A stretch of 64,000 nt of DNA from an uncultured Holophagaceae bacterium (GTDB lineage Bacteria > Acidobacteriota > Holophagae > Holophagales > Holophagaceae): positions 1 through 64,000 of the forward strand of contig CAIZZF010000016.1 in assembly GCA_903937385.1 (NCBI GenBank), in the 5' to 3' direction. The first letter of the stretch is position 1. Every line of letters begins with the position of its first letter. The notes under the pieces were generated by a model, which had not been told where the DNA came from, did not search any database, and saw nothing but the letters and a program-made list of their open reading frames with translations. Made by a program: the position numbers and the translations under genes. Shown piece by piece: positions 1 to 64,000 of this stretch.

Positions 1-235
1 ACATCGAACGAAATCCTCAAAGGCTTCCTATCTTCTATCCGGTTTTCAAAGACGCTCCCATGCTCTCACATGGTCGAAACCGCCTCGCGGCCGCTTCTTG
101 CACCCCGCAGCCTCAACTGCGCAGGACATTCAGACTAACACCTGTGCCCGTTGACGCAAGAAAAAATTTACAGGATGGGAGCAGAACCTTCCGCCACCAC
201 TGCGCCTTAGGCCATCATGGCCCCATGGAGCTGAC
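1..235. other. Intergenic region upstream of galU
   Basis: No convincing gene is visible here on either strand. The only supported signals are close to galU: a GGAG ribosome-binding site at 227-230, five bases before the ATG at 236, and a short perfect inverted repeat (GGCCAT-C-ATGGCC, 210-222) just before it. The A/T-rich run around 160-172 could be part of a promoter, but I cannot assign hexamers with confidence. Confidence 0.5.
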
Positions 236-1108
236 ATGAAGACCCTCCGGAAAGCGGTCATTCCAGTCGCAGGGCTTGGTACCCGGTTCCTGCCTGCCAC
301 CAAGGCCCAACCCAAGGAAATGCTTCCCTTAGTGGATACGCCGGTCATCCAATACGTGGTCGAGGAGGCCATCCGGGCGGGCATCGAGAGCCTGGTGCTG
401 GTGACCGGGCGCGGCAAGGCCGCCATTGAGAACCACTTCGACGTCGCCTTCGAGCTGGAGGACACCCTCCGCCGGCGGGGCAAGCTGGAGGACCTGGAGC
501 TGGTGCGGGGCATCACCCACCTGGCCCACTTCGCCTACGTTCGCCAGGGGGAGCCCCTGGGCCTGGGCCACGCGGTCCTCTGCGCCCGCTACGCCGTCGG
601 CCACGAACCCTTCGCCCTGCTGCTGGGCGACGACGTCTTCGATGAACGGGACCGGGCGCTGGATGCCCTCATTGCCGCCTATCGCGCCACCGGGAAATCC
701 GTGGTGGGCGTGCAGGAAGTCCCCCTCGAACACGTCTCCCGCTACGGCATCGTCAACGCTACAGACAGCCAGGGCGCCTCCTGGGATGTGACAACCATTG
801 TCGAAAAGCCTGCCCCGGAGGATGCCCCGAGCCGCTGGGCGGTGGTGGGCCGCTACGTGCTGGAGCCTCGCGTCTTCGAGCACCTGGCCGCTCTGGAGCC
901 TGGCGTCGGCGGCGAGTATCAGCTAACCGACGCGCTGGCAGCACTGGCCCGCGAAGGGCGGCTGGTGGCTGCACCCATTCCCGCCAAGCGCTACGACACC
1001 GGCAACAAGCTGGACTACCTGAAGGCGAACATCGAGTTCGCCCTCAAGCGCGACGAGCTGCGTCCCGAGTTCATCGCCTACCTGAAGAGCCTGGCGCAGG
1101 GGCTCTAA
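236..1108 (+). CDS. galU: UTP--glucose-1-phosphate uridylyltransferase GalU
   Basis: This 290-residue protein makes UDP-glucose from UTP and glucose-1-phosphate in the cytoplasm, feeding lipopolysaccharide, capsule and glycogen-related pathways. The N-terminus has the nucleotidyltransferase signature AVIPVAGLGTRFLPATKAQP with PKEMLPLVDTPVIQYVVEEA, which is diagnostic of bacterial GalU. Further family features are the LLGDD metal-binding stretch, the IVEKP segment and the GNKLDYLKANIEF C-terminal block. The length matches the usual 285-300 residues. The ATG follows a GGAG site by five bases. Its stop overlaps the stop of the convergent copper ATPase gene by three bases, so the two transcription units meet tail to tail. 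Identification is secure. Confidence 0.96.
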   Translation: MKTLRKAVIPVAGLGTRFLPATKAQPKEMLPLVDTPVIQYVVEEAIRAGIESLVLVTGRGKAAIENHFDVAFELEDTLRRRGKLEDLELVRGITHLAHFAYVRQGEPLGLGHAVLCARYAVGHEPFALLLGDDVFDERDRALDALIAAYRATGKSVVGVQEVPLEHVSRYGIVNATDSQGASWDVTTIVEKPAPEDAPSRWAVVGRYVLEPRVFEHLAALEPGVGGEYQLTDALAALAREGRLVAAPIPAKRYDTGNKLDYLKANIEFALKRDELRPEFIAYLKSLAQGL

Positions 1109-3210
1109 CGCCGCAGCCGCAGCGCGTTGAGCACCACCGTGAGACTGCTCAGGCCCATGGCCACGCCGGCCAGCATGGGGCCGCCGAAGCGCTCCAGCTG
1201 CCCGAAGGCCGCCAGGGGCACCAGTACCAGGTTGTAGCCAAAGGCCCAGCCCAGGTTCTGCCGGATCACCCGGTGGGTGCGCAGCGCCAGGCGCCGAGCC
1301 GCGAGGATCGGCTCAAGGCCCGGGCGCAGCAGCACCAGCGGCGCCGCAGCCATGGCCGCCCCCGTGCCCTGCTCCCCCGCGCCGGAGCCCATGGCAATGC
1401 CACAGTCCGCCTGGGCCAGGGCCGGAGCATCGTTGACCCCGTCGCCCACGAAGCCCACCACCGCGCCCTGGATCTGCAGCGCCTTCAGGTGTGCCAGCTT
1501 GGCTTCCGGGCGCACCTCGGCCGTGACTTCCTCGATGCCCGCCGCCGCCGCCATGGCCCGTGCCGGAGCGGCCCGGTCACCCGTGAGCAGGTGCAGGCGC
1601 AGCCCCTGCTGCTTGAGCTGAGCCACCACGCCAGGCGCCTCGGCGCGAAGCCGGTCGCCCAGGATGAACAGCCCCTGGAGCCCCACGGCATCCGCGAGTC
1701 CCACGGCGATGCCGTCTTCTTCGATCGGGGGGAAGTCCACCCCTAGGAAGGCGGCACTGCCCAGACGCCAGGCCCGGCCCTCCAGCTCCCCCGTGATCCC
1801 TCCCCCGGGGTGAGCCCGGAAGGCCTGCACCGGAAGGTCTGACCCGGCATGGGCCGCCCGAATGCCCCGGCCGATGGGATGCTCCGAGTCCCGCTCTAGG
1901 CTCGCTCCGAGCGTCAGCAGGTCCGCTTCCGATAGGGCCCCGCAGGAGATGATCCGACGCAGGCGGGGACGGCCCTCGGTGAGGGTGCCCGTCTTGTCGA
2001 AGACCAGGTCCGTGGCCTGCCCCAGGGCCTCCAGGGCGGCGGCATCCCGCACGAGCACGCCCTGCCGGGCGGCGGCGCCGAGGCCCACCATCACTGCCAC
2101 CGGGGTGGCCAGCCCGAGGGCGCAGGGGCAGGCAATCACCAGCAGCGTCACCGCCGGGCGCCAGGCCTGGGCGAACCCGCCGCCGAGCCACCACCAGCCC
2201 GCGAACGTGACCGCCGCAAGAACCAGAATGAGCGGCACGAAGACCGCGCTGATCCGATCCGCCAGATCCTGGGCCGGGGCCTTGGAGCCCTGCGCCTGGG
2301 CCACCAGCGCGGCCATGCGGGCCAGCTGCGTGTCGGCCCCGACGGCCAGAACCTCCAGCTCCAGGGCCGAGCCGTGCACCACCGTGCCGGCCACCAGCGC
2401 CTCCCCGGGGCCCTTGGGCACCGGCAGGGGCTCGCCCGTCAGCATGGACTCATCGACCTCCGCCACCCCGGAACTCACCCGGCCATCCGCAGGCACCGCC
2501 TGGCCCGGCAGCACCCGCACCTGGTCCCCCGGATGCAGGACGGAGACGGGCACCTCCAGCAGGGACCCATCGGCCTCGATCCTCAGGGCCGTGGGCGGCG
2601 CCAGGGCGAGCAGTGCCTTCAGTGCGTCGGTGGCCCGGGTCTTGGCCCGGGCCTCGAGGTATTTGCCGGTGAGCAAGAAGGCCACCAGGGCCGCGGCCGT
2701 CTCGAAGCTGAGGTGGTGGGCCCCGTGCCACCACTCCCCCACAGCGAAGGCCCAGGCGATGCCCGAGCCCAGCGCGATGAGCGTGTCCATGGAGGCCTGG
2801 CCATGCCGGGCCTGGCGCAAGGCGCGCTGGAAGAAGCCCAGGCCCGCTCCGAACACCACGGGGGTGGCCAGCAGCAGCTGCACCCACCCGGGCAGGTGCC
2901 AGCCCAGGCCCGGAACCATCGTCACCAGCATGGGGGCCGTGAGCACCAGGGCCAGGAGCATGCGCCGTCGGGCCGGCGCGAGCTCATCCCCCTTGGGCGT
3001 ATCGGGCTCGATCGCGGCCAACCCGTAGCCGGCGTCCTCCACCTGGAGGGCCAGGGCCTCGAAGGTCGCGGTGCCCTCCACAGTCACGGTGTTGGTGGCC
3101 AGGTTCACGGCCGCCGCGGCCACGCCCGGCGTGGCCTTCAGGGCTTTCTCAACGTGGCGCACGCAGGCCGCGCAGGTCATGCCCGAGACGGTGTAGGTCT
3201 GCTGGCCCAA
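1105..3210 (-). CDS. copA: Copper-translocating P1B-type ATPase
   Basis: A 701-residue inner-membrane heavy-metal ATPase that exports Cu(I) at the cost of ATP. In order: an N-terminal HMA domain with the metal-binding GMTCAAC (Cys13, Cys16); paired membrane helices; the TGE dephosphorylation loop (258-260); the intramembrane CPC metal site (361-363); the phosphorylated Asp in DKTGT (405-409); the HP motif of the nucleotide-binding domain (444-445); and the hinge GDGVND (589-594). CPC with one CxxC-type HMA domain is the P1B-1 (copper/silver) pattern. It is the last gene of a leftward group with a CopZ-like chaperone and a MerR regulator, which agrees with metal efflux. Silver is a possible second substrate. 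Confidence 0.95.
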   Translation of the reverse strand: MGQQTYTVSGMTCAACVRHVEKALKATPGVAAAAVNLATNTVTVEGTATFEALALQVEDAGYGLAAIEPDTPKGDELAPARRRMLLALVLTAPMLVTMVPGLGWHLPGWVQLLLATPVVFGAGLGFFQRALRQARHGQASMDTLIALGSGIAWAFAVGEWWHGAHHLSFETAAALVAFLLTGKYLEARAKTRATDALKALLALAPPTALRIEADGSLLEVPVSVLHPGDQVRVLPGQAVPADGRVSSGVAEVDESMLTGEPLPVPKGPGEALVAGTVVHGSALELEVLAVGADTQLARMAALVAQAQGSKAPAQDLADRISAVFVPLILVLAAVTFAGWWWLGGGFAQAWRPAVTLLVIACPCALGLATPVAVMVGLGAAARQGVLVRDAAALEALGQATDLVFDKTGTLTEGRPRLRRIISCGALSEADLLTLGASLERDSEHPIGRGIRAAHAGSDLPVQAFRAHPGGGITGELEGRAWRLGSAAFLGVDFPPIEEDGIAVGLADAVGLQGLFILGDRLRAEAPGVVAQLKQQGLRLHLLTGDRAAPARAMAAAAGIEEVTAEVRPEAKLAHLKALQIQGAVVGFVGDGVNDAPALAQADCGIAMGSGAGEQGTGAAMAAAPLVLLRPGLEPILAARRLALRTHRVIRQNLGWAFGYNLVLVPLAAFGQLERFGGPMLAGVAMGLSSLTVVLNALRLRR

Positions 3211-3233
3211 GGTGCTCCCTCCGGGCCCGGGGT

Positions 3234-3440
3234 TCAGGCCGGACCCACCATCTCATATCCCGCCTCGGCCACGCTCGCGGCCATGGCCTCGTAGGAGGCC
3301 TCGCCCTCGACCGTCGCCGTGCCCTTGGCCACATCCGTGGCCACGGCGGTGACGCCAGCCACGGCCTTCAGGGCCTTCTCCACGTGCTTGGCACAGCCAC
3401 CGCAGGTCATGCCCTGAACCCGATACACCACACCGCTCAT
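3234..3440 (-). CDS. copZ: CopZ-like copper chaperone (single HMA domain)
   Basis: A 68-residue cytoplasmic protein consisting of one HMA ferredoxin-like fold. The metal site is GMTCGGC, with the two cysteines at residues 13 and 16, and the C-terminal GYEM loop is typical of the family. It resembles the N-terminal domain of the ATPase downstream (both have KHVEKALKA/RHVEKALKA), so it may have arisen by duplication of that domain. It lies 23 bases upstream of the ATPase gene and 19 bases downstream of the regulator gene, so all three are probably co-transcribed. The inferred role is to carry Cu(I) to the ATPase. Confidence 0.88.
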   Translation of the reverse strand: MSGVVYRVQGMTCGGCAKHVEKALKAVAGVTAVATDVAKGTATVEGEASYEAMAASVAEAGYEMVGPA

Positions 3441-3459
3441 GCTTGCCTCCTCAAGGTCT

Positions 3460-3942
3460 TCAGGCTCTGTGCTCGGCCAGGGCGGGCAGTCGCGCCGACT
3501 CCAGCAGCAGCGTTTCCATCAGGTTGCAGCCCAGGTCCCGGCTGAAGCCGTCGGGTGTCCCGAGCGTATTTCGCAGGATATCCACCAGGAGCTGGATCTC
3601 GGACAGCCGGGTCTCCAGCACGGCGAGCTTGCCGGACAGGGCCTCCCGGACATGCTCGCAGGGAGCCGTGTCCTGGCGGAGGGCCCGGAGCAGCTCCTGG
3701 ACCTCCTCGAGGCTGAAGCCAGCGGCCTGGGAGGCCTTCAGGATCTGGACCCAGTGCACCGCCTCCGGGGGGAAGAGCCGGTAGCCCTTGGGCGACCGCG
3801 GCAGCTCACCGAACACACCGGCATCTGCATAGAACCTCAGATTGCGGGCCGTGATCCCGGACCGGGCGGCCAGCTGGCCGATCTTCAGCATCCGGACAGG
3901 GGTATTGGCGGCGGGGGCGGGGGTGTCGAGTACGGTTGTCAC
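3460..3942 (-). CDS. MerR-family metal-responsive transcriptional regulator
   Basis: A MerR activator: an N-terminal winged helix beginning MLKIGQLAARSGITARNLRFY, followed by a dimerisation helix and a metal-binding C-terminus with cysteines in APCEHVREAL and RDLGCNL. I chose the GTG start at 3942 (160 residues) because a strong GGAGG lies five bases upstream of it. The frame can be extended to an ATG at 4014, but that codon is upstream of the promoter's -35 element and cannot be transcribed from it. An internal ATG at 3891 matches the usual MerR start but has no ribosome-binding site. Context with CopZ and CopA suggests a CueR-type copper sensor, although the C-terminal cysteine spacing could also suit another soft metal. 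Confidence 0.88.
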   Translation of the reverse strand: MTTVLDTPAPAANTPVRMLKIGQLAARSGITARNLRFYADAGVFGELPRSPKGYRLFPPEAVHWVQILKASQAAGFSLEEVQELLRALRQDTAPCEHVREALSGKLAVLETRLSEIQLLVDILRNTLGTPDGFSRDLGCNLMETLLLESARLPALAEHRA

Positions 3943-3970
3943 GGGGACCTCCAAGTCAACGACTCCCGTC

Positions 3971-4001
3971 AGAATAAGATTCCAGCTGAATGGAGACTCA
4001 A
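3971..4001 (-). promoter_or_regulatory. MerR-type promoter with 19-bp spacer for the copper operon
   Basis: Reading leftward, a -35 element TTGAGT (4001-3996) and a -10 element TATTCT (3976-3971) are separated by exactly 19 bp. The overlong spacer is the hallmark of promoters activated by MerR-family proteins, which untwist the DNA to realign the two elements. The spacer holds an imperfect dyad, CTCCA-N6-TGGAA, where the regulator would bind. The inferred transcript starts about 30 bp before the GTG of the merR gene, so this one promoter would serve regulator, chaperone and ATPase and be autoregulated. Confidence 0.8.
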
Positions 4002-4021
4002 GGACAAAAATCACAATTCAA

Positions 4022-5905
4022 CTATATGCTCCCTGAGCGATGGATTAGCAAGTGGAGGATGGTCACGGCGGCCGGGGTGATCCCGGGGATGCGGCTGGCC
4101 TGGCCCAGCGTCTCCGGGCGATGAAGGGCCAGCTTTTCCATCACTTCCCTGGATATCCCGTGCAAGTGGTCCACCCGCAGGTCCGAGGGGATCCGCACAT
4201 GGTCCCAGGCCCTCTGGCCTTCGAGGAGCCGAGCCTCCCGGTCCCGGTAGGGGGCGTAGCGCAGGTCAAAGAGCAGCAGGTCCCGCTCCCGGGCCGCATC
4301 CCAGCCGGGCTGATCCGGGTTCCAGCCCTCCAGCAGGGCCAGGCAGGCATCCGCATCTGCGGGGCTGACCCGCTGCCGCCGGAACAGCTCCGCCAGCGTC
4401 AGGCCCGCGTCCAGCCGGATGCCCGCCCCCGCCGCGATGGCGCCGAAGGGGCTGGTCTGCGTGACCCAGGCCTCGTCGCAGCGCGCCTTCAGCTGCTCCC
4501 GAGCCGCCGTCCGGGCCTCGACCTTGGCCAACTCCCCGGGCGCGAGGGCCCCCACGTCCCGGGCCACGGCCAGCAGGCGGCTGTCCGCCAGGTCGCAGGC
4601 CAGGGCCAGGCGGTGCTCGGCCCGGGCCGTGAGCATGCGGTAGGGCTCGTCCGTGCCCTTGGTGACGAGGTCGTCCACCATGACGCCGAGGTAGGCCTGG
4701 TCCCGGCCCAGCACCACCGGCTCCTGCCCCCGGAGCCAGCGCACGGCGTTGATGCCGGCCAGCAGGCCCTGCCCCGCCGCCTCTTCATAGCCCGTGGTGC
4801 CGTTGATCTGGCCTGCGAACCAGACGCCCTCGAGCTCAGCCACGGAGAGGTCCCGGTGCAGCTGCAGGGGATCGAAGCTGTCGTATTCGATGGCATAGCC
4901 GGGGCGGAGGATCTCCGCCGCCTCGAAGCCCGGGAGGCTCCGCACCATGCGCAGCTGCACCTCGGGCGGCAGGGAGGTGGAGAGTCCCGCCAGGTAGGTC
5001 TCCTCGGTTTCGAGGCTCTCGGGCTCCACGAAGATCTGGTGCCGCCCCTTGTCCGGGAACTTCACGAACTTGTCCTCGATGGAGGGGCAGTAGCGGGGCC
5101 CCACCCCCTCGATGTGCCCGCCGTAGAGACTGGATTGGCTGAGGTTCTCCCGCACGATGGCCTCGGTCTGGGCCGTGGTGTGGACGATGTGGCAGGGCAC
5201 CTGCCGCTGGGGGATGGCGGTGCTGAAGAAGCTGAAGGGCCGCGGTGGGTCATCCCCGGGCTGGACCAGGAGCCGGCTGAAGTCAATGGACCCGCTGGCG
5301 ATCCGGGGGCTGGTGCCCGTCTTCAGGCGCCGATGCCGGAGGCCCAGGCTCCGCAGCTGCTGGGCCAGGTGGGTGCTGGCCGGTTCCCCGGCGCGGCCGG
5401 CCTCCAGGCGCCGGGCCCCGATGAGTACCTGCCCATTCAGGAAGGTGCCGCTGGTGACCACCACGGCGTCGCAGGGCAGCACGGAGCCGTCCAGCAGTTC
5501 CACCCCCCGCAGGCCCCGGGTGCCCTCCCGCCAGAGCAGCTGGGCGGCCATACCCTGGCGCAGCTTCAGGTGGGGGGTCCGCTCCAGGAGCTGCCTGGCG
5601 GCAATGCGGTACTTGACCTTATCAGCCTGGGCCCGGGGACCCCGCACTGCCACGCCCCGGCTCTCATTGAGGATGCGGAAGTGGATGCCGGTGGCGTCAA
5701 TGAGGCGGCCCATGGCGCCGCCCAGGGCGTCGAGCTCACGCACCATGTGGCCCTTGCCGACCCCTCCGATGCTGGGATTGCAGCTCATCTGGCCGATCTG
5801 GTCGAGGTTCATGGTCAGCAGGGTCGTGGCCATGCCCATGCGGGCCGCGATCTGCGCAGCCTCAAGTCCCGCGTGGCCTCCGCCGATGACGACAACCTGC
5901 TGCAA
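4022..5905 (-). CDS. mnmG: tRNA uridine-5-carboxymethylaminomethyl(34) synthesis enzyme MnmG
   Basis: A 627-residue FAD enzyme that, with MnmE, installs the carboxymethylaminomethyl group on the wobble uridine of several tRNAs. The N-terminus carries the FAD-binding VVVIGGGHAGLEAA followed by the family block CNPSIGGVGKGHMVRELDALGG. Further MnmG signatures are HFRILNESRGVAVRGPRAQ, the GTFLNG stretch and PRYCPSIEDK. The C-terminal helical domain ends with the GITPAAVTILHLLI segment. Length is typical (610-640). No mnmE is adjacent. It lies on the same strand as the copper genes but upstream of their own promoter. Confidence 0.97.
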   Translation of the reverse strand: MQQVVVIGGGHAGLEAAQIAARMGMATTLLTMNLDQIGQMSCNPSIGGVGKGHMVRELDALGGAMGRLIDATGIHFRILNESRGVAVRGPRAQADKVKYRIAARQLLERTPHLKLRQGMAAQLLWREGTRGLRGVELLDGSVLPCDAVVVTSGTFLNGQVLIGARRLEAGRAGEPASTHLAQQLRSLGLRHRRLKTGTSPRIASGSIDFSRLLVQPGDDPPRPFSFFSTAIPQRQVPCHIVHTTAQTEAIVRENLSQSSLYGGHIEGVGPRYCPSIEDKFVKFPDKGRHQIFVEPESLETEETYLAGLSTSLPPEVQLRMVRSLPGFEAAEILRPGYAIEYDSFDPLQLHRDLSVAELEGVWFAGQINGTTGYEEAAGQGLLAGINAVRWLRGQEPVVLGRDQAYLGVMVDDLVTKGTDEPYRMLTARAEHRLALACDLADSRLLAVARDVGALAPGELAKVEARTAAREQLKARCDEAWVTQTSPFGAIAAGAGIRLDAGLTLAELFRRQRVSPADADACLALLEGWNPDQPGWDAARERDLLLFDLRYAPYRDREARLLEGQRAWDHVRIPSDLRVDHLHGISREVMEKLALHRPETLGQASRIPGITPAAVTILHLLIHRSGSI

Positions 5906-5983
5906 GCGCTCCCCCTAGGGGACCAGGATACCCTCGGGGCCCGGATCCCACCGGGCGGGCATGGGATGTGAGAAACTGAGGCC

Positions 5984-6823
5984 ATGAAACCCCGACTGAC
6001 CCCCGAGGAACGCCGAGCCCGTCGCCAGCGTGCGATGCGGCGGGGCATGTTCGTGCTGCCCTCCAGCATCACCATGGCCTCGATCTTCTGCGGCTTCTCC
6101 AGCGTGGTCATGTCCATCAATGCCGCCGGGGCGCGGCCGGAATACTACTTCCAGTGGGCCGCGGGCCTGCTGGTGCTGGCCGGGGTCTTTGACGGCCTGG
6201 ACGGCCGGGTGGCCCGGGCCACCAACACCGCCACGGAGTTCGGCGTGCAGCTGGACAGCCTGGCCGACGTGGTGAGCTTCGGCATGGCGCCCGCCATCCT
6301 GGCCTACCGCTACGGGTTCTTCCACCTGGGCATCCACGACAGCCACCTCCGGGCCGCCGGCTGGGCCGCCTGCTTCGTCTTCACGGCCTGCGGGGCCCTG
6401 CGCCTGGCCCGCTTCAACGTCAGCGTGGGCGCGGTGGATCCCCGCTACTTCGTCGGCCTGCCCATCCCCGCCGGCGCCGCCTGCGTGGCCTCGGTGATCA
6501 TCTGGCACCCCTCCCCGCCCTCGGTGACTTTCTGGGCCTACGCCTTTGCCCTGGAGCTGTTCCTCGTAGGCCTGCTGATGGTGTCCACGCTTCGCTTCCC
6601 GAGCTTCAAGAAGAAGGCCGCCAGCCCCAAGACCTCCATGGTCACCAGCCTCAGCATCGTGCTGGTCTTCGCCATGATGATCCTGCTCCAGCAGCAATTC
6701 TTCATCGCCTTCTTCACCACCTACGTCCTGCTGGCGCTGGCCCTGAACGTGGCCTGGAAAGCCGGGTGGCATGGCATCACGCCCCCCCACGACGCCGCGG
6801 AAGAGCCTGAAACCGTCAACTGA
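5984..6823 (+). CDS. pssA: CDP-diacylglycerol--serine O-phosphatidyltransferase
   Basis: A 279-residue integral membrane enzyme that makes phosphatidylserine from CDP-diacylglycerol and L-serine, the first committed step toward phosphatidylethanolamine. The CDP-alcohol phosphotransferase signature D-x2-D-G-x2-A-R-x8-G-x3-D-x3-D is complete in DGLDGRVARA...G...D...D at about residues 66-88. Several hydrophobic segments flank it and the N-terminus is basic, as in subclass II PssA proteins. No psd gene is visible nearby. The start is preceded by a GAGG site. Confidence 0.9.
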   Translation: MKPRLTPEERRARRQRAMRRGMFVLPSSITMASIFCGFSSVVMSINAAGARPEYYFQWAAGLLVLAGVFDGLDGRVARATNTATEFGVQLDSLADVVSFGMAPAILAYRYGFFHLGIHDSHLRAAGWAACFVFTACGALRLARFNVSVGAVDPRYFVGLPIPAGAACVASVIIWHPSPPSVTFWAYAFALELFLVGLLMVSTLRFPSFKKKAASPKTSMVTSLSIVLVFAMMILLQQQFFIAFFTTYVLLALALNVAWKAGWHGITPPHDAAEEPETVN

Positions 6824-6835
6824 TCCTCGGCCTGG

Positions 6836-8209
6836 CTAGGTCAGGATCCCTGCGATGCAGGCGCTCAGGAAGTTCGCCAGGGTGCCGGCCAGCATGGCCC
6901 GGAACCCGAGTCGGGCCAGGTCGCCGCGGCGCTCCGGCACCAGGGCTCCGATGCCACCCACCTGGATGGCGATGCTGCTGAAGTTGGCGAAGCCACAGAG
7001 GGCGAAGGTGGAGATGAGCCGCGCCTTCGCCGACAGGTTGGTCATGGCGCCCAGGTCCAGGAAGGCCACGAACTCGTTGACCACCATGCGCTTGCCGAGC
7101 AGCCCGCCGACCTGGCCCGCCTCGGACCAGGGCACACCCATGAGGAAGGCCGGAACCTTGAACGCCCCGCCCAGCACCCACTCCAGCGTGAACCCGGGAT
7201 GGACGGCCTTCATCAGCCCATTGATCAGGTAGATGAGCGCGATGAAGGCGATCAGCATGACGGCGACGTTGAAGGCCAGCTGGCCGCCCTCGAAGGCGCC
7301 GCGTGCCGCCGCGTCCAGCACGTTGGCGTCATGGCAGGGGATGTCGACCTTCACCTCGCCGGCGGTCTCCGGGGCTTCCACCTCAGGCTCCAGCAGCTTG
7401 GCCATCATCACGGCCCCCGGCGCGGTCATGATCACGGCGGTGAGCAGGTGGACGATGTCCACGTGCGCCACCTGCACATAGGCGACCATGATGCTGCCGG
7501 ACACGTGGGCCATGCCCGCGGTCATGATGAGCATGAGCTCGCTGCGGGTCATGCGGGCCAGGAAGGGCCGGATGGTGAGGGGCGCCTCGGTCTGGCCCAT
7601 GAGGATGCTGGCGGCCACGCTGACGCTCTCGGCGCCGGAGACCTTCAGGAAGCGACCCATGGCCCGGGCGGCGGCGGTGACCACCCACTGCATCACGCCA
7701 AGGTAGTAGAGCACCGCGAAGATGGAGGCCACGAAGATGATGGTGGGCAGCACCGCGAAGGCGAAGACCATGCCCACCTTGCTGCCGGGACCGTCGGACA
7801 GGGACCCGAAGACGAAGCTGGCCCCCTCATGGGCGTAGGCCATGAGGTGTTCCACCACGATGCGCATCTTGTCGAAGGTCGAGCCCACCAGGTTGCCCCG
7901 GAGGAGGCCCAGGACGATAACGCCGAACAATCCCCAGTTGAGCTTCTTGTTCTCATAGGACGCATAGCGGCGCAACAGCATGGGCGCGAACATCAGGCCC
8001 AGCACCACCCAGCCCGTCCCCCGGGGGAAAGGCAGGAAGGACAGCAGGCTGGCCAGGGCATCGCCCTTGAGGACGACCAGGGCAAAGATCCACTGCAGCC
8101 CCAGGCCCCAGACGATGGTCCGCCAGTGGATGGCTTTGCGGTTATGGGAAAGCGCGTAGGCAAAGGCGATGAAGGCCACCATTCCGGCCAGGCCCATAAG
8201 ACGTTCCAT
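6836..8209 (-). CDS. CNT-family concentrative nucleoside transporter (NupC-like)
   Basis: A 457-residue polytopic membrane protein of the concentrative nucleoside transporter family, expected to import nucleosides with a cation across the inner membrane. The family signature is visible near the C-terminus as GKRMVVNEFVAFLDL, close to the consensus GxKx3NEFVA(Y/F). Upstream are the conserved FxxxxLPTIIFVASIFAVLYYLG and MGQTEAPLTIRPF segments. A soluble insertion of about 25 residues (roughly 255-280) separates two membrane blocks. The gene follows a small roadblock-like gene with an 8-base gap. H+ versus Na+ coupling and base preference cannot be read from sequence alone. Confidence 0.9.
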   Translation of the reverse strand: MERLMGLAGMVAFIAFAYALSHNRKAIHWRTIVWGLGLQWIFALVVLKGDALASLLSFLPFPRGTGWVVLGLMFAPMLLRRYASYENKKLNWGLFGVIVLGLLRGNLVGSTFDKMRIVVEHLMAYAHEGASFVFGSLSDGPGSKVGMVFAFAVLPTIIFVASIFAVLYYLGVMQWVVTAAARAMGRFLKVSGAESVSVAASILMGQTEAPLTIRPFLARMTRSELMLIMTAGMAHVSGSIMVAYVQVAHVDIVHLLTAVIMTAPGAVMMAKLLEPEVEAPETAGEVKVDIPCHDANVLDAAARGAFEGGQLAFNVAVMLIAFIALIYLINGLMKAVHPGFTLEWVLGGAFKVPAFLMGVPWSEAGQVGGLLGKRMVVNEFVAFLDLGAMTNLSAKARLISTFALCGFANFSSIAIQVGGIGALVPERRGDLARLGFRAMLAGTLANFLSACIAGILT

Positions 8210-8217
8210 CTTGGCTC

Positions 8218-8574
8218 CTAGAGTTCTTTATTGAGGGCCTCGACGGCCTGCTCCATGTAGTAGCGGGCGCGGCCCAACAGGCCATCCCGCTGCATCACCA
8301 TCACCAGGGTGCAGTGCTCCATGGCGCCCATCATGAGGATCCAGTGCTGATCCGTGGCGAAGGCCACCTGCTTGACCTCCCCGCGGTCGAACTCCTCCAC
8401 GGCCTCCTGGAGGTGCCGCTTCACCACGTGCTGGTAGGCGCCCAGCAGCTGGAGGCCCTCGTTCGACACCTGGAGGGTGCGGGCACACACGGGATCACCG
8501 TCCCGGTCGTTGAAGGTCGCGGCCAGGGACTCGGGCACGTGTTCGATGAGCTGGTCCAGGATTTGCTGGAACAT
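8218..8574 (-). CDS. Roadblock/LC7-like small regulatory protein
   Basis: A 118-residue soluble protein. Its alternating hydrophobic pattern (PESLAATFNDRDGDPV at the start, then DQHWILMMGAMEHCTLVMVM and a final GRARYYMEQAVEALNKEL helix) resembles the roadblock/LC7 fold, whose members partner small GTPases such as MglA in polarity and motility. I chose the ATG at 8574, which follows a GGAG site; an upstream in-frame ATG at 8664 would overlap the neighbouring gene. It sits between an unknown exported protein and the nucleoside transporter on the same strand. The fold assignment is by pattern only and no GTPase gene is nearby. Confidence 0.6.
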   Translation of the reverse strand: MFQQILDQLIEHVPESLAATFNDRDGDPVCARTLQVSNEGLQLLGAYQHVVKRHLQEAVEEFDRGEVKQVAFATDQHWILMMGAMEHCTLVMVMQRDGLLGRARYYMEQAVEALNKEL

Positions 8575-8660
8575 GGCGGGACTCCGGTGCTGCGTGCCCA
8601 AAGCATGACCGCGATGGGGCCCCATGGCAAAGTCCGTCACCCCCCGAGCCAGGGCGGGCC

Positions 8661-9341
8661 TCACTTCCTGAGGAACAGCGCCTCGAAGTCGCGGAGAGCC
8701 ACCGGGTCCCCATCCCGCTTGAGGGGACCATGGAAGTCCTGGGGGCTCAGCTCGGCGAACTCGCCGAAGGTGGCCACATTGCCGTTGATGTACGCGATGA
8801 ACTCATCCTGGCGGCCCTTGATGTAGCCCCGGAAGGGACGGGACACCAGGCCCAGGATGGCGGAGTCCAGGGCGGTCCAGGTCTCCAGGTGGGTCTGGAA
8901 GCCGTTCTTCCCCTCCCAATATTTGTAGGAAGTCAGCATGCGCGCCCCCACCGCGAAGGGGGTCTTGAGCCGGCCCCGCTCGGCCCGGCCCACCACCAGA
9001 TACACCCGGTGGCCGGGCCGCTGGTAGACCAGGCGCAGGCTGCCCGAGAGCCCCCGGGTGTCGTTGATGCTCCAGGTGCCATCGGGGTGGGTGAAGGCAT
9101 AGAAGGCCGGCACGAACTGGCAGTGCCGCCACATGGCCGCGCCCAGGCGGGGGTGGTCGAAGAGCTTCTCCATGGTGCCCATCCGCACGTGCTTGGGCTG
9201 GGTCTTGGTGTCAAAGACGAAGTCCGCCCGCTGGATGATGTCCCGGGCCTCCTCCCGGGCGGCGGGCTCCAGATGCTCCAGGAAGGCCGGGGGTTGGGCC
9301 AGGAGGGAGAAGGTCAGGAGGGCGGGGAACAGGGCGCGCAT
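8661..9341 (-). CDS. Exported protein of unknown function
   Basis: A 226-residue protein beginning with a short cleavable signal peptide (MRALFPALLTFSLLAQP). The mature part has no motif I recognise. It contains a beta-rich middle (TWSINDTRGLSGSLRLVYQ, RVYLVVGRAERG) and a long aromatic-rich helix region, with a single cysteine in the mature region. The start is supported by the signal peptide beginning at the first Met. It is the first of three leftward genes (this, the roadblock-like gene and the nucleoside transporter). I cannot assign a function. Confidence 0.7.
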   Translation of the reverse strand: MRALFPALLTFSLLAQPPAFLEHLEPAAREEARDIIQRADFVFDTKTQPKHVRMGTMEKLFDHPRLGAAMWRHCQFVPAFYAFTHPDGTWSINDTRGLSGSLRLVYQRPGHRVYLVVGRAERGRLKTPFAVGARMLTSYKYWEGKNGFQTHLETWTALDSAILGLVSRPFRGYIKGRQDEFIAYINGNVATFGEFAELSPQDFHGPLKRDGDPVALRDFEALFLRK

Positions 9342-9361
9342 GGGAAAACGCTATCACTTTC

Positions 9362-12076
9362 ATGTTGGATCTTGACCCGGGAGTGGCCCAGGCCGATGGG
9401 AAGGGCATGACTGCCCTGCTCCGCTATGTCCCCGTGACGCCCCTGGACGAGTTCCGGGCCTGTCTCGGCAACCACTTTGAAGACGATGGCACCTCCCAGG
9501 TCCGCATCCACCAGCTCATGGGCCAGCTCCGCCAGTTCACCCTGCCCGAGCTCGGGGACCGCCTGACCAAGGCCTCGGCCAACATTGCCATGAAGCGGTT
9601 CATCCTGGGCCTCACGGCCAAGTTCGACTGGCCCGAGTGGGTGCCCTGGATCTTCCAGGTGCTCCAGCAGGAGCCGGACCTCGGGGTCTTCGATGAAGGC
9701 TGTGCCGCCCTGGGTCGCCTGGAGGTCCGCTCCTCCCGGGAGGCCCTGCAAAAGCTCGCGGCGCTGCGCACGGACCCGGACCGGCAGCTCATCCTGCGCC
9801 GGGAGCTGGGAACGGGCGAGAACCAGCCGCTTTCGTTCTATTTGGGGCGCTTGCTGGAAGGCGAAGGCAACCCTCGGCTGGCCCACCAGGGCGCCCGGGG
9901 CTTGGCGGCCGTGGCGAGCCCCGAGGACTTCCCGACCCTCTGGGAGGCCCTGTCGGGTGCCGACCCCCTGGCCTTCCGCCTGCTGCTACGGGCGGTCACC
10001 GAGCTGCCGGGAGAACTCTCCGGCCCGGCGCTGCTCGGGCTGTTCCAGGACAGCGTCCAGACCCTCAAGGACCTCGAGGCGCTGGAACACCTCACCCATC
10101 GCCTGCAGACCGGAGCCCGCACCACGGCCAGGACCGAGCTGGCGAAAGCCCTGGCTCAGCGCCTGGAGGGCCGGCAGGACGAGGCCCTCCAGGCGCTCCA
10201 GGTGGCCCTCGAGGCCGGCGAAGCCGGGGACCCCCTCCCGTCTCTGGAGCACCTGCGGGCCCAGGTGCAGGGACCCTACGAGCACTTCATCACCGAAGCC
10301 CTGACCGTCCACCTGGAAGGCAAGGTCGCTCGCTTCAGCGCCATGGTGACCGAGGCCCAGGACACGGCTGCCAAGCAGAGCCTCGCCCTGCTCACCACCC
10401 TGGACCTGGCCTGTGAGGGCCTGGTCCGCAAGGTCACCGGGGGCGAGCTGCCCGCCGCGCCGGTCGTCCAGGTCCTCCAGGAGGCCTTCGACCAGGTGCC
10501 CGGCTGCTCGGGTCTGGACCACGCCTTCTGCCGCCTCATCTCCGCGCAGGACACGGCCGGGCTGGAGCACATCCTCCAGGTCCCGGACTCCAAGCGCCGC
10601 ACCGCCTGCCTGGACATCCTCGGCGCCCGGGAGGAGGACGCTCTGGTGCCCTTCTTCCTGCGGGCCATGCAGGACAGCATCATCGAGGTCGGGCAGCGGG
10701 CCATGCACCACTTCGGCAAGCTTCCCTCCAGCTTCCCGAGCGTCATGGGCCTCTTCGAGTCCGGCCAGCCCGAGCAGGTCCGGACGGCGCTGCGCATCTT
10801 CACGGAAAACGGCACCCAGGCCGCCGCCGAGCCGCTGACGGCCTACCTTAAGACGGACGTCCGGGATGACCTCCTGCTGGAGGCCGTGGAAGCCCTCGGC
10901 GCCATCCGCTGCCCCAGTGCGGCCCCGGTCCTCCTGGACCTGCTCCACGACGGCAAGCCCGCCCGCCTTCAGGAAGCTCTTGTGGAGGCGCTGGCCGCGC
11001 TGGCCACCCCCGAGGCCGGCCTCGGCCTGCTGGCGAAGTCCATCCACCTCAAGCTGCCGCAGGTCCTCATCGTGGCCATGGAGGGGCTGCTGGCGGCCTT
11101 CCCGGGCTTCGAGCGCCCGCTGCCGCAGGACGCCCTGCCGGCCCTGGAGCAGCTCATCACCCGCTGCTGCGATGAGCGCGAGGGTGAAGGGCAGCGGCTG
11201 CGGGCCATCCTGGCCACCCAGCACCTCTACTGCTTCGACCAGGAGCTCTACTCCCGGCTCAAGGACCTGTTCTCGGACTTCCTCTTCGACCTCCGGACCA
11301 AGGGGGGCTGGGACCGGGAGAGCAATGACCGGGTCTCGGCCATCGTGAAGGAGCTCGGCCGGCGGAGCGCCAGCCTGGCGCACATCGCCGGCAAAGAGGA
11401 GAAAGTGCGGGCTCTGGTCCTGGCGCTGCCGCCCCAGGGCCCCACCCGGGCTGCCGCCCTTCTGGCCCTCCGCGAGGCCCTGCAGGATCCGGAGTTCATC
11501 ATGCGGACCGAGCTCTCCGGCGAGCTCGCGGCCTTCGTGCGCAAGGAGCTTCAGCGGAAGGACCTGGACTGGCGGGACCAGGCGCGCCTGTGCGAGATCG
11601 GCGCCCTCACTCGGCACCTGGAGCTGGCCGAACCCCTGAAGGAGGTCTTCAAGGGCGCCACGGGCCTCGGCCTGCGCAGCGCCGCCAAGGAATCGCTCCT
11701 GGCCCTGGGCCTGACCGAGGAGGAGATCTCCCGCCGGGCGCCCATCCACAGCATCCTGCTGCTGGAACCCAGCTCCTTCTTCCGGAAGCGGCTCCTGACC
11801 GCCCTGGGCCAGACCTGGGAGGTCCGCGAGGCCAGCACCCGCACCGAGGCTGCCGCCCTGCTGGCGGAGCGCCCGGTGGACCTGCTGATCTCCGAGCAGA
11901 TGGACGCCCTGGGCGACCTGCGACCTTGGCTGAAGATGCAGTGCGAGACCCACCGCTGCCGCCAGGTCCTGCTCTCCACGGCGGCGCGCGACTTCAGCAC
12001 CACGGAACCCTGGCTCATGGGGGTGCTCTTCAAGCCCTATGCCCCCGAGGCACTTCTGAAAGCACTGGCGCCCTGA
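9362..12076 (+). CDS. HEAT-repeat protein with C-terminal degenerate receiver domain
   Basis: A roughly 900-residue soluble protein. About residues 1-780 are alpha-helical repeats of HEAT/armadillo character (for example the LLEAVEALGAIRCPSAAPVLLDLL and LQEALVEALAALATPEAGLGLLAK units), suggesting a scaffold for protein contacts. From about residue 793 a response-regulator-like domain follows: HSILLLEPSSFFRKRLL, then DLLISEQMD, VLLSTAA and FKPYAPEALL. The residue aligned with the phosphorylated Asp appears to be Glu (SEQ), and the usual acidic pair after beta-1 is reduced to one Glu, so ordinary phosphorylation is unlikely. The start may instead be the ATG at 9407 (MTALLRYVPVT), which leaves more room for a divergent promoter; neither start has an ideal ribosome-binding site. 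Confidence 0.72.
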   Translation: MLDLDPGVAQADGKGMTALLRYVPVTPLDEFRACLGNHFEDDGTSQVRIHQLMGQLRQFTLPELGDRLTKASANIAMKRFILGLTAKFDWPEWVPWIFQVLQQEPDLGVFDEGCAALGRLEVRSSREALQKLAALRTDPDRQLILRRELGTGENQPLSFYLGRLLEGEGNPRLAHQGARGLAAVASPEDFPTLWEALSGADPLAFRLLLRAVTELPGELSGPALLGLFQDSVQTLKDLEALEHLTHRLQTGARTTARTELAKALAQRLEGRQDEALQALQVALEAGEAGDPLPSLEHLRAQVQGPYEHFITEALTVHLEGKVARFSAMVTEAQDTAAKQSLALLTTLDLACEGLVRKVTGGELPAAPVVQVLQEAFDQVPGCSGLDHAFCRLISAQDTAGLEHILQVPDSKRRTACLDILGAREEDALVPFFLRAMQDSIIEVGQRAMHHFGKLPSSFPSVMGLFESGQPEQVRTALRIFTENGTQAAAEPLTAYLKTDVRDDLLLEAVEALGAIRCPSAAPVLLDLLHDGKPARLQEALVEALAALATPEAGLGLLAKSIHLKLPQVLIVAMEGLLAAFPGFERPLPQDALPALEQLITRCCDEREGEGQRLRAILATQHLYCFDQELYSRLKDLFSDFLFDLRTKGGWDRESNDRVSAIVKELGRRSASLAHIAGKEEKVRALVLALPPQGPTRAAALLALREALQDPEFIMRTELSGELAAFVRKELQRKDLDWRDQARLCEIGALTRHLELAEPLKEVFKGATGLGLRSAAKESLLALGLTEEEISRRAPIHSILLLEPSSFFRKRLLTALGQTWEVREASTRTEAAALLAERPVDLLISEQMDALGDLRPWLKMQCETHRCRQVLLSTAARDFSTTEPWLMGVLFKPYAPEALLKALAP

Positions 12077-12120
12077 TCAGAGTCCGGGCGGCTATGCTTT
12101 TTTCTAGATCCGAGGCCCCC

Positions 12121-13596
12121 ATGCCTGCCCTCTCCCCATGGCTCCGACTGCCGGCCGCGCTGCTCTGCGTCGTGCCGGTGCTCGCCCAGGCTCCCCCCCA
12201 GGATGCGGGACTGGCGGAGCGCCTCTACCGCAGCGGAGATCGGGCCTACACGGACAAGGCCTACAAGGAGGCCCTGGAGACCTGGACCCAGCTGCTCCAG
12301 GCCGCTCCCGGCAGCACCTTCGCGCCCCAGGCGCTGCTCCGGCTCGCCCGCCACCAGGTGGAGATCGAGCAGAAGCCCGACGCGGCCATGCCCTTCCTGG
12401 ACCGCCTGCGGGGCGAGTACATCAAGTCGCCCGAGGCCGCTGAGGGACTGCTGCTCCGCGGCGTCCTGCTGGCCCGGCAGGCCCGGCGGCCCGCGGACCT
12501 CAAGGACGCCATGGCCGAGTTCAACCGGGTGCTGGATCTCTTCCCCGAAGCCGCCGCCTGTGCCGAGGCACGCCTCCAGCTGGGGCGCGCCTGGCGTGAC
12601 CAGGGTCAGCCCGGCCGCGCGCTCCAGCTCTTCGTCGATGCCTTCCGCCTCCGCGAGGATGCCACTGCGGCAGCCCCGGCGATGCTGGAAGCCGCCAAGG
12701 TCCTGGACACCCTGGGCGACCTGCCGAGCTGCCTGCGCATGCTCCAGCAGCTGCGGACCCGGGCCCCCCAGAGCCCCGAGGCCCAGGAAGCCGCGTGGCG
12801 AACCGCCGTGCTGGTCAAGCAGCGCCTGCAGAAGCCCACCCTCAAGAACGAAGGCCCCTGGCCGGCGGGCCGGACCAAGTGGCTGAAGACCCCCATCCTC
12901 CTGGCGATGGCACCGGAGGGCGACCTGCTCCTATTCCAGAGCGACCTCGACCGCACTTTCCGCCTCCGCGGGGGCGAGTTGATCCCCCAGGGCCCCGCCG
13001 CACCCGGCACCCGGGCGCTGGTCTCGGCCCCCTCCGGCCCCCTCTGGCTGCTCACCAAGGCGGGCCTGCTGAGAGAGGACACGCCGACCGTCCTGCCCCT
13101 CGGAGCCCTCGGAGCCATCTCCGGCGCCGCCCTGGACCGCTGGGGCACCCTCTGGGTGGCCGATGCCAAGACCCCGGCCTTGACCCTCTTCCCGCTGGAG
13201 GGTCCCGCGCGGACCGTGGCCTCGCCCACGGCTTCGGCCCTGGCCCCCCTCCCCACGGGCGGGGTCGTCATCGCTGCGGATGCGGACCGGAAGCTACTGT
13301 TCCTGGATCCCGACGGCCAGCCCCGGACCATCGTTCCCTATGGCAAGGACCTGCCCGCGGCCTTCCGGACCGTGACCGCCCTGGCCGCCGATGGGGTGGG
13401 GCAGGTGGCGGCCCTGGTGGACGGGGGCGACTTCGGCGAGGGGGTTGTCATCTACGGCCCTGATGGCGCCGTGCTCCGGCAGGCGACCTTCAAGGCCCTC
13501 GGCATCACGGGTCGCATCACCTCCCTGGTCCTGGACCGCTCCGGCGGCGTGATTCTCTGCGACCGCCGCAATGACCTGCTGCTCCGGCTGAACTGA
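12121..13596 (+). CDS. Exported TPR protein with beta-propeller-like C-terminus
   Basis: A 491-residue protein with a signal peptide (MPALSPWLRLPAALLCVVPVLAQA). Residues about 30-240 are TPR-like helical repeats with an unusual spacing (YTDKAYKEALETWTQLLQAAPGS, then ADLKDAMAEFNRVLDLFPEA, and so on), as in YbgF/CpoB-type periplasmic scaffolds. The C-terminal 240 residues carry repeated strands such as ALVSAPSGPLWLLTKAGLL, GAALDRWGTLWVADA and SLVLDRSGGVILCDR, which look like NHL/SMP-30-type propeller blades. The ATG at 12121 is preceded by GAGG. The stop is one base before the next gene's ATG, so the two are surely co-translated. Function is unknown; envelope assembly or sensing is a guess. Confidence 0.75.
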   Translation: MPALSPWLRLPAALLCVVPVLAQAPPQDAGLAERLYRSGDRAYTDKAYKEALETWTQLLQAAPGSTFAPQALLRLARHQVEIEQKPDAAMPFLDRLRGEYIKSPEAAEGLLLRGVLLARQARRPADLKDAMAEFNRVLDLFPEAAACAEARLQLGRAWRDQGQPGRALQLFVDAFRLREDATAAAPAMLEAAKVLDTLGDLPSCLRMLQQLRTRAPQSPEAQEAAWRTAVLVKQRLQKPTLKNEGPWPAGRTKWLKTPILLAMAPEGDLLLFQSDLDRTFRLRGGELIPQGPAAPGTRALVSAPSGPLWLLTKAGLLREDTPTVLPLGALGAISGAALDRWGTLWVADAKTPALTLFPLEGPARTVASPTASALAPLPTGGVVIAADADRKLLFLDPDGQPRTIVPYGKDLPAAFRTVTALAADGVGQVAALVDGGDFGEGVVIYGPDGAVLRQATFKALGITGRITSLVLDRSGGVILCDRRNDLLLRLN

Positions 13597-13597
13597 C

Positions 13598-15625
13598 ATG
13601 CGCCTCCGCCACTGCCTCCTCCTGCCCCTGCTCTGCGGCCTCCTCCTGGGGCAGGATGCCACCGTGAAGGATGCCTTCCTCCAGGCCAAGTCCCTCTGGG
13701 CCACCCAGGGCGACCGGGAAGGCGCCACGCAGCGCTTCGACAGCGTCGTGGCCGCCCTCGCGCCCAAGGGCATCTCGCTGGAGCCCGAGGGCGTGCAGAT
13801 GCTCTGCGAGGCCTACAACTGGCTCGCGGTCCTGGATGACCGCAGCCAGCAGAACAAGCCCCGCGCCCAGGTGCGGCTCCAGGCCCTCATCGACCTCAAT
13901 CCGGACTTCGACGTGGACCGCGCCCTCACCTCCCAGCGTCTCGCGGCCCAGTTCGACCGCCTGAAGGGCGAGAAGTTCGCCCTGGTCAAGCTGAGCCTCG
14001 CGCCCGAGGGCGGCCGCCTGCTCGTGGACGGCAAGGCTGTGCCCGCCCTGCCTCGGAAGTACCTGCCCTTCGGCCTCCACAAGCTGGCCTATGCACGGCC
14101 GGGCCACACGCCAGCGGAGCTCACCCTGGAGCTCGGCCCCAAGGACGTGAAGACGGCCGAGTTCAAGCTCGAGCGCATCGCGTCCACCCTCACGTTCTAC
14201 GTCCAGCCCAGCGACATTGAAGTCCTGCTGGACGGGAAGAGCCTCGGCCACACCACCGGTAAGGCTGGACCTGAAGCCGCGGCCATGGCGACCCCCTTGG
14301 GTCTGCGGCCCGAGGATCTCTCCGCCGCCTTCGTCATCCCCGAGCTCCCCGCCGGCAAGCACCGCCTGGAGCTCCGCGCCCCGTGCTTCCGGACCCGGAT
14401 CCTGGAGCTGGGCGAGGACCTGGCGACCCCCCCGGCGGATCACACCCTCGAACCCATCCGCATGGAAGCCTCCAAGGGCATCCTGTCCGTGGCCTCCGCC
14501 TGGCCCGGGGGCGAGCTCTTCCTCTCCGGCCAGAGTCTCGGCCCCCTGCCGGTGGTGAAGGCCCTGGTCTGCTCGGGACCCTATGAACTGCTGGTGCGCT
14601 TCCCGGGGGGCGGGTTCTCCCAGCGCGTCACCCTGCAAGATGGCAAGGCCCTGGACCTCGAAGCCCGGCCGAAACCCCGGCTCGCCTTCGCGGGACTCGA
14701 GGGCGGGGACTTCACGGGCCGCGCCCGGTTCCAGGCCCTGCTGGAGGCCCTGGGGGACCGCCTGCAGCAGCTCGCCTTCCTGCCTGCCCGCCCAGGCGAA
14801 GCCCCCCGGGAGGCCCTCGCCCGCCTCAAGGCCTCCCGCGAGGCGGAGCTCGTCCTGATCGCCACCCCGGTCCAGGACCCGGTCATCCACCGCGTGGAGC
14901 TGGTCCTCGCCACCCTCGACGGCGAGGAAGAGCACCTGCTGGTGAAGCCCCTGGAACAGGACCCCCTCGGCAAGCTCGCCACCCGCCTCAACACGCTGCC
15001 GCGCCTCTCGGAGCCCGGCCTCGGCCTCACCCTCCTGGACGTGCCTGGAGAACCGGGGCCCTGGGTGCTCGCGGCCTCGGAGACCGCCCTCAAGGCCGGG
15101 ATCCAGACGGGCCAGCCGCTGCTCCAGTTCGAAGGCAAGCCCCTGCCCACTGCGGAGACCCTCCGGCAGCAGCTAGGCTCCGCGAAGGGGTCCCTCTCGC
15201 TCGGCCAGGGGGGAGCCGCCCTGACGCTGCCCGTGCTCCAGGAAGCTGTCGAGCTGCCCTTGGGCTCGCCCGAGCTGTGCTACCCCGCCATTCTCAGCCA
15301 CCTGCGCCTGCAGTACGCCGGAGCCAAGGGGGATGAGGCCAACCTGATCAAGCTCAACATGGCCTTGGCCCTGATGCAGTTCCGCCGCTACGACAAGGCC
15401 ATCGAGCTGCTCCGTGACGCGCGGCTCACCACCGTGCGCGGGGTCAGCCAGGGCACCATTGACTACCACACGGGTCTCTGTTTCATCCACCTGGGTCCGG
15501 CCTACCAGTCCGAAGCTGCGCAGGCTTTCCGCCAGGCATTGAAGTATCCTCAGGCAACCCTCCTCGGTCCCGAGGGCCCCCTGGTCGCACCCCTCGCCCG
15601 GCAGGCCCTCGAAGACTTGAGGTGA
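13598..15625 (+). CDS. Exported protein with PEGA-like repeats, PDZ-like segment and TPRs
   Basis: A 675-residue exported protein with signal peptide MRLRHCLLLPLLCGLLLGQ. At least two PEGA-like surface repeats are seen (GGRLLVDGKAVPALPRKYLPFGLHKL near residue 135 and IEVLLDGKSLGHTTGK near 205, with a third weaker one at GGELFLSGQSLG). A PDZ-like stretch (ETALKAGIQTGQPLLQFEGKPL, near 490-540) and a TPR pair near the C-terminus (ANLIKLNMALALMQFRRYDKAIELL) follow. PEGA domains are typical of envelope proteins. It is translationally coupled to the upstream TPR protein (one base between stop and ATG), so they probably act together. No catalytic motif is visible. Confidence 0.72.
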   Translation: MRLRHCLLLPLLCGLLLGQDATVKDAFLQAKSLWATQGDREGATQRFDSVVAALAPKGISLEPEGVQMLCEAYNWLAVLDDRSQQNKPRAQVRLQALIDLNPDFDVDRALTSQRLAAQFDRLKGEKFALVKLSLAPEGGRLLVDGKAVPALPRKYLPFGLHKLAYARPGHTPAELTLELGPKDVKTAEFKLERIASTLTFYVQPSDIEVLLDGKSLGHTTGKAGPEAAAMATPLGLRPEDLSAAFVIPELPAGKHRLELRAPCFRTRILELGEDLATPPADHTLEPIRMEASKGILSVASAWPGGELFLSGQSLGPLPVVKALVCSGPYELLVRFPGGGFSQRVTLQDGKALDLEARPKPRLAFAGLEGGDFTGRARFQALLEALGDRLQQLAFLPARPGEAPREALARLKASREAELVLIATPVQDPVIHRVELVLATLDGEEEHLLVKPLEQDPLGKLATRLNTLPRLSEPGLGLTLLDVPGEPGPWVLAASETALKAGIQTGQPLLQFEGKPLPTAETLRQQLGSAKGSLSLGQGGAALTLPVLQEAVELPLGSPELCYPAILSHLRLQYAGAKGDEANLIKLNMALALMQFRRYDKAIELLRDARLTTVRGVSQGTIDYHTGLCFIHLGPAYQSEAAQAFRQALKYPQATLLGPEGPLVAPLARQALEDLR

Positions 15626-15638
15626 TTCGGAGGTTCCC

Positions 15639-16028
15639 ATGCATGGTCAGCGCGGTGAAGGCAAGATCGGGTGCCTGGCGACCCTGCTCGTGCTCGGCGT
15701 GCTCGGCGCGGCCGCCTTCAAGGCCGTCCCGGTCTACTACGGCAACAGCGAGCTGATCGACGCCTGTGACTTCATCGCCAGCGGTGGCGGTCGCAAGCCC
15801 GTCGAGGTCCTGGAGAAGGAAGTCAAGGAGAAGGCCCGGGAGCTCGGGGTGGTCGAGGTCCTGACTGACAAGAGCGCCATCCGGGTGACCAAGGTCAGCA
15901 CCGGCGAGGCCGGCACCTGCACCATCACCCTCCGCTACAAGCGCGACATCGACTTCTTCGGCGTCTACAAGTGGACCCTGGTGACGGACAAGCGCATCAC
16001 CAAGCCCATCCTCGAGAACATCTCCTAG
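15639..16028 (+). CDS. Small membrane-anchored protein of unknown function
   Basis: A 129-residue protein with a short basic-rich N-terminus (MHGQRGEGKIG), one membrane-spanning segment (CLATLLVLGVLGAAAFKAVPVYY) and a roughly 90-residue soluble part predicted to face the periplasm. The layout resembles DUF4845-type proteins often found next to secretion or envelope genes, but I am not sure of the family. It begins 13 bases after the PEGA protein gene, with a GGAGG site upstream, so it is probably in the same operon. Confidence 0.72.
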   Translation: MHGQRGEGKIGCLATLLVLGVLGAAAFKAVPVYYGNSELIDACDFIASGGGRKPVEVLEKEVKEKARELGVVEVLTDKSAIRVTKVSTGEAGTCTITLRYKRDIDFFGVYKWTLVTDKRITKPILENIS

Positions 16029-16099
16029 GCCATAGCGGGAAATCTGGACCTCGGCTCTTAGCGCTTGCACCCGGGGGCGCCTCGCGGCAACCTGCCCCC

Positions 16100-17371
16100 A
16101 TGCCTATGTCACTGCCTGAGGACAACCGGCTCGGTCCCGGCGAAGCGCTGCATCCCGTGCGGGTGCCCGGCTCCAAGTCCGTCACCAACCGGGCCCTGCT
16201 GCTCGCGGCCATCGCCCCGGGCGCGAGCACCCTCCGGGGCGGCCTGGAGGCCGAGGACACCCGCTGGATGCGGCAGGCCCTGCGGGGTCTGGGCTTCCCC
16301 CTAGTGGAAGGCGCCGGTGGCTGGCAGCTGGTGGGAGGCACGCGGCCCCACACCGAGACCCCCCTCTGGCTCGGTGCCTCGGGCACCACCCTGCGCTTCC
16401 TACTGCCCTGGCTGGCCCTGACAGCGCAGGGTCCCCTGCGCCTGGAGGGCGACCCCCGCCTGTTCGAGCGGCCCCTGGGTCCCCTGCTGGGCCCGCTCCA
16501 AGCCCTGGGCGCGACCTGGACCCCGGATGCTTCCGGAGCCTGGCTCCAGCCCGCCCCGGAGCCGCCCCGACGGCTGGAGCTCCGCGTGGACGCCCGGCTC
16601 AGCAGCCAGTTTCTGTCAGGACTGGCCCTGGCCGCCGCCGCCCTGCCGGAGGACAGCACCCTGACCTGGACCTCCGTGGCCAGCTCCAGCTACCTGGACC
16701 TGACCACGCAGTGGCTCCGGCGCTTCGGCTGCGCCGCCGTACTCGAGCCGGGCCGCTGGCACCTTCCCGGCGGCAGCCTGTCGGCCCAGGACCTGGAGCT
16801 GCCCGGAGACTGGAGTGGCGCGGCCGCCTTCCTCGCCGCCGCCGCCGTCACTGGCCGCAGCCTGCGGGCGGGTCCGCTGGATCGCGGGGACGCCCAGGGG
16901 GACCGCGCCATGGCCGAGATCCTGGCCGCCGCCGGCTGCCAGACCGCCTGGGTGGAAGCCCAGTGTCTGGAGGTCTCCGGCTCCCTGCAGAGGGGCCTGG
17001 ACGCGGACCTGACCGAGTGCCCAGACCTGGGTCCCGTGCTGGCTGCCCTGGCGGCCCTGGCTCCCGGCCCCTCCGAGCTGCGCGGCCTGCACACCCTGCC
17101 CCTGAAAGAGTGCGACCGCCTGGACGCCTCCGCAGAGCTGGTCCGCTGGCTGGGCGGGCAGGCCGAGATCCTCGGCGATCACACCCTGCGCATCACCCCG
17201 GGAGAGCCTTTCGCGCCCCGGGCACCCTTCAACCCCCGGAACGACCACCGCATGGCCTTTGCCGCGGCTGTCGGCGCCCTCCGCTGGGGGGGCGAGCTGG
17301 AGGATCCCCACTGTGTCGCCAAGACCTTCCCCGATTTCTGGGAGGTCTGGCAAGGCATGCTCGGGTGCTGA
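16100..17371 (+). CDS. aroA: 3-phosphoshikimate 1-carboxyvinyltransferase (EPSP synthase)
   Basis: A 423-residue cytoplasmic enzyme of the shikimate pathway that joins shikimate-3-phosphate with phosphoenolpyruvate. Substrate-binding motifs are all present: PGSKSVTNRALLLAA (Lys26), LGASGTTLRFL, LSSQFLSGLALAAA, LPLKECDRL and RNDHRMAFAAA. The LGASGTTLR form replaces the common LGNAGT(A/T)MR loop of class I enzymes, so its inhibitor sensitivity cannot be presumed. The frame is open further upstream to 15971, but that overlaps the preceding gene, so the ATG at 16100 is preferred. Its stop overlaps the GTG start of the sigma-54 activator by seven bases, implying coupling. Confidence 0.93.
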   Translation: MPMSLPEDNRLGPGEALHPVRVPGSKSVTNRALLLAAIAPGASTLRGGLEAEDTRWMRQALRGLGFPLVEGAGGWQLVGGTRPHTETPLWLGASGTTLRFLLPWLALTAQGPLRLEGDPRLFERPLGPLLGPLQALGATWTPDASGAWLQPAPEPPRRLELRVDARLSSQFLSGLALAAAALPEDSTLTWTSVASSSYLDLTTQWLRRFGCAAVLEPGRWHLPGGSLSAQDLELPGDWSGAAAFLAAAAVTGRSLRAGPLDRGDAQGDRAMAEILAAAGCQTAWVEAQCLEVSGSLQRGLDADLTECPDLGPVLAALAALAPGPSELRGLHTLPLKECDRLDASAELVRWLGGQAEILGDHTLRITPGEPFAPRAPFNPRNDHRMAFAAAVGALRWGGELEDPHCVAKTFPDFWEVWQGMLGC

Positions 17372-20300
17372 GAGCCGCCTGGCTGGGTGACTGGAAGGCG
17401 CCCTGGGGCCTCGACCGCGGCCGCCGCTGGGGCGACGCGCCCTGGGCCCTGGCGGCCATCAGCCAGGCCTGGCTCCTGGGCGGCCGGGAGGGGCGCTGGC
17501 CCCGTCTGGAGCAGGAGGCCCGCCGCGCCACCGGGCCTCAGGTCAGTCAGGCGCCCAGTCTGTTCGAGCCCCGGCCCGATCCCCTCTGGATCGCCCGTCT
17601 GCGGCACGGCAGCCCCGGGGTGCCTGCGAACCGGCGCGGCGCCCGGGAGGATGAGCTCCTCGCCTGGGCCTGGGAGGCGCTGCTGGACGGCGACGGCACG
17701 CCCTGGATGGCGGCGGGCTCGGTGCTGCTGGACCTGCCCCGGCGGCTGCGCTGGGTGGCCGTGCTTGGTGCCGTCGATGACCAGGGCGTCCTGCAGCTGC
17801 CGCCCTTCCTGGACCTTCTCCCCTCAGCGTGCCGAGCCCTGCCTCCGGGCTGGTGGGAGGTGCTCCTGGGGCACCAGGACGCGGACGGCCGCCTCTTGCC
17901 AGAAGGTCCCCTGCAGCCGGAGCTCCCCTGGCCCGCCCTCCAGCGCCATGCGCAGCCCCTGCTGCTGGCGCCGCTGCCCGAGGAGCTGCTCCCTTACCAA
18001 GCTTGCCCGTGGCTTCAGGAGCTGCCCGGAGGCGCCTGGATGCTGGCACCGGAGGTCCGAGCCTGGGCGCGGGCACCCGGTGCCTCGCCCCTAGGACTGG
18101 GGCCGCTGGTTCCGGGCAACCTCGGTGCCGGGGCTCTGCCGGAGCCCGCCCTGGCGAAGGTGCTGCAGCTGCAGCTCCCGGTCGATCCCCCTCCGGGCTG
18201 GTCGGCTTCCCTGGCGGCGGACCTCCAGGAGGCCGGGCCCCGGCCCCCGCCGCCGCCACCGGCCGGGCACCCGACCTGGGACCGGCTGCGGGTGCGCTGG
18301 GGCGGGTCGCCGCCCGCCCCGGAGCCCGGCTATCCGCCCTGGGAGGTCCGTGCCCATCCCTGTGCGGACCCCTTCCACTGGATGGCCAAGGGACAGCTCG
18401 CCGTGCACGCCTTGGAACCCGAAGCGGCCCTCCGGGCCTTCACCCTCGCCCACGCCCACTTCGGCCGCCTGGGGACCCGGGGCTGGGCTGAGCGCGCCGC
18501 TTCCAATGCCGCGGTCACTGCGCTCCAGTGGGCGGACCTGCCCGCCCACGGCCGCTGGGTGCAGCAGCGCGGCCCCCTCCCGCAGCCTTGGCAGGCCATG
18601 GAGGCCGCCCAGCTGGCTGAGATCCAGCTGGAGCCCAGTGTGGCGCTGGAGCGGATCCGGACCTTGGTGGAGGCCCACCCGGACTTCATCGAGGGGTGGG
18701 GACTCCTGGCCAGCCATGGGGCCGATCAGGAGGACTGGAGCCTGGTGCGGGAGGGGCTGGAGCAGGCCGGGGACCACCCCTACACCCGGTTTTTCGCGGC
18801 CGCCCTCGGCCCCCTGACCGAGCCGCCGCCGCCCGAGACCGATCCGGAGACGCGACTCAGCTGGGAGGCGCACCGGCTCTTCCGGGGCAGCGGAGATCCC
18901 GAGGCCTTCTGGTCCGCCTGGCGGAGCTGTCCCACCCAGATCATGCGCCTGGAGCTGGGACTTCAGGTGCTGGAGCGGGTGCCCACGGAGCGCGGAGCCA
19001 AGGCCCTGCTCGGGCTCCAGGCGATCGCCGACCGGGCCGCCTCGACCCGACACCAGCGGCGGCTCGCGGACCTCTGGCCGCCGGTCGCCGCGGCGGCTCC
19101 ACCGGCACCCCTGGCGCTGCTCCAGACCTGGCTGGCCGGACGCCCGGCCCCCACCTGGATCGTCTGGGAGGAGGCAGGCCAGGTGCAGACCCTGGGCACC
19201 GGGGCGGCCCCGCCCGAGGGCGCCCTCGGCCACCTGGCGAAGAACGGCGCCCTGGCCCCCTTCGGCCACGGCACCTGGGTCTGGCGGGGCCACCCCCTGA
19301 TCTGGGAGGGCTGCCCGGTCGGGGCCGTGCTGCTGGCCCAGGCCCTGGATCGCGCGGTGGTCCCCGCCCTCGAGCCCCTGCTGCTCGCCCCCTGGCTGGC
19401 GCTGCTCCGCGCCCAGCGGCCCAGTGAAGCAGCGGTCGAGGGGGGCCTGCTGCTCACCGACGGCAGCGAACCCCTGGCCTCGGTGCTGCGGGAGCTCGAC
19501 CGGGTGGCGGCCTCGGAGCTGCCGGTGCTCATCCTGGGCCCCACCGGCAGCGGCAAGGAGCTGGCGGCGCGGGAGCTGCACCGGCGCTCGGGCCGGCCCG
19601 GTCCGCTGGTGGCCGTGAACTGTTCAGCCTTCGCCGAAGGCCTGCTGGAATCCGAGCTCTTCGGCCACCTGAAGGGCGCCTTCACCGGCGCGGACCGCGA
19701 CCGCCGGGGCGCCATCGAGGCGGCTCGGGGCGGCACCCTCTTCCTGGATGAGGTGGCGGACCTGTCGCCGCGCCTGCAGTCGCTGCTGCTGCGGGTGCTG
19801 CAGGAGCACGAGATCCGTCGCGTGGGCTCGGACCACGCAGTGAAGGTGGATGTGCGCTTCGCCGCGGCCACCCACCGCGCCCTGGAGGACCTCGCCACCG
19901 CGGGCACCTTCCGGCGGGACCTGCTCTTCCGGCTCCAGGGCGCGGTGCTGCGGCTGCCGCCCCTGGCCGCTCGCCGCCACGAGTTCCCCTTCCTGGTTCC
20001 CCGGCTTACGGCTCGCGCCGCACAGGCCATGAAGCGGCCGGTCCCGGCCCTGGCCCCGGGCCTGCCGGAGGCCCTGGCGCGCCTGCCCTGGCCCGGCAAC
20101 GTGCGGGAGCTGCTGCACGCCCTGGAGCGCGCCGTGCTGCGCTGCGAAGAGGGCACCCTCCGACCCCGGCACTTCCCGGAGCTGGAGGCGCCGGCCCCGC
20201 AGGCCCGCACCTGGGATGAAGCCACCCGCGCCTTCCAGCGCCGCCTGCTGCTGGACACCCTGCAGGCCTGCGGCCACCGCGCGGCCGAGGCCGCCGAGAC

Positions 20301-20388
20301 CCTCGGCCTGGCCCGGCCCGCGCTCTACGCCACGGCGAAGCGGCTGGGCGTGGATCTCGTCGCCGAGCGCCTCAAAGGGCCGGACTGA
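17365..20388 (+). CDS. Large sigma-54-dependent activator without a receiver domain
   Basis: A 1007-residue protein. The C-terminal third is a bacterial enhancer-binding AAA+ domain: Walker A GPTGSGKE near residue 725, the sigma-54-contacting loop GAFTGA near 770, Walker B GGTLFLDEVADL, the sensor region and PWPGNVRELLHALERAVL. A Fis-type helix-turn-helix ends the protein (AAETLGLARPALYATAKRLGVD). The N-terminal 700 residues show no receiver or PAS motif; they contain proline-rich and TPR-like stretches (EAALRAFTLAHAHFGRLGTRGWAERAASNAA), possibly a protein-binding sensor. I chose GTG at 17365, which overlaps the aroA stop and has AAGG upstream. The frame stays open further upstream but only inside aroA. 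Target promoters are unknown. Confidence 0.82.
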   Translation: MLRAAWLGDWKAPWGLDRGRRWGDAPWALAAISQAWLLGGREGRWPRLEQEARRATGPQVSQAPSLFEPRPDPLWIARLRHGSPGVPANRRGAREDELLAWAWEALLDGDGTPWMAAGSVLLDLPRRLRWVAVLGAVDDQGVLQLPPFLDLLPSACRALPPGWWEVLLGHQDADGRLLPEGPLQPELPWPALQRHAQPLLLAPLPEELLPYQACPWLQELPGGAWMLAPEVRAWARAPGASPLGLGPLVPGNLGAGALPEPALAKVLQLQLPVDPPPGWSASLAADLQEAGPRPPPPPPAGHPTWDRLRVRWGGSPPAPEPGYPPWEVRAHPCADPFHWMAKGQLAVHALEPEAALRAFTLAHAHFGRLGTRGWAERAASNAAVTALQWADLPAHGRWVQQRGPLPQPWQAMEAAQLAEIQLEPSVALERIRTLVEAHPDFIEGWGLLASHGADQEDWSLVREGLEQAGDHPYTRFFAAALGPLTEPPPPETDPETRLSWEAHRLFRGSGDPEAFWSAWRSCPTQIMRLELGLQVLERVPTERGAKALLGLQAIADRAASTRHQRRLADLWPPVAAAAPPAPLALLQTWLAGRPAPTWIVWEEAGQVQTLGTGAAPPEGALGHLAKNGALAPFGHGTWVWRGHPLIWEGCPVGAVLLAQALDRAVVPALEPLLLAPWLALLRAQRPSEAAVEGGLLLTDGSEPLASVLRELDRVAASELPVLILGPTGSGKELAARELHRRSGRPGPLVAVNCSAFAEGLLESELFGHLKGAFTGADRDRRGAIEAARGGTLFLDEVADLSPRLQSLLLRVLQEHEIRRVGSDHAVKVDVRFAAATHRALEDLATAGTFRRDLLFRLQGAVLRLPPLAARRHEFPFLVPRLTARAAQAMKRPVPALAPGLPEALARLPWPGNVRELLHALERAVLRCEEGTLRPRHFPELEAPAPQARTWDEATRAFQRRLLLDTLQACGHRAAEAAETLGLARPALYATAKRLGVDLVAERLKGPD

Positions 20389-20432
20389 GGGCACGGGCCG
20401 CAGGCCAGGTTCACCACCTGTTTTTCCCCTAT

Positions 20433-20459
20433 CTCGGAATCGGTGCAGCCGATTCCGAG
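20433..20459. terminator. Perfect hairpin between convergent genes
   Basis: An 11-bp perfect stem (CTCGGAATCGG, 20433-20443, with 20449-20459) closes a five-base loop. It lies between the ends of the sigma-54 activator gene and mutL, which converge. It has no T-tract on the downstream side for either gene, so it is not a textbook intrinsic terminator, but it probably ends or protects both transcripts. Confidence 0.55.
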
Positions 20460-20468
20460 CAGGCCCCC

Positions 20469-22265
20469 TCAGACGCGTCGCCCGAAGCTCCTCTCCAGGT
20501 CAGCCAGGGTCAGCTTCTTGAGGATCGGCCGGCCATGGGGGCAGGTGTTGGGGACCTCGCAGGCCAGGAGGTCCTGGATGAGGCGGAGGGCCAGCTCGGG
20601 GGGCAGGGCGTGGTGCTTCTTGATGGCGGCGCGGCAGGCCAGCTCGGCGTTGAGGTCGCGGCGGAAGGTGTCCAGGTCCACGCGGCCCTCCTGCTCCAGC
20701 CGACCCAGCAGGTCTTCCAGCAGGGCCTGGGGATCCCGCTCGGCGAGGAAGTCCGGAAGGCCGCGCACCACCAGGGCATCGGCACCGAAGGGATCCGCCT
20801 CCACACCGGCGGCCTCCAGTTCGGCCAGGAAGGGGGTCAGGCGGGCCATGGCCTCGGGGCCCAACTGCACCACCTGGGGGGGCAGCAGGGGCTGGATGGC
20901 CGGAGCGTGGCGGCGCAGGAACAGGCGCTCGAAGAGCACCCGCTCGTGGGCCACGTGCTGGTCGATGACCCAGAGCTCGGGGCCATCCACTCCGGTGACC
21001 TCCGCCACCAGGTAGGTCCGCTGGAAGGCCCCCAGATACCGGATGGCGCTGCCGGGTTCGATCCCCTCAGCCACCCCTGAAGGAGCTGCCTCATAGGCAT
21101 AGACCGTGTCCAGGGGGCGGGTCTCGAAGGCGTCAGACAGGGCCTGGTAGGCGGCCAGGCCGCCGCCGGAGTGATCGGACCAGAGGCGCGGGTGCTGGGC
21201 TGTGACCCGACGAGAGGGATCGAGGTCGAACTCGGCATCCACAGGCTTGGGGGGTAGCTCCAACACCGAGGCCAGGCCACCGCGCAGCTTGGCCCAGGCC
21301 TCCTCCGCCGCCGTGCGCACCCAGGCGAAGATGCGCTGGGGCTCCCGGAAGCGCACCTCGGCCTTGGTGGGGTGCACGTTCACGTCCACCGCCTCGGGCG
21401 GCACTTCCAGGAAGAGCACCGCCGCCGGGTAGCTGCCCTTGGCGAAGGTGCCGGACCAGGCCTCGGACAGGGCCGCCAGCAACAGCCGATCCCGTACGGC
21501 CCGACCGTTCACGAAGAGATAGAGCCGGTTGCGGTCCCGGAAGCTGAGGTCCGGCGGTGAGACGAAGCCCCGCAGCTGCCAGGGGGCCTCGCCATTCACG
21601 AAGGGCACCAGCCGCCCCAGCTTGTCGCCCAGCAGGGGCGCTAGGCGCTGGCCGGGATCGTCCACGGGGGGCAGCACCAGGGGCGCACCCCGGTCGGGCC
21701 GGAGGATCCAGTGGACGCCAGGGGAGCTCAGGGCCAGCCGCGCCACCACGCCCCAGAGCTGGGCGTGCTCCGTGTCCGTGGACTTGAGGAACCGGCGCCG
21801 GGCCGGCAGCTGGGCGAAGAGGTCCCGGACGGTCACCGTGGTCCCCCGGCTGCGGGGCGTGGGCGTGACCTCCTTGATGACGCCGAACTCGCAGCGCAGG
21901 CGGTGACCGGCCCCCTCGGCCTCGGCGCTGGTGAGGTCGAAGCGGCTCACGCTGGCGATGCTGGGCAGAGCCTCGCCGCGAAAGCCGAAGGTGTCGAGGT
22001 GGCCCAGGTCCTCGGCGGTGCGGACCTTGCTGGTGGCATGGCGCTCCAGGGCCAGGTAGAGCTCATCCCGGGCCATGCCCGAGCCGTCGTCGGCCACCTC
22101 CAGCAGGCGCTTGCCGCCCTCCTCCCAGGTGACCTCCAGGTGCCGCGCCCCGGCGTCCAGGGCGTTCTCCACCAGCTCCTTGAGCACCGAGGCGGGCCGC
22201 TCCACCACCTCCCCCGCCGCGATCTGGTTGGCCACCTGGTCACTGAGGATCCGGATTCTGGACAT
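20469..22265 (-). CDS. mutL: DNA mismatch repair protein MutL
   Basis: A 598-residue GHKL ATPase that couples mismatch recognition by MutS to downstream nicking. The N-terminal ATPase motifs are complete: QIAAGEVVERPASVLKELVENALDAG, DDGSGM, and TFGFRGEALPSIASVS, followed by GTTVTVRDLFAQLPARRRFL. The C-terminal dimerisation domain includes DQHVAHERVLFERL, CRAAIKKHHAL and a final CPHGRP. The DQHVAHER block is in the place of the endonuclease motif DQHAxxERxxYE, although the MutS-type enzyme set is not visible here. No Shine-Dalgarno precedes the ATG, and a heptamer tandem repeat occupies the leader instead. Identification is secure. Confidence 0.96.
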   Translation of the reverse strand: MSRIRILSDQVANQIAAGEVVERPASVLKELVENALDAGARHLEVTWEEGGKRLLEVADDGSGMARDELYLALERHATSKVRTAEDLGHLDTFGFRGEALPSIASVSRFDLTSAEAEGAGHRLRCEFGVIKEVTPTPRSRGTTVTVRDLFAQLPARRRFLKSTDTEHAQLWGVVARLALSSPGVHWILRPDRGAPLVLPPVDDPGQRLAPLLGDKLGRLVPFVNGEAPWQLRGFVSPPDLSFRDRNRLYLFVNGRAVRDRLLLAALSEAWSGTFAKGSYPAAVLFLEVPPEAVDVNVHPTKAEVRFREPQRIFAWVRTAAEEAWAKLRGGLASVLELPPKPVDAEFDLDPSRRVTAQHPRLWSDHSGGGLAAYQALSDAFETRPLDTVYAYEAAPSGVAEGIEPGSAIRYLGAFQRTYLVAEVTGVDGPELWVIDQHVAHERVLFERLFLRRHAPAIQPLLPPQVVQLGPEAMARLTPFLAELEAAGVEADPFGADALVVRGLPDFLAERDPQALLEDLLGRLEQEGRVDLDTFRRDLNAELACRAAIKKHHALPPELALRLIQDLLACEVPNTCPHGRPILKKLTLADLERSFGRRV

Positions 22266-22272
22266 GGTTAAA

Positions 22273-22307
22273 AGCTATCAGCTATCGGCTATCAGCTGTC
22301 AGCTACT
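22273..22307. repeat. Five-copy AGCTATC heptamer tandem repeat
   Basis: Five consecutive seven-base units (AGCTATC, AGCTATC, GGCTATC, AGCTGTC, AGCTACT) begin seven bases upstream of the mutL start codon. Such arrays change copy number by slippage. Here the array lies in the mutL leader, where a ribosome-binding site would be expected. Confidence 0.85.
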
Positions 22308-22395
22308 GGGCTCGAAGCGCCCCACGAATCCCGCCCGGCCCCTCTTTCACCGACAGCTGAGAGCCTTTCGCAGCGGCTCCGGTCAGACTGGAGGC

Positions 22396-24963
22396 ATGAG
22401 CCGCCGAACCCTCCTCCCCAGCCTTCTCCTGCTGCCCGCCCTGGTGCAGGCCGCCCCCCACACCCAGGCGCCGGACGCGGCCTGGTTGACCTTCACCACA
22501 CCCCACTACCGCATCCACTGCCCGGCGGCCTTCGAGGGTTTCGGCCGCGAGGTGGCGGGCCGGGTGGAGGGCATCCACGCCCAGTACCTGAGCCTCGTGG
22601 GCTTCGTCTACGAGAAGCCCATCGACATCGTGATCCTGGATCCCGTCATGGAAGCCAACGGCATGGCCTGGCCCATCCTCCAGCGGCCCCACGTGGTGCT
22701 GTGGAAGACCGCGCCGGAGCCGGACTCCGTCATCGGTCACCACCAGGGCTGGGCGGAGCTGGTGGTCGCCCACGAGCTGGGCCACATGCACCACCTGCTG
22801 CGACCCCAGCGGAAGCCCAACCTCTGGCAGCGCTGGACCGCGGTGATCGGTCCCGTCCCCGAGAAGGCGCCCCGCTGGGTGATAGAGGGCTACGCCACCC
22901 TCATCGAGGGCAAGCTCACGGGCAGCGGCCGCCCCCACAGCGCCGTCCGCGCCGCGGTGCTGCGCCAGTGGGCCCTGGAAGGGAAACTCCCCGCCTACGA
23001 GTCCCTCAACGGCATGGAGGGCTACCTGGGCGGAGGCATGGCCTACCTGGGGGGCAGCGCCTACCTGGAGTGGCTGGAGACCCGAGCCGCGGACCCCAAG
23101 ATCTTCCAGGCCCTGTGGACCCGGCTGGCCGGAAAGCGAAAATTTGATGACGCCTTCCTGGCCACCTTCGGCTTCGGCCCCAAAGACGGCTACCAGCGCT
23201 TCTGCGCCGAGCTGACCCACACGGCCCTGGAGTTGGAGCGCCGCGTAAAGGCCCAGGGCCTGCGGGAAGGGGAGTTGTTCACCCAGCTGAAGGGGGAGGT
23301 CACGGGCCTCGCCCTGAGCCCCGACGGTTCCAAGCTCCTGGCCCGCGTGCTGGATCCCAAGAAGCCCGGCCTCTATGTCTGGGACCTGAAGGCTCCGGTG
23401 GCCAAGAAGGCCAAGCCCAAGGACCCAGACGAGCCGGTGGACCATGCGCCCGTGGCACCCGTGGTGGCGCCCAACCAGCGCCTGGGCCGCATCCACGGCG
23501 CCCTGCCCTGGAAGCCGGTGTGGACCTCGGCGAACACCGTCGCCTTCCAGCTGCGGCTGGCGGATGGTGAGGGCGTACTGCAGGCCCGACCCTGGCAGTG
23601 GGAAGTCGGAAAGGGGGCCCGCCCTGCACCCTCAGCACCCAAAGCCAGTCCCGCAGGCGTCCCCGCCTGGAAGGAAGTGGACGGCATCTGGAACCTGGTG
23701 GATGCCGCCGGGAAGCCGCTCACGCGCACCCTCGCCGCCGCCTGGAACCCCACGACCACCCCGGACGGGAAGTGGATCTACTACACCCAGCTCAGCGCCA
23801 CGGGGCTGCAGATCCGCCGCCTGGACACCAGCCTGCCACCCCTGGAAGCCAAGGCCCTGCCTGCGGATCCCGAGGCCCTCGTGCGGAGCGTCGCCCTGCC
23901 GAAGGCCGACGAGCCCAGCCCCCTGCCGCCGCCCGTGGAGGTCACTCCGCATGCCTATCGCGTCGGCGAGAGCCACCACACCTTCCCCCTGTTCGGCTAC
24001 AGCACTTCCCCGGCCGGGGTCAGCACCCAGCTCGGTCTGGGTGGCAACGACATCCTGGGCCGGCTGAACTGGCAGGTGCTGGCGGGCCTTGGCCTTGGCA
24101 ATGCCGCGGGCATGAACTTCGGCAACGTCGCGGGTCCCCGGGGTGCCATGGCCGGCGCCTCCTGGCACGGCTGGCGCTGGGCGCCCTCCCTCCAAATCTT
24201 CTCGAACCTGGAGCGACCCTTCAGCCAGGACTTCCTTGCTGTCCAGGGCTTCGATCGCGAGCGCCGGGGCTTTGAGCTGGCCTTTGAGGAAGAGACCCTG
24301 GGCCGTCCCCGGAACAGCGTGCGGCCTTACGTCGCCGCCGAGCGCGTCACCCCCACGGGCGGCACCGCCCTCAGCCGCTCGCTGGTGGGAGTGGATGCGG
24401 GCCTGGGCAGCCTCTGGAGCCGGGACGAACAGGGGCTCCAGCTCGCGCTAGAGGTGCGGGAGCAGCAGGGCCGCACCGAGGGCCAGGCGTGGCAGCTGAC
24501 CCGCGCGACCTTCAGGGCAGGGTGGATCAACCCCTGGGTGCCCCTGACGGTTCGGGCCGAGGCCGGGCGCCTCGGCGGCCAGCCCACCGGCCTGGACCTC
24601 TTCCACCTGGGGGGTCTGCCCACCTCCCTCCTGCCCACAGCCCTGGATGCGAACCGAGTGGTGCAGGCGGCCCTCCCCGCCTACAGCGCCACAGGCAACC
24701 GCCTCCAGCAGCTGCGGGGCGAGCTGGGAGGCGCTGCCCGGCTCTACCTCGAACAGAGCACTGTCTGGCAGGATCTGTCGCCGAAGCCTGCGGCCCAGCG
24801 GGTGGCGGGCCTGGAGCTGGACAGCCGAACGCTGGGCCTGCCCCAGGACATCCTGCGCCGCCTCACAGGCAACCTGAGCTTCACCCTGGGCGTGCACCGA
24901 CCCCTGGATGGCATCATGAAGGGACGCACGGTGGGAACCTTCTCCCTGCTCCTGCGTCCCTGA
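22396..24963 (+). CDS. Exported HExxH metallopeptidase with propeller-like and beta-barrel regions
   Basis: An 855-residue protein with signal peptide MSRRTLLPSLLLLPALVQA. Residues about 30-290 form a gluzincin-like peptidase domain: WAELVVAHELGHMHHLL contains the zinc motif HELGH, and WVIEGYATLIEG downstream supplies the likely third ligand (Glu). The middle carries TolB/PD40-like strands (GLALSPDGSKLLARVLD, TPDGKWIYYTQLSA). From about residue 520 the sequence becomes glycine- and aromatic-rich with alternating hydrophobics, ending TVGTFSLLLRP, which resembles an outer-membrane beta-barrel. The start is the ATG at 22396, because the signal peptide begins there. It may be a surface-bound protease; the substrate is unknown. 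Confidence 0.8.
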   Translation: MSRRTLLPSLLLLPALVQAAPHTQAPDAAWLTFTTPHYRIHCPAAFEGFGREVAGRVEGIHAQYLSLVGFVYEKPIDIVILDPVMEANGMAWPILQRPHVVLWKTAPEPDSVIGHHQGWAELVVAHELGHMHHLLRPQRKPNLWQRWTAVIGPVPEKAPRWVIEGYATLIEGKLTGSGRPHSAVRAAVLRQWALEGKLPAYESLNGMEGYLGGGMAYLGGSAYLEWLETRAADPKIFQALWTRLAGKRKFDDAFLATFGFGPKDGYQRFCAELTHTALELERRVKAQGLREGELFTQLKGEVTGLALSPDGSKLLARVLDPKKPGLYVWDLKAPVAKKAKPKDPDEPVDHAPVAPVVAPNQRLGRIHGALPWKPVWTSANTVAFQLRLADGEGVLQARPWQWEVGKGARPAPSAPKASPAGVPAWKEVDGIWNLVDAAGKPLTRTLAAAWNPTTTPDGKWIYYTQLSATGLQIRRLDTSLPPLEAKALPADPEALVRSVALPKADEPSPLPPPVEVTPHAYRVGESHHTFPLFGYSTSPAGVSTQLGLGGNDILGRLNWQVLAGLGLGNAAGMNFGNVAGPRGAMAGASWHGWRWAPSLQIFSNLERPFSQDFLAVQGFDRERRGFELAFEEETLGRPRNSVRPYVAAERVTPTGGTALSRSLVGVDAGLGSLWSRDEQGLQLALEVREQQGRTEGQAWQLTRATFRAGWINPWVPLTVRAEAGRLGGQPTGLDLFHLGGLPTSLLPTALDANRVVQAALPAYSATGNRLQQLRGELGGAARLYLEQSTVWQDLSPKPAAQRVAGLELDSRTLGLPQDILRRLTGNLSFTLGVHRPLDGIMKGRTVGTFSLLLRP

Positions 24964-24975
24964 GATCGTTCCTGA

Positions 24976-26163
24976 ATGCCTTTTCTCGTCGCCCTTGTAC
25001 TTGTCCTGCTGGTCCAGTGGCTCCATCTGCGCTTGTTGCGGCTGGAGCTGCCGGAGCGTGCGCACCGGTGGCTGCCCTGGGCCCTGGGCCTGATCCACGT
25101 CCCCCTGGTGGTCTTCGCCCTCATGCGCATGGCCGCCACGGGCAGCCACAGCGCCATGCCGCTCCTGCGGGCCCTGGCCCGGGGCGGCTTCTACTTCCAG
25201 GCTTTCAGCGTATTGCACCTGGTCATCGGCATGGTGGCCCAGGGCCTCTGGCGGCTCTCTCGCCGCCTGGCCGAGCGGGATGAAGCGGGTGAGGAAGCCC
25301 CGGAGGATTCGAGCCGCCGCACCTTCCTGCGGGTGGCCGCCGTGGCCAGCACCGGGGCTGCCGTCACCCTGGGCGCCAGCGGCTCCCGCGCGGCCTTCGG
25401 CGATCCCCTGATCACCCGCCGGGAACTGGCCTTCCCGGATCTGCCAGCGGGCCTGGACGGCCTGCGCCTCGCCCACCTGAGCGACCTCCACGCTGGACCC
25501 CTGGTGGGTCCCGAGACCTTGAGCCGCTGGCGGGTCCTCACGGAGCGGGAGCGCCCGGACCTGCTGCTTTTCACGGGCGACCTGGTGGACAGCCGCCCGG
25601 AGGAACTGGAACCCCTCCTGGCGGCCTTCCGGGGCTTCGAGCCGCCTCTGGGCCGCTTCGCCGTGCTGGGCAACCACGACTACTTCGATGACCCTCGGCC
25701 GATCTGGCGGGACCTGGAGCGGGCGGGCATCCGGTGCCTCGAGAACTCCGCCGCCCTGGTGACCCACGGGGGCGCCGTCCTGGCGGTGCTAGGGCTGCAG
25801 GACCCCATGGCCCGGAATGGCCGCTTCCGGCACCTGGTCTTCGGCCCCGGCCCCCGGCCCAACGAGGCCGCGCGGGACCTGCCCGCAGACGCCTTCCGCA
25901 TCTGTCTCAACCACCGGCCCAGCGAGTGGGAGCAGGCTCTGGCCGCGGGTGCGCGCCTCACCCTGTCTGGCCACACCCACGGCGGCCAGATCAACCCCAT
26001 CCCCGGCTTCAGCAGCGCTCACCTCATCGGCCCGCGCACAGACGGGCTCTACCGCCAGGGCGAAGACCTGCTCTACGTCAGCCGCGGCCTCGGCGTGGTG
26101 GGCCTCCCCATCCGCATCGGCGCCCCGCCCGAGATCACGATCCTCACCCTGCGAAGGGGCTGA
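24976..26163 (+). CDS. Membrane-anchored metallophosphoesterase (YkuE/YaeI-like)
   Basis: A 395-residue protein with two or more N-terminal membrane segments, then a calcineurin-like domain. The dinuclear metal ligands are DLH (LAHLSDLHAGPL), GDLVDS, GNHDY, the His of LNHRPSEW and GHTHGGQ, all in family order. Between the membrane part and the enzyme is SRRTFLRVAAV, a twin-arginine motif followed by a hydrophobic run. This suggests Tat-type topology with the catalytic domain outside the cytoplasm. YkuE/YaeI relatives act on phospholipids or UDP-diacylglucosamine-type substrates, which is only an inference here. It starts 12 bases after the metallopeptidase gene, so they are probably co-transcribed. 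Confidence 0.85.
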   Translation: MPFLVALVLVLLVQWLHLRLLRLELPERAHRWLPWALGLIHVPLVVFALMRMAATGSHSAMPLLRALARGGFYFQAFSVLHLVIGMVAQGLWRLSRRLAERDEAGEEAPEDSSRRTFLRVAAVASTGAAVTLGASGSRAAFGDPLITRRELAFPDLPAGLDGLRLAHLSDLHAGPLVGPETLSRWRVLTERERPDLLLFTGDLVDSRPEELEPLLAAFRGFEPPLGRFAVLGNHDYFDDPRPIWRDLERAGIRCLENSAALVTHGGAVLAVLGLQDPMARNGRFRHLVFGPGPRPNEAARDLPADAFRICLNHRPSEWEQALAAGARLTLSGHTHGGQINPIPGFSSAHLIGPRTDGLYRQGEDLLYVSRGLGVVGLPIRIGAPPEITILTLRRG

Positions 26164-26165
26164 CC

Positions 26166-26435
26166 TCAGCCCTTGACGAGGACCCAGACGCCCACGGCGA
26201 TGAAGGTGCAGCCGGCGGCCCACTTGATGGCGGCCTCGGGGATGTAGCGGAAGAGGACGCCACCCACGGCCACCCCGATGGCGGTGGCGCAGACGAGGGC
26301 TGCACTGGCGGCGAAGAAGACCGTCCAGACCTGGCCGCTGCGGACCGTCGCTGTCATGGCCGCAAGCTGGGTCTTGTCGCCCACCTCAGCGAGGAAGACG
26401 GTGACGAAGGTGGTCCAGAACAGCGAGCGGATCAT
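26166..26435 (-). CDS. Half-size GDT1/UPF0016 (TMEM165-type) cation transporter
   Basis: An 89-residue protein with three hydrophobic segments and the family motif E-x-G-D-K-T (FLAEVGDKTQLAAM). Full-size GDT1 proteins carry two such repeats with opposite orientation; this one has a single repeat, so it should act as a homo- or heterodimer. Family members export Mn2+ or exchange Ca2+/H+. The ATG has a strong AAAGGAG site upstream. No second half-size partner gene is adjacent. Its stop is two bases from the stop of the convergent metallophosphoesterase gene. Confidence 0.87.
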   Translation of the reverse strand: MIRSLFWTTFVTVFLAEVGDKTQLAAMTATVRSGQVWTVFFAASAALVCATAIGVAVGGVLFRYIPEAAIKWAAGCTFIAVGVWVLVKG

Positions 26436-26471
26436 GGGACTCCTTTAGATTCCTTTGGACTCTCAAGAGTA

Positions 26472-27449
26472 ATGGATGCGCATCTGCGGCACACTGGTCG
26501 GATGGTGCTTGACCACTTCGACCTTCCCACCACCTACGTGGATACGCCCGAGAAGCTGCAGGAGGCCCTGCCCCTGTGGCATGCGGCGGGTCTGCTGGCC
26601 GTGGACATCGAGTGCAGCCTCACGGGCATGCACCACTGCGTGCTCGCGCTGATGCAGGTGGCGACCCACGATCAGGCCTGGCTGGTAGATCCCCTGCCCC
26701 TGCAGGACCTCATGCGCCCGGCCCTCCAGGCCATGGGCCAGGTGCCCTGGATCGTCCACGACTTCAGCGGCGACGGAATCGTCTTCAAGCGCCTCTACGA
26801 TGTGGTGCCCGACAGCATCTTCGACACCATGCTGCTCTCCCGGGCCCTGGGCTACCCGCAGCCGGGCCTCAAGACCATGGCCCGCCTCAAGCTCGGCCTC
26901 GACATCCCCAAGGAAGAGCAGGACTCCAACTGGATGCTGCGCCCCCTGCGGGACTCCCAGATCAGCTACGCCAGCCGGGACGCGGCCCTGCTCCTGCCCC
27001 TCCTCCGCACCCTGGCGGACGAGGCCGACACCAAGCGGGACCATCCCGAGATCGGGCCCCGCCTCGCCAGCCTCCCCCAGGAGATCCGCCACCTGCTCCG
27101 CCGGGTCCGGGCCTACAGCAACCCCAAGCAGGATCCCATCGTGGATAAAGCCAGGCATCTGGGCGAGCTGGCCATGGAGCGCGCTCGTCAGCTCACGGCC
27201 ATGCGCTGGGTCTGGGGCAACGAAGGCGACGTGGCCGCCGTCATGGAGCTCGGCAACCGCTGGATCCTTGCCCGGCTGACGCATCCACCCGCCACCCGGG
27301 AAGCCCTGGAGCGGACCATGCCCAACCCCCGCTTCCGCCGGAAACGACTGGATGCCCTCTGGGCGATTTTCGAGGCAGGGGCCCATGAAACTCAGGAAGA
27401 GGCAGAATCGGCCGATGGGTTGATCTGGAACAACCCGGGAAAACCATGA
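26472..27449 (+). CDS. RNase D-like 3'-5' exonuclease
   Basis: A 325-residue protein (315 if the second ATG at 26502 is used, where homology to the family seems to begin). The DEDDy exonuclease residues are visible: DIECSL (first Asp and Glu), the Asp in IVHDFSGDGIVFKRLYDV, and YASRDAALLLPLL with Tyr-x3-Asp. An HRDC-like helical region (RARQLTAMRWVWGNEGDVAAVMELGNRWIL) follows. RNase D proteins trim tRNA 3' ends. It overlaps fliW by ATGA (27446-27449), an arrangement that implies translational coupling with fliW. The N-terminal choice is uncertain; no strong ribosome-binding site precedes either ATG. Confidence 0.85.
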   Translation: MDAHLRHTGRMVLDHFDLPTTYVDTPEKLQEALPLWHAAGLLAVDIECSLTGMHHCVLALMQVATHDQAWLVDPLPLQDLMRPALQAMGQVPWIVHDFSGDGIVFKRLYDVVPDSIFDTMLLSRALGYPQPGLKTMARLKLGLDIPKEEQDSNWMLRPLRDSQISYASRDAALLLPLLRTLADEADTKRDHPEIGPRLASLPQEIRHLLRRVRAYSNPKQDPIVDKARHLGELAMERARQLTAMRWVWGNEGDVAAVMELGNRWILARLTHPPATREALERTMPNPRFRRKRLDALWAIFEAGAHETQEEAESADGLIWNNPGKP

Positions 27450-27862
27450 CCCCCTCCCAAGACCTCACCCCTGATGACGGCATCCTGCTGAGCTTCCCCA
27501 AGGGTCTGGTGGGCTTCCCGCATCTGAAGAACTTCCGGCTCTTCGAACCCCCGGACGGCTACCCCCTGAAGTTCCTGCAGGCGGTGGCATCCCCGGAAGT
27601 CTCGTTCACCTGCATCGATCCAGTGGCCGTCAAGAGCGACTACGAAGTCCCCCTGGGTGAGGAGGAATCCGAGGGCCTCGCCCTGACGTCGAACCAGGAC
27701 GCCATGGTGCTGACCCTGGTGGTCATCCCCGAGGATCCCCGCGCCATGACCACCAACCTGGCCGGCCCGCTGGTCATCAACGTGCGCACCCTGACCGGCT
27801 TTCAGATCGTCCTCAACTCCGACAAGTTCCCGCTGCGGTACCCAATCCTGGCCCGGGACTGA
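27446..27862 (+). CDS. fliW: Flagellar assembly factor FliW
   Basis: A 138-residue cytoplasmic protein that binds both flagellin and CsrA. When flagellin is exported, FliW is freed and sequesters CsrA, de-repressing flagellin translation. The family signature is present: an N-terminal ILLSFPKGLVGFPHLKNFRLFE, FLQAVASPEVSFTCIDP, the VVIPEDPRAMTTNLAGPLVIN block and a terminal PLRYPIL. The gene sits directly before csrA (23 bases between them), the usual arrangement. No flagellin or flagellar export gene is in the window. Confidence 0.93.
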   Translation: MTPSQDLTPDDGILLSFPKGLVGFPHLKNFRLFEPPDGYPLKFLQAVASPEVSFTCIDPVAVKSDYEVPLGEEESEGLALTSNQDAMVLTLVVIPEDPRAMTTNLAGPLVINVRTLTGFQIVLNSDKFPLRYPILARD

Positions 27863-27885
27863 GGAAGCTCTGGTAGCCTGCCAGC

Positions 27886-28128
27886 ATGCTGGTCATCACG
27901 CGGAAGCAGGAGGAGTCCCTCATCATCGGCGGTGAAGTCGAGGTGATTGTCCTCGGCATCACCAGCAACGGCGTCCGCCTGGGCATCAAGGCCCCCCGGA
28001 ACGTGCAGGTGCACCGGCGGGAGGTGTTCGAGGCGATCGCTGCCGAGAACCTTGCCTCCCTCGAGGCCAAGGCCCCGGTCCGGGATGCCGCCGCCCTGCT
28101 CCGGGCCGCTCAAGCCAAGAAGCCCTAG
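27886..28128 (+). CDS. csrA: Carbon storage/translational regulator CsrA
   Basis: An 80-residue RNA-binding dimer that represses translation by binding GGA motifs near start codons. The signature MLVITRKQEESLIIGG, then VEVIVLGITSNGVRLGIKAP and VHRREVFEAI, is complete. Residues from 60 on form a variable tail rich in alanine. It follows fliW, so it is presumably regulated by the FliW-flagellin partner switch. The leader carries GAGG upstream of the ATG at 27869-27872, rather far from it. Confidence 0.96.
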   Translation: MLVITRKQEESLIIGGEVEVIVLGITSNGVRLGIKAPRNVQVHRREVFEAIAAENLASLEAKAPVRDAAALLRAAQAKKP

Positions 28129-28155
28129 GGTCGATAAGGGCTCATCGAGGTCCCC

Positions 28156-28329
28156 ATGGAGGTCTCTCCCGCCGGTGTCATGGCCCAGGGTCAGGCTCTG
28201 ATCCAGAGCGGCATTGCCGTGGGCGTCCTCAGGAAGAGCCTCGACATCGAGGCCCAGCAGGGGGCGGCCCTGGTGAAGCTCATGGACCAGGGCGCAGGCC
28301 TGGGCCAGCGGATCGACACCAGCGCCTGA
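28156..28329 (+). CDS. YjfB-type putative motility protein
   Basis: A 57-residue protein: MEVSPAGVMAQGQALIQSGI, then AVGVLRKSLDIEAQQGAAL and VKLMDQGAGLGQRIDTSA. The pattern with a near-central LRKSLDIEAQQGAALVKLM is characteristic of the YjfB putative motility family, small proteins found beside flagellar genes. The ATG at 28156 is preceded by GAGG with a five-base spacer. It follows csrA by 27 bases and is probably the last gene of the RNase D-fliW-csrA operon. The molecular role of the family is unknown. Confidence 0.8.
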   Translation: MEVSPAGVMAQGQALIQSGIAVGVLRKSLDIEAQQGAALVKLMDQGAGLGQRIDTSA

Positions 28330-28344
28330 GCCCGCTTTTCCCTT

Positions 28345-28431
28345 AAGGAAAGAAGATCACCGCCCAGACACCAAGAGCTGAAAAGGCAATAGCGGTTGTC
28401 TTTCCTTGGTGTCTTGGTGGCAAAGGTTTTT
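28345..28431. repeat. Intergenic inverted-repeat element of CTTGGTGTCT type
   Basis: A 10-bp perfect inverted repeat, AGACACCAAG (28366-28375) with CTTGGTGTCT (28405-28414). A second pair, GGAAAGA (28347-28353) with TCTTTCC (28399-28405), overlaps the first. A seven-T run follows at about 28427-28433. The element lies between yjfB and the end of uvrA. Sequences with CTTGGTGTCTTGGTGG are a frequent intergenic repeat in unrelated bacteria, which is from memory and not checked here. Confidence 0.6.
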
Positions 28432-28464
28432 TTGGCTTCGTTCGATGGGTGACTGATGGGAGCC

Positions 28465-31302
<2,838 letters not shown>

Positions 31303-31361
31303 AGCGCCTCAGTTTACTCCGTTTTTTTTTCGCTTTCACGCCTTGCGTCTAGAATCATGGG

Positions 31362-32273
31362 ATGCATCCAGCCGACCTGGCGATCCTGCTCCACCGCGCC
31401 CTCGAGGTGCGGCTGGCGCGCCTGCAGGAGCTGCTGGGCCAGGCGCACTGGGCTGAGGACATGGAGCAGCTGCACCAGGTCCGGGTGGCCGCCCGGCGCC
31501 TGGGGGCCGTGCTCGACCTGGTGGACCCAGAGGTCTATCCGGGCCACAAGGGCCAGCGGCGGGCGCTAAAGGGCTTGGTGGACGTCCTCGGCCTGCCCCG
31601 GGAGCTGGATGTCCACGCGGACCGCCTGCGGGCGTATCACCTCGAGGTTCGGACCCCCACCCAGGCCGCCGTCCTGGAGCACCTGCTGGAGCAGGTGGAC
31701 CGGGGCCGCGCCAAGGCCCGGCGGACCATGGCCAAGGAGCTGCACCGCCTCCGCCTGCCGGACCTGGAGCGGCTGCGGTCGGTGCCCTCCCTCCCTGATC
31801 CCTTCCAGGCCACCACGCTGCAAGAGGCGGCCTGGGGCTGCCTGGAGCCCCGCGTCGCCGCCGCCCTGGGCGACCTGGCGGCCCTCTCGGCCCAGGAGGA
31901 TCCAGCCGCCCTGCACAAGACCCGGGTCCGGATCAAGAAGCTGCGCTACGCCCTCGAGGCCCTGGAGGGCGCCTTCGCCGTGGCGCCGGAGCCGGCGCTG
32001 AAGAAGCTGCGCGAGCTGCAGACCCTGCTGGGGGACCACCACGACCTGGCGGCCCTGGAGGCCCTCCTGTGGGAGGCCGAGGCCCACCTCCGCACCCACG
32101 ACCGCGCCACCCTCTGCGGCGGCGTCCTGGACCTCCTCGGCGACGTGGCCGAGGCCCGCCGGTCGGTCTTCTGCGCCTTCGTCGCCGCCGCCCAGGGGCT
32201 GGACCCGGCGACCCTGGCAGGCGCCCTGAGGCCAGCCCTGGGCCTGCCCGTGCTCAAGGAGAGCCAGCCATGA
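31362..32273 (+). CDS. CHAD-domain protein
   Basis: A 303-residue helical protein rich in conserved His, Arg and Lys. The two halves each carry the CHAD pattern: LHQVRVAARRLGAVLDL and LHKTRVRIKKLRYALEAL (HxxR(V)xxxxLR). A further DHHDLAALEALL stretch and a GLPRELDVHADRL repeat complete the fold. CHAD proteins bind polyphosphate and are often found beside polyphosphate enzymes. This one overlaps the start of a histidine kinase (ATGA at 32270), so the two are coupled. A link between polyphosphate and that kinase is an inference. Confidence 0.88.
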   Translation: MHPADLAILLHRALEVRLARLQELLGQAHWAEDMEQLHQVRVAARRLGAVLDLVDPEVYPGHKGQRRALKGLVDVLGLPRELDVHADRLRAYHLEVRTPTQAAVLEHLLEQVDRGRAKARRTMAKELHRLRLPDLERLRSVPSLPDPFQATTLQEAAWGCLEPRVAAALGDLAALSAQEDPAALHKTRVRIKKLRYALEALEGAFAVAPEPALKKLRELQTLLGDHHDLAALEALLWEAEAHLRTHDRATLCGGVLDLLGDVAEARRSVFCAFVAAAQGLDPATLAGALRPALGLPVLKESQP

Positions 32274-33895
32274 GCTTCTGGCAGGTGCGGCTCCGCCCCC
32301 TGGCCTGGATGCGCAGCCTCCACGCCAAGCTCTTCCTGCTGCTGGGGCTGGTGACCAGCGTGCTTACCGTGGCCGTGGCCTACTCCATCGTCCGCAACAG
32401 CCGCCGGGAGCTCGAGAGCTACTCCAAGCGCCTGACCATCGAGACCGCCGCCACGGTGGAGACGGACATCCTGGAGCGCGACCCGACCTTCAGGGACCCG
32501 GACAAGCTGGACCAGGTGCTGGCGAGCATCGCGGGGCCCGACCGCAGCATCTTCCAGATCGATGTATTCCGCCGGGTAGGCAAGGGCAATGAGGTCGATC
32601 TGGTCCGCTCCTCCGGGGACGAGAACCTGGTGGACTGGGGGCCCGAGATCGGCTCCTACCTGACCCTGCACGGGCCCCAGGCCGAGCTGGTGGACCTCAA
32701 CACCGGCGGTCGCGCCTGGAAGGTCTACCTCCCCATCCGCAGCCGCAAGGGCAACGCGCCGCCCCTGGGCCTCATCCGCGCCTACTGCGACCTGGAGCGC
32801 TGGGAGGTGGTCTGGGACAACAACCTGAACCGGACCCTCCGCACGCTTCCCGGCGTGTTGCTGGGCGAGTTCATCCTGCTCTGGCTCATCCTCCGCGTGC
32901 TCATCAGCGACCCTATCGAGGTCATGGTGCTGGCCATGCAGCGGATCGAGCGGGGCGAGTCCAGCGCCCGGGCCCCGGTGCGCCGCAGCGACGAGCTGGG
33001 CCTCATCGCCGCCCGCTTCAACGACATGGCCGTGCAGCTGGAGCTGGCCGGGGAGGAACGCGAAGCGCTCATCCGCGAGATCCGCGGCCTCAACACCAAC
33101 CTGCAGGACCGCATCGATGCGGCCCTCTCGGAGCTGCAGACAAAGAACACCGAACTGGCCGCCCTGGTGGAGCGCAATGCCCTCCTCCGCGAGGAGCTGG
33201 GTGCCCAGGAGCGCCTGGCGGTTGCCGGCCAGCTCACGGCCACCTTCGCCCACGAGGTGGGCACGCCGCTGAACCTCGTCACGGGCCACCTGCAGCTGCT
33301 GGACGCCCAGAAGGACCTGCCGGACAAGACCCGGGAGCGCCTTCGTGTCATCCAGGGACAGATCCAGCGCGTCGGCGACATCGTGCGCCGCCTCCTGGAC
33401 CTCACCCGGCGCCCCCAGCTTCATCGCCAGGCCCAGCTCTTCTCAAGCCTGTTCGCGGACCTGCAACAGCTCTGGGCCCCCACCCTGGCCGCCCACGGCG
33501 TCACCGTGGAGGCCGAAGTCCCCGCCGACTGCTGCCTCGAGGTGGACCGCAAGCAGATGGAGCAGCTGTTCCTGAACCTCATGAACAATGCCATCGACGC
33601 CATGCCCAGCGGGGGCTCAGTCCGGATCTCCGTGGAGCCCGGCGAGGAGAGCTCCCCCGGGGGACTCTGGTGGGAGCTGCGGTTCCAGGACTCGGGTCAG
33701 GGGATTCCCGCCGAGCACATGGGCCAGGTCTTCCGGCCCATGTTCACCACCAAGCCCGAGGGCGAAGGTACGGGCCTGGGCCTCAGCATCTGCCGCGAGA
33801 TCGTGCGCAACCACGGCGGTGAGATCCGCATCGACAGCACCGAAGGCTTCGGCACCGCTGTCATCTTCACCCTCCCCGGCGCCACGCCAGCCTGA
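32270..33895 (+). CDS. Membrane sensor histidine kinase
   Basis: A 541-residue kinase. Two membrane helices (about residues 20-40 and 200-220) flank a periplasmic sensor of about 160 residues that I cannot classify. A HAMP-like segment (SDPIEVMVLAMQRIERGESSARAPVRRSDELG) and a coiled-coil linker lead to the H-box FAHEVGTPLN, with the phosphorylated His near residue 328. The ATPase N-box NLMNNAIDAM, the DSGQGIP box and GTGLGLSICREIVRNHGG are intact. It ends with no receiver, and no response-regulator gene is directly adjacent, so its partner lies elsewhere. It overlaps the CHAD gene by four bases. Confidence 0.9.
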   Translation: MSFWQVRLRPLAWMRSLHAKLFLLLGLVTSVLTVAVAYSIVRNSRRELESYSKRLTIETAATVETDILERDPTFRDPDKLDQVLASIAGPDRSIFQIDVFRRVGKGNEVDLVRSSGDENLVDWGPEIGSYLTLHGPQAELVDLNTGGRAWKVYLPIRSRKGNAPPLGLIRAYCDLERWEVVWDNNLNRTLRTLPGVLLGEFILLWLILRVLISDPIEVMVLAMQRIERGESSARAPVRRSDELGLIAARFNDMAVQLELAGEEREALIREIRGLNTNLQDRIDAALSELQTKNTELAALVERNALLREELGAQERLAVAGQLTATFAHEVGTPLNLVTGHLQLLDAQKDLPDKTRERLRVIQGQIQRVGDIVRRLLDLTRRPQLHRQAQLFSSLFADLQQLWAPTLAAHGVTVEAEVPADCCLEVDRKQMEQLFLNLMNNAIDAMPSGGSVRISVEPGEESSPGGLWWELRFQDSGQGIPAEHMGQVFRPMFTTKPEGEGTGLGLSICREIVRNHGGEIRIDSTEGFGTAVIFTLPGATPA

Positions 33896-33991
33896 GGCTT
33901 TCGTAAAAAAATGGTTCGTCCGGGACTTCAGGGAAGGAGCCCAGACACGCCAGCTCCACTGCCTGTTTATTCTCCGTGCACTCAGGGAAAA

Positions 33992-34118
33992 GCAACCACT
34001 CTCGCAGAGAAATGACGAGGGGGGCGGAGGGGCGCCGAGGGCTCCGGATCAGCCGCCCGCGGCGCCTGGAGGCCCCGGCACGAAGGTTTCCACCGTTGTC
34101 CTTTCCGAGAGTGGTTGC
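33992..34118. repeat. Long-range inverted repeat in a convergent intergenic gap
   Basis: Arms of 13 bases, GCAACCACTCTCG (33992-34004) and its exact complement (34106-34118), enclose about 100 bases of G/C-rich sequence that itself contains a GGCGCC-type inverted pair. The gap between the histidine kinase and murI (33896-34128) holds no gene that I can support. It may be a terminator-like or structured RNA region shared by the 3' ends of both genes. Confidence 0.6.
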
Positions 34119-34128
34119 CCTTCTTCCG

Positions 34129-34920
34129 TCAGATCTCGACGACTTCGATGTCGCCCATTTCTTCTTCGAGGAAGCGGCTGCCCACTTCCTTCAGGCGGCT
34201 GCTGGCGTCCGTGAGCTGGACGCGCAGGGTGCCCCGGGCGCTCTCGGTGCGGTAGCCGAGGCTGCCCTTCAGGAGCCGGTCCACGGCCTTGGCGGTGACG
34301 CGGCCACTGTCGATCCACTGGGTGCCCGGGCGGCTCCGCTCCAGGCTCGTCATCAGGGTCGGGTAGTGGGTGCAGCCCAGCACCACAGTCTTCACCTCGA
34401 AGGGCAGCTGGTTCATGTAGCGGCGGCAGATGCTGTCCGTGACGGGATCGTCGAACCAGCCTTCTTCGGCCAGGGGCACCAGCAGGGGGCAGGCCACACT
34501 GAAGATCACCTTGCCGGGATCGCGGCGGCGGATGGCCAGCTCGTAGGCCTCGCTGCTCACGGTGGCCAGGGTGCCGATGATGCCGACCGCACCTGGGTGC
34601 TCGGCGGCGGCCTCCGCGCCGGGCTCGATCACGCCGATGACCGGGCAGGGACTGACGGCCTGCAGGGCATCCAGGCCGTGGGCGCTGGCGGTGTTGCAGG
34701 CGATGACGACGAGCTTGGGCTCGTGGCGCTGGAGCAGCTCGCCCATCTGCAGGGTGTAGCGCTCGATGGTCCGGTGGCTCTTGGTGCCGTAGGGCAGCCG
34801 CGCCGTGTCCCCGAGGTAGACGAGGTCCTCCTGGGGCAGCAGCTGGCGCAGCGCATGGATCACCGTCAGGCCGCCGATCCCCGAGTCGAAGACGCCGATG
34901 GGCTGGTTCGCCCGCGTCAT
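34129..34920 (-). CDS. murI: Glutamate racemase
   Basis: A 263-residue cytoplasmic enzyme that converts L- to D-glutamate for peptidoglycan. The two catalytic cysteine regions are visible: IACNTASAHGLDAL and VLGCTHYPTL. The N-terminal PIGVFDSGIGGLTVIHAL and the DLVYLGDTARLPYGTKS block are diagnostic. I chose the ATG at 34920, which overlaps the prmA stop (ATGA); an upstream in-frame ATG at 34953 lies inside prmA and has no advantage. It is the second gene of the prmA-murI pair and is probably translated by re-initiation. Confidence 0.95.
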   Translation of the reverse strand: MTRANQPIGVFDSGIGGLTVIHALRQLLPQEDLVYLGDTARLPYGTKSHRTIERYTLQMGELLQRHEPKLVVIACNTASAHGLDALQAVSPCPVIGVIEPGAEAAAEHPGAVGIIGTLATVSSEAYELAIRRRDPGKVIFSVACPLLVPLAEEGWFDDPVTDSICRRYMNQLPFEVKTVVLGCTHYPTLMTSLERSRPGTQWIDSGRVTAKAVDRLLKGSLGYRTESARGTLRVQLTDASSRLKEVGSRFLEEEMGDIEVVEI

Positions 34921-35786
34921 GCGGGCACCCGCACAGCGAGGATGGCGATCCACTCGCCTTCGGTGAGCACCTTCTCGGGCCGGAAGCCATGGGTGACCAG
35001 GCTCACCAGCGCCTCGTCCGTGCGCTCCGCCAGGATGCCGCTGGCGATGAGCCAGCCTCCGGGCGCGGTCACCTCCGCCATGCGGGGTAGCAGCTCTTGG
35101 ATGGTCACAAGCAGGATGTTGGCCAGCAGGCCCGCGTAGGGGCCGCTCACCCGCGAGTGGTCCAGGGTGCCGACGAAGCTCTCATAGGGCGTGGCGCCCT
35201 TCAGTAGGTGGGCGTTCAGCTCCATCAGCTCTTCCATGGCAGGGCCGCAGTCCGGATCGATGTCGAAGGCCGTGAGGCCCCGTCCGCCCAACAGGAAGGC
35301 GGCCAGCGACAGGATGCCCGTGCCCGCGCCGATGTCCAGGACCGGCCCCTGCAGGCGGCCGGCATCGGCCAGCTCCTCCAGCAGGGTCATGCACAGCCGC
35401 GTGGTCTCGTGGCCGCCGGTGCCGAAGGCGAGGCCCGGATTCACCACCAGGTCGATGCGGTCCGCGGGTCCCGGGGTCTCGTCCCAGAGGGGGCGCACGT
35501 GGAACCGCGAACCCACCTCAAAGGCGCCGAAGCCCTCGCGGCTCTTGGCCAGCCAGTCCTCGTCGCCGAAGCTCTCGGCCTCCAGCAGGCAGACGCCGGG
35601 GAAGGCTGCCAGGCCCGCCGGGTCCGGGGGCGCCTGGTCCGGCGGGAAGTAGGCGTAGCAGGCCCGGGGCGGATCCGCCTCGCGGTAGAAGGCCGAGGAG
35701 CCCTCCGCCTCCAGCCAGGCGCAGAGGCCTTCCTCCTGGGCATCCGGCACGTCCAGTTTCCATCGCAGATGTATCGCGCTCACCAT
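34917..35786 (-). CDS. prmA: Ribosomal protein L11 methyltransferase PrmA
   Basis: A 289-residue S-adenosylmethionine-dependent enzyme that methylates ribosomal protein L11. The SAM-binding motif I is VLDIGAGTGILSLAAFLLG, preceded by the PrmA-specific VVNPGLAFGTGGHETTRLCM and followed by the DIDPDCGPAMEE acidic loop; the motif LLANILLVTIQELLPRM matches the family. The N-terminal domain (about 1-95) is the L11-binding part. It forms a unit with murI, overlapping it by four bases. It may also be read upstream with a short gap of 20 bases to the sigma-54 activator gene. Confidence 0.92.
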   Translation of the reverse strand: MVSAIHLRWKLDVPDAQEEGLCAWLEAEGSSAFYREADPPRACYAYFPPDQAPPDPAGLAAFPGVCLLEAESFGDEDWLAKSREGFGAFEVGSRFHVRPLWDETPGPADRIDLVVNPGLAFGTGGHETTRLCMTLLEELADAGRLQGPVLDIGAGTGILSLAAFLLGGRGLTAFDIDPDCGPAMEELMELNAHLLKGATPYESFVGTLDHSRVSGPYAGLLANILLVTIQELLPRMAEVTAPGGWLIASGILAERTDEALVSLVTHGFRPEKVLTEGEWIAILAVRVPA

Positions 35787-35806
35787 GCCGAGATCTTAGC
35801 AGGAGG

Positions 35807-37231
35807 CTATTCCGCTGCCGCCTCGGGCGGGTCTTCGAGGTCCAGGCGCTTCATCTTCTCGAGGAAGGTGGTGCGCTTGAGGCCCAGCAGGTCCGCGGCG
35901 CGCTTCTTGTTGCCGCGGGTGATGGCGAGGCTCTGCAGCATCAGCGTCTTCTCCATGCCCGACACCACCTGGTTCAGGTCCAGGCCCTCCGGCGGCAGGT
36001 CCATGCCGAAGGCCGGGGCGGGCTCGCGGGGGGCGAAGGGTTCCACAAATCTGACCTCGGACCCAGGGCCCGGCTCCGCGGCCAGGTCACCCCGGCGCTC
36101 GGCGAGGAAGGCAAAGTCCTCGCGGGTGAGCACCGGCCGCTTGTCCGACAGCACGATGGCCCGCTCGATGGCGTTCTCCAGCTGGCGGACGTTCCCGGGC
36201 CAGGGCAGCGCCATGAGCAGCGGATCCACGCTGGGGTGCAGGGCCTTGGGGTAGAGGCCGTGCTCGCGGGCCTTGCGGTTCAGGAAGTGCTGGGCCAGGA
36301 AGGGCACTTCCTCGGGCCGGGCGCGCAGGGGCGGCATGGTGATGGGCACCACCTCGAGCCGATAGAAGAGGTCCTCGCGGAAGCTGCCGTCCTGCACCTT
36401 CTTCCACAGGTCCACATTGGAGGCGGTCACCACCCGCACGTCCACCTTGACTGGAGCGCCGCCACCCAGGGGCTGCACCTCGCGCTCCTGCAGCACGCGC
36501 AGCAGGCGCACCTGGGCCCCCAGGGGCATGGTGCCGACCTCGTCGAGGAAGATGGTCCCGCCGTGGGCCTCCCGGAACTTGCCCGGGGTGTCCTTGCGGG
36601 CATCGGTGAAGGCGCCCTTGTTGTAGCCGAACAGCTCGGACTCCAGCAGGTTCTCGGGAATGGACCCACAGTGCACGGCCACGAAGGCCTGACTGGCGTC
36701 GGCGCTCATGCGGTGGATGGCCCGGGCGATGACCTCCTTGCCCGTGCCGCTCTCGCCCAGGAGCAGGACCGTGGCCCGGGTGGCGGCGGCGCTGCGGGCC
36801 CGCGCCAGCACATCCTGCATGGCCGTGCTGGCGCCCACCAGCCCGATGGCCAGGGCCTGGGAGGCACTCAGCTGGGTCGTGGGACCAGATCGGGGACGCA
36901 GGCCCGGCATCGGTGGTTCCGGTCCCAGCACGCCCCAGCGCACGGAACCCAGAGCGCCCCATTCGGCCAGCGCCTTGGGTGCCAGGGCGGGGGTGTCGGG
37001 CTTCAGGGCGAGCAGGATGGGCAGAGCGCCCACCTCGGCCATCATGCGGTTCAGCTCTGGCGGGGGCAGGATGCTCGTCACGCTGATCACCCACAGGTCC
37101 ACCTCCCGGGGCGCCAGGGCGGGCTGGGCGCTGCGATCCACGGTCACGTCCCAGAACGCGGCCCACCGATGCTCCAACCCCCCGGTGTCATCCCCGAGGG
37201 TGGACCAGTGCAGGCGGGGAAGCGGGGACAT
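35807..37231 (-). CDS. Sigma-54-dependent Fis-type regulator with GAFTDA loop
   Basis: A 474-residue enhancer-binding protein. The first about 120 residues have no phosphorylation-type receiver and match nothing that I recognise. The AAA+ domain has Walker A GESGTGKE (159-166), and the sigma-54 loop is GAFTDA (206-211), with Asp in place of the usual second Gly. Walker [30 protein letters not shown] and a C-terminal Fis helix-turn-helix ([25 protein letters not shown]) are present. The GAFTDA form is known in some natural activators, so it need not be inactive. Targets are unknown; the neighbouring prmA-murI genes are housekeeping. Confidence 0.88.
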
Positions 37232-37351
37232 AAGCTCCTTGAATGAAATCAGCCTAGAGAGCAGTGAGGAAGGTCAAGTCAGAAAATTGACCACAGAAAA
37301 AAGATACTTGCTTCTCGGCGTACGATGGAAGAAACACTACCGGAGGTTTCC

Positions 37352-37903
37352 ATGTCCCTCACGGAGTCCACGATGGTTCCCCTTGGCTTGGGCTGCCCGG
37401 ACTTCACCCTGCCCGGCGTGGATGGTCGCCTCTGGTCGCTGCATGACTTCCACACCCCGGCGCTCCTCGTGGCGGTCATGTGCAACCACTGTCCCTACGT
37501 GCAGGCCATCGACGACCGCCTGAATCAGCTGGCCAAGGACCATGCAGGTCGCTGCGCCGTGGTGGGCGTCAACGCCAACGACGCCGTGACCCACCCCGAG
37601 GACAGCTTCGAGGCCATGCGCCGCCGCGCCCAGGCCCGGGGCTATGTCTTCCCCTACCTCTGGGACGAGGAGCAGACCCTGGTGCGGGCCCTGGGTGCCG
37701 TCTGCACGCCTGATTTCTTCCTCTTCGATTCCCACCGCCACCTGGCCTACCGCGGGCGCCTGGATGACAGCTGGAAGGACCCGGCCCGGGTCACCCGCCA
37801 GGACCTGAGGGAGGCTATCGAGGGTGTCCTCGCAGGCCAGCCCCCGCTGGAACGCCAGCACCCCAGCATGGGCTGCAGCATCAAGTGGAGGACCCGATCC
37901 TGA
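37352..37903 (+). CDS. Thioredoxin-like/peroxiredoxin-type protein
   Basis: A 183-residue cytoplasmic protein of the AhpC/TSA-thioredoxin fold. The redox pair is MCNHCPYVQAI (Cys44, Cys47), a CxxC form seen in the thioredoxin-family subgroup that also carries CTPDFFLFD and a C-terminal PSMGCSIKWR. The ATG at 37352 is preceded by GGAGG at a six-base distance; an upstream ATG at 37325 is less likely. It is divergent from the sigma-54 activator gene with a 120-base A/T-rich gap. Its electron donor and substrate are not known. Confidence 0.87.
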   Translation: MSLTESTMVPLGLGCPDFTLPGVDGRLWSLHDFHTPALLVAVMCNHCPYVQAIDDRLNQLAKDHAGRCAVVGVNANDAVTHPEDSFEAMRRRAQARGYVFPYLWDEEQTLVRALGAVCTPDFFLFDSHRHLAYRGRLDDSWKDPARVTRQDLREAIEGVLAGQPPLERQHPSMGCSIKWRTRS

Positions 37904-37944
37904 GCCTCCGGCAAGGTATGATCGAACCTTCCGCTGGAGCCCTC

Positions 37945-38586
37945 ATGCGCCTCGCCCTTGTCCCGCTCTGCCTCGCGGCGCTGCCGCTCTGCGCCCAGTG
38001 GGATCTGCGCCTGGAGCTGCCCCGGCCTTCGGGCCAGAGCCTGCCCCAGACCCTGCTCTCCGGCACCGGCCAGCTGGTGGCTGGCGACCTCAGCACGGGC
38101 AGCGGCTTCCTCGCGTCCGCGAACCGGCAGCTCTTCCAGGTGGGTCCCCTCCTCAAGTTTGAGGGCGGGCTGGAATACAGCCAGCTGAGCGCCGATGGCA
38201 GCCTGTCGAAAGGGACCGCAGCCCAGGGCACCAAGCTGAAACAGAAGGGCGTGGGCGTGGGGCTGAACGCCCAGGTCTGGGTGCCCTTCGTGGGTCTGGC
38301 TGGCGAGATCGGCCTCATCCAGCGCTTCCAGCGCTACACCTTCGACACCGCCGGGGCCTCCAGCTCCAAGGACCTGAGCCGCACCTGGCTGCGGGTCGGC
38401 GCCCGCTGGCGCATCCCCGCCGTGGTCGTCAATCCCTACCTGGTCGCCAGCTACCAGCAGCCGGTCACCAAGGACCACCCCGTGAAGCTCAGCAGCGTGT
38501 CGGACCTGGCCACCTACTTCTCCGCCCAGGGCAACGGCCAGGAATTCGAGCGCATGTGGACCTTCGGCGCGGGGGTGTCCTTCTGA
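37945..38586 (+). CDS. Small outer-membrane beta-barrel-like protein
   Basis: A 213-residue protein with signal peptide MRLALVPLCLAALPLCAQW, then repeated alternating strands (LFQVGPLLKFEGGLEYSQL, GVGVGLNAQVWVPFVGLAGEIGL, RTWLRVGARWRIPAVVVNPYLVASYQQ) and an aromatic C-terminus (MWTFGAGVSF), the layout of an eight-stranded outer-membrane porin-like barrel. The frame starts earlier at 37885, but the signal peptide begins at 37945, which has TGGAG upstream. The stop overlaps the next gene's ATG as TGATG, so the two are coupled. No specific function can be given. Confidence 0.72.
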   Translation: MRLALVPLCLAALPLCAQWDLRLELPRPSGQSLPQTLLSGTGQLVAGDLSTGSGFLASANRQLFQVGPLLKFEGGLEYSQLSADGSLSKGTAAQGTKLKQKGVGVGLNAQVWVPFVGLAGEIGLIQRFQRYTFDTAGASSSKDLSRTWLRVGARWRIPAVVVNPYLVASYQQPVTKDHPVKLSSVSDLATYFSAQGNGQEFERMWTFGAGVSF

Positions 38587-40250
38587 TGCGGGCCCTCCGG
38601 CTCAGCCTCCTGCTGCCCCTCGTGTCGGCCCTGGTGGCCGCGCCACCTGCAAAGACGCGGCCCAAGCTCGTCGTGGTCATCTCCGTGGACCAGTTCTCCA
38701 CGCAGCTCATGCAGGCCTTCGGCCCGGAACTGACGGGCGGCATCGGGCGGCTGCGCAAGGAAGGGGTCTTCTTCACCGAGGCCTACCACGACCATGGCTT
38801 CACCGAGACCGGCCCCGGCCACTCGGTGCTGCTCTCGGGTCGGTTCCCAGCCAGCACCGGCATCGTCGAGAACCGCTGGATAGAGCGCAGCACCGGCAAG
38901 TTCGTCTACTGCGTCGAGGACCCCCAGGCCAAGCCCCTGCACGCGCCCACCCAGCGCGGCGCCTCCAATGTCCGGCTGCTCGGGGACGAGCTGGGAGACT
39001 GGCTCCAGGCCCAGGTGCCGGGCAGCCGCGTCTTTGCCCTCTCGGGCAAGGACCGCGCGGCCATCCTCATGGCCGGGCGCAAGCCCACGGGGGTCTACTG
39101 GTTCACCGGCGCTGCCGGGTTCACGAGCTCCAGCGTCTACCAGGACCGGCTGCCGGCGTGGCTGGTGGCCTACGACCAGGGGCTGTCGGAGCGCATCGCC
39201 GCGGACAGCTGGCTCTGGCTCAAGGATCCGGCCACCCCCGAAGGACGCACGGGTCAGTGGGTCTTCGGGGCGCAGACCGTCCGGAACGGCGGCCTGCCCC
39301 GACTCATCCAGGGCGTGGGCATGCCATTGGACAAGGGCTTCGAGGCCCGGTTCCGGCCCTCGCCCTTCCTGGACGTGGTGACCCTGGAGGCCGCGGAAGC
39401 CCTGCTGGACGGCGAGCACCTGGGCCAGGGCCCCGGCACCGACCTGCTGGCCCTGAGCTTCTCCTCCACCGACTACATCGGGCACCAGTACGGCATGCTC
39501 GGCACCGAGATGCGCGACCAGATTCATCGGCTGGACAGGGGCCTGGGCCGCCTGCTGGACCGGATCCGCCGCCAGCATCCCGGAGCCTGGGTCATCCTGT
39601 CCGCGGACCACGGCGCCCTGGACATGGTCGAGGTGCTCGCCGAGCAGGGCTTCCCCGCCCGCCGCCTGCAGATCGAGCCCTTCATGGCGGCCCTGCAGAC
39701 CGAGCTGAAGACCGCCTTCAAGGTGGACCGCGACCTGCTGAAGCCCGTGCAGGAACCCAACGTGCTCTACCTGGATGAAGCTGTCCTGACGGCGGCGAAG
39801 CTGGACCGCGGCGAGGTGCTGCGCCGGGCCCAGACCTGGCTGCGCGCCCGCCCCGAGATCGCCGACGCCTTCACCTACGAAGAGATGCTCGCCACAGATC
39901 CCGCCGCCACCGGCAGCCCGCGGGACAGCACCACCCGCGTCCTGCTGCGCCGCAGTTTCCACGCGGACCGCAGCGGCGACCTCCTGGTGGCCGTGAAGCC
40001 CTTTGTGGTCATGGGCGGCCCCCCGGCCACCTACCCGGCGGGGCACGGCACACCCAACGCCTATGACCGGCGCGTGCCGCTGATCTTCTGGGGGCCCTGG
40101 AAGCCCGGCGAGCGGCGGGAGCCCGTTCGTATTGTGGACCTGGCCCCCACCCTGGCCCGGGAGCTGGGCCTGAAGGCTGGCCCCGTGGACGGCCGGGCCC
40201 TGGACCTGGGCGCTCCAATCACCGGAAAGCCCGCCTCGCCCAAGCCATGA
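38586..40250 (+). CDS. Exported alkaline-phosphatase-superfamily enzyme (PafA-like)
   Basis: A 554-residue exported enzyme with signal peptide MRALRLSLLLPLVSALVAA. The metal-binding and nucleophile residues resemble PafA-type phosphomonoesterases: VVVISVDQFSTQLM (Asp ligand) and TETGPGHSVLLSGRFP with Thr75 as likely nucleophile, then LALSFSSTDYIGHQYG (Asp and His), SADHGALDMVE (DH pair) and the late ligand His in PAGHGTPNAYDRRVPLIFWG. PafA types are calcium- or zinc-dependent and broadly specific for phosphate monoesters. It overlaps the upstream barrel gene's stop by one base and the sirtuin gene by four bases. Expression together with the barrel protein is likely. Confidence 0.87.
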   Translation: MRALRLSLLLPLVSALVAAPPAKTRPKLVVVISVDQFSTQLMQAFGPELTGGIGRLRKEGVFFTEAYHDHGFTETGPGHSVLLSGRFPASTGIVENRWIERSTGKFVYCVEDPQAKPLHAPTQRGASNVRLLGDELGDWLQAQVPGSRVFALSGKDRAAILMAGRKPTGVYWFTGAAGFTSSSVYQDRLPAWLVAYDQGLSERIAADSWLWLKDPATPEGRTGQWVFGAQTVRNGGLPRLIQGVGMPLDKGFEARFRPSPFLDVVTLEAAEALLDGEHLGQGPGTDLLALSFSSTDYIGHQYGMLGTEMRDQIHRLDRGLGRLLDRIRRQHPGAWVILSADHGALDMVEVLAEQGFPARRLQIEPFMAALQTELKTAFKVDRDLLKPVQEPNVLYLDEAVLTAAKLDRGEVLRRAQTWLRARPEIADAFTYEEMLATDPAATGSPRDSTTRVLLRRSFHADRSGDLLVAVKPFVVMGGPPATYPAGHGTPNAYDRRVPLIFWGPWKPGERREPVRIVDLAPTLARELGLKAGPVDGRALDLGAPITGKPASPKP

Positions 40251-40963
40251 GCCCGACCCATCCCCCCCTCCCCCGCGAGGCCCGGCTGGTGCTCCTGACC
40301 GGCGCCGGAATCTCGGCGGAGAGCGGCGTGCGCACCTTCCGGGACGGGGACGGCTTGTGGGAGCGCCACCGCCTGGAGGACGTCGCCACCCCGGAGGCCT
40401 TCCGGCGGGACCCGGAGTTGGTCCACCGCTTCTACAACGAGCGCCGCCGGGGCCTTGCTACCGTCGAACCCAACGCGGCGCACCATGCCCTCGTCGAGCT
40501 CGAGCGCGCCTGGCCGGGCGAGCTCCTGCTGGTGACCCAGAACGTGGATGACCTCCATGACCGGGCGGGTTCAAAGCATCTGGTCCACATGCATGGCGAG
40601 CTGCTGAAGGGCCGCTGCACGGGCTGTGGAGCCATCCTGCACTGGCCTGGTGATATGGATCGCGACAGCATCTGTACCGCCTGCGGAGCCCGGCGCGTGC
40701 GTCCCCACATCGTCTGGTTCCACGAGCTCCCGCTGGCGATGGATCAGATCGACGAGGCCTTGGCGCGGTGCGACTTCTTTGCGGCCATCGGCACCAGCGG
40801 GCATGTCTACCCCGCCGCCGGTTTCGTGGACGCGGTGGGTCCCCGCTGCCGCACCCTCGAGCTGAACCTGGAACCCAGCCGTGTGGTCAGCGCCTTCCAG
40901 GAGGCGCGCACCGGCCACGCCACCGAGCTGGTCCCGGCCCTGGTGGCCGAGCTGCTGGGCTAG
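40247..40963 (+). CDS. cobB: NAD-dependent protein deacylase (Sir2 family, class III)
   Basis: A 238-residue enzyme that removes acyl groups from lysines using NAD. NAD-binding LLTGAGISAESGVRTFRDGDGLW and TQNVDDLHDRAG, the catalytic His of LVHMHGELLKGRC and the zinc cysteines (CTGCG, CTACG) are all visible. RFYNERRR supplies the Tyr-x2-Arg pair that in class III sirtuins (SIRT5/CobB) favours succinyl- and malonyl-lysine. It overlaps the phosphatase gene by ATGA, so it may be co-translated. Its stop overlaps the stop of the convergent phosphotransferase gene. Confidence 0.95.
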   Translation: MSPTHPPLPREARLVLLTGAGISAESGVRTFRDGDGLWERHRLEDVATPEAFRRDPELVHRFYNERRRGLATVEPNAAHHALVELERAWPGELLLVTQNVDDLHDRAGSKHLVHMHGELLKGRCTGCGAILHWPGDMDRDSICTACGARRVRPHIVWFHELPLAMDQIDEALARCDFFAAIGTSGHVYPAAGFVDAVGPRCRTLELNLEPSRVVSAFQEARTGHATELVPALVAELLG

Positions 40964-41943
40964 CCCTTCAGCAGCCGCTCTTCCACCAGCCGCAGCAGGT
41001 GCTCGCTGGCCAGGACGCCATCCTGGTGGTTCATGCGCTGGAAGTGCTCCCGCAGGTGCCGCAGGGTGCGGGGGATCGCGGAGGCGAACAGGGCCTTCTT
41101 CTTGTGCACGATCTGGTGCCCGTAGGTGCCGAGGATCTTCAGGTTGCGCTGGATGGCGCTGAGGGTCAGCTCTTCGAGCAGGGCCTCGTGGTTCCAGCCC
41201 AGCTCCTGCTGGAGGGGGTGGATGAGGGCCCGCCCGGCCTCGCGGGACCAGTCCCAGTAGCCGTCGTAGAGGATGCTGGCCAGGTCGTAGGTGGCCGCGC
41301 CGCGCCGGGCATCCTGGAAGTCGAGGACCACCAGCCGATCCCCGTGGACCATGAGGTTGCGCACATGGAAGTCGCGGTGGGCGAAGAAGTGCGCCCGGGT
41401 CTCCAGGCTTGCGTGGGCCTCCTCCATCAGGCGGTCCAGCCAGCGGGGTGGCTCCTTCTGCAGGAAGTCCTCAAAGAAGTTCGTGCGGCAGTAGTCCCAC
41501 TCGAACTGGAACTTGGCCTGATCGAAGGCGCGCTGCATGAAGAAGGCATGGCCCGGCGCCCCCAGGGTCAGGGCTCCCGCCAGGGTGGCGAGCAGCCAGC
41601 CCGCCCGCTCGGCCCAGGCGAGCTCCTCTTCGGGGTGCTCCACCAGCCGACGCTCCAGGGTGGTGTCGCCCAGGTCCTCCACCAGGAGGCAGCGGTCCTC
41701 GTCGTCGGCGTGGAGGATGGTGGGCACGCGCAGCAGGGGATCCAGGTAGGCCTGCAGGGCCCGGAACTCGAAGTAGCTGTCGTCCGTCTTCTCCGGGGTG
41801 TCCAGCGGGTGCAGCACCACCATGGCGGTGCCCAGCTGCGCGTGGGCCACGCGGATGTACTGCCGGCTGCCCGCATCCCCGACCAGGGGCCGGGGCTCCG
41901 ACACGCTCCAGCGGTCCAGGGCACGGTGCAGACGAGGGTCCAT
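40960..41943 (-). CDS. amgK: AmgK-like cell-wall sugar kinase (aminoglycoside phosphotransferase fold)
   Basis: A 327-residue kinase of the APH/choline kinase fold. The catalytic loop is FFAHRDFHVRNLMVHGDRLVVLDFQDARRG, with Asp in HRDFH as base and Asp in LDFQDA as metal ligand. The neighbour 71 bases upstream encodes a sugar-nucleotidyltransferase. This pair matches AmgK/MurU, which in Pseudomonas converts N-acetylmuramic acid (or GlcNAc) to its 1-phosphate and then to the UDP-sugar, bypassing MurA during recycling. The start is the ATG at 41943. The frame remains open upstream into the next gene's region, but that is only G/C-rich read-through. Assignment is by context and fold, not by a substrate motif. 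Confidence 0.8.
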   Translation of the reverse strand: MDPRLHRALDRWSVSEPRPLVGDAGSRQYIRVAHAQLGTAMVVLHPLDTPEKTDDSYFEFRALQAYLDPLLRVPTILHADDEDRCLLVEDLGDTTLERRLVEHPEEELAWAERAGWLLATLAGALTLGAPGHAFFMQRAFDQAKFQFEWDYCRTNFFEDFLQKEPPRWLDRLMEEAHASLETRAHFFAHRDFHVRNLMVHGDRLVVLDFQDARRGAATYDLASILYDGYWDWSREAGRALIHPLQQELGWNHEALLEELTLSAIQRNLKILGTYGHQIVHKKKALFASAIPRTLRHLREHFQRMNHQDGVLASEHLLRLVEERLLKG

Positions 41944-42014
41944 CCCCTCAGGGTACTCCGACCCGGGCGTTCCAGCACGGGGGTCGCGTCGGCAGATTCT
42001 CTCCGGAACCAGCC

Positions 42015-42845
42015 CTACAGCCCCAGGCGCACCTGATTCCCGTGCTCCTCGAACCACAGGGCCCCGTCGTCCGTGAGGGCGGGTGGGGGCGCGGCGCCGG
42101 GACCCAGGACACAGCGCGTGAGCCGCCCCGAGGGAACTGCGGCAGGGTGCACGTAGCAGCTGGGTAGCCGGCCTTCCTGGTCCGGGGCCAGCCCCGCCGC
42201 GGCCAGGATGAGCGCCTCGGGGGTGCCCACCTCCCGCCAGGGGAAGGGCCCCGCCACCACCCCCAGGTGCAGGGGCAGCCGGGGCCGCAGCTCGGTGACT
42301 TCGCTGGGGCCCTCGGGTAGCAGGGCCAGAGCCTCCGGCGACCAGACTGCGGCGCCGGTGAAGTGGTAGGGCCCCCGGGGTCCCACGACGCCCCGCGGCA
42401 GCACCCGGTCGGCCTCGTCCAGCCACACGGGATTCCAGCCACCCCCGGGATGGGGGACGAGCAGCCAGCTCAGTGTGGCGCGAGCCGCGCGGTGCCGCTC
42501 CCGCAGCAGGCCGAAGGGCACGGCCTCCGCCCAGATGTCGGCGTTCCAGGTGAGCAGCTCGGACTCCACGCGACCGCGGGCGTGCAGCAGACCCCCGGCG
42601 CCGCCCAGCAGCGAGGGCTCCGCGCAGACCTCGATGCCTGCGGCCACTTCCAGGAGGCGGTCCGCGTGGTGGTGCGCGTTGCAGGCGAGGCGCCGCGCCC
42701 CTGCCTGACGCAGCTGCTCGGCCCCCCACTGGAGCAGGGGACGCCCCCGCAGGGTCCAGGCGGGCTTGGGCAGGCACTGGCTGAGGGGGCCCATGCGCAG
42801 CCCCAGGCCCGCCGCCAGCAGAAATCCGTCGAGGGGCTCAGTCAT
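42015..42845 (-). CDS. murU: MurU-like nucleotidyltransferase
   Basis: A 276-residue protein with the glucose-1-phosphate nucleotidyltransferase fold. The signature FLLAAGLGLRMGPLSQCLPKPA (Lys as the catalytic residue) and TWNADIWAEA (Asp for metal) are present, with GGAGGLLHARG in the place of the GGGI-type uridylyl loop. In its position directly before the AmgK-like gene it would make UDP-N-acetylmuramate from MurNAc-1-phosphate. It overlaps the CorC gene by eight bases. A mannose-1-phosphate guanylyltransferase activity is the main alternative. Confidence 0.8.
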   Translation of the reverse strand: MTEPLDGFLLAAGLGLRMGPLSQCLPKPAWTLRGRPLLQWGAEQLRQAGARRLACNAHHHADRLLEVAAGIEVCAEPSLLGGAGGLLHARGRVESELLTWNADIWAEAVPFGLLRERHRAARATLSWLLVPHPGGGWNPVWLDEADRVLPRGVVGPRGPYHFTGAAVWSPEALALLPEGPSEVTELRPRLPLHLGVVAGPFPWREVGTPEALILAAAGLAPDQEGRLPSCYVHPAAVPSGRLTRCVLGPGAAPPPALTDDGALWFEEHGNQVRLGL

Positions 42846-44151
42846 GGTCCGGCTCGGCCTCCAGCGGCAGAGGCTTCAGCAGGAACTGGCTCGGCGCCAG
42901 CCCCCGCATGGACAGCACGCGGATCCGCCAGCCCTGGATCCGCAGCTCGTCGCCGGGCTTGAGCACGCGGCCCAGGCGCTCCTGGAAGTAGCCGCCCAGG
43001 CTCACGGAGCCGGCCTCGGCCTCCAGGGTCAGGGCCAGGTGGTCCTCCAGCTGCTCGAGGGTGACATTGCCCTGGGCCAGCCAGCCGCCGCCCCGGGTCT
43101 TCCGCAGCTGGATGGCCTCCCGGTCGAACTCGTCCTGGATCTCGCCCACCAGCTCTTCGAGCACGTCCTCCAGGGTGACCAGGCCGTCCACACCGCCGTG
43201 CTCGTTCACCACCAGGGCCAGGTGCTGCTTCCGCTGCTGGAACTCCAGGAGCAGGCCCTGGATCGGCTTCATCTCAGGCACGAAGAAGGCGGGCCGGGCC
43301 AGGGTCCGCAGGTCCAGCAGGCCGTCCTGCTCGTGGATGGCCCAGAGCAGCTCCTTGAGGTGGACGATGCCCACCACCCGGTCGAGGTCACCCTCCACCA
43401 GGGGAATGCGGGTGTGCGGCGTGACGCGGGCCAGGGCCAGGTTCTGCTCGAGGCTGCGCGTGAGGTCGAAGCAGACCACCCGGGCCCGGGGCACGGCAAT
43501 CTCCTTCACCATGCGGCGACTGAAGTCGAAGAGGTTCTCGATGAGCTCCTTGCGGTCGAGCTCAAGGCGGCCCTCATCATGGCTGCGCTCCAGCATGCGG
43601 CGGAACTCCGCCTCGCTGGGCAGCAGGTCCTCGGCATCAGCCTCGGGGGTGGCGCCTATCAGCCGTAGCACCAGCCGGCTGAGGTGCGTGAGGCCCCAGG
43701 TGAGGGGCCGCACCAGGCGCGACCAGGCCAGGAGGAGTCCCGAGGTGCGCAGGGCCCAGGGCACCGCGGACCGGATGGCCAGGCTGCGGGGCACCAGCTC
43801 CGCCAGCACCACGTGGAGCGTGGTCATCACCAGGAGGGCCATGCCGGTGCTGAGGGGCAGCACCAGCCGGGGCCACGGCAGCGGACCGAAGAGGAGCTGG
43901 AAAGCATGGCCGAAGAGATTCTCGCCCACGGCACCGAGCGCCAGGGCGCACAGCACGATGCCCGCCTGGATCGCCGAGAGGTGGTGGGAGAGTCTCCGGT
44001 GGACCTCCAGCGCCCGGCGGGCGCGGTGGTCTTGCTCAACGAGGGACTCTAACTGTGTCTCCCGTACCCGCACCGCCGCAAACTCGGCCAGCACGAAGAA
44101 GCTGCTGATGAGAATGAGGACAGCGCAGAGCAGAGCCGCAGCAAGCGTCAC
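42838..44151 (-). CDS. CNNM/CorC-type transporter protein with CBS domains
   Basis: A 437-residue membrane protein. The N-terminal DUF21 domain carries about four membrane segments (LAAALLCAVLILISSFFVLAEFAAVRV onward) typical of CorB/CNNM proteins; two CBS domains follow (VPRARVVCFDLTRSLEQNLALA...RIPLVEGDLDRVVGIVHLKELL and a second unit), ending in a CorC/HlyC domain (GGWLAQGNVTLEQLEDHLALTL). Related proteins affect Mg2+ or Co2+ efflux; direct transport is debated. The start codon is GTG at 44151. It lies one base from the stop of the coiled-coil gene and overlaps the MurU-like gene, so these four leftward genes probably form one unit. Confidence 0.9.
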   Translation of the reverse strand: MTLAAALLCAVLILISSFFVLAEFAAVRVRETQLESLVEQDHRARRALEVHRRLSHHLSAIQAGIVLCALALGAVGENLFGHAFQLLFGPLPWPRLVLPLSTGMALLVMTTLHVVLAELVPRSLAIRSAVPWALRTSGLLLAWSRLVRPLTWGLTHLSRLVLRLIGATPEADAEDLLPSEAEFRRMLERSHDEGRLELDRKELIENLFDFSRRMVKEIAVPRARVVCFDLTRSLEQNLALARVTPHTRIPLVEGDLDRVVGIVHLKELLWAIHEQDGLLDLRTLARPAFFVPEMKPIQGLLLEFQQRKQHLALVVNEHGGVDGLVTLEDVLEELVGEIQDEFDREAIQLRKTRGGGWLAQGNVTLEQLEDHLALTLEAEAGSVSLGGYFQERLGRVLKPGDELRIQGWRIRVLSMRGLAPSQFLLKPLPLEAEPDHD

Positions 44152-44152
44152 G

Positions 44153-46252
44153 TCAGAGGCCGGTGAGATCAGAGCCGCGGCGCAGCTGCTCCTGGATCTC
44201 CGCCAGCAGGCCGTGGAGGCTCTGCAGCCGGTCCCGGTGCTCGGCCAGCTGGCCCTGGACCGCCTGCCGCTCCCGCTCGATTCCTTCGCGGGCCTCCCGC
44301 TGCTCGGCCAGGGTCTCGTTCAGCTGGGTGACCTCGGCTTCCTTGAGGTCCAGACCGTTCATGAGCTCCAGCTGCTCGCTCTCGTGCTGGAGCCTCACCT
44401 GGCCGAGTTCCTGTCGCAGCTCCGCCACCTGGGCCGCCAGCCGGGCGGTCTCATCGACGCGCTGCTGCAGGTCCTCGCCCTTGGCCACCAGCTGTTCATC
44501 CCGCTCTCGGAGCTGGGCTCGAAGGGCTTCCGCTTCCAGATCCCACTGCTGCAGGAGCGCGCCCTGCTCGGCCAGGTCGCGGCCCTGCCCGCGCAAGGTG
44601 GCCTCCAGCCCGGCAATCTCCAGCTCCAGACGCTGCGCCTTCTCCTTGGATTCCATGGCCTCCAGCAGGGTGGCCTGATGCAGGTCCTCCCGACCGGCCT
44701 GCTGCTCGACCAGCCCCTCCAGGGTGGCGGTGAGCTGGCTCTGCGCCGTGAGCGCCTCCTCGCGTTCCTGGTGGGCCGTGCGGAGAGCCTCCTGGCACGC
44801 TTCCAGAGCCGCCTCCCGGGCACCGGCCTCCCCTTGGGACTGCACCAGGGCTTCCTGTCCAAGGGCCAGCTCCCGCCGGGCGTCCGCGCGTTCCTGCTCC
44901 GCTGCGGCCAAGGCCTCCCGGCACCCGCGCAGGACCCCTTCCTGGTTCGCGAACTCCGCCTGGCCCGCGACCAGCTGCTGCAGAACCTCTTGGGCCTCCT
45001 GCTCCCGCGCGGCGGCCTCGCCCCGGAGCGCAGCCAGCTCTTCCCGGCAGGTACTCAGGGAGGCCTCCTGGACAGCCTGGGCCGACTCCAGCTCCTGAGC
45101 CCTCGACCGGAAGGCCTCCAGGTCCAGGTTCTCCCCCTGGAGCCGATCCCGCTCCTTGAGCAGCTCGATGGCCCGCAGCGCTTTCTCCCCCACCTGATGG
45201 TTCAGCGCCTCCACCTGCTGGATCAAGTCCGTGCGTTCCTGCAGAGACTCCCTGAGCTGGGCCTTCAGGGTCTCAGCGTTGTCGCCTTCGCGGCCCCGGG
45301 TCTCCTCAAGGCTGCGCAGGGCGCTCTCGGTCTCGGCGAGGCGGGCCTTCAGGGTCTCGGCCTCCCGGTTGCTGCGCTCCAGCTCATCGAGGTTGACGGT
45401 CACCGAGCTCAGCTGGCGCTGGACCTGCTGCGCCTCGGCTTCGGCCAGCAGCAGACGCTGGTCCCGGGCACTCAGCTCCTCCTGGAGGGTCACGATCTGG
45501 GCCTCCAGGCGCTCCAGCCGGTCGGCCTCCAGCGTCTTGGCCTCCTGGTTACCGCGCTCCAGCTCATCGAGGTTGACGGTCGCAGAATCCAGCTGCTGTT
45601 GAGCCCGCTGCGCGTCGGCCTCGGCCGCCAGCAGCCGCTGATGCTGGGCACTCAGCTCCTCCTGGAGGGTCGCTAACTGCGCCTCGAGGAGCTGTACCTT
45701 CAGGGTGTCCTGGAACTCGGCGGCAGGCGGAGCCGGGGTCGGCGAGGCCGGGCGAACGCCGAAGACAGGCGCGGAGGAGCTGACCTCCGGACCATCCAGC
45801 GCGTGCTTGAGGCCCTCCAGCCAGTCGTCCCCCAGATCCATGTCCGCCAGCTCCCCGAAGGGCTTGTCGGGGTCCAGGGGCCGACCGGGCGCCAGGGGCG
45901 AGAGCGCGGCCACCAGGGCGCTGGGGGAGATGGGCTTGTGCAGGTAGAGATCCGCGCGGCCCTTCAGGTTCTGGTGCCGCCGGTATTCCTCCTCCGTGGC
46001 CTTGGCGCTGATCAGGACGAGCTTCACGCCGTCCAGCGCCGGGTTCTTCCGGATGGCGGTGCAGAGCGAGTAGCCCTTGTTGTCCGCTACCTCGGCGCAG
46101 ACAAGCACCACCGCGAAATCCCCGGTCAACAGGCGCGCCAGGGCCGCCTCCGGAGTCGTCGCCACGTCAGCGTCAAAGGCGGCTTCCAGGCTGACCTGAT
46201 GGTCCTTGAGGAAGCTCCGGTCGGTGTCCACGAGGAGAAGGCGCTGGCCCAT
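44153..46252 (-). CDS. Pseudo-receiver protein with long coiled coil (FrzS-like architecture)
   Basis: A 699-residue protein. The first about 125 residues resemble a response-regulator receiver: RLLLVDTDRSFLKDH, then FAVVLVCAEVADNKGYSLC, KLVLISAKAT and LYLHKPISPSALVAAL. The residue aligned with the phosphorylated Asp is Cys (VLVCAEV), so it cannot be phosphorylated in the usual way. Residues about 185-690 are a nearly unbroken heptad coiled coil rich in Glu, Gln and Leu (AQLATLQEELSAQHQRLLAAEADAQR, with a close repeat later). An aspartate-less receiver with a long coiled coil is the design of FrzS, a polar motility protein of Myxococcus; this is an architectural parallel only. The gene leads a unit with the CorC, MurU and AmgK genes. 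Confidence 0.8.
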   Translation of the reverse strand: MGQRLLLVDTDRSFLKDHQVSLEAAFDADVATTPEAALARLLTGDFAVVLVCAEVADNKGYSLCTAIRKNPALDGVKLVLISAKATEEEYRRHQNLKGRADLYLHKPISPSALVAALSPLAPGRPLDPDKPFGELADMDLGDDWLEGLKHALDGPEVSSSAPVFGVRPASPTPAPPAAEFQDTLKVQLLEAQLATLQEELSAQHQRLLAAEADAQRAQQQLDSATVNLDELERGNQEAKTLEADRLERLEAQIVTLQEELSARDQRLLLAEAEAQQVQRQLSSVTVNLDELERSNREAETLKARLAETESALRSLEETRGREGDNAETLKAQLRESLQERTDLIQQVEALNHQVGEKALRAIELLKERDRLQGENLDLEAFRSRAQELESAQAVQEASLSTCREELAALRGEAAAREQEAQEVLQQLVAGQAEFANQEGVLRGCREALAAAEQERADARRELALGQEALVQSQGEAGAREAALEACQEALRTAHQEREEALTAQSQLTATLEGLVEQQAGREDLHQATLLEAMESKEKAQRLELEIAGLEATLRGQGRDLAEQGALLQQWDLEAEALRAQLRERDEQLVAKGEDLQQRVDETARLAAQVAELRQELGQVRLQHESEQLELMNGLDLKEAEVTQLNETLAEQREAREGIERERQAVQGQLAEHRDRLQSLHGLLAEIQEQLRRGSDLTGL

Positions 46253-46290
46253 GCTTGATCCTTAGCCCTGGTTGAACCCTGAAGTCTACC

Positions 46291-46330
46291 CTGAACCGAA
46301 GGGGCCCCGTCAGCACGGGGCCCCGTTCAG
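46291..46330. terminator. Strong hairpin between htrA and the pseudo-receiver gene
   Basis: A 10-bp stem GGGGCCCCGT (46301-46310) pairs perfectly with 46315-46324 around a CAGC loop. An outer stem CTGAAC/GTTCAG (46291-46296, 46325-46330) extends it, with a four-base bulge on one side. It lies just after the htrA stop. No T-tract follows, so termination may need Rho or be incomplete. Confidence 0.6.
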
Positions 46331-46355
46331 GTTTCCACCCTGTATTTTCCCGCGT

Positions 46356-47861
<1,506 letters not shown>

Positions 47862-47968
47862 GGAACTCCTCACTGGCCGGACCCCCGGCAAGCCATTCGA
47901 TGACAGCAGTCCCCCGAAGGTTCCCGCTGGCCTTCCGATGCCGCCCAGGTTAATCTGGATGGTCCAAC

Positions 47969-48046
47969 GGCGGCTGTAGCTCAGTTGGTTAGAGTACTGG
48001 ATTGTGATTCCAGATGTCGCCGGTTCGAGCCCGGTCAGCCGCCCCA
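47969..48046 (+). tRNA. tRNA-His(GTG)
   Basis: A complete cloverleaf. The acceptor stem begins GGCGGCTG and pairs with CAGCCGCCC; its extra 5' G (G-1, pairing with C73) is the identity element of tRNA-His. The D-arm is GTAGCTCAGTTGGTTAGAG. The anticodon loop is ATTGTGATT (anticodon GTG). The T-arm contains GGTTCGAGCC, and a genomic CCA ends at 48046. An intrinsic terminator follows. Confidence 0.96.
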
Positions 48047-48056
48047 GATCAACAAG

Positions 48057-48078
48057 GCCCCCAAACGGGGGCTTTTTT
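48057..48078 (+). terminator. Intrinsic terminator of tRNA-His
   Basis: A GCCCCC stem (48057-48062), an AAAC loop and GGGGGC (48067-48072) are followed by six T (48073-48078). This is a textbook Rho-independent terminator, ten bases after the tRNA 3' end. Confidence 0.95.
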
Positions 48079-48280
48079 GTGCGGACTCGGGCATCGGGCA
48101 AGGGTTGCCCCCCCTCTATGTCGCAGCAGCATCTGATTGCCAAAAACCGTCACAAGCCACCTCCTTGTCCCCTTTTTGTCATGAAAAAAAATGGACCTTC
48201 TGCCACCATCCAGTCGACACGATTGACGCACGCAACAATACGCCTGGGATTGCCCGCGGCCATCCCAAGGAAAGCCCTTG

Positions 48281-50893
48281 ATGAAACCCTTCCCTCATCC
48301 TCCCCGGTGCCTCCGGCGCCACCCCATGACCGGGGTCGGCCTCCCGGCAGGAGTGTTGTTTCTCTGTCGCTCGCTTCTGCTCGCCCTGCTCCTGACGGCG
48401 TCCCTTGCCGCCGAAACGCCACTCCGGTTCGCCGTCCTGGCCTTCCGCCCCAAGGCGCAGGCCCTGGCGCAGTGGCAGCCCCTGGCCGAGAACCTCGAGC
48501 GAACCCTGGGCCAGAAGGTCGAGCTGAGCGCCTACAGCTACCCCGAGCTGAATAGCGCCATGGCCGCCAAGGCCGTGGACGTGGTCCTCACCAACCCGGG
48601 GCACTTCGTCGCACTCAGCCACCAGTTTCACCTGTCGGCCCCCCTCGTCACCCTGGTCAGCCAGGAAGGGCCGCACGCCCTGGCCTCCTTCGGCGGCGTG
48701 ATCTTCACCCGGGCCGATGCCGCGGGCATCAACACCCTCGCCGACCTTGCAGGCAAGCGCATCGCCACCGCAGATACCCAGTCTCTCGGCGGCTATCAGA
48801 TGCAGGCGTTCGAGCTGGCGGAGCGAGGCCAGCAGCTTCCCACCGGTGGTCGCCTCGTCCTCACCGGCATGCCCCACGACAACGCCTTCGAGGCAGTTCT
48901 CGCGGGCCGGGCCGAGGTGGGGTTCGTGCGCAGCGGGGTGCTTGAGGCCATGGCCCAGGAAGGCCGCCTGGACCCGGCCCTCGTGAAGGTCATCCACCGC
49001 CAGGACCTTCCCACCTTTCCTTACGCCAGCTCCACCGCCCTCTACCCCGAATGGCCCGTGGCGGTGACCTCCCAGGTTGAAGAACAGCTGGCCCGGAGAC
49101 TGGCCATCGCCCTGCTGTCCCTGCCAGCCCAGAGTCCCGCAGCCCGCAGCGCGGGCATCCATGGCTTCACGGTCCCGGCCAACTATGGGGGCGTGGAGGC
49201 CGTGCTGCGGCGGCTCCGCCTCCCGCCCTTCGACGCGGCCCCCGATTTCACCCTGGCCGACATGTGGCGAAGGCATCGCCCCGAGATCGCGGCCTTTGCC
49301 GTGCTGCTGCTCCTCCTAGCGGCGACCAGCGCCGGACTTGCCCTCCAGAACCGCCGGGTCCGCCAGGCCCGCCTTCGTTTCGCCACCCTGTTCGAGCAGT
49401 CACCGGAACCCATGTGGATCATTGCCGACGGCCGCTTCATTGACTGCAACCCCGCAGGGGTCCGCATCTTCGGCCATGCTGACAAGGTTTCCCTGCTGGC
49501 GCGCCTTCCGGACTCCCTGTCGCCCCCACACCAGCCCGACGGCGAGGCCTCACGAAGCAAGGCCCAGCGCCTGCTCTGCGCGGTGGCAGAGGGCGAGCCC
49601 CAGCGCTTCGAGTGGGTCTACCTCCGAGCGGATGGCAGCCCTTTCAGTGCCATCCTCAGCCTCATGCCGACCACCCTGGAGGGGCGCCCGGTGAGCCTGG
49701 CCGTGGGCCACGACATCTCGGACCTCAAGCGGGCGGAGGAGGAAAGGCGCCTGCTCGAGGCCCAGCTCCACCAGGCCATGAAGCTCGAGAGCCTGGGCAG
49801 CCTGGCCGGCGGAGTCGCCCACAACATGAACAACGTGCTGGGCGCGATCCTGGGTCTGGCCTCCAGCCTGCGCACCCAGGCTGTCCCCGCCTCTCCCACG
49901 ACCAAGAGCCTCGACACCATCGTCAGCGCCTGCCTGCGGGGCCGCGGCGTAGTGAAGGGCCTGCTCTACTTCGCCCACAAGGATCTCCAGGAGGAGCGTG
50001 TCATCCAGCTCAACGATCTGGTCCGGGAGATGGCCCTCCTCCTCGGGCAGACCATGCTCAACCGAGTCCAGCTGCAGCTGGATCTGGACGAGAACCTGGG
50101 TGAGTTCCACGGCGATGCCGGAGCCGTGAGCCATGCCCTCATGAACCTCTGCGTCAATGCCATGGATGCCATGCCAGCAGGCGGGACTATCTGGATCCAG
50201 ACGCGGTGCAACGCCGAGGGTGGGGTCGTGCTGGCCGTGCGCGACTCCGGCGAGGGGATGCCCCCCGAAGTGCTGGCCAAGGCCATGGAGCCCTTCTTCA
50301 CCACCAAGCCGGAGGGCAAGGGCACGGGGCTGGGCCTGCCCATGATCTACGGCACCATGAAGGCCCATGACGGCAGGTTCGAGCTGAAGAGCCAGCCGGG
50401 CCTCGGGACCGAGGCCACCCTCACCTTCCCCGCCTCCCGGGTGGTCCGTGCCACGCCAGCCCCGGACCTTGCCGCTGGCCCCACGGCCTGCGGGGCCCCC
50501 TCGCTGAGCATTCTCCTGGTGGATGACGACGACCTCATCCGCGAGTCGGTCACGGAGGTCCTACAGTTCCTGGGGCACCGGCCCTTCAGCGCCCCGGGTG
50601 GGCAGGAGGCCCTCCGCCTGCTGGAGGATGGCCTCCCAGTGGACCTGGTGATCCTCGACATGAACATGCCCGTCATGAACGGCGCCGAGACCCTGCCGCG
50701 GATCCTCGCGCAACGCCCCGACCTGCCGGTCCTGATGGCCACGGGGTATAGCGAAGAGGACATCGTGCCCCTGCTCGTGGGCCGGCCCAACGTCCAGAGC
50801 CTGCGGAAGCCCTTCAGCATCCAGGAGCTCTCGGACCGGCTGGCGGGCTTGCGGACCGGGGCCACCGAGCCCGCCAGCGAGGCCTTGACTTAA
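48281..50893 (+). CDS. Hybrid histidine kinase with PhnD-like periplasmic sensor
   Basis: An 870-residue hybrid kinase. After a signal region, residues about 45-310 form a periplasmic-binding domain of the PhnD/phosphonate type (LRFAVLAFRPKAQALAQWQPLAENLERTLGQKVEL, TNPGHFVAL, GVIFTRADAAGINTLADLAGKRIAT). A membrane helix (about 325-348) leads to a PAS domain, the H-box GGVAHNMNNVLGAILG with His near residue 514, the ATPase motifs NLCVNAMDAM, DSGEGMPP and GTGLGLPM, and a receiver with Asp near residue 793 (DLVILDMNMP). I chose the ATG at 48281 because AAGGAAAG precedes it. The ligand is unknown. It is convergent with the giant cytochrome gene, 44 bases apart. Confidence 0.92.
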   Translation: MKPFPHPPRCLRRHPMTGVGLPAGVLFLCRSLLLALLLTASLAAETPLRFAVLAFRPKAQALAQWQPLAENLERTLGQKVELSAYSYPELNSAMAAKAVDVVLTNPGHFVALSHQFHLSAPLVTLVSQEGPHALASFGGVIFTRADAAGINTLADLAGKRIATADTQSLGGYQMQAFELAERGQQLPTGGRLVLTGMPHDNAFEAVLAGRAEVGFVRSGVLEAMAQEGRLDPALVKVIHRQDLPTFPYASSTALYPEWPVAVTSQVEEQLARRLAIALLSLPAQSPAARSAGIHGFTVPANYGGVEAVLRRLRLPPFDAAPDFTLADMWRRHRPEIAAFAVLLLLLAATSAGLALQNRRVRQARLRFATLFEQSPEPMWIIADGRFIDCNPAGVRIFGHADKVSLLARLPDSLSPPHQPDGEASRSKAQRLLCAVAEGEPQRFEWVYLRADGSPFSAILSLMPTTLEGRPVSLAVGHDISDLKRAEEERRLLEAQLHQAMKLESLGSLAGGVAHNMNNVLGAILGLASSLRTQAVPASPTTKSLDTIVSACLRGRGVVKGLLYFAHKDLQEERVIQLNDLVREMALLLGQTMLNRVQLQLDLDENLGEFHGDAGAVSHALMNLCVNAMDAMPAGGTIWIQTRCNAEGGVVLAVRDSGEGMPPEVLAKAMEPFFTTKPEGKGTGLGLPMIYGTMKAHDGRFELKSQPGLGTEATLTFPASRVVRATPAPDLAAGPTACGAPSLSILLVDDDDLIRESVTEVLQFLGHRPFSAPGGQEALRLLEDGLPVDLVILDMNMPVMNGAETLPRILAQRPDLPVLMATGYSEEDIVPLLVGRPNVQSLRKPFSIQELSDRLAGLRTGATEPASEALT

Positions 50894-50937
50894 TCCTTGC
50901 AGGGCGTCGCGGCTGCGTCGGGTTTTGTCACGACCTC

Positions 50938-53900
50938 TTAGTTCCAGATGTTTCCTGTGGTGGTGTGGGTCTGGCCGTGGCAGGAGAGGGCGCAGCCGCC
51001 CCGGCCCTGCGTGGCGTTCACGGTGTAGGTCAGGGCTCCAGTGGCGGGCGTGGCGCCGCCCCCGAACTTGACGGTGTCGCTGGAGAGCTGGTCCGTGGCG
51101 GTGCGGACTGCCGTGGTGTCCAGGTACCTGAAGTGGTTGACCACCCCGGTGCGGTTGTTGGTGCTGGTGGACATGTCGTGGCAGTGGTCGCACGTCTGGT
51201 TGTGGGCGGTGGGGTTGTTGTGGCGCCCGGTGGCGTCGTTGTATTGCGTGGCGGTGGAGGTGATCTTGTGGCAGGTGATGCAGTAGGTGTTGGCATTCAC
51301 CGTGAGGGTGCCGGACTGCCAGCCGGGAGTGACCTGGCCGCCGTGGCAGCTGATGTTGGAGCAGGTGAAGGCCGAGGCGCTGCTGACGAAGCCCGCGGTG
51401 CTGCTCTGGGCGTTGAAGGTGGCGTGGACGGCCACGGAGGCGGGTCCCGAGCTGATCGGTGAGGCCACCCGCTTGTTGGCGTTGCTGTAGTGGGTGTTGT
51501 TCGTGTCCCCAGGCAGCGACTTGAAGTGGCAGGCCTGGCACTGGGGGTAGGCGGCACTCGCCAGGCCCGTGGGCAGGGCCGGGGTGCCCCTCGTGAAGGT
51601 TCCCAGGGCCAGGTGCTTGGGGTGGGAGCCCTTGAGGTTGGGCCAGGCACTCCCGGTGGGACCCTGGGTGGTGAAGCTGGCGCCCACGTGGCAGGAGAGG
51701 CAGGTGCCGGCCGTCATGCCCGTGCCCAGGGGTGAGCCGAGGGTGTGGCACACGGTGCAGACGGGGCCACTCTTGGTTGTCGCACCCGTCTGGTCGTGGC
51801 AGTTGCTGCACTCCCCGTTGAACTGGACCAGGGTGACCGCCTGGTGGGGGTTGCCCCCGCTGCTGAGGTCGGTACTCAAGAAGGGGATCGGATGGGCCGC
51901 CCCCGAGCCCTGAGGGGCGTTCCAGTGGTAGGCCGTGGCCGTGGGCGTGTGGGTCTGGGCATGGCAGACCACCGCACAGCCGCCATCAGCTTCAGCATAG
52001 GGGGCGGTGACGCTGTAGGTCATGGCGCCCGAGATCGGGTAGGTGGCGTTGCCCGTCTTGAACTTGATGGTGCCGCTGGGCAGCTTGCTGGAGCCGCCGA
52101 CGTTGGTGCTGTTCAGCTCGGCGAAGTGCTTGACCGCGCCGATGCTGGCGTTGGCGGCGCTCATGTCGTGGCAGAGGGTGCAGTCAGCGGTGCCCGCCGT
52201 GCTGTGGGTCCCGGAGGAATGGCGACCCAGGGCATCGTTGTACTGGGCGGGCTGGCTGCCTCCGTTGATGGCGTGGCACTTGGTGCAGTCCGTGGTGCTG
52301 ACGATGCTGTTCGCCGCCGTCCAGGCTGGGGTGGTCTTGCCCCCGTGGCAGCTCACCGTGGCGCAGGTGAGGGCCGCAGGACTGAAGGTCGCGGAGCCGC
52401 CCGTCTGGGCGTTGTAGGTTGCGTCGAGGGCCACGGCCCCGGGACCCGTGAGGGGGGCCACCCGGGCGTTGGCATTGGTGTAGTGGGTGCCGGTGCCCGT
52501 CCCGCTGCCCGCATGGCAGGTGTCGCAGGTCAGCGTCGTGGGCAGGGCCAGGTGCTTGCCATGGGACCCGGCGATGCTGGGGTAGCTGGCGCCCTCAGGC
52601 CCCACGGGCAGCCCGGCGCCGCCCACATGGCAGGACAGGCAGGTGCCGCTGCCCGTGGCCACTGCCACGGGATTCGCCAGTGAGTGGCAGACGCTGCAGC
52701 TGGGGGCGCCGGTCACGGGCGAGGTGCCCGAGGTGGCATGGCAGGTGCCGCAGTCCGCGGTAAACGTGGCCTGGGTGGCGGTCAGGTGGCCGTTGTTCTG
52801 GGTGTCGACCTGGCCCGCGAGGAAGGGTATGCCGTGGGGCGCCCCGCTGGCCGTCCAGGTCTCCACGGTGCTGACATGGATGTGCGTGTGGCAGGTCAGA
52901 GCGCAGCCGCCGTTCCCCTGAGTCGCGCCCGTGGTGGAGTACGTCCTCGCGCCCGAGACGATTGCCGCGTCGAAAGCGATGGTTCCGCCCGGCAGCTGGT
53001 CGGCGGGGCTTCCCGTGGAGACACCGTCCACCGCTGGTGTGTCCAGGTACTTGAAGTGCGCCTGTGCCCCCAGGGAGCCATTGCCCATGCTGTGGCAGGT
53101 GGTGCAGGCGATGGCGTTCGCCGCCGTGGTGGCGTTGTGGGTGCCGCTGCTGTGCCGTCCGAACGCATCATTGAACTGCGTGACGGTCCCCGCGGAGGTC
53201 GCCACACCGTGGCACTTGGTGCAGTCCGTGGCGCTGTTGAGGAGGCCTGTCTGCCAGCCCGGCGTGACCTGGCCGCCGTGGCAGCTCACGTTTGAGCAGG
53301 TCAGGCTGGCTGGTGTGAAGGCGGGGCTGCCGCCGGTCTTGGCGGCGAAGGTGGTACTGACGGCCACCGGCACCGGTCCCGAGGGCACGGTGATCCGCGC
53401 GTTGGCGTTGGTGTAGTGGGTCGTCGTGCCCGAGCCGCTGCCCGCGTGGCAGGTGTCACAGGTGAGCTGGGTGGCCAGACCCATGTGCTTCGCGTGGGCG
53501 CCTGGGATGCTGGGGAACCCCGAGCCGTTGGGCCCAAGGGTGGGCACGGCACTGCCGCCATGACAGGACTGGCAGGTGCCGGAGCCGGTGGCAAGCACCG
53601 TGGGGTCCGCCAGCCGGTGGCAGGTGCTGCAGAGGGGAGCCCCGACCAGGGGAGAGCTGCCCGTGTAGGCATGGCACACGGCGCAGTCCGAGGCGAAGCC
53701 TGCAGCCGTGACCGTGAGGTGGCCGTTGAGCTGGGAGTCGTTCTGGCCACTCAGGAAGGGGACCGGATGCGCGGACCCGCTGGCAGTCCAGGTCTCATAG
53801 GTGGGCGTGTGGATGTGGTTGTGGCAGGTCAGGGCGCAGCCGCCATTTCCCTGGGTACCGCTGGTGACCGAATAGGTCCTTGACCCCGTCACGATCGTCG

Positions 53901-56900
53901 TGTCGAAAACGAGGGTGCCGCTGGGCAGCTGGTCCGCCGGGAGGCCCGTAGCCGTGCCGTCCACCGCGGGAGTGTTCAGGTACTTGAAGTGCGCCAGGGC
54001 ACCGCTGCTGCCATTGGTCATGCTGTGGCAGGTGGTGCAGGCGATGGTGCTGCCTGCTGCGGTGGCATTGTGGGTGCCCATGCTGTGGCGACCGAAGGCG
54101 TTGTTGTATTGGGTGCCCGCCGGGGCCAGCGAGACGCTGTGGCACTTGATGCAGTCCGTCGCGCTGTTGATGCTGCCCGCCGTGGTCCAGGCCGGGGTGG
54201 TCTGGCCGCCGTGGCAGCTGACGTTGCTGCAGGTCAGAGCGCTGGGCGTGAACGCCGCCGTGGCTGCTTTGCTGTTGAAGCTGCTGTTGATGGCGACCGG
54301 CGCCGGTCCGGCGGTGCTCCGGGAGTTGGCATAGTGGGTCGCCGTGCCCGACCCGCTGCCCGCGTGACAGGTGTCGCAGGTCAGGGTCGTGGGCAGGACC
54401 ATGTGCTTGGCATGGGCCCCGGCGATGCTCGGGAAGGCAGCCCCTCCGGGTCCCGTGGGCAGACCGGCTGTGCCGCTGTGGCAGGACAGACAGGTCCCCG
54501 TGCCGGTGGCCGTCAGGGTCGGGTCCGCCACCTTGTGGCAGGTGTTGCACAGGGGTGCGCTCGCCGCAGGGCTCGTCCCCGAGATGGCGTGGCAGCTGGA
54601 ACAATCGCTGGTGAACGTCGTGGCGCTGGCGGTGAAGTGGCCGTTGTTCTGGGTGTCCGTCTGCCCCGCCCCGAAGGGCACGGGATGCGGCGTCCCCGCC
54701 GCAGTCCACGTGCTCGCCGCCGCCGTATGGAGGTGGGTGTGGCAGGTCAGGGCGCAGCCGCCATTCCCCTGAGTGCCGGTGGTGACCGAATAGGTCCTTG
54801 ACCCCGTCACGATCGTCGCGTCGAAGACGATGGTGCCGCTGGGCAGCTGATCCGCCGGGAGGCCCGTGGCCGTGCCGTCCACCGCCGGGGTGTTCAGGTA
54901 CTTGAAGTGCGCCGCGGCCCCGCTGCTGCCATTGGTCATGCTGTGGCAGGTGGTGCAGGCGATGCCGTTGGCGAGGGTGGCAGCGTTGTGGGTGCCCAAG
55001 GCGTGGCGGCCGAAGGCATCGTTGAAGTTGGTAGCCGTACCGACACTGGCCGCCACGCTGTGGCACTTGGTGCAGTCCGTCGCGCTGCTGATGCTGCCCA
55101 CCGCAGTCCAGGCCGGGGTGGTCTGGCCGCCGTGGCAGCTGACGTTGCTGCAGGTCAGGGCACCGGGCGCGAACGCCGCAGCGGCGGCTTTGCCGTTGAA
55201 GCTGCTGCTGATGGCGACCGGCGCCGGTCCAGAGGTGCTCCGGGAGTTGGCGTAGTGGGTCGCCGTGCCCGACCCGCTACCGGCGTGGCAGCTGTCGCAG
55301 GTCAGGGTCGTGGGCAGGACCATGTGCTTGGCGTGGGCCCCGGCGATGCTCGGGAAGGAGGCCCCCCCGGGTCCTGCAGGCAGGCCCGCCGTGCCGCTGT
55401 GGCAGGACAGGCAGGTCCCCGGGCCGGTGGCTGGCTGGGTCGGGTCTGCCACCAGGTGGCAGCTGGTGCACAGGGGTGCACTCGCCGTCGGGCTCGTTCC
55501 CGAGATGGCGTGGCAGCTGGAGCAATCGCTGGTGAACGTCGTGGCGCTGGCCGTGAAGTGGCCGTTGTTCTGGGTGTCCGTCTGCCCCGCCCCGAAGGGC
55601 ACGGGGTGCGGCGTCCCCGCCGCGGTCCAGGCATTCACCGCCGCGTTATGGAGGTGGGTGTGGCAGGTCAGGGCGCAGCCGCCATTCCCCTGGTTGCCGC
55701 TGGTGACTGAATACGTCCTTGACCCCGTCACGATTGCCGCGTCGAAGACGATGGTGCCGCTGGGCAGCTGGTCCGCCGGGAGGCCCGTGGCCGTGCCGTC
55801 CACCGCCGGGGTATTCAGGTACTTGAAGTGCGCCGCGGCACCGTTGCTGCCATTGGTCATGCTGTGGCAGGTGGTGCAGGCGATGCCGTTGGCGAGGATG
55901 GCGGCGTTGTGCGTGCCCAAGGCATGGCGGCCGAAGGCATCGTTATAGTTGGTGACCGTGTCGGCGCTGGCGGCCACGCTGTGGCACTTGGTGCAGTCCG
56001 TCGCGCTGTTGATGCTGCCAGCCGTGGTCCAGGCCGGGGTGGTCTGGCCGCCGTGGCAGCTGACGTTGCTGCAGGTCAGGGCGCTGGGCGTGAATGCCGC
56101 GAGGGCGGCCTTGCTGTTGAAGCTGCTGCTGATGACGACCGGTGCGGGTCCAGAGGTGCTCCGGGAGTTGGCGTAGTGGGTCGCCGTGCCCGACCCGCTG
56201 CCTGCGTGACAGCTGTCGCAGGTCAAGGCCGTGGGCAGGATCATGTGCCTGGCGTGGGCCCCGGCGATGCTCGGGAAGGAGGCCCCCCCGGGTCCCGCGG
56301 GCAGGCCCGCCGTGCCGCTGTGGCAGGACAGGCAGGTTCCCGTGCCGGTGGCCGTCAGGGTCGGGTCCGCCACCTTGTGGCAGGCGGTGCACAGGGGTGC
56401 GCTCGCCGCCGGGCTCGTTCCGGAGATGGCATGGCAGCTGGAACAATCGCTGGTGAAGGTCGCCGCTGTGCTCGCGACATGGGCCCCACCGAGGAAGGGG
56501 ACCGCGTGGTTCGGCTGGCCCGGGCCATTCACATGGCAGGCTACGGCATTGGCGGAGGCGGAGAAGCAGCTGGGCGCGGTGGCATCCGGGGCGATGCGCC
56601 CCTTGGTGCCGTCATGACAGAGCGCGCAGGCCACGGCACGGTTGCCCGCATCCCGGTGGGAGGCGGCGTAGGCAGGGAAGGCACCCGGGGCCTGCACCCA
56701 GCGGTCGGCGTGGGCCCTCGCCTGGACATGGCAGCTGCTGCACTTGGTGGCCGCGGCCGCCCCGCCCTCAAAGCCGGTGGAGCCCGGGTTGCCGTGGCAG
56801 GCCTGGCAGGAGGCCAGATCCTTTTTCGCGGCGATGCCATGGAAGGCGGCGCTGGTCGCCGTGGTCCAGACGGAACCCAGCGCATGGGGCGCCGCCTCGG

Positions 56901-58896
56901 CCCCGTGACACAGGGTGTTGTTGAAGCAGCCCGGGGCCGTGCCTGCTGGAGCGGGCGTCGCGGGATGCCCCGCCGGGTTGGCCACAGCGCCGGGGTAGTG
57001 GCACTGCACGCAGACCGGTGCATTCGTGGCATCCGTGGTGGCGTGGTTGGAGCCCGAGGCGTTGTGCCAGGGCTTCGCCGGGTGCGGGGCCGCGACCCCA
57101 TGGCAGGTCGTGCAGGCCTTGGTGGTCCCGTCCGAGGCGGTCAGCCCCGAAGCGAAATTCGTCCCGTGGCAAGCCTGGCAGGAGGCCAGCCCGCCGCCCG
57201 AGGTGCTCTGGCCCAGCTTCGCCCGGAGACCGTGGCTACCCGCCAGGGCATAGCCGGGCTGGGTGTTGTGGTGGCAGGCGGCCGTGAAGCAGCCGGGCTC
57301 ACTGAAGGGCCCGCCCGTCAGCTGGGCGCCATGGCAGATCTTGCAGGTGCTGAGCCCGGCCAGGGCACTGCCTGGATGGCTCGCGGTCCAGCCCGCGGGA
57401 TGGACGCCGCCGTTGCCAGCCCAGGTATAGGAAGCGTGGGTCTTGCCGTGGCAGACGATCGTGCAGGTCTTGGCTGTGGGGCTGTAGCTGCCGCCGGTCA
57501 GGGCGATGGTCTCCGCCGCCACGCCTTCCATGGCCGCGGTGCCCAGGTTTGTCAGGTGGCCGAGGGCCCCGCTGCTTCCGTTCGTCATGTTGTGGCACTC
57601 GGTGCACAGCAGCCTGGCCGACGAGTTCATGTGCAGCGCGTGGAACCCGGAGTAGACGCTGTTGCTCTCGGGTAACCCTGGTGCCGTCCCCAGGGCGTGG
57701 CACTTCGTGCAGTCGGCGGCCGTGTTGAGGCTGCCTGATGCGGTCCAGGCTGGCGTGGTCTGGCCGCCGTGGCAGCTCACGTTGCTGCAGGTGAGGGTCG
57801 TCGGATTGAAGGTCGCCGGGCCTGCATTACCGCTGTAGGCGCTCAGGAAGGCCACGAGGCCCGGCCCTGTGCGCAGGCTGTTCATGCCGGCACGACCATC
57901 GGCATGGTTGTAGTGGGTCAGGGTGCCGGTGTCCGCGCCCTGGTGGCAGGTCGCGCAGGTTCCTGCCACGCCCGCCAGGGCATTGTGCTTCCCGTGGGCC
58001 CCCGCCACATTCGGGAAGCTGGCGCCCGTGGGCGGCTTCTCGTGGCAGGAGGCACAGCTCGCCACGGTCAGTGGCGAGCCCGCCTGATGACAGGTGCTGC
58101 AGAGCGGCGCCGACACGACCGGCGAGGCTCCGGACACTGCGTGACAGGTCGCGCAGGTGCCATTGAACCCCGCCTGGGTGACGCCGGTGTGCTCGCTGCT
58201 AAGGAACGGAACCTGGTGTGTGGCCTGGATGGTGCCATGACAAAGGGTGTTGTTGGTGCAGCCCGGGGCCGTCCCAGCCGGGGCCGGCGTGGCGGGGTGC
58301 CCGACTGGATTCGCGGGCGCTCCAGGGAAGTGGCACTGGGCACAGACGGCGGCATTGGCGGGATTGGTGGTGGCGTGGTTCGATCCGGCAGCGTTATGCC
58401 AGGGCTTCGCCGGATGCGGCGCGGCCACACCATGGCAGCTGGCGCAGGACTTGGCGGCCACTCCCCCTGAAAAGTCCTTCCCGTGGCAGATCTGGCAGGA
58501 AGCCAGGCTCCCGCCGTCGGTCCCGGCAGCCAGCTTGGCCCGGGTGCCATGGATGGCCACCGTGCCCCAGGCAGGAAGGGTCTTGTGGTGGCAGAGCATG
58601 GAGGCACAGGTCGGGACATTGCTGCCGGCGGTGGCAACCGCCAGCTGGTGGCACTTGGTGCACGCGTCCAGCCCCGCGATGGCGCTGCCAGGATGGCTGC
58701 TGATCCAGCCGGAAGGGTGGTAGTTCTGGCTGAGGGTCACGGTCGGCGTGCTGGCACTGCCCCCCCCACCACCTCCGCACCCAAGGAGGGCCAGCGAAAG
58801 CGTGAAGGCCAGTCCGAACAGGCCAACCAGTCCTGCCAAGCGCTTCCAGGCGAGGAGGTCGATGGCAAATTTTCGATAACCTTGCCTTGGGGGCAT
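50938..58896 (-). CDS. Giant multihaem c-type cytochrome lipoprotein
   Basis: A 2652-residue exported protein with about 72 C(x)nCH haem-binding motifs by hand count, about 53 of them CxxCH. Others are CxxxxCH (about nine, such as CSNVSCH), CxxxCH (seven, such as CALTCH), two CX5CH (CTNNTLCH, CFNNTLCH) and a doubtful CX9CH. The start at 58896 gives a basic N-terminus, a membrane segment and the lipobox LALLGC, so it should be lipid-anchored. Module order: six motifs (58.66-58.24 kb), eight (58.17-57.44), six (57.35-56.91), four (56.83-56.53), then six octahaem modules. These resemble the Geobacter CxxxxCH...CxxCH family. An extracellular electron-transfer role is inferred. I preferred this start over the ATG at 58932 because it has a GAGG site and the latter sits at the inferred transcription start. 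Confidence 0.93.
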   Translation of the reverse strand: MPPRQGYRKFAIDLLAWKRLAGLVGLFGLAFTLSLALLGCGGGGGGSASTPTVTLSQNYHPSGWISSHPGSAIAGLDACTKCHQLAVATAGSNVPTCASMLCHHKTLPAWGTVAIHGTRAKLAAGTDGGSLASCQICHGKDFSGGVAAKSCASCHGVAAPHPAKPWHNAAGSNHATTNPANAAVCAQCHFPGAPANPVGHPATPAPAGTAPGCTNNTLCHGTIQATHQVPFLSSEHTGVTQAGFNGTCATCHAVSGASPVVSAPLCSTCHQAGSPLTVASCASCHEKPPTGASFPNVAGAHGKHNALAGVAGTCATCHQGADTGTLTHYNHADGRAGMNSLRTGPGLVAFLSAYSGNAGPATFNPTTLTCSNVSCHGGQTTPAWTASGSLNTAADCTKCHALGTAPGLPESNSVYSGFHALHMNSSARLLCTECHNMTNGSSGALGHLTNLGTAAMEGVAAETIALTGGSYSPTAKTCTIVCHGKTHASYTWAGNGGVHPAGWTASHPGSALAGLSTCKICHGAQLTGGPFSEPGCFTAACHHNTQPGYALAGSHGLRAKLGQSTSGGGLASCQACHGTNFASGLTASDGTTKACTTCHGVAAPHPAKPWHNASGSNHATTDATNAPVCVQCHYPGAVANPAGHPATPAPAGTAPGCFNNTLCHGAEAAPHALGSVWTTATSAAFHGIAAKKDLASCQACHGNPGSTGFEGGAAAATKCSSCHVQARAHADRWVQAPGAFPAYAASHRDAGNRAVACALCHDGTKGRIAPDATAPSCFSASANAVACHVNGPGQPNHAVPFLGGAHVASTAATFTSDCSSCHAISGTSPAASAPLCTACHKVADPTLTATGTGTCLSCHSGTAGLPAGPGGASFPSIAGAHARHMILPTALTCDSCHAGSGSGTATHYANSRSTSGPAPVVISSSFNSKAALAAFTPSALTCSNVSCHGGQTTPAWTTAGSINSATDCTKCHSVAASADTVTNYNDAFGRHALGTHNAAILANGIACTTCHSMTNGSNGAAAHFKYLNTPAVDGTATGLPADQLPSGTIVFDAAIVTGSRTYSVTSGNQGNGGCALTCHTHLHNAAVNAWTAAGTPHPVPFGAGQTDTQNNGHFTASATTFTSDCSSCHAISGTSPTASAPLCTSCHLVADPTQPATGPGTCLSCHSGTAGLPAGPGGASFPSIAGAHAKHMVLPTTLTCDSCHAGSGSGTATHYANSRSTSGPAPVAISSSFNGKAAAAAFAPGALTCSNVSCHGGQTTPAWTAVGSISSATDCTKCHSVAASVGTATNFNDAFGRHALGTHNAATLANGIACTTCHSMTNGSSGAAAHFKYLNTPAVDGTATGLPADQLPSGTIVFDATIVTGSRTYSVTTGTQGNGGCALTCHTHLHTAAASTWTAAGTPHPVPFGAGQTDTQNNGHFTASATTFTSDCSSCHAISGTSPAASAPLCNTCHKVADPTLTATGTGTCLSCHSGTAGLPTGPGGAAFPSIAGAHAKHMVLPTTLTCDTCHAGSGSGTATHYANSRSTAGPAPVAINSSFNSKAATAAFTPSALTCSNVSCHGGQTTPAWTTAGSINSATDCIKCHSVSLAPAGTQYNNAFGRHSMGTHNATAAGSTIACTTCHSMTNGSSGALAHFKYLNTPAVDGTATGLPADQLPSGTLVFDTTIVTGSRTYSVTSGTQGNGGCALTCHNHIHTPTYETWTASGSAHPVPFLSGQNDSQLNGHLTVTAAGFASDCAVCHAYTGSSPLVGAPLCSTCHRLADPTVLATGSGTCQSCHGGSAVPTLGPNGSGFPSIPGAHAKHMGLATQLTCDTCHAGSGSGTTTHYTNANARITVPSGPVPVAVSTTFAAKTGGSPAFTPASLTCSNVSCHGGQVTPGWQTGLLNSATDCTKCHGVATSAGTVTQFNDAFGRHSSGTHNATTAANAIACTTCHSMGNGSLGAQAHFKYLDTPAVDGVSTGSPADQLPGGTIAFDAAIVSGARTYSTTGATQGNGGCALTCHTHIHVSTVETWTASGAPHGIPFLAGQVDTQNNGHLTATQATFTADCGTCHATSGTSPVTGAPSCSVCHSLANPVAVATGSGTCLSCHVGGAGLPVGPEGASYPSIAGSHGKHLALPTTLTCDTCHAGSGTGTGTHYTNANARVAPLTGPGAVALDATYNAQTGGSATFSPAALTCATVSCHGGKTTPAWTAANSIVSTTDCTKCHAINGGSQPAQYNDALGRHSSGTHSTAGTADCTLCHDMSAANASIGAVKHFAELNSTNVGGSSKLPSGTIKFKTGNATYPISGAMTYSVTAPYAEADGGCAVVCHAQTHTPTATAYHWNAPQGSGAAHPIPFLSTDLSSGGNPHQAVTLVQFNGECSNCHDQTGATTKSGPVCTVCHTLGSPLGTGMTAGTCLSCHVGASFTTQGPTGSAWPNLKGSHPKHLALGTFTRGTPALPTGLASAAYPQCQACHFKSLPGDTNNTHYSNANKRVASPISSGPASVAVHATFNAQSSTAGFVSSASAFTCSNISCHGGQVTPGWQSGTLTVNANTYCITCHKITSTATQYNDATGRHNNPTAHNQTCDHCHDMSTSTNNRTGVVNHFRYLDTTAVRTATDQLSSDTVKFGGGATPATGALTYTVNATQGRGGCALSCHGQTHTTTGNIWN
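50941..56451 (-). repeat. Six tandem octahaem-module repeats within the cytochrome gene
   Basis: Each unit spans about 870-950 bp (roughly 290-317 residues) and carries eight motifs in the order CSSCH, CTACH, CLSCH, CDSCH, CSNVSCH, CTKCH, CTTCH, CALTCH (or close variants). Units begin near 56451, 55530, 54609, 53690, 52758 and 51806 on the minus strand. The first three are about 920 bp apart and almost identical in DNA, including the stretch GGCATGGCAGCTGGAACAAT-type and the ATTGGTCATGCTGTGGCAGG-type runs. The last three are more diverged. A seventh, older octahaem unit lies alone near 58.17-57.44 kb. Confidence 0.9.
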
Positions 58897-58935
58897 GCGG
58901 AGATCCTCGAATTTGGAACCGGTTGGATTCATCAG

Positions 58936-58963
58936 AGCATAATTGAGTCTTTTGGTTTATCAA
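58936..58963 (-). promoter_or_regulatory. Candidate sigma-70 promoter for the giant cytochrome gene
   Basis: On the minus strand, -35 TTGATA (58963-58958) and -10 TATGCT (58941-58936) are spaced by 16 bp. The inferred start lies near 58930, giving a leader of about 35 bases before the ATG at 58896 and a GAGG site eight bases upstream of it. This supports the shorter protein. Confidence 0.65.
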
Positions 58964-59267
58964 GTGCAAGACGAACGATTGTTGATTTTAAATTGATCCC
59001 CATTCTCAATGTTGATACATAGAAATATCTAGTTGCAGGAAAATTCCGCGCATAAATTTATGCATACAACCGGCCCCAGCCTGGGCAGTCTGGTGGTGCA
59101 CGCTGGCCTTCTTGAGCGCAGTCACACCAAGGGGCACCCCAGCGTGTGGTCCCCCGCCCAAGGAACTTGCAAGCCCCCAGAGACCTTCCGCTTCTGGTGG
59201 TCCTGTCAGGCTCCCCCACCGCCACGCTGCCTGGGTTTCGCCCCAGGACTCCCCTTCCTGAGGCCCC
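58964..59267. other. Divergent intergenic region with A/T-rich palindrome
   Basis: This roughly 300-base gap separates the divergent cytochrome and uraA genes. It is A/T-rich near 58960-59070 and G/C-rich afterwards. The 14-base perfect palindrome GCATAAATTTATGC lies at 59051-59064 and is a plausible operator. I see no small gene or riboswitch. The uraA ATG has a GAGG site four bases upstream. Confidence 0.6.
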
Positions 59268-60545
59268 ATGCTGCGCCGCATCATCGACGTCGACGAACGC
59301 CTGCCCATCCTGCAGACCCTGCCCCTGAGCCTCCAGCATCTCTTCGCGATGTTCGGAGCCACCGTGCTGGTGCCCTTCCTGTTCAAGGTGAACCCGGCCA
59401 CCTGTCTGCTGATGAACGGCGTCGGCACCCTCATCTATCTGGCGGTGGCCAAGGGCCGCATCCCCGCCTACCTCGGCTCGAGCTTCGCCTTCCTCTCTCC
59501 GGTCTTCGCCGTGCTGGCCTCGGGCCTCAGCTACTCCGCGGCCCAGGGCGGCTTCATCGTCTTCGGCCTCATCTTCATCCTGCTGTCCCAGGTGGTCCGC
59601 GTCGCGGGCACCCGCTGGATCGAGGTCATCTTCCCCCCCGCGGCCATGGGCGCCATCGTGGCCATCATCGGCCTGGAGCTGGCCCCCGTCGCCACCAACA
59701 TGGCGGGCCTGACCGCCAGCAGCACACCCCTGGGCATGTCGGTAAAGCTGGCGCTCATCGTGTCTCTCTCCACCCTCGGCGTGACCATCCTGGCCTCGGT
59801 GCTGCTGCGCGGCTTCATGGCTGTCATCCCCGTGCTGCTGGGCGTCATCGCCGGCTACGTGCTGTCCCTGGGCCTGGGCGTGGTGGACTTCGAGGCCGTC
59901 CGTCTGGCCCCCTGGTTCCAGGTGCCCACCCTCTACGCGCCGAGCTTCAACGTCCAGGCCATCCTCATCATCCTCCCCGCGACCCTGGTGGTGCTGGCCG
60001 AGCATGTGGGGCACCTGGTGGTGACCGGCAACATCGTCGGCAAGGACCTCGTGAAGGACCCGGGCCTGCACCGCTCCCTGCTGGGTGACGGCATCTCCAA
60101 CGTGCTCTCCGGCCTCGTGGGCGCCACCCCCAACACCACCTACGGCGAGAACATCGGCGTCATGGCCATCACCAAGGTCTACAGCGTGTGGGTCATCGCC
60201 GGCACGGCCATCATCGCCATCGTGGTGTCCTTCTCCGGCAAGCTCGCCGCCATCATCCGCAGCATCCCCGTGCCGGTCATGGGCGGCGTCTGCATGCTGC
60301 TCTTCGGTGTCATCGCCGCCGCCGGCATCCGCATGCTGATCGAAAAGAAGGTGGACTACACCAAGTCCCGCAACCTGATCCTCACCTCCGTCGTGCTCAT
60401 CAGCGGCATCAGCGGCGCCGCCGTCAAGCTGGGCACCGTCGAGCTGCGCGGCATGGCCCTCGGCACCGTCGTCGCCATCTGCCTCGCCCTGCTGTTCTGG
60501 TCCTTCGACAAGCTGGGCATCAGCACTGATGGTGGCGCCCACTAA
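59268..60545 (+). CDS. uraA: Uracil/xanthine permease (UraA family)
   Basis: A 425-residue inner-membrane transporter of the nucleobase-ascorbate family. It begins MLRRIIDVDERLPILQTLPLSLQHLFAMFGATVLVPFLF, a strong UraA signature, and shows repeated membrane segments plus PNTTYGENIGVMAITKVYSVWV, the conserved NTxYGENIG block. FLSPVFAVLAS also fits. It imports uracil or another nucleobase with protons. It is followed by tRNA-Arg 35 bases later. A xanthine preference cannot be excluded. Confidence 0.93.
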   Translation: MLRRIIDVDERLPILQTLPLSLQHLFAMFGATVLVPFLFKVNPATCLLMNGVGTLIYLAVAKGRIPAYLGSSFAFLSPVFAVLASGLSYSAAQGGFIVFGLIFILLSQVVRVAGTRWIEVIFPPAAMGAIVAIIGLELAPVATNMAGLTASSTPLGMSVKLALIVSLSTLGVTILASVLLRGFMAVIPVLLGVIAGYVLSLGLGVVDFEAVRLAPWFQVPTLYAPSFNVQAILIILPATLVVLAEHVGHLVVTGNIVGKDLVKDPGLHRSLLGDGISNVLSGLVGATPNTTYGENIGVMAITKVYSVWVIAGTAIIAIVVSFSGKLAAIIRSIPVPVMGGVCMLLFGVIAAAGIRMLIEKKVDYTKSRNLILTSVVLISGISGAAVKLGTVELRGMALGTVVAICLALLFWSFDKLGISTDGGAH

Positions 60546-60579
60546 CCCCGCCCAACCCGATCCGCTAGACTGGACCTGC

Positions 60580-60656
60580 GTGCCCATAGCTCAGGTGGAT
60601 AGAGCAGCAGCCTTCTAAGCTGCAGGTCGTTGGTTCGAGTCCAACTGGGCGCACCA
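60580..60656 (+). tRNA. tRNA-Arg(TCT)
   Basis: A complete cloverleaf: acceptor stem GTGCCCA with TGGGCGC (one G-T pair), D-arm TAGCTCAGGTGGATAGAGCA, anticodon stem GCAGC with loop CTTCTAA (anticodon TCT), T-arm GTTGGTTCGAGTCCAAC, discriminator A and genomic CCA to 60656. It decodes AGA and probably AGG. No terminator of the usual kind follows; instead an inverted copy of the 3' end begins immediately. Confidence 0.96.
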
Positions 60657-60853
60657 GCGCCCAGTTGGACTCGGACCAACGAGTGGACTGCCCGAGGCGT
60701 GCCCTCCGCCTGATGGACAGCGCCCCGCGCTGTCCTCCCGCTCCTCGCTTCGCTCGCTCGCGGAGTCGGAGCCTCTGGCACGCCGAAGCAGGCCGGCAGA
60801 CGGCAAAGCCGGATGCGTTCGAGGCCAACGTTCAGTGGGTCGGCACCGCACCA
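60657..60853. mobile_element. Palindromic tRNA-3'-end-associated element (possible non-autonomous insertion)
   Basis: A 197-base segment starts directly after the tRNA-Arg CCA. Its first 25 bases (60657-60681) are the reverse complement of the tRNA 3' part (60628-60652), with one mismatch and ACCA as the loop. The interior holds a nine-base hairpin (60715-60723 with 60727-60735) inside an outer eight-base stem (60696-60703 with 60777-60784). A 12-base direct repeat CGCACCAGCGCC (60650-60661 and 60847-60858) spans the left and right ends, so the tRNA end is restored on the right. The region to 60962 holds no supported gene. Insertion at a tRNA 3' end with a duplicated core is typical of integrated elements, but no integrase is present, so the mobile nature is an inference. 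Confidence 0.45.
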
Positions 60854-60962
60854 GCGCCTCTCGGCCTCGCGCAACAACGCCCCCCAAAATTGGCTGCCCA
60901 CCTCCGCCGCCAGAAGGCGATGATTACCTTGTCGGGAATGCCCCACCCCCACCGGAGGCACC

Positions 60963-61793
60963 ATGAACTCCTTCCGCTCCGCCGCCTTGGTCCTGCTGGT
61001 GATCGCAGGCCAGATCCCAGCCCAGGCGGCCCCGCCCAGCAACCGCCAGAGGTGGGATCTGACCCTCTTCTCCTGGGTGCGGCGCAGCCCTGCCGAGCCC
61101 GGTGCCCCCGCCAACAGCCAGCCCCTGCGTGTCTCGGCAGCCGCTCTGGAGCAGGCGCTGGCCTCGGTTCAGCTCGTCCTCCCGAAGGAAGACGAGCCGC
61201 TCTTCGATCGGAGCGAAGCCGCCGGCCTGAGCAAGGTCCTCGCGGAAGCCCTCGCCCTGGCAGGGCCAGGCGAAGACCTGGAGCTGGTCAGCACCGCCAA
61301 GCGGGGGGGCGGGTTCTTCTCGGACTCCCTCACGGTGACGGCCCGGCTCTTCGTCCAGGAGGGCAAGCTGAACCTCCTGGTTCACGACGCCCGCCTGGAT
61401 GTGGTGTTTAAATACAATCTCGACTTCACCATGCCCAAGTTCGAGTTCGGCTCCCGCACCAAGGCCCGCGCCGTTGTGCTGAGGGCAGAAGAAGGGGAAG
61501 CTCGCCGCCCGGACTGGATCGTGCTGCCGCTGCCCCCACCCACGGTAAAGGCCGCGCCGACCTCGACGCCGGTGACGGTCGCGCCGACCCCCGTCGCACC
61601 GAGTCCGGTGCTACCGGCCGCCGTGGCCCCGGTAGCCCCTGCTGCCCCGGCCCCGCCAAGACCCGAATCGGCCCCCGCACCTTCTTCCACCCTGGAGAGC
61701 CGCCTGCTCCGGCTCAAACAGCTCCGGGATCAGAACCTCATCACCGAAGAGGACTACGCCAAGCGGAAGCAGGAGCTGCTCAAGGAGCTCTAG
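60963..61793 (+). CDS. Exported SHOCT-domain protein
   Basis: A 276-residue protein with signal peptide MNSFRSAALVLLVIAGQIPAQA. The middle part contains SLTVTARLFVQEGKLNLLVHDARLDV and a FEFGSRTKARAVVL stretch that I cannot classify. A Pro/Ala-rich linker (about 190-245) precedes a C-terminal SHOCT segment (ESRLLRLKQLRDQNLITEEDYAKRKQELLKEL), a short oligomerising motif common at protein ends. It has a strong GGAGG site. It lies alone between the tRNA element and the RpiR-type regulator. Confidence 0.75.
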   Translation: MNSFRSAALVLLVIAGQIPAQAAPPSNRQRWDLTLFSWVRRSPAEPGAPANSQPLRVSAAALEQALASVQLVLPKEDEPLFDRSEAAGLSKVLAEALALAGPGEDLELVSTAKRGGGFFSDSLTVTARLFVQEGKLNLLVHDARLDVVFKYNLDFTMPKFEFGSRTKARAVVLRAEEGEARRPDWIVLPLPPPTVKAAPTSTPVTVAPTPVAPSPVLPAAVAPVAPAAPAPPRPESAPAPSSTLESRLLRLKQLRDQNLITEEDYAKRKQELLKEL

Positions 61794-61869
61794 GCGCCAT
61801 TCGAGCGTGGGCCAGCCTCCTTCCGGCCTACAAAAAAATCCTGGAGAGCAATAATAGATTTATTCCGAC

Positions 61870-61878
61870 TGCTATAAT
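61870..61878 (+). promoter_or_regulatory. Extended -10 promoter of the RpiR-type gene
   Basis: TGCTATAAT (TGnTATAAT, with the consensus TATAAT at 61873-61878) is an extended -10 element; no good -35 is visible. The start codon at 61889 is only ten bases downstream, so the transcript would begin about four bases before the ATG. An AATAA-TAGAT-TTATT dyad at 61850-61864 could be an operator. Confidence 0.65.
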
Positions 61879-61888
61879 TTTTAGTCAA

Positions 61889-62794
61889 ATGCCAAAAAAA
61901 GCCCCCTCCCAACCCGTCCAGACCCGCCTTGCGGAAGCCTACCGGGAACTCCCCGAGGCCATGCGGCGCATTGCTGACGCCCTGATGTCCGATCCGCTGC
62001 TGGGCGCCCTCTGGGGCATCGAGTCCATGGCAGAGCGGGCCGGGGTCAGCGTGGGCACTGTCGTGCGGTTCGCCAAGCGGCTCGGCTACAAGGGCTTCAG
62101 TGAGTTCCGCGATGCCCTCCGGGAGGCCTGCCACACCCGCTCCGGGGACGCCGAGCTCGAAATGATGGAGTCCCCCACGGACGTCTACGGCACCCTCGCC
62201 GAGGTGGCCCGCCGGGATGGGGAGCACCTGAACCGCCTGATCCAGATGGTGGACCAGCCCACCCTGGAGGCCGCCACGAAGATGCTCACCGGGGCCCACC
62301 ACCGCGTGATCCTGGGCCGCGGCGTCTCCCACGTGATGAGCCTGATCATGGGCCTCTACCTGACCCAGGCGGGGCTGCCCTGCATCGCCGCGATCCCCTC
62401 GGACTTCTCCAACCAGGTCGCCAACCTCGGCCCCAAGGACCTGCTCGTGGTCCTCAGCTTCGCCCCCTACAGCCGGGAGGCCGTGGACGCCGCCATGTTC
62501 GCCCACGAGAGCGGCATCCCGGTGCTGGCCTTTTCGGACCGCGCCGACTCACCCCTGAAGCCCTACGCAGACATCCTGATCCCGGTGCCCAGCGAGGACC
62601 TGCTCTTTAGCTGCAGCATCACCACCTTCGCCGCCCTGGCCCACGCCTTCGCCATCGTGCTGGCAGCCCAGGACCACGCGGGCACCATCAAGCGCCTCCA
62701 GGCAGCAGACAAGGTCGCCCAGCCGCTGTTCGTGAACCACTGGCTGCCCATGCAGCCCGGGGCCTACAGCCTGGGGCGGATGCGGAAGAGCTGA
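61889..62794 (+). CDS. MurR/RpiR-family transcriptional regulator
   Basis: A 301-residue regulator: an N-terminal HTH_6 helix-turn-helix (MAERAGVSVGTVVRFAKRLGYKGFSEFRDALREA) and a C-terminal SIS sugar-phosphate-binding domain (HHRVILGRGVSHVMSLIMGLYLTQAGLPC, VVLSFAPYSREAVDAAMFAHESGIPVLAFSD). RpiR-type proteins respond to sugar phosphates or nucleoside-derived signals. The next gene is a nucleoside deaminase, and the ABC permease at the window edge suggests a nucleoside salvage role. The start lacks a ribosome-binding site and seems to be near-leaderless. Confidence 0.93.
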   Translation: MPKKAPSQPVQTRLAEAYRELPEAMRRIADALMSDPLLGALWGIESMAERAGVSVGTVVRFAKRLGYKGFSEFRDALREACHTRSGDAELEMMESPTDVYGTLAEVARRDGEHLNRLIQMVDQPTLEAATKMLTGAHHRVILGRGVSHVMSLIMGLYLTQAGLPCIAAIPSDFSNQVANLGPKDLLVVLSFAPYSREAVDAAMFAHESGIPVLAFSDRADSPLKPYADILIPVPSEDLLFSCSITTFAALAHAFAIVLAAQDHAGTIKRLQAADKVAQPLFVNHWLPMQPGAYSLGRMRKS

Positions 62795-62830
62795 GCGCTC
62801 GCGTCCTCGCCACCCCTCTCTAGGTGACCC

Positions 62831-63313
62831 ATGTCCGCTCCCAGCCCTGACCAGATCCTCCGGCACCTGCGCCGCGCCAACGCCGTGGCCAAGCGCGCGG
62901 CCAGCTTCGGCCACCACCCCTTCGGCGCCATCCTGGTGGGGCCCGATCACGAGACGGTGCTGCTGGAACAGGGGAACGTGAGCACCGTCAACCACGCGGA
63001 GGCGGTCCTGGCCCGCACCGCGGACATGAACTTCCCGGCGGCCTACCTGGCGAGCTGCACGCTCTACACCACCGTGGAGCCCTGCGCCATGTGCGCGGGA
63101 ACGCTCTACTGGGCCAACATCGGGCGCCTGGTCTACGGCATGGACGAGAGCCGCCTGCTGGCCTTCACCGGCAGCCATCCCGAGAACGCGACCCTGGACG
63201 TGCCCTGCCGCTACCTCTTCGCCCACGGCCAGAAGGACATCCCCGTGATCGGTCCTGTGGCCGAGGTGGAGACAGAGATCGCCGAGCTGCACCAGGCTTT
63301 CTGGAAGAGCTAG
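62831..63313 (+). CDS. Nucleoside deaminase of the cytidine/deoxycytidylate deaminase superfamily
   Basis: A 160-residue zinc enzyme. The zinc-binding signatures are NHAEAVL (His55, Glu57 as proton shuttle) and EPCAMC (Cys85, Cys88). The N-terminal GHHPFGAILVG and the C-terminal CRYLFAHGQKDIPVIGP block are like guanine/nucleoside deaminases more than tRNA-adenosine deaminase. It lies 36 bases after the RpiR-type gene and could be its target. The exact substrate (guanine, cytosine or adenosine) is not determined. Its stop overlaps the stop of the convergent 123-residue gene. Confidence 0.9.
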   Translation: MSAPSPDQILRHLRRANAVAKRAASFGHHPFGAILVGPDHETVLLEQGNVSTVNHAEAVLARTADMNFPAAYLASCTLYTTVEPCAMCAGTLYWANIGRLVYGMDESRLLAFTGSHPENATLDVPCRYLFAHGQKDIPVIGPVAEVETEIAELHQAFWKS

Positions 63314-63681
63314 AACTCCAGCCGCTCGTAGGTGGGGAAGCCCACCTCGACCCAGCGCTCCTGGCCGTAGCGCACGATGTTCCCGAAGATGAAGATCAGC
63401 GGGGACGTGGTGGCATTGCCCGGGAACACGCCGAGGATCCAGGGGTGCCCCGGGTCCAGCTCGAAGCCCTCAGTGGCCTGGGCCCGCTCGGTCAGGCCGT
63501 TCATGTAGGCCTTGGCGTAGTCCAGCGCCGCCGCCTCGCTGACGATCTGCATGCCCTCGGCGGTGTAGCTGCGGCCCAGGTTGCTCCGGAGGAACATGGC
63601 GGGTTCCGCCAGCAGACGCACATGGGAGGTGGGGTAGGCCTTGCGGAGCGCGTCCAGCAGGCTGTCGACGGGAAAGCTCAT
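63310..63681 (-). CDS. Protein of unknown function
   Basis: A 123-residue soluble protein without signal peptide or membrane segment. It contains SYTAEGMQIVSEAAALDYAKAYMNGLTERAQ and the HPWILGVFPGNATTSPLIFIFGNIVRYGQERWVEVGF stretch, which looks like a small alpha/beta domain. I recognise no family. It starts 35 bases from the end of the ABC permease gene on the same strand, so it probably belongs to that transport operon. The ATG at 63681 lacks a strong ribosome-binding site. Confidence 0.65.
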   Translation of the reverse strand: MSFPVDSLLDALRKAYPTSHVRLLAEPAMFLRSNLGRSYTAEGMQIVSEAAALDYAKAYMNGLTERAQATEGFELDPGHPWILGVFPGNATTSPLIFIFGNIVRYGQERWVEVGFPTYERLEF

Positions 63682-63716
63682 GGTTGCCTCAGAGGCGATG
63701 GATCAGGGTTTGGAAA

Positions 63717-64000
63717 CTAGAAGCGCATCTCGCGGTTGTAGGGCTTGCCCAGGTCCGTGGGGCCCAGCTGCCGGGCCTTGCGGGCCAGCGCCAGCACCAC
63801 GATGACCAGCACGTAGGGCAGCATGACGGCGAACTCGTAGGGGAACTTGATGCCCCACACCTGCATGGAGAGCTGGAAGGACTGCGCGATGCTGAAGAGC
63901 AGTGCACCGCCCAGAATGCCCAGGGGGCTCCAGCGCCCGAAGTAGACCAGGGCCACGGCGATGAAGCCGCGCCCAGCCACCAGGTCATCCGAGAACATCT
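63717..64000 (-). CDS. ABC-type nucleoside permease, C-terminal part (cut by window edge)
   Basis: About 94 C-terminal residues of a membrane permease; the 5' part lies beyond the window. The visible GRGFIAVALVYFGRWSPLGILGGALLF segment, two or three membrane helices and the polar tail ending KPYNREMRF match BmpC/YufQ-type permeases of the branched-chain-amino-acid fold that take up nucleosides (partners are a BMP-type binding protein and one ATPase). The neighbouring deaminase and RpiR-type gene agree with nucleoside salvage. Confidence 0.8.
   Translation of the reverse strand, partial: MFSDDLVAGRGFIAVALVYFGRWSPLGILGGALLFSIAQSFQLSMQVWGIKFPYEFAVMLPYVLVIVVLALARKARQLGPTDLGKPYNREMRF

Follow-up and report, generated by a model that had tools for sequence, protein, structure and literature searches.

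The locus

The window (the whole stretch of DNA analyzed, 64,000 nucleotides) belongs to a Holophagaceae genome assembly of 3.68 Mb in 30 contigs. In a six-frame scan of the window, only one frame contained two or more haem motifs; it is located at 50938-58956 on the minus strand and comprises 2672 codons from stop to stop. The second ATG of this frame, at 58896, is the more plausible start, since a GAGG is found just upstream and the resulting signal peptide ends in LLG|C. Translation from here gives an uninterrupted lipoprotein of 2652 aa (Table 1), which agrees with an earlier note on this DNA that had read a single lipoprotein of about 2650 residues with about 72 haem motifs. We counted 53 CxxCH, 7 Cx3CH, 9 Cx4CH, 2 Cx5CH, and 1 Cx9CH motifs, 72 in all, at 36 residues per haem. 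All 145 cysteines of the protein (P0001) could be assigned; 144 (72 x 2) are located in the motifs and the only other one, Cys 52, is the lipobox cysteine. Shuffling the residues 1000 times gave a mean of 0.45 CxxCH motifs and a maximum of 3. The calculated mass of the mature protein is approximately 258 kDa, or approximately 302 kDa with 72 haems.

The gene is flanked by a uracil/xanthine permease gene on one side and by a hybrid histidine kinase gene and HtrA on the other. The kinase partly resembles the tetrathionate sensor TtrS, with a score below the cut-off. No porin gene was found next to the cytochrome gene, the neighbors being the permease and the kinase. Two upstream features were discarded. 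The frame 59058-60587 on the minus strand is not a gene, the real one here being the permease on the opposite strand. The perfect palindrome GCATAAATTTATGC at 59050-59063 was rejected as an operator, since the genome has no second copy of it and the sister species carries it in broken form.

Table 1. Features of the cytochrome locus in the window.
Feature	Position	Strand	Basis
Hybrid histidine kinase, convergent, phosphonate-binding-type sensor domain (PF12974)	48278..50893	+	Pfam
Giant multihaem c-type lipoprotein, 2652 aa, 72 motifs	50938..58896	-	Single ORF, all Cys assigned, TIGR01904
O7, C-terminal-type octahaem module, ends ..NIWN	50941..51864	-	Positional clade
O6, penultimate-type octahaem module	51865..52806	-	Positional clade
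O5, octahaem module	52807..53739	-	Spacing; modelled structure, mean pLDDT 76
O4, octahaem module, 81-83% identity to O2 and O3	53740..54657	-	Alignment
O3, octahaem module, 86% identity to O2	54658..55578	-	Alignment
O2, octahaem module	55579..56499	-	Spacing
Q, four-motif module, Cx9CH at end, kept in relatives	56500..56880	-	Alignment with X
X2, second hexahaem module, 60% identity to X1	56881..57399	-	Alignment
O1, octahaem module, deep separate clade	57400..58209	-	Module tree, spacing
X1, hexahaem module	58210..58752	-	Spacing 2,4,2,2,2,5
Signal peptide to lipobox LLG|C (Cys codon 58777-58779)	58777..58896	-	Sequence
Uracil/xanthine permease, divergent	59268..60545	+	PF00860

Modular organization of the protein

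As assembled, the motifs are ordered X1(6)-O1(8)-X2(6)-Q(4)-O2 to O7 (8 each), exactly the 6-8-6-4-8x6 arrangement noted earlier. The kinship claimed for the modules was also seen. All seven octahaem (O) modules share the motif spacing 2,2,2,2,4,2,2,3 and both hexahaem (X) modules the spacing 2,4,2,2,2,5, while in Q (2,2,2,9) the four motifs correspond in alignment to the final four of X. Pairwise identity is 81-86% among O2-O4 and 37-67% for other O modules. Exactly eight motifs were present in 113 of 115 O modules.

Each O module of the 72-motif protein contains ten histidines outside the motifs. In an alignment of 113 O modules H7, H82, H85, H108, H196, and H228 were invariant and H201 and H288 nearly so. 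These eight conserved histidines amount to one per haem, which fits bis-His ligation; judged from the alignment, such ligation of all eight haems per O module is likely.

The Cx9CH of Q was found at the same position in about ten relatives. An unusual conserved haem motif, Cx14CH (C-Y/F-S-A-[ST]-[YF]...CH), takes this position in L036, L038, L040-L044, L047, and L057, and its carriers include cultured Geothrix. The recurrence of Cx9CH or Cx14CH at one position shows a conserved site, not an error.

Profile and structure searches

The profile search with a CxxxxCH/CxxCH model that the earlier note had suggested gave a match well above threshold. TIGR01904 scored 103.4 bits over seven stretches of the 72-motif protein (curated cut-off 27 bits), compared to 28.9-43.6 bits for single matches in the genome search, and it was found three times above the cut-off in a 30-haem paralogue of the same genome. 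By this profile the 72-motif protein is placed in a known cytochrome group, the model accounting for only two haems per octahaem module (approximately 55-60 residues). For the whole O module, X, and Q no family of their own was found in Pfam or NCBIfam, and TIGR03507 (OmcA/MtrC) was absent from the 72-motif protein in a profile search. An assignment to PF22113 (MtrC/MtrF) was dropped, since its whole-protein score sums over the repeats and no stretch passes alone. A DNA pattern of CxxCH pairs, which was overly strict, gave no match across the genome.

An AlphaFold2 model of a single octahaem module, predicted without haem, was usable (pLDDT 76, pTM 0.66), whereas a model of two tandem modules was not (pLDDT 50, pTM 0.26). 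Foldseek found no match in the PDB to the single-module model. A sequence search of the PDB with the full protein likewise gave no match, and a profile search of the PDB returned weak NrfA matches only.

Integrity of the array and selection

An assembly artefact is an unlikely source of the array, by collapse or by expansion, because the longest exact DNA repeat inside the gene is shorter than 60 nt, the module order in the sister genome (G032) is identical up to contig breaks within the array, and a relative of 2134 aa with the architecture X-O6 is encoded in a one-contig genome. The sister genome matches the gene by 95.9% in its front half, and by 91.6% from O4 on, in its back half and the following DNA. 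The dN/dS relative to the sister species was 0.106 and 0.131 over the two halves of the gene (0.03 for the permease). Values of approximately 0.11-0.13 indicate that the protein is kept by selection and is not a decaying repeat. Between O2-O4 dN/dS was 0.34-0.36, i.e., above the values between sister species.

A series of lengths in the Holophagaceae

Named relatives belong to the Holophagaceae, many of them to Geothrix, an iron reducer. O modules were found in 44 of the 77 genomes searched from the order, and few matches were found outside it. The other 33 genomes, some of which are incomplete, had no detectable O modules, so the cytochrome is not required for the basic life of the group.

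Architectures were called with O and X profiles, and Q was deduced from the size of the gap and the number of motifs between X and O. The shortest form was X-O with 15 motifs (L037), followed by X-Q-O with 18 (Geothrix rubra L038 and the SG strains L040-L044) and X-Q-Q-O with 22 (L047, its two Q units read by eye). X-O3 with 30 motifs is the commonest architecture and includes the host's own paralogue on C25. Cultured Geothrix species carry the 18- and 30-haem forms (30 haems in G. limicola, for instance). Longer proteins were X-Q-O2 to X-Q-O5 with 26-50 motifs (L052, L051/L054, L049, and L048), X-O-X-Q-O2 with 40 motifs (L086, one-contig genome), and X-O6 with 54-55 motifs (L028 and L080, the latter with 54 in the one-contig genome G044). 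We define the family by an X module after an N-terminal lipobox, a C-terminal-type O module as the last, and a fixed O spacing, and the 72-motif protein fits this description. The variable length suggested earlier is thereby borne out, the same modules making up proteins of 15 to 72 motifs across species.

All groupings of modules rest on a single tree in which some inner forks are weak. In this tree the C-terminal, penultimate, and internal O modules of Geothrix-type proteins form separate clades. Internal O modules appear to have multiplied separately in at least three lineages (the window, L048, and L049), and a further expansion is common to L028 and L080. O1 groups with a deep clade of G023 and L048, apart from O2-O7. 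These positions suggest that an X-O-X-Q front and an O-array back were fused to give the 72-motif gene.

Two loci and other cytochrome clusters

The window gene occupies a conserved locus (uraA/HtrA) and is the second and longer paralogue in this genome. The permease adjoins the cytochrome in L039, L050, L053, and L080, and this conserved linkage defines the long-form locus; the hybrid kinase adjoins it in L018 and L031. Parts of the context were found beside long forms in G032, G044, L050, L053, L028, L023, L031, and L035. Two further genomes, G072 and G075, have the front (X-O-X-Q-O..) on one contig and the back (..O4) on another; we infer that they are one broken array, which fits with the array breaking the assembly.

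The 30-haem paralogue on C25 has a different context, kept family-wide: sensor kinase and regulator, cytochrome, DUF5777 barrel, DUF2231 protein, and alaS. The DUF2231 membrane protein has one CxxCH, ends in CLGCH, and matches just under the Pfam cut-off. In the host genome the DUF5777 beta barrel and the DUF2231-like protein are located at L006:13837-15747 (G000:C25), and they follow the 30-haem paralogue throughout the family. This pair is a candidate accessory pair for the cytochrome family.

A further cluster was observed at L007:5514-11384 (G000:C8). Its products are a decahaem OmcA/MtrC-like lipoprotein that includes a collagen-like stretch, a predicted barrel of 492 aa (beta type, no Pfam family), and two further lipoproteins, one with 5 haems and one with 12 haems in two X modules. 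The decahaem protein matches PF22113 above the cut-off and TIGR03507 below it. By gene order, the barrel, the pentahaem lipoprotein, and the dodecahaem protein follow one another as in extEFG of Geobacter (PMC6148476), and the cluster resembles a hybrid between mtr and ext conduits. Holophaga with ExtB/E-type conduits have been reported (PMC7399161), and extEFG homologues are expressed by a Holophaga near cable bacteria (PMC11748539).

A giant cytochrome lacking O and X modules was seen in an uncultured beta proteobacterium (L059:2-5557, CAINHS010000012.1). Its 5' end is cut, and the remaining 1851 aa contain at least 70 CH motifs (67 CxxCH), approximately 26 residues apart. It is possibly related to the 49-haem proteins of Burkholderiales (PMC7399161).

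Discussion

The earlier remark that multihaem cytochromes usually have far fewer motifs per chain is true of most published cytochromes, but proteins with 86 to 112 motifs are already known. Cytochromes with 86 motifs were found in Desulfuromonas acetexigens, where the protein is expressed under electrode or iron-oxide growth (PMC12133095), and in ANME-2c (PMC9012536); more than 100 motifs are present in Saprospiraceae and 112 in Paludibaculum (PMC11495043). Large cytochromes of Burkholderiales have up to 49 motifs, in numbers that vary among close genomes, and a role as wire or capacitor was proposed (PMC7399161). Giant cytochromes as such are therefore not new, but a length series built from fixed modules was not found reported; in open-licence papers we found no description of X, Q, or O modules or of such a series in Holophagaceae.

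GSU1996, GSU0592, and GSU2210 of G. sulfurreducens are likewise single chains in which similar domains bear many haems, but they are periplasmic (PMC10138318), whereas the 72-motif protein is a lipoprotein. In GSU1996 each domain has three haems, one of them with His-Met ligation (PMC10138318), in contrast to the octahaem and hexahaem modules found here. Its triheme (c7-like) repeat was not encountered, the repeat unit being eight motifs with fixed spacing, and the conserved extra histidines of the O module would suffice for bis-His ligation. The 86-motif D. acetexigens protein is, by its description, likewise a single giant chain with a comparable number of motifs (PMC12133095). Burkholderiales cytochromes, also compared by description, vary in motif number too but adjoin an OmbB-like porin (PMC7399161). 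Porin-cytochrome conduits (Mtr, Ext, Omb/Oma/Omc) cluster a porin with cytochromes, while the window locus does not. OmcS, OmcE, and OmcZ are proposed electron wires, as is the 72-motif protein, but they are small subunits that polymerize without covalent linkage, whereas the 72-motif protein is one covalent chain.

We lean toward the 72-motif protein being a secreted, lipid-anchored electron carrier, one chain whose N-terminal hexahaem end is attached to the outer membrane. The X end would be membrane-proximal, and electrons would enter there, possibly from a C8-type conduit. They may then hop through bis-His haems along the O modules, which would carry or store them outside the cell, to terminal acceptors such as minerals, humics, electrodes, or other cells. 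This agrees with 72 motifs and no spare cysteine, the conserved extra histidines, the lipobox, and purifying selection. It also agrees with the family-wide co-location of the 30-haem paralogue with the DUF5777 barrel and the DUF2231 CxxCH protein, with the two X modules in the 12-haem lipoprotein of the ext-like cluster, and with the expression of the D. acetexigens cytochrome on electrodes or iron oxide (PMC12133095). The motifs, modules, conserved histidines, lipobox, selection, and growth by module duplication were observed; haem loading, outer-surface location, direction of flow, haem continuity between modules, and respiratory function are inferred parts of the model. The lack of an adjacent porin, the lack of a fold match in the PDB, and the 33 of 77 genomes with undetected O modules speak against the carrier.

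It is possible, but rather doubtful, that the protein serves chiefly to store electrons at the envelope (as a capacitor) during periods without acceptor, its length giving capacity and not reach. One chain would have room for up to 72 electrons, module number varies freely among species, and a storage role was suggested for GSU1996/GSU2210 (PMC10138318) as well as large secreted cytochromes (PMC11495043; PMC7399161). However, storage and conduction are not exclusive, and the lipobox together with the barrel beside the paralogue suggests a defined place at the outer membrane, not a soluble pool. Drift of module number by unequal recombination, with extra modules of no benefit and the 15-30 haem form doing the work, would explain why internal modules cluster within lineages, O2-O4 being recent duplicates with a higher dN/dS. 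We consider it improbable, as comparison of the sister species shows purifying selection on both halves and the long form is found at the uraA/HtrA locus in the window, G032, G044, and L028 as well as in the contig-broken G072 and G075. That chains polymerize or bundle into filaments like OmcS, OmcE, or OmcZ appears very unlikely. The protein is multihaem, secreted, and probably bis-His ligated, and OmcZ is likewise octahaem (PMC10138318), but the 72-motif chain has a lipid anchor and is long even as a monomer. Filament structures exist, yet Foldseek with the single-module model gave no fold support for a relation to them.

The known giant cytochromes are hard to compare. The Holophagaceae proteins have one scaffold with one to seven copies of O and offer a natural length series, which includes cultured Geothrix (18 and 30 haems) and a one-contig genome (54). 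Such a series would allow conduction or storage to be related to haem number and chain length, and wire models to be tested against capacitor models. As a tentative and rather uncertain proposal, these cytochromes may be covalent electron wires, with a length that follows from how many O modules the gene encodes and that was increased independently in different lineages, with long and short loci in the same genome, so that module number may have evolved to the demand for distance or charge.
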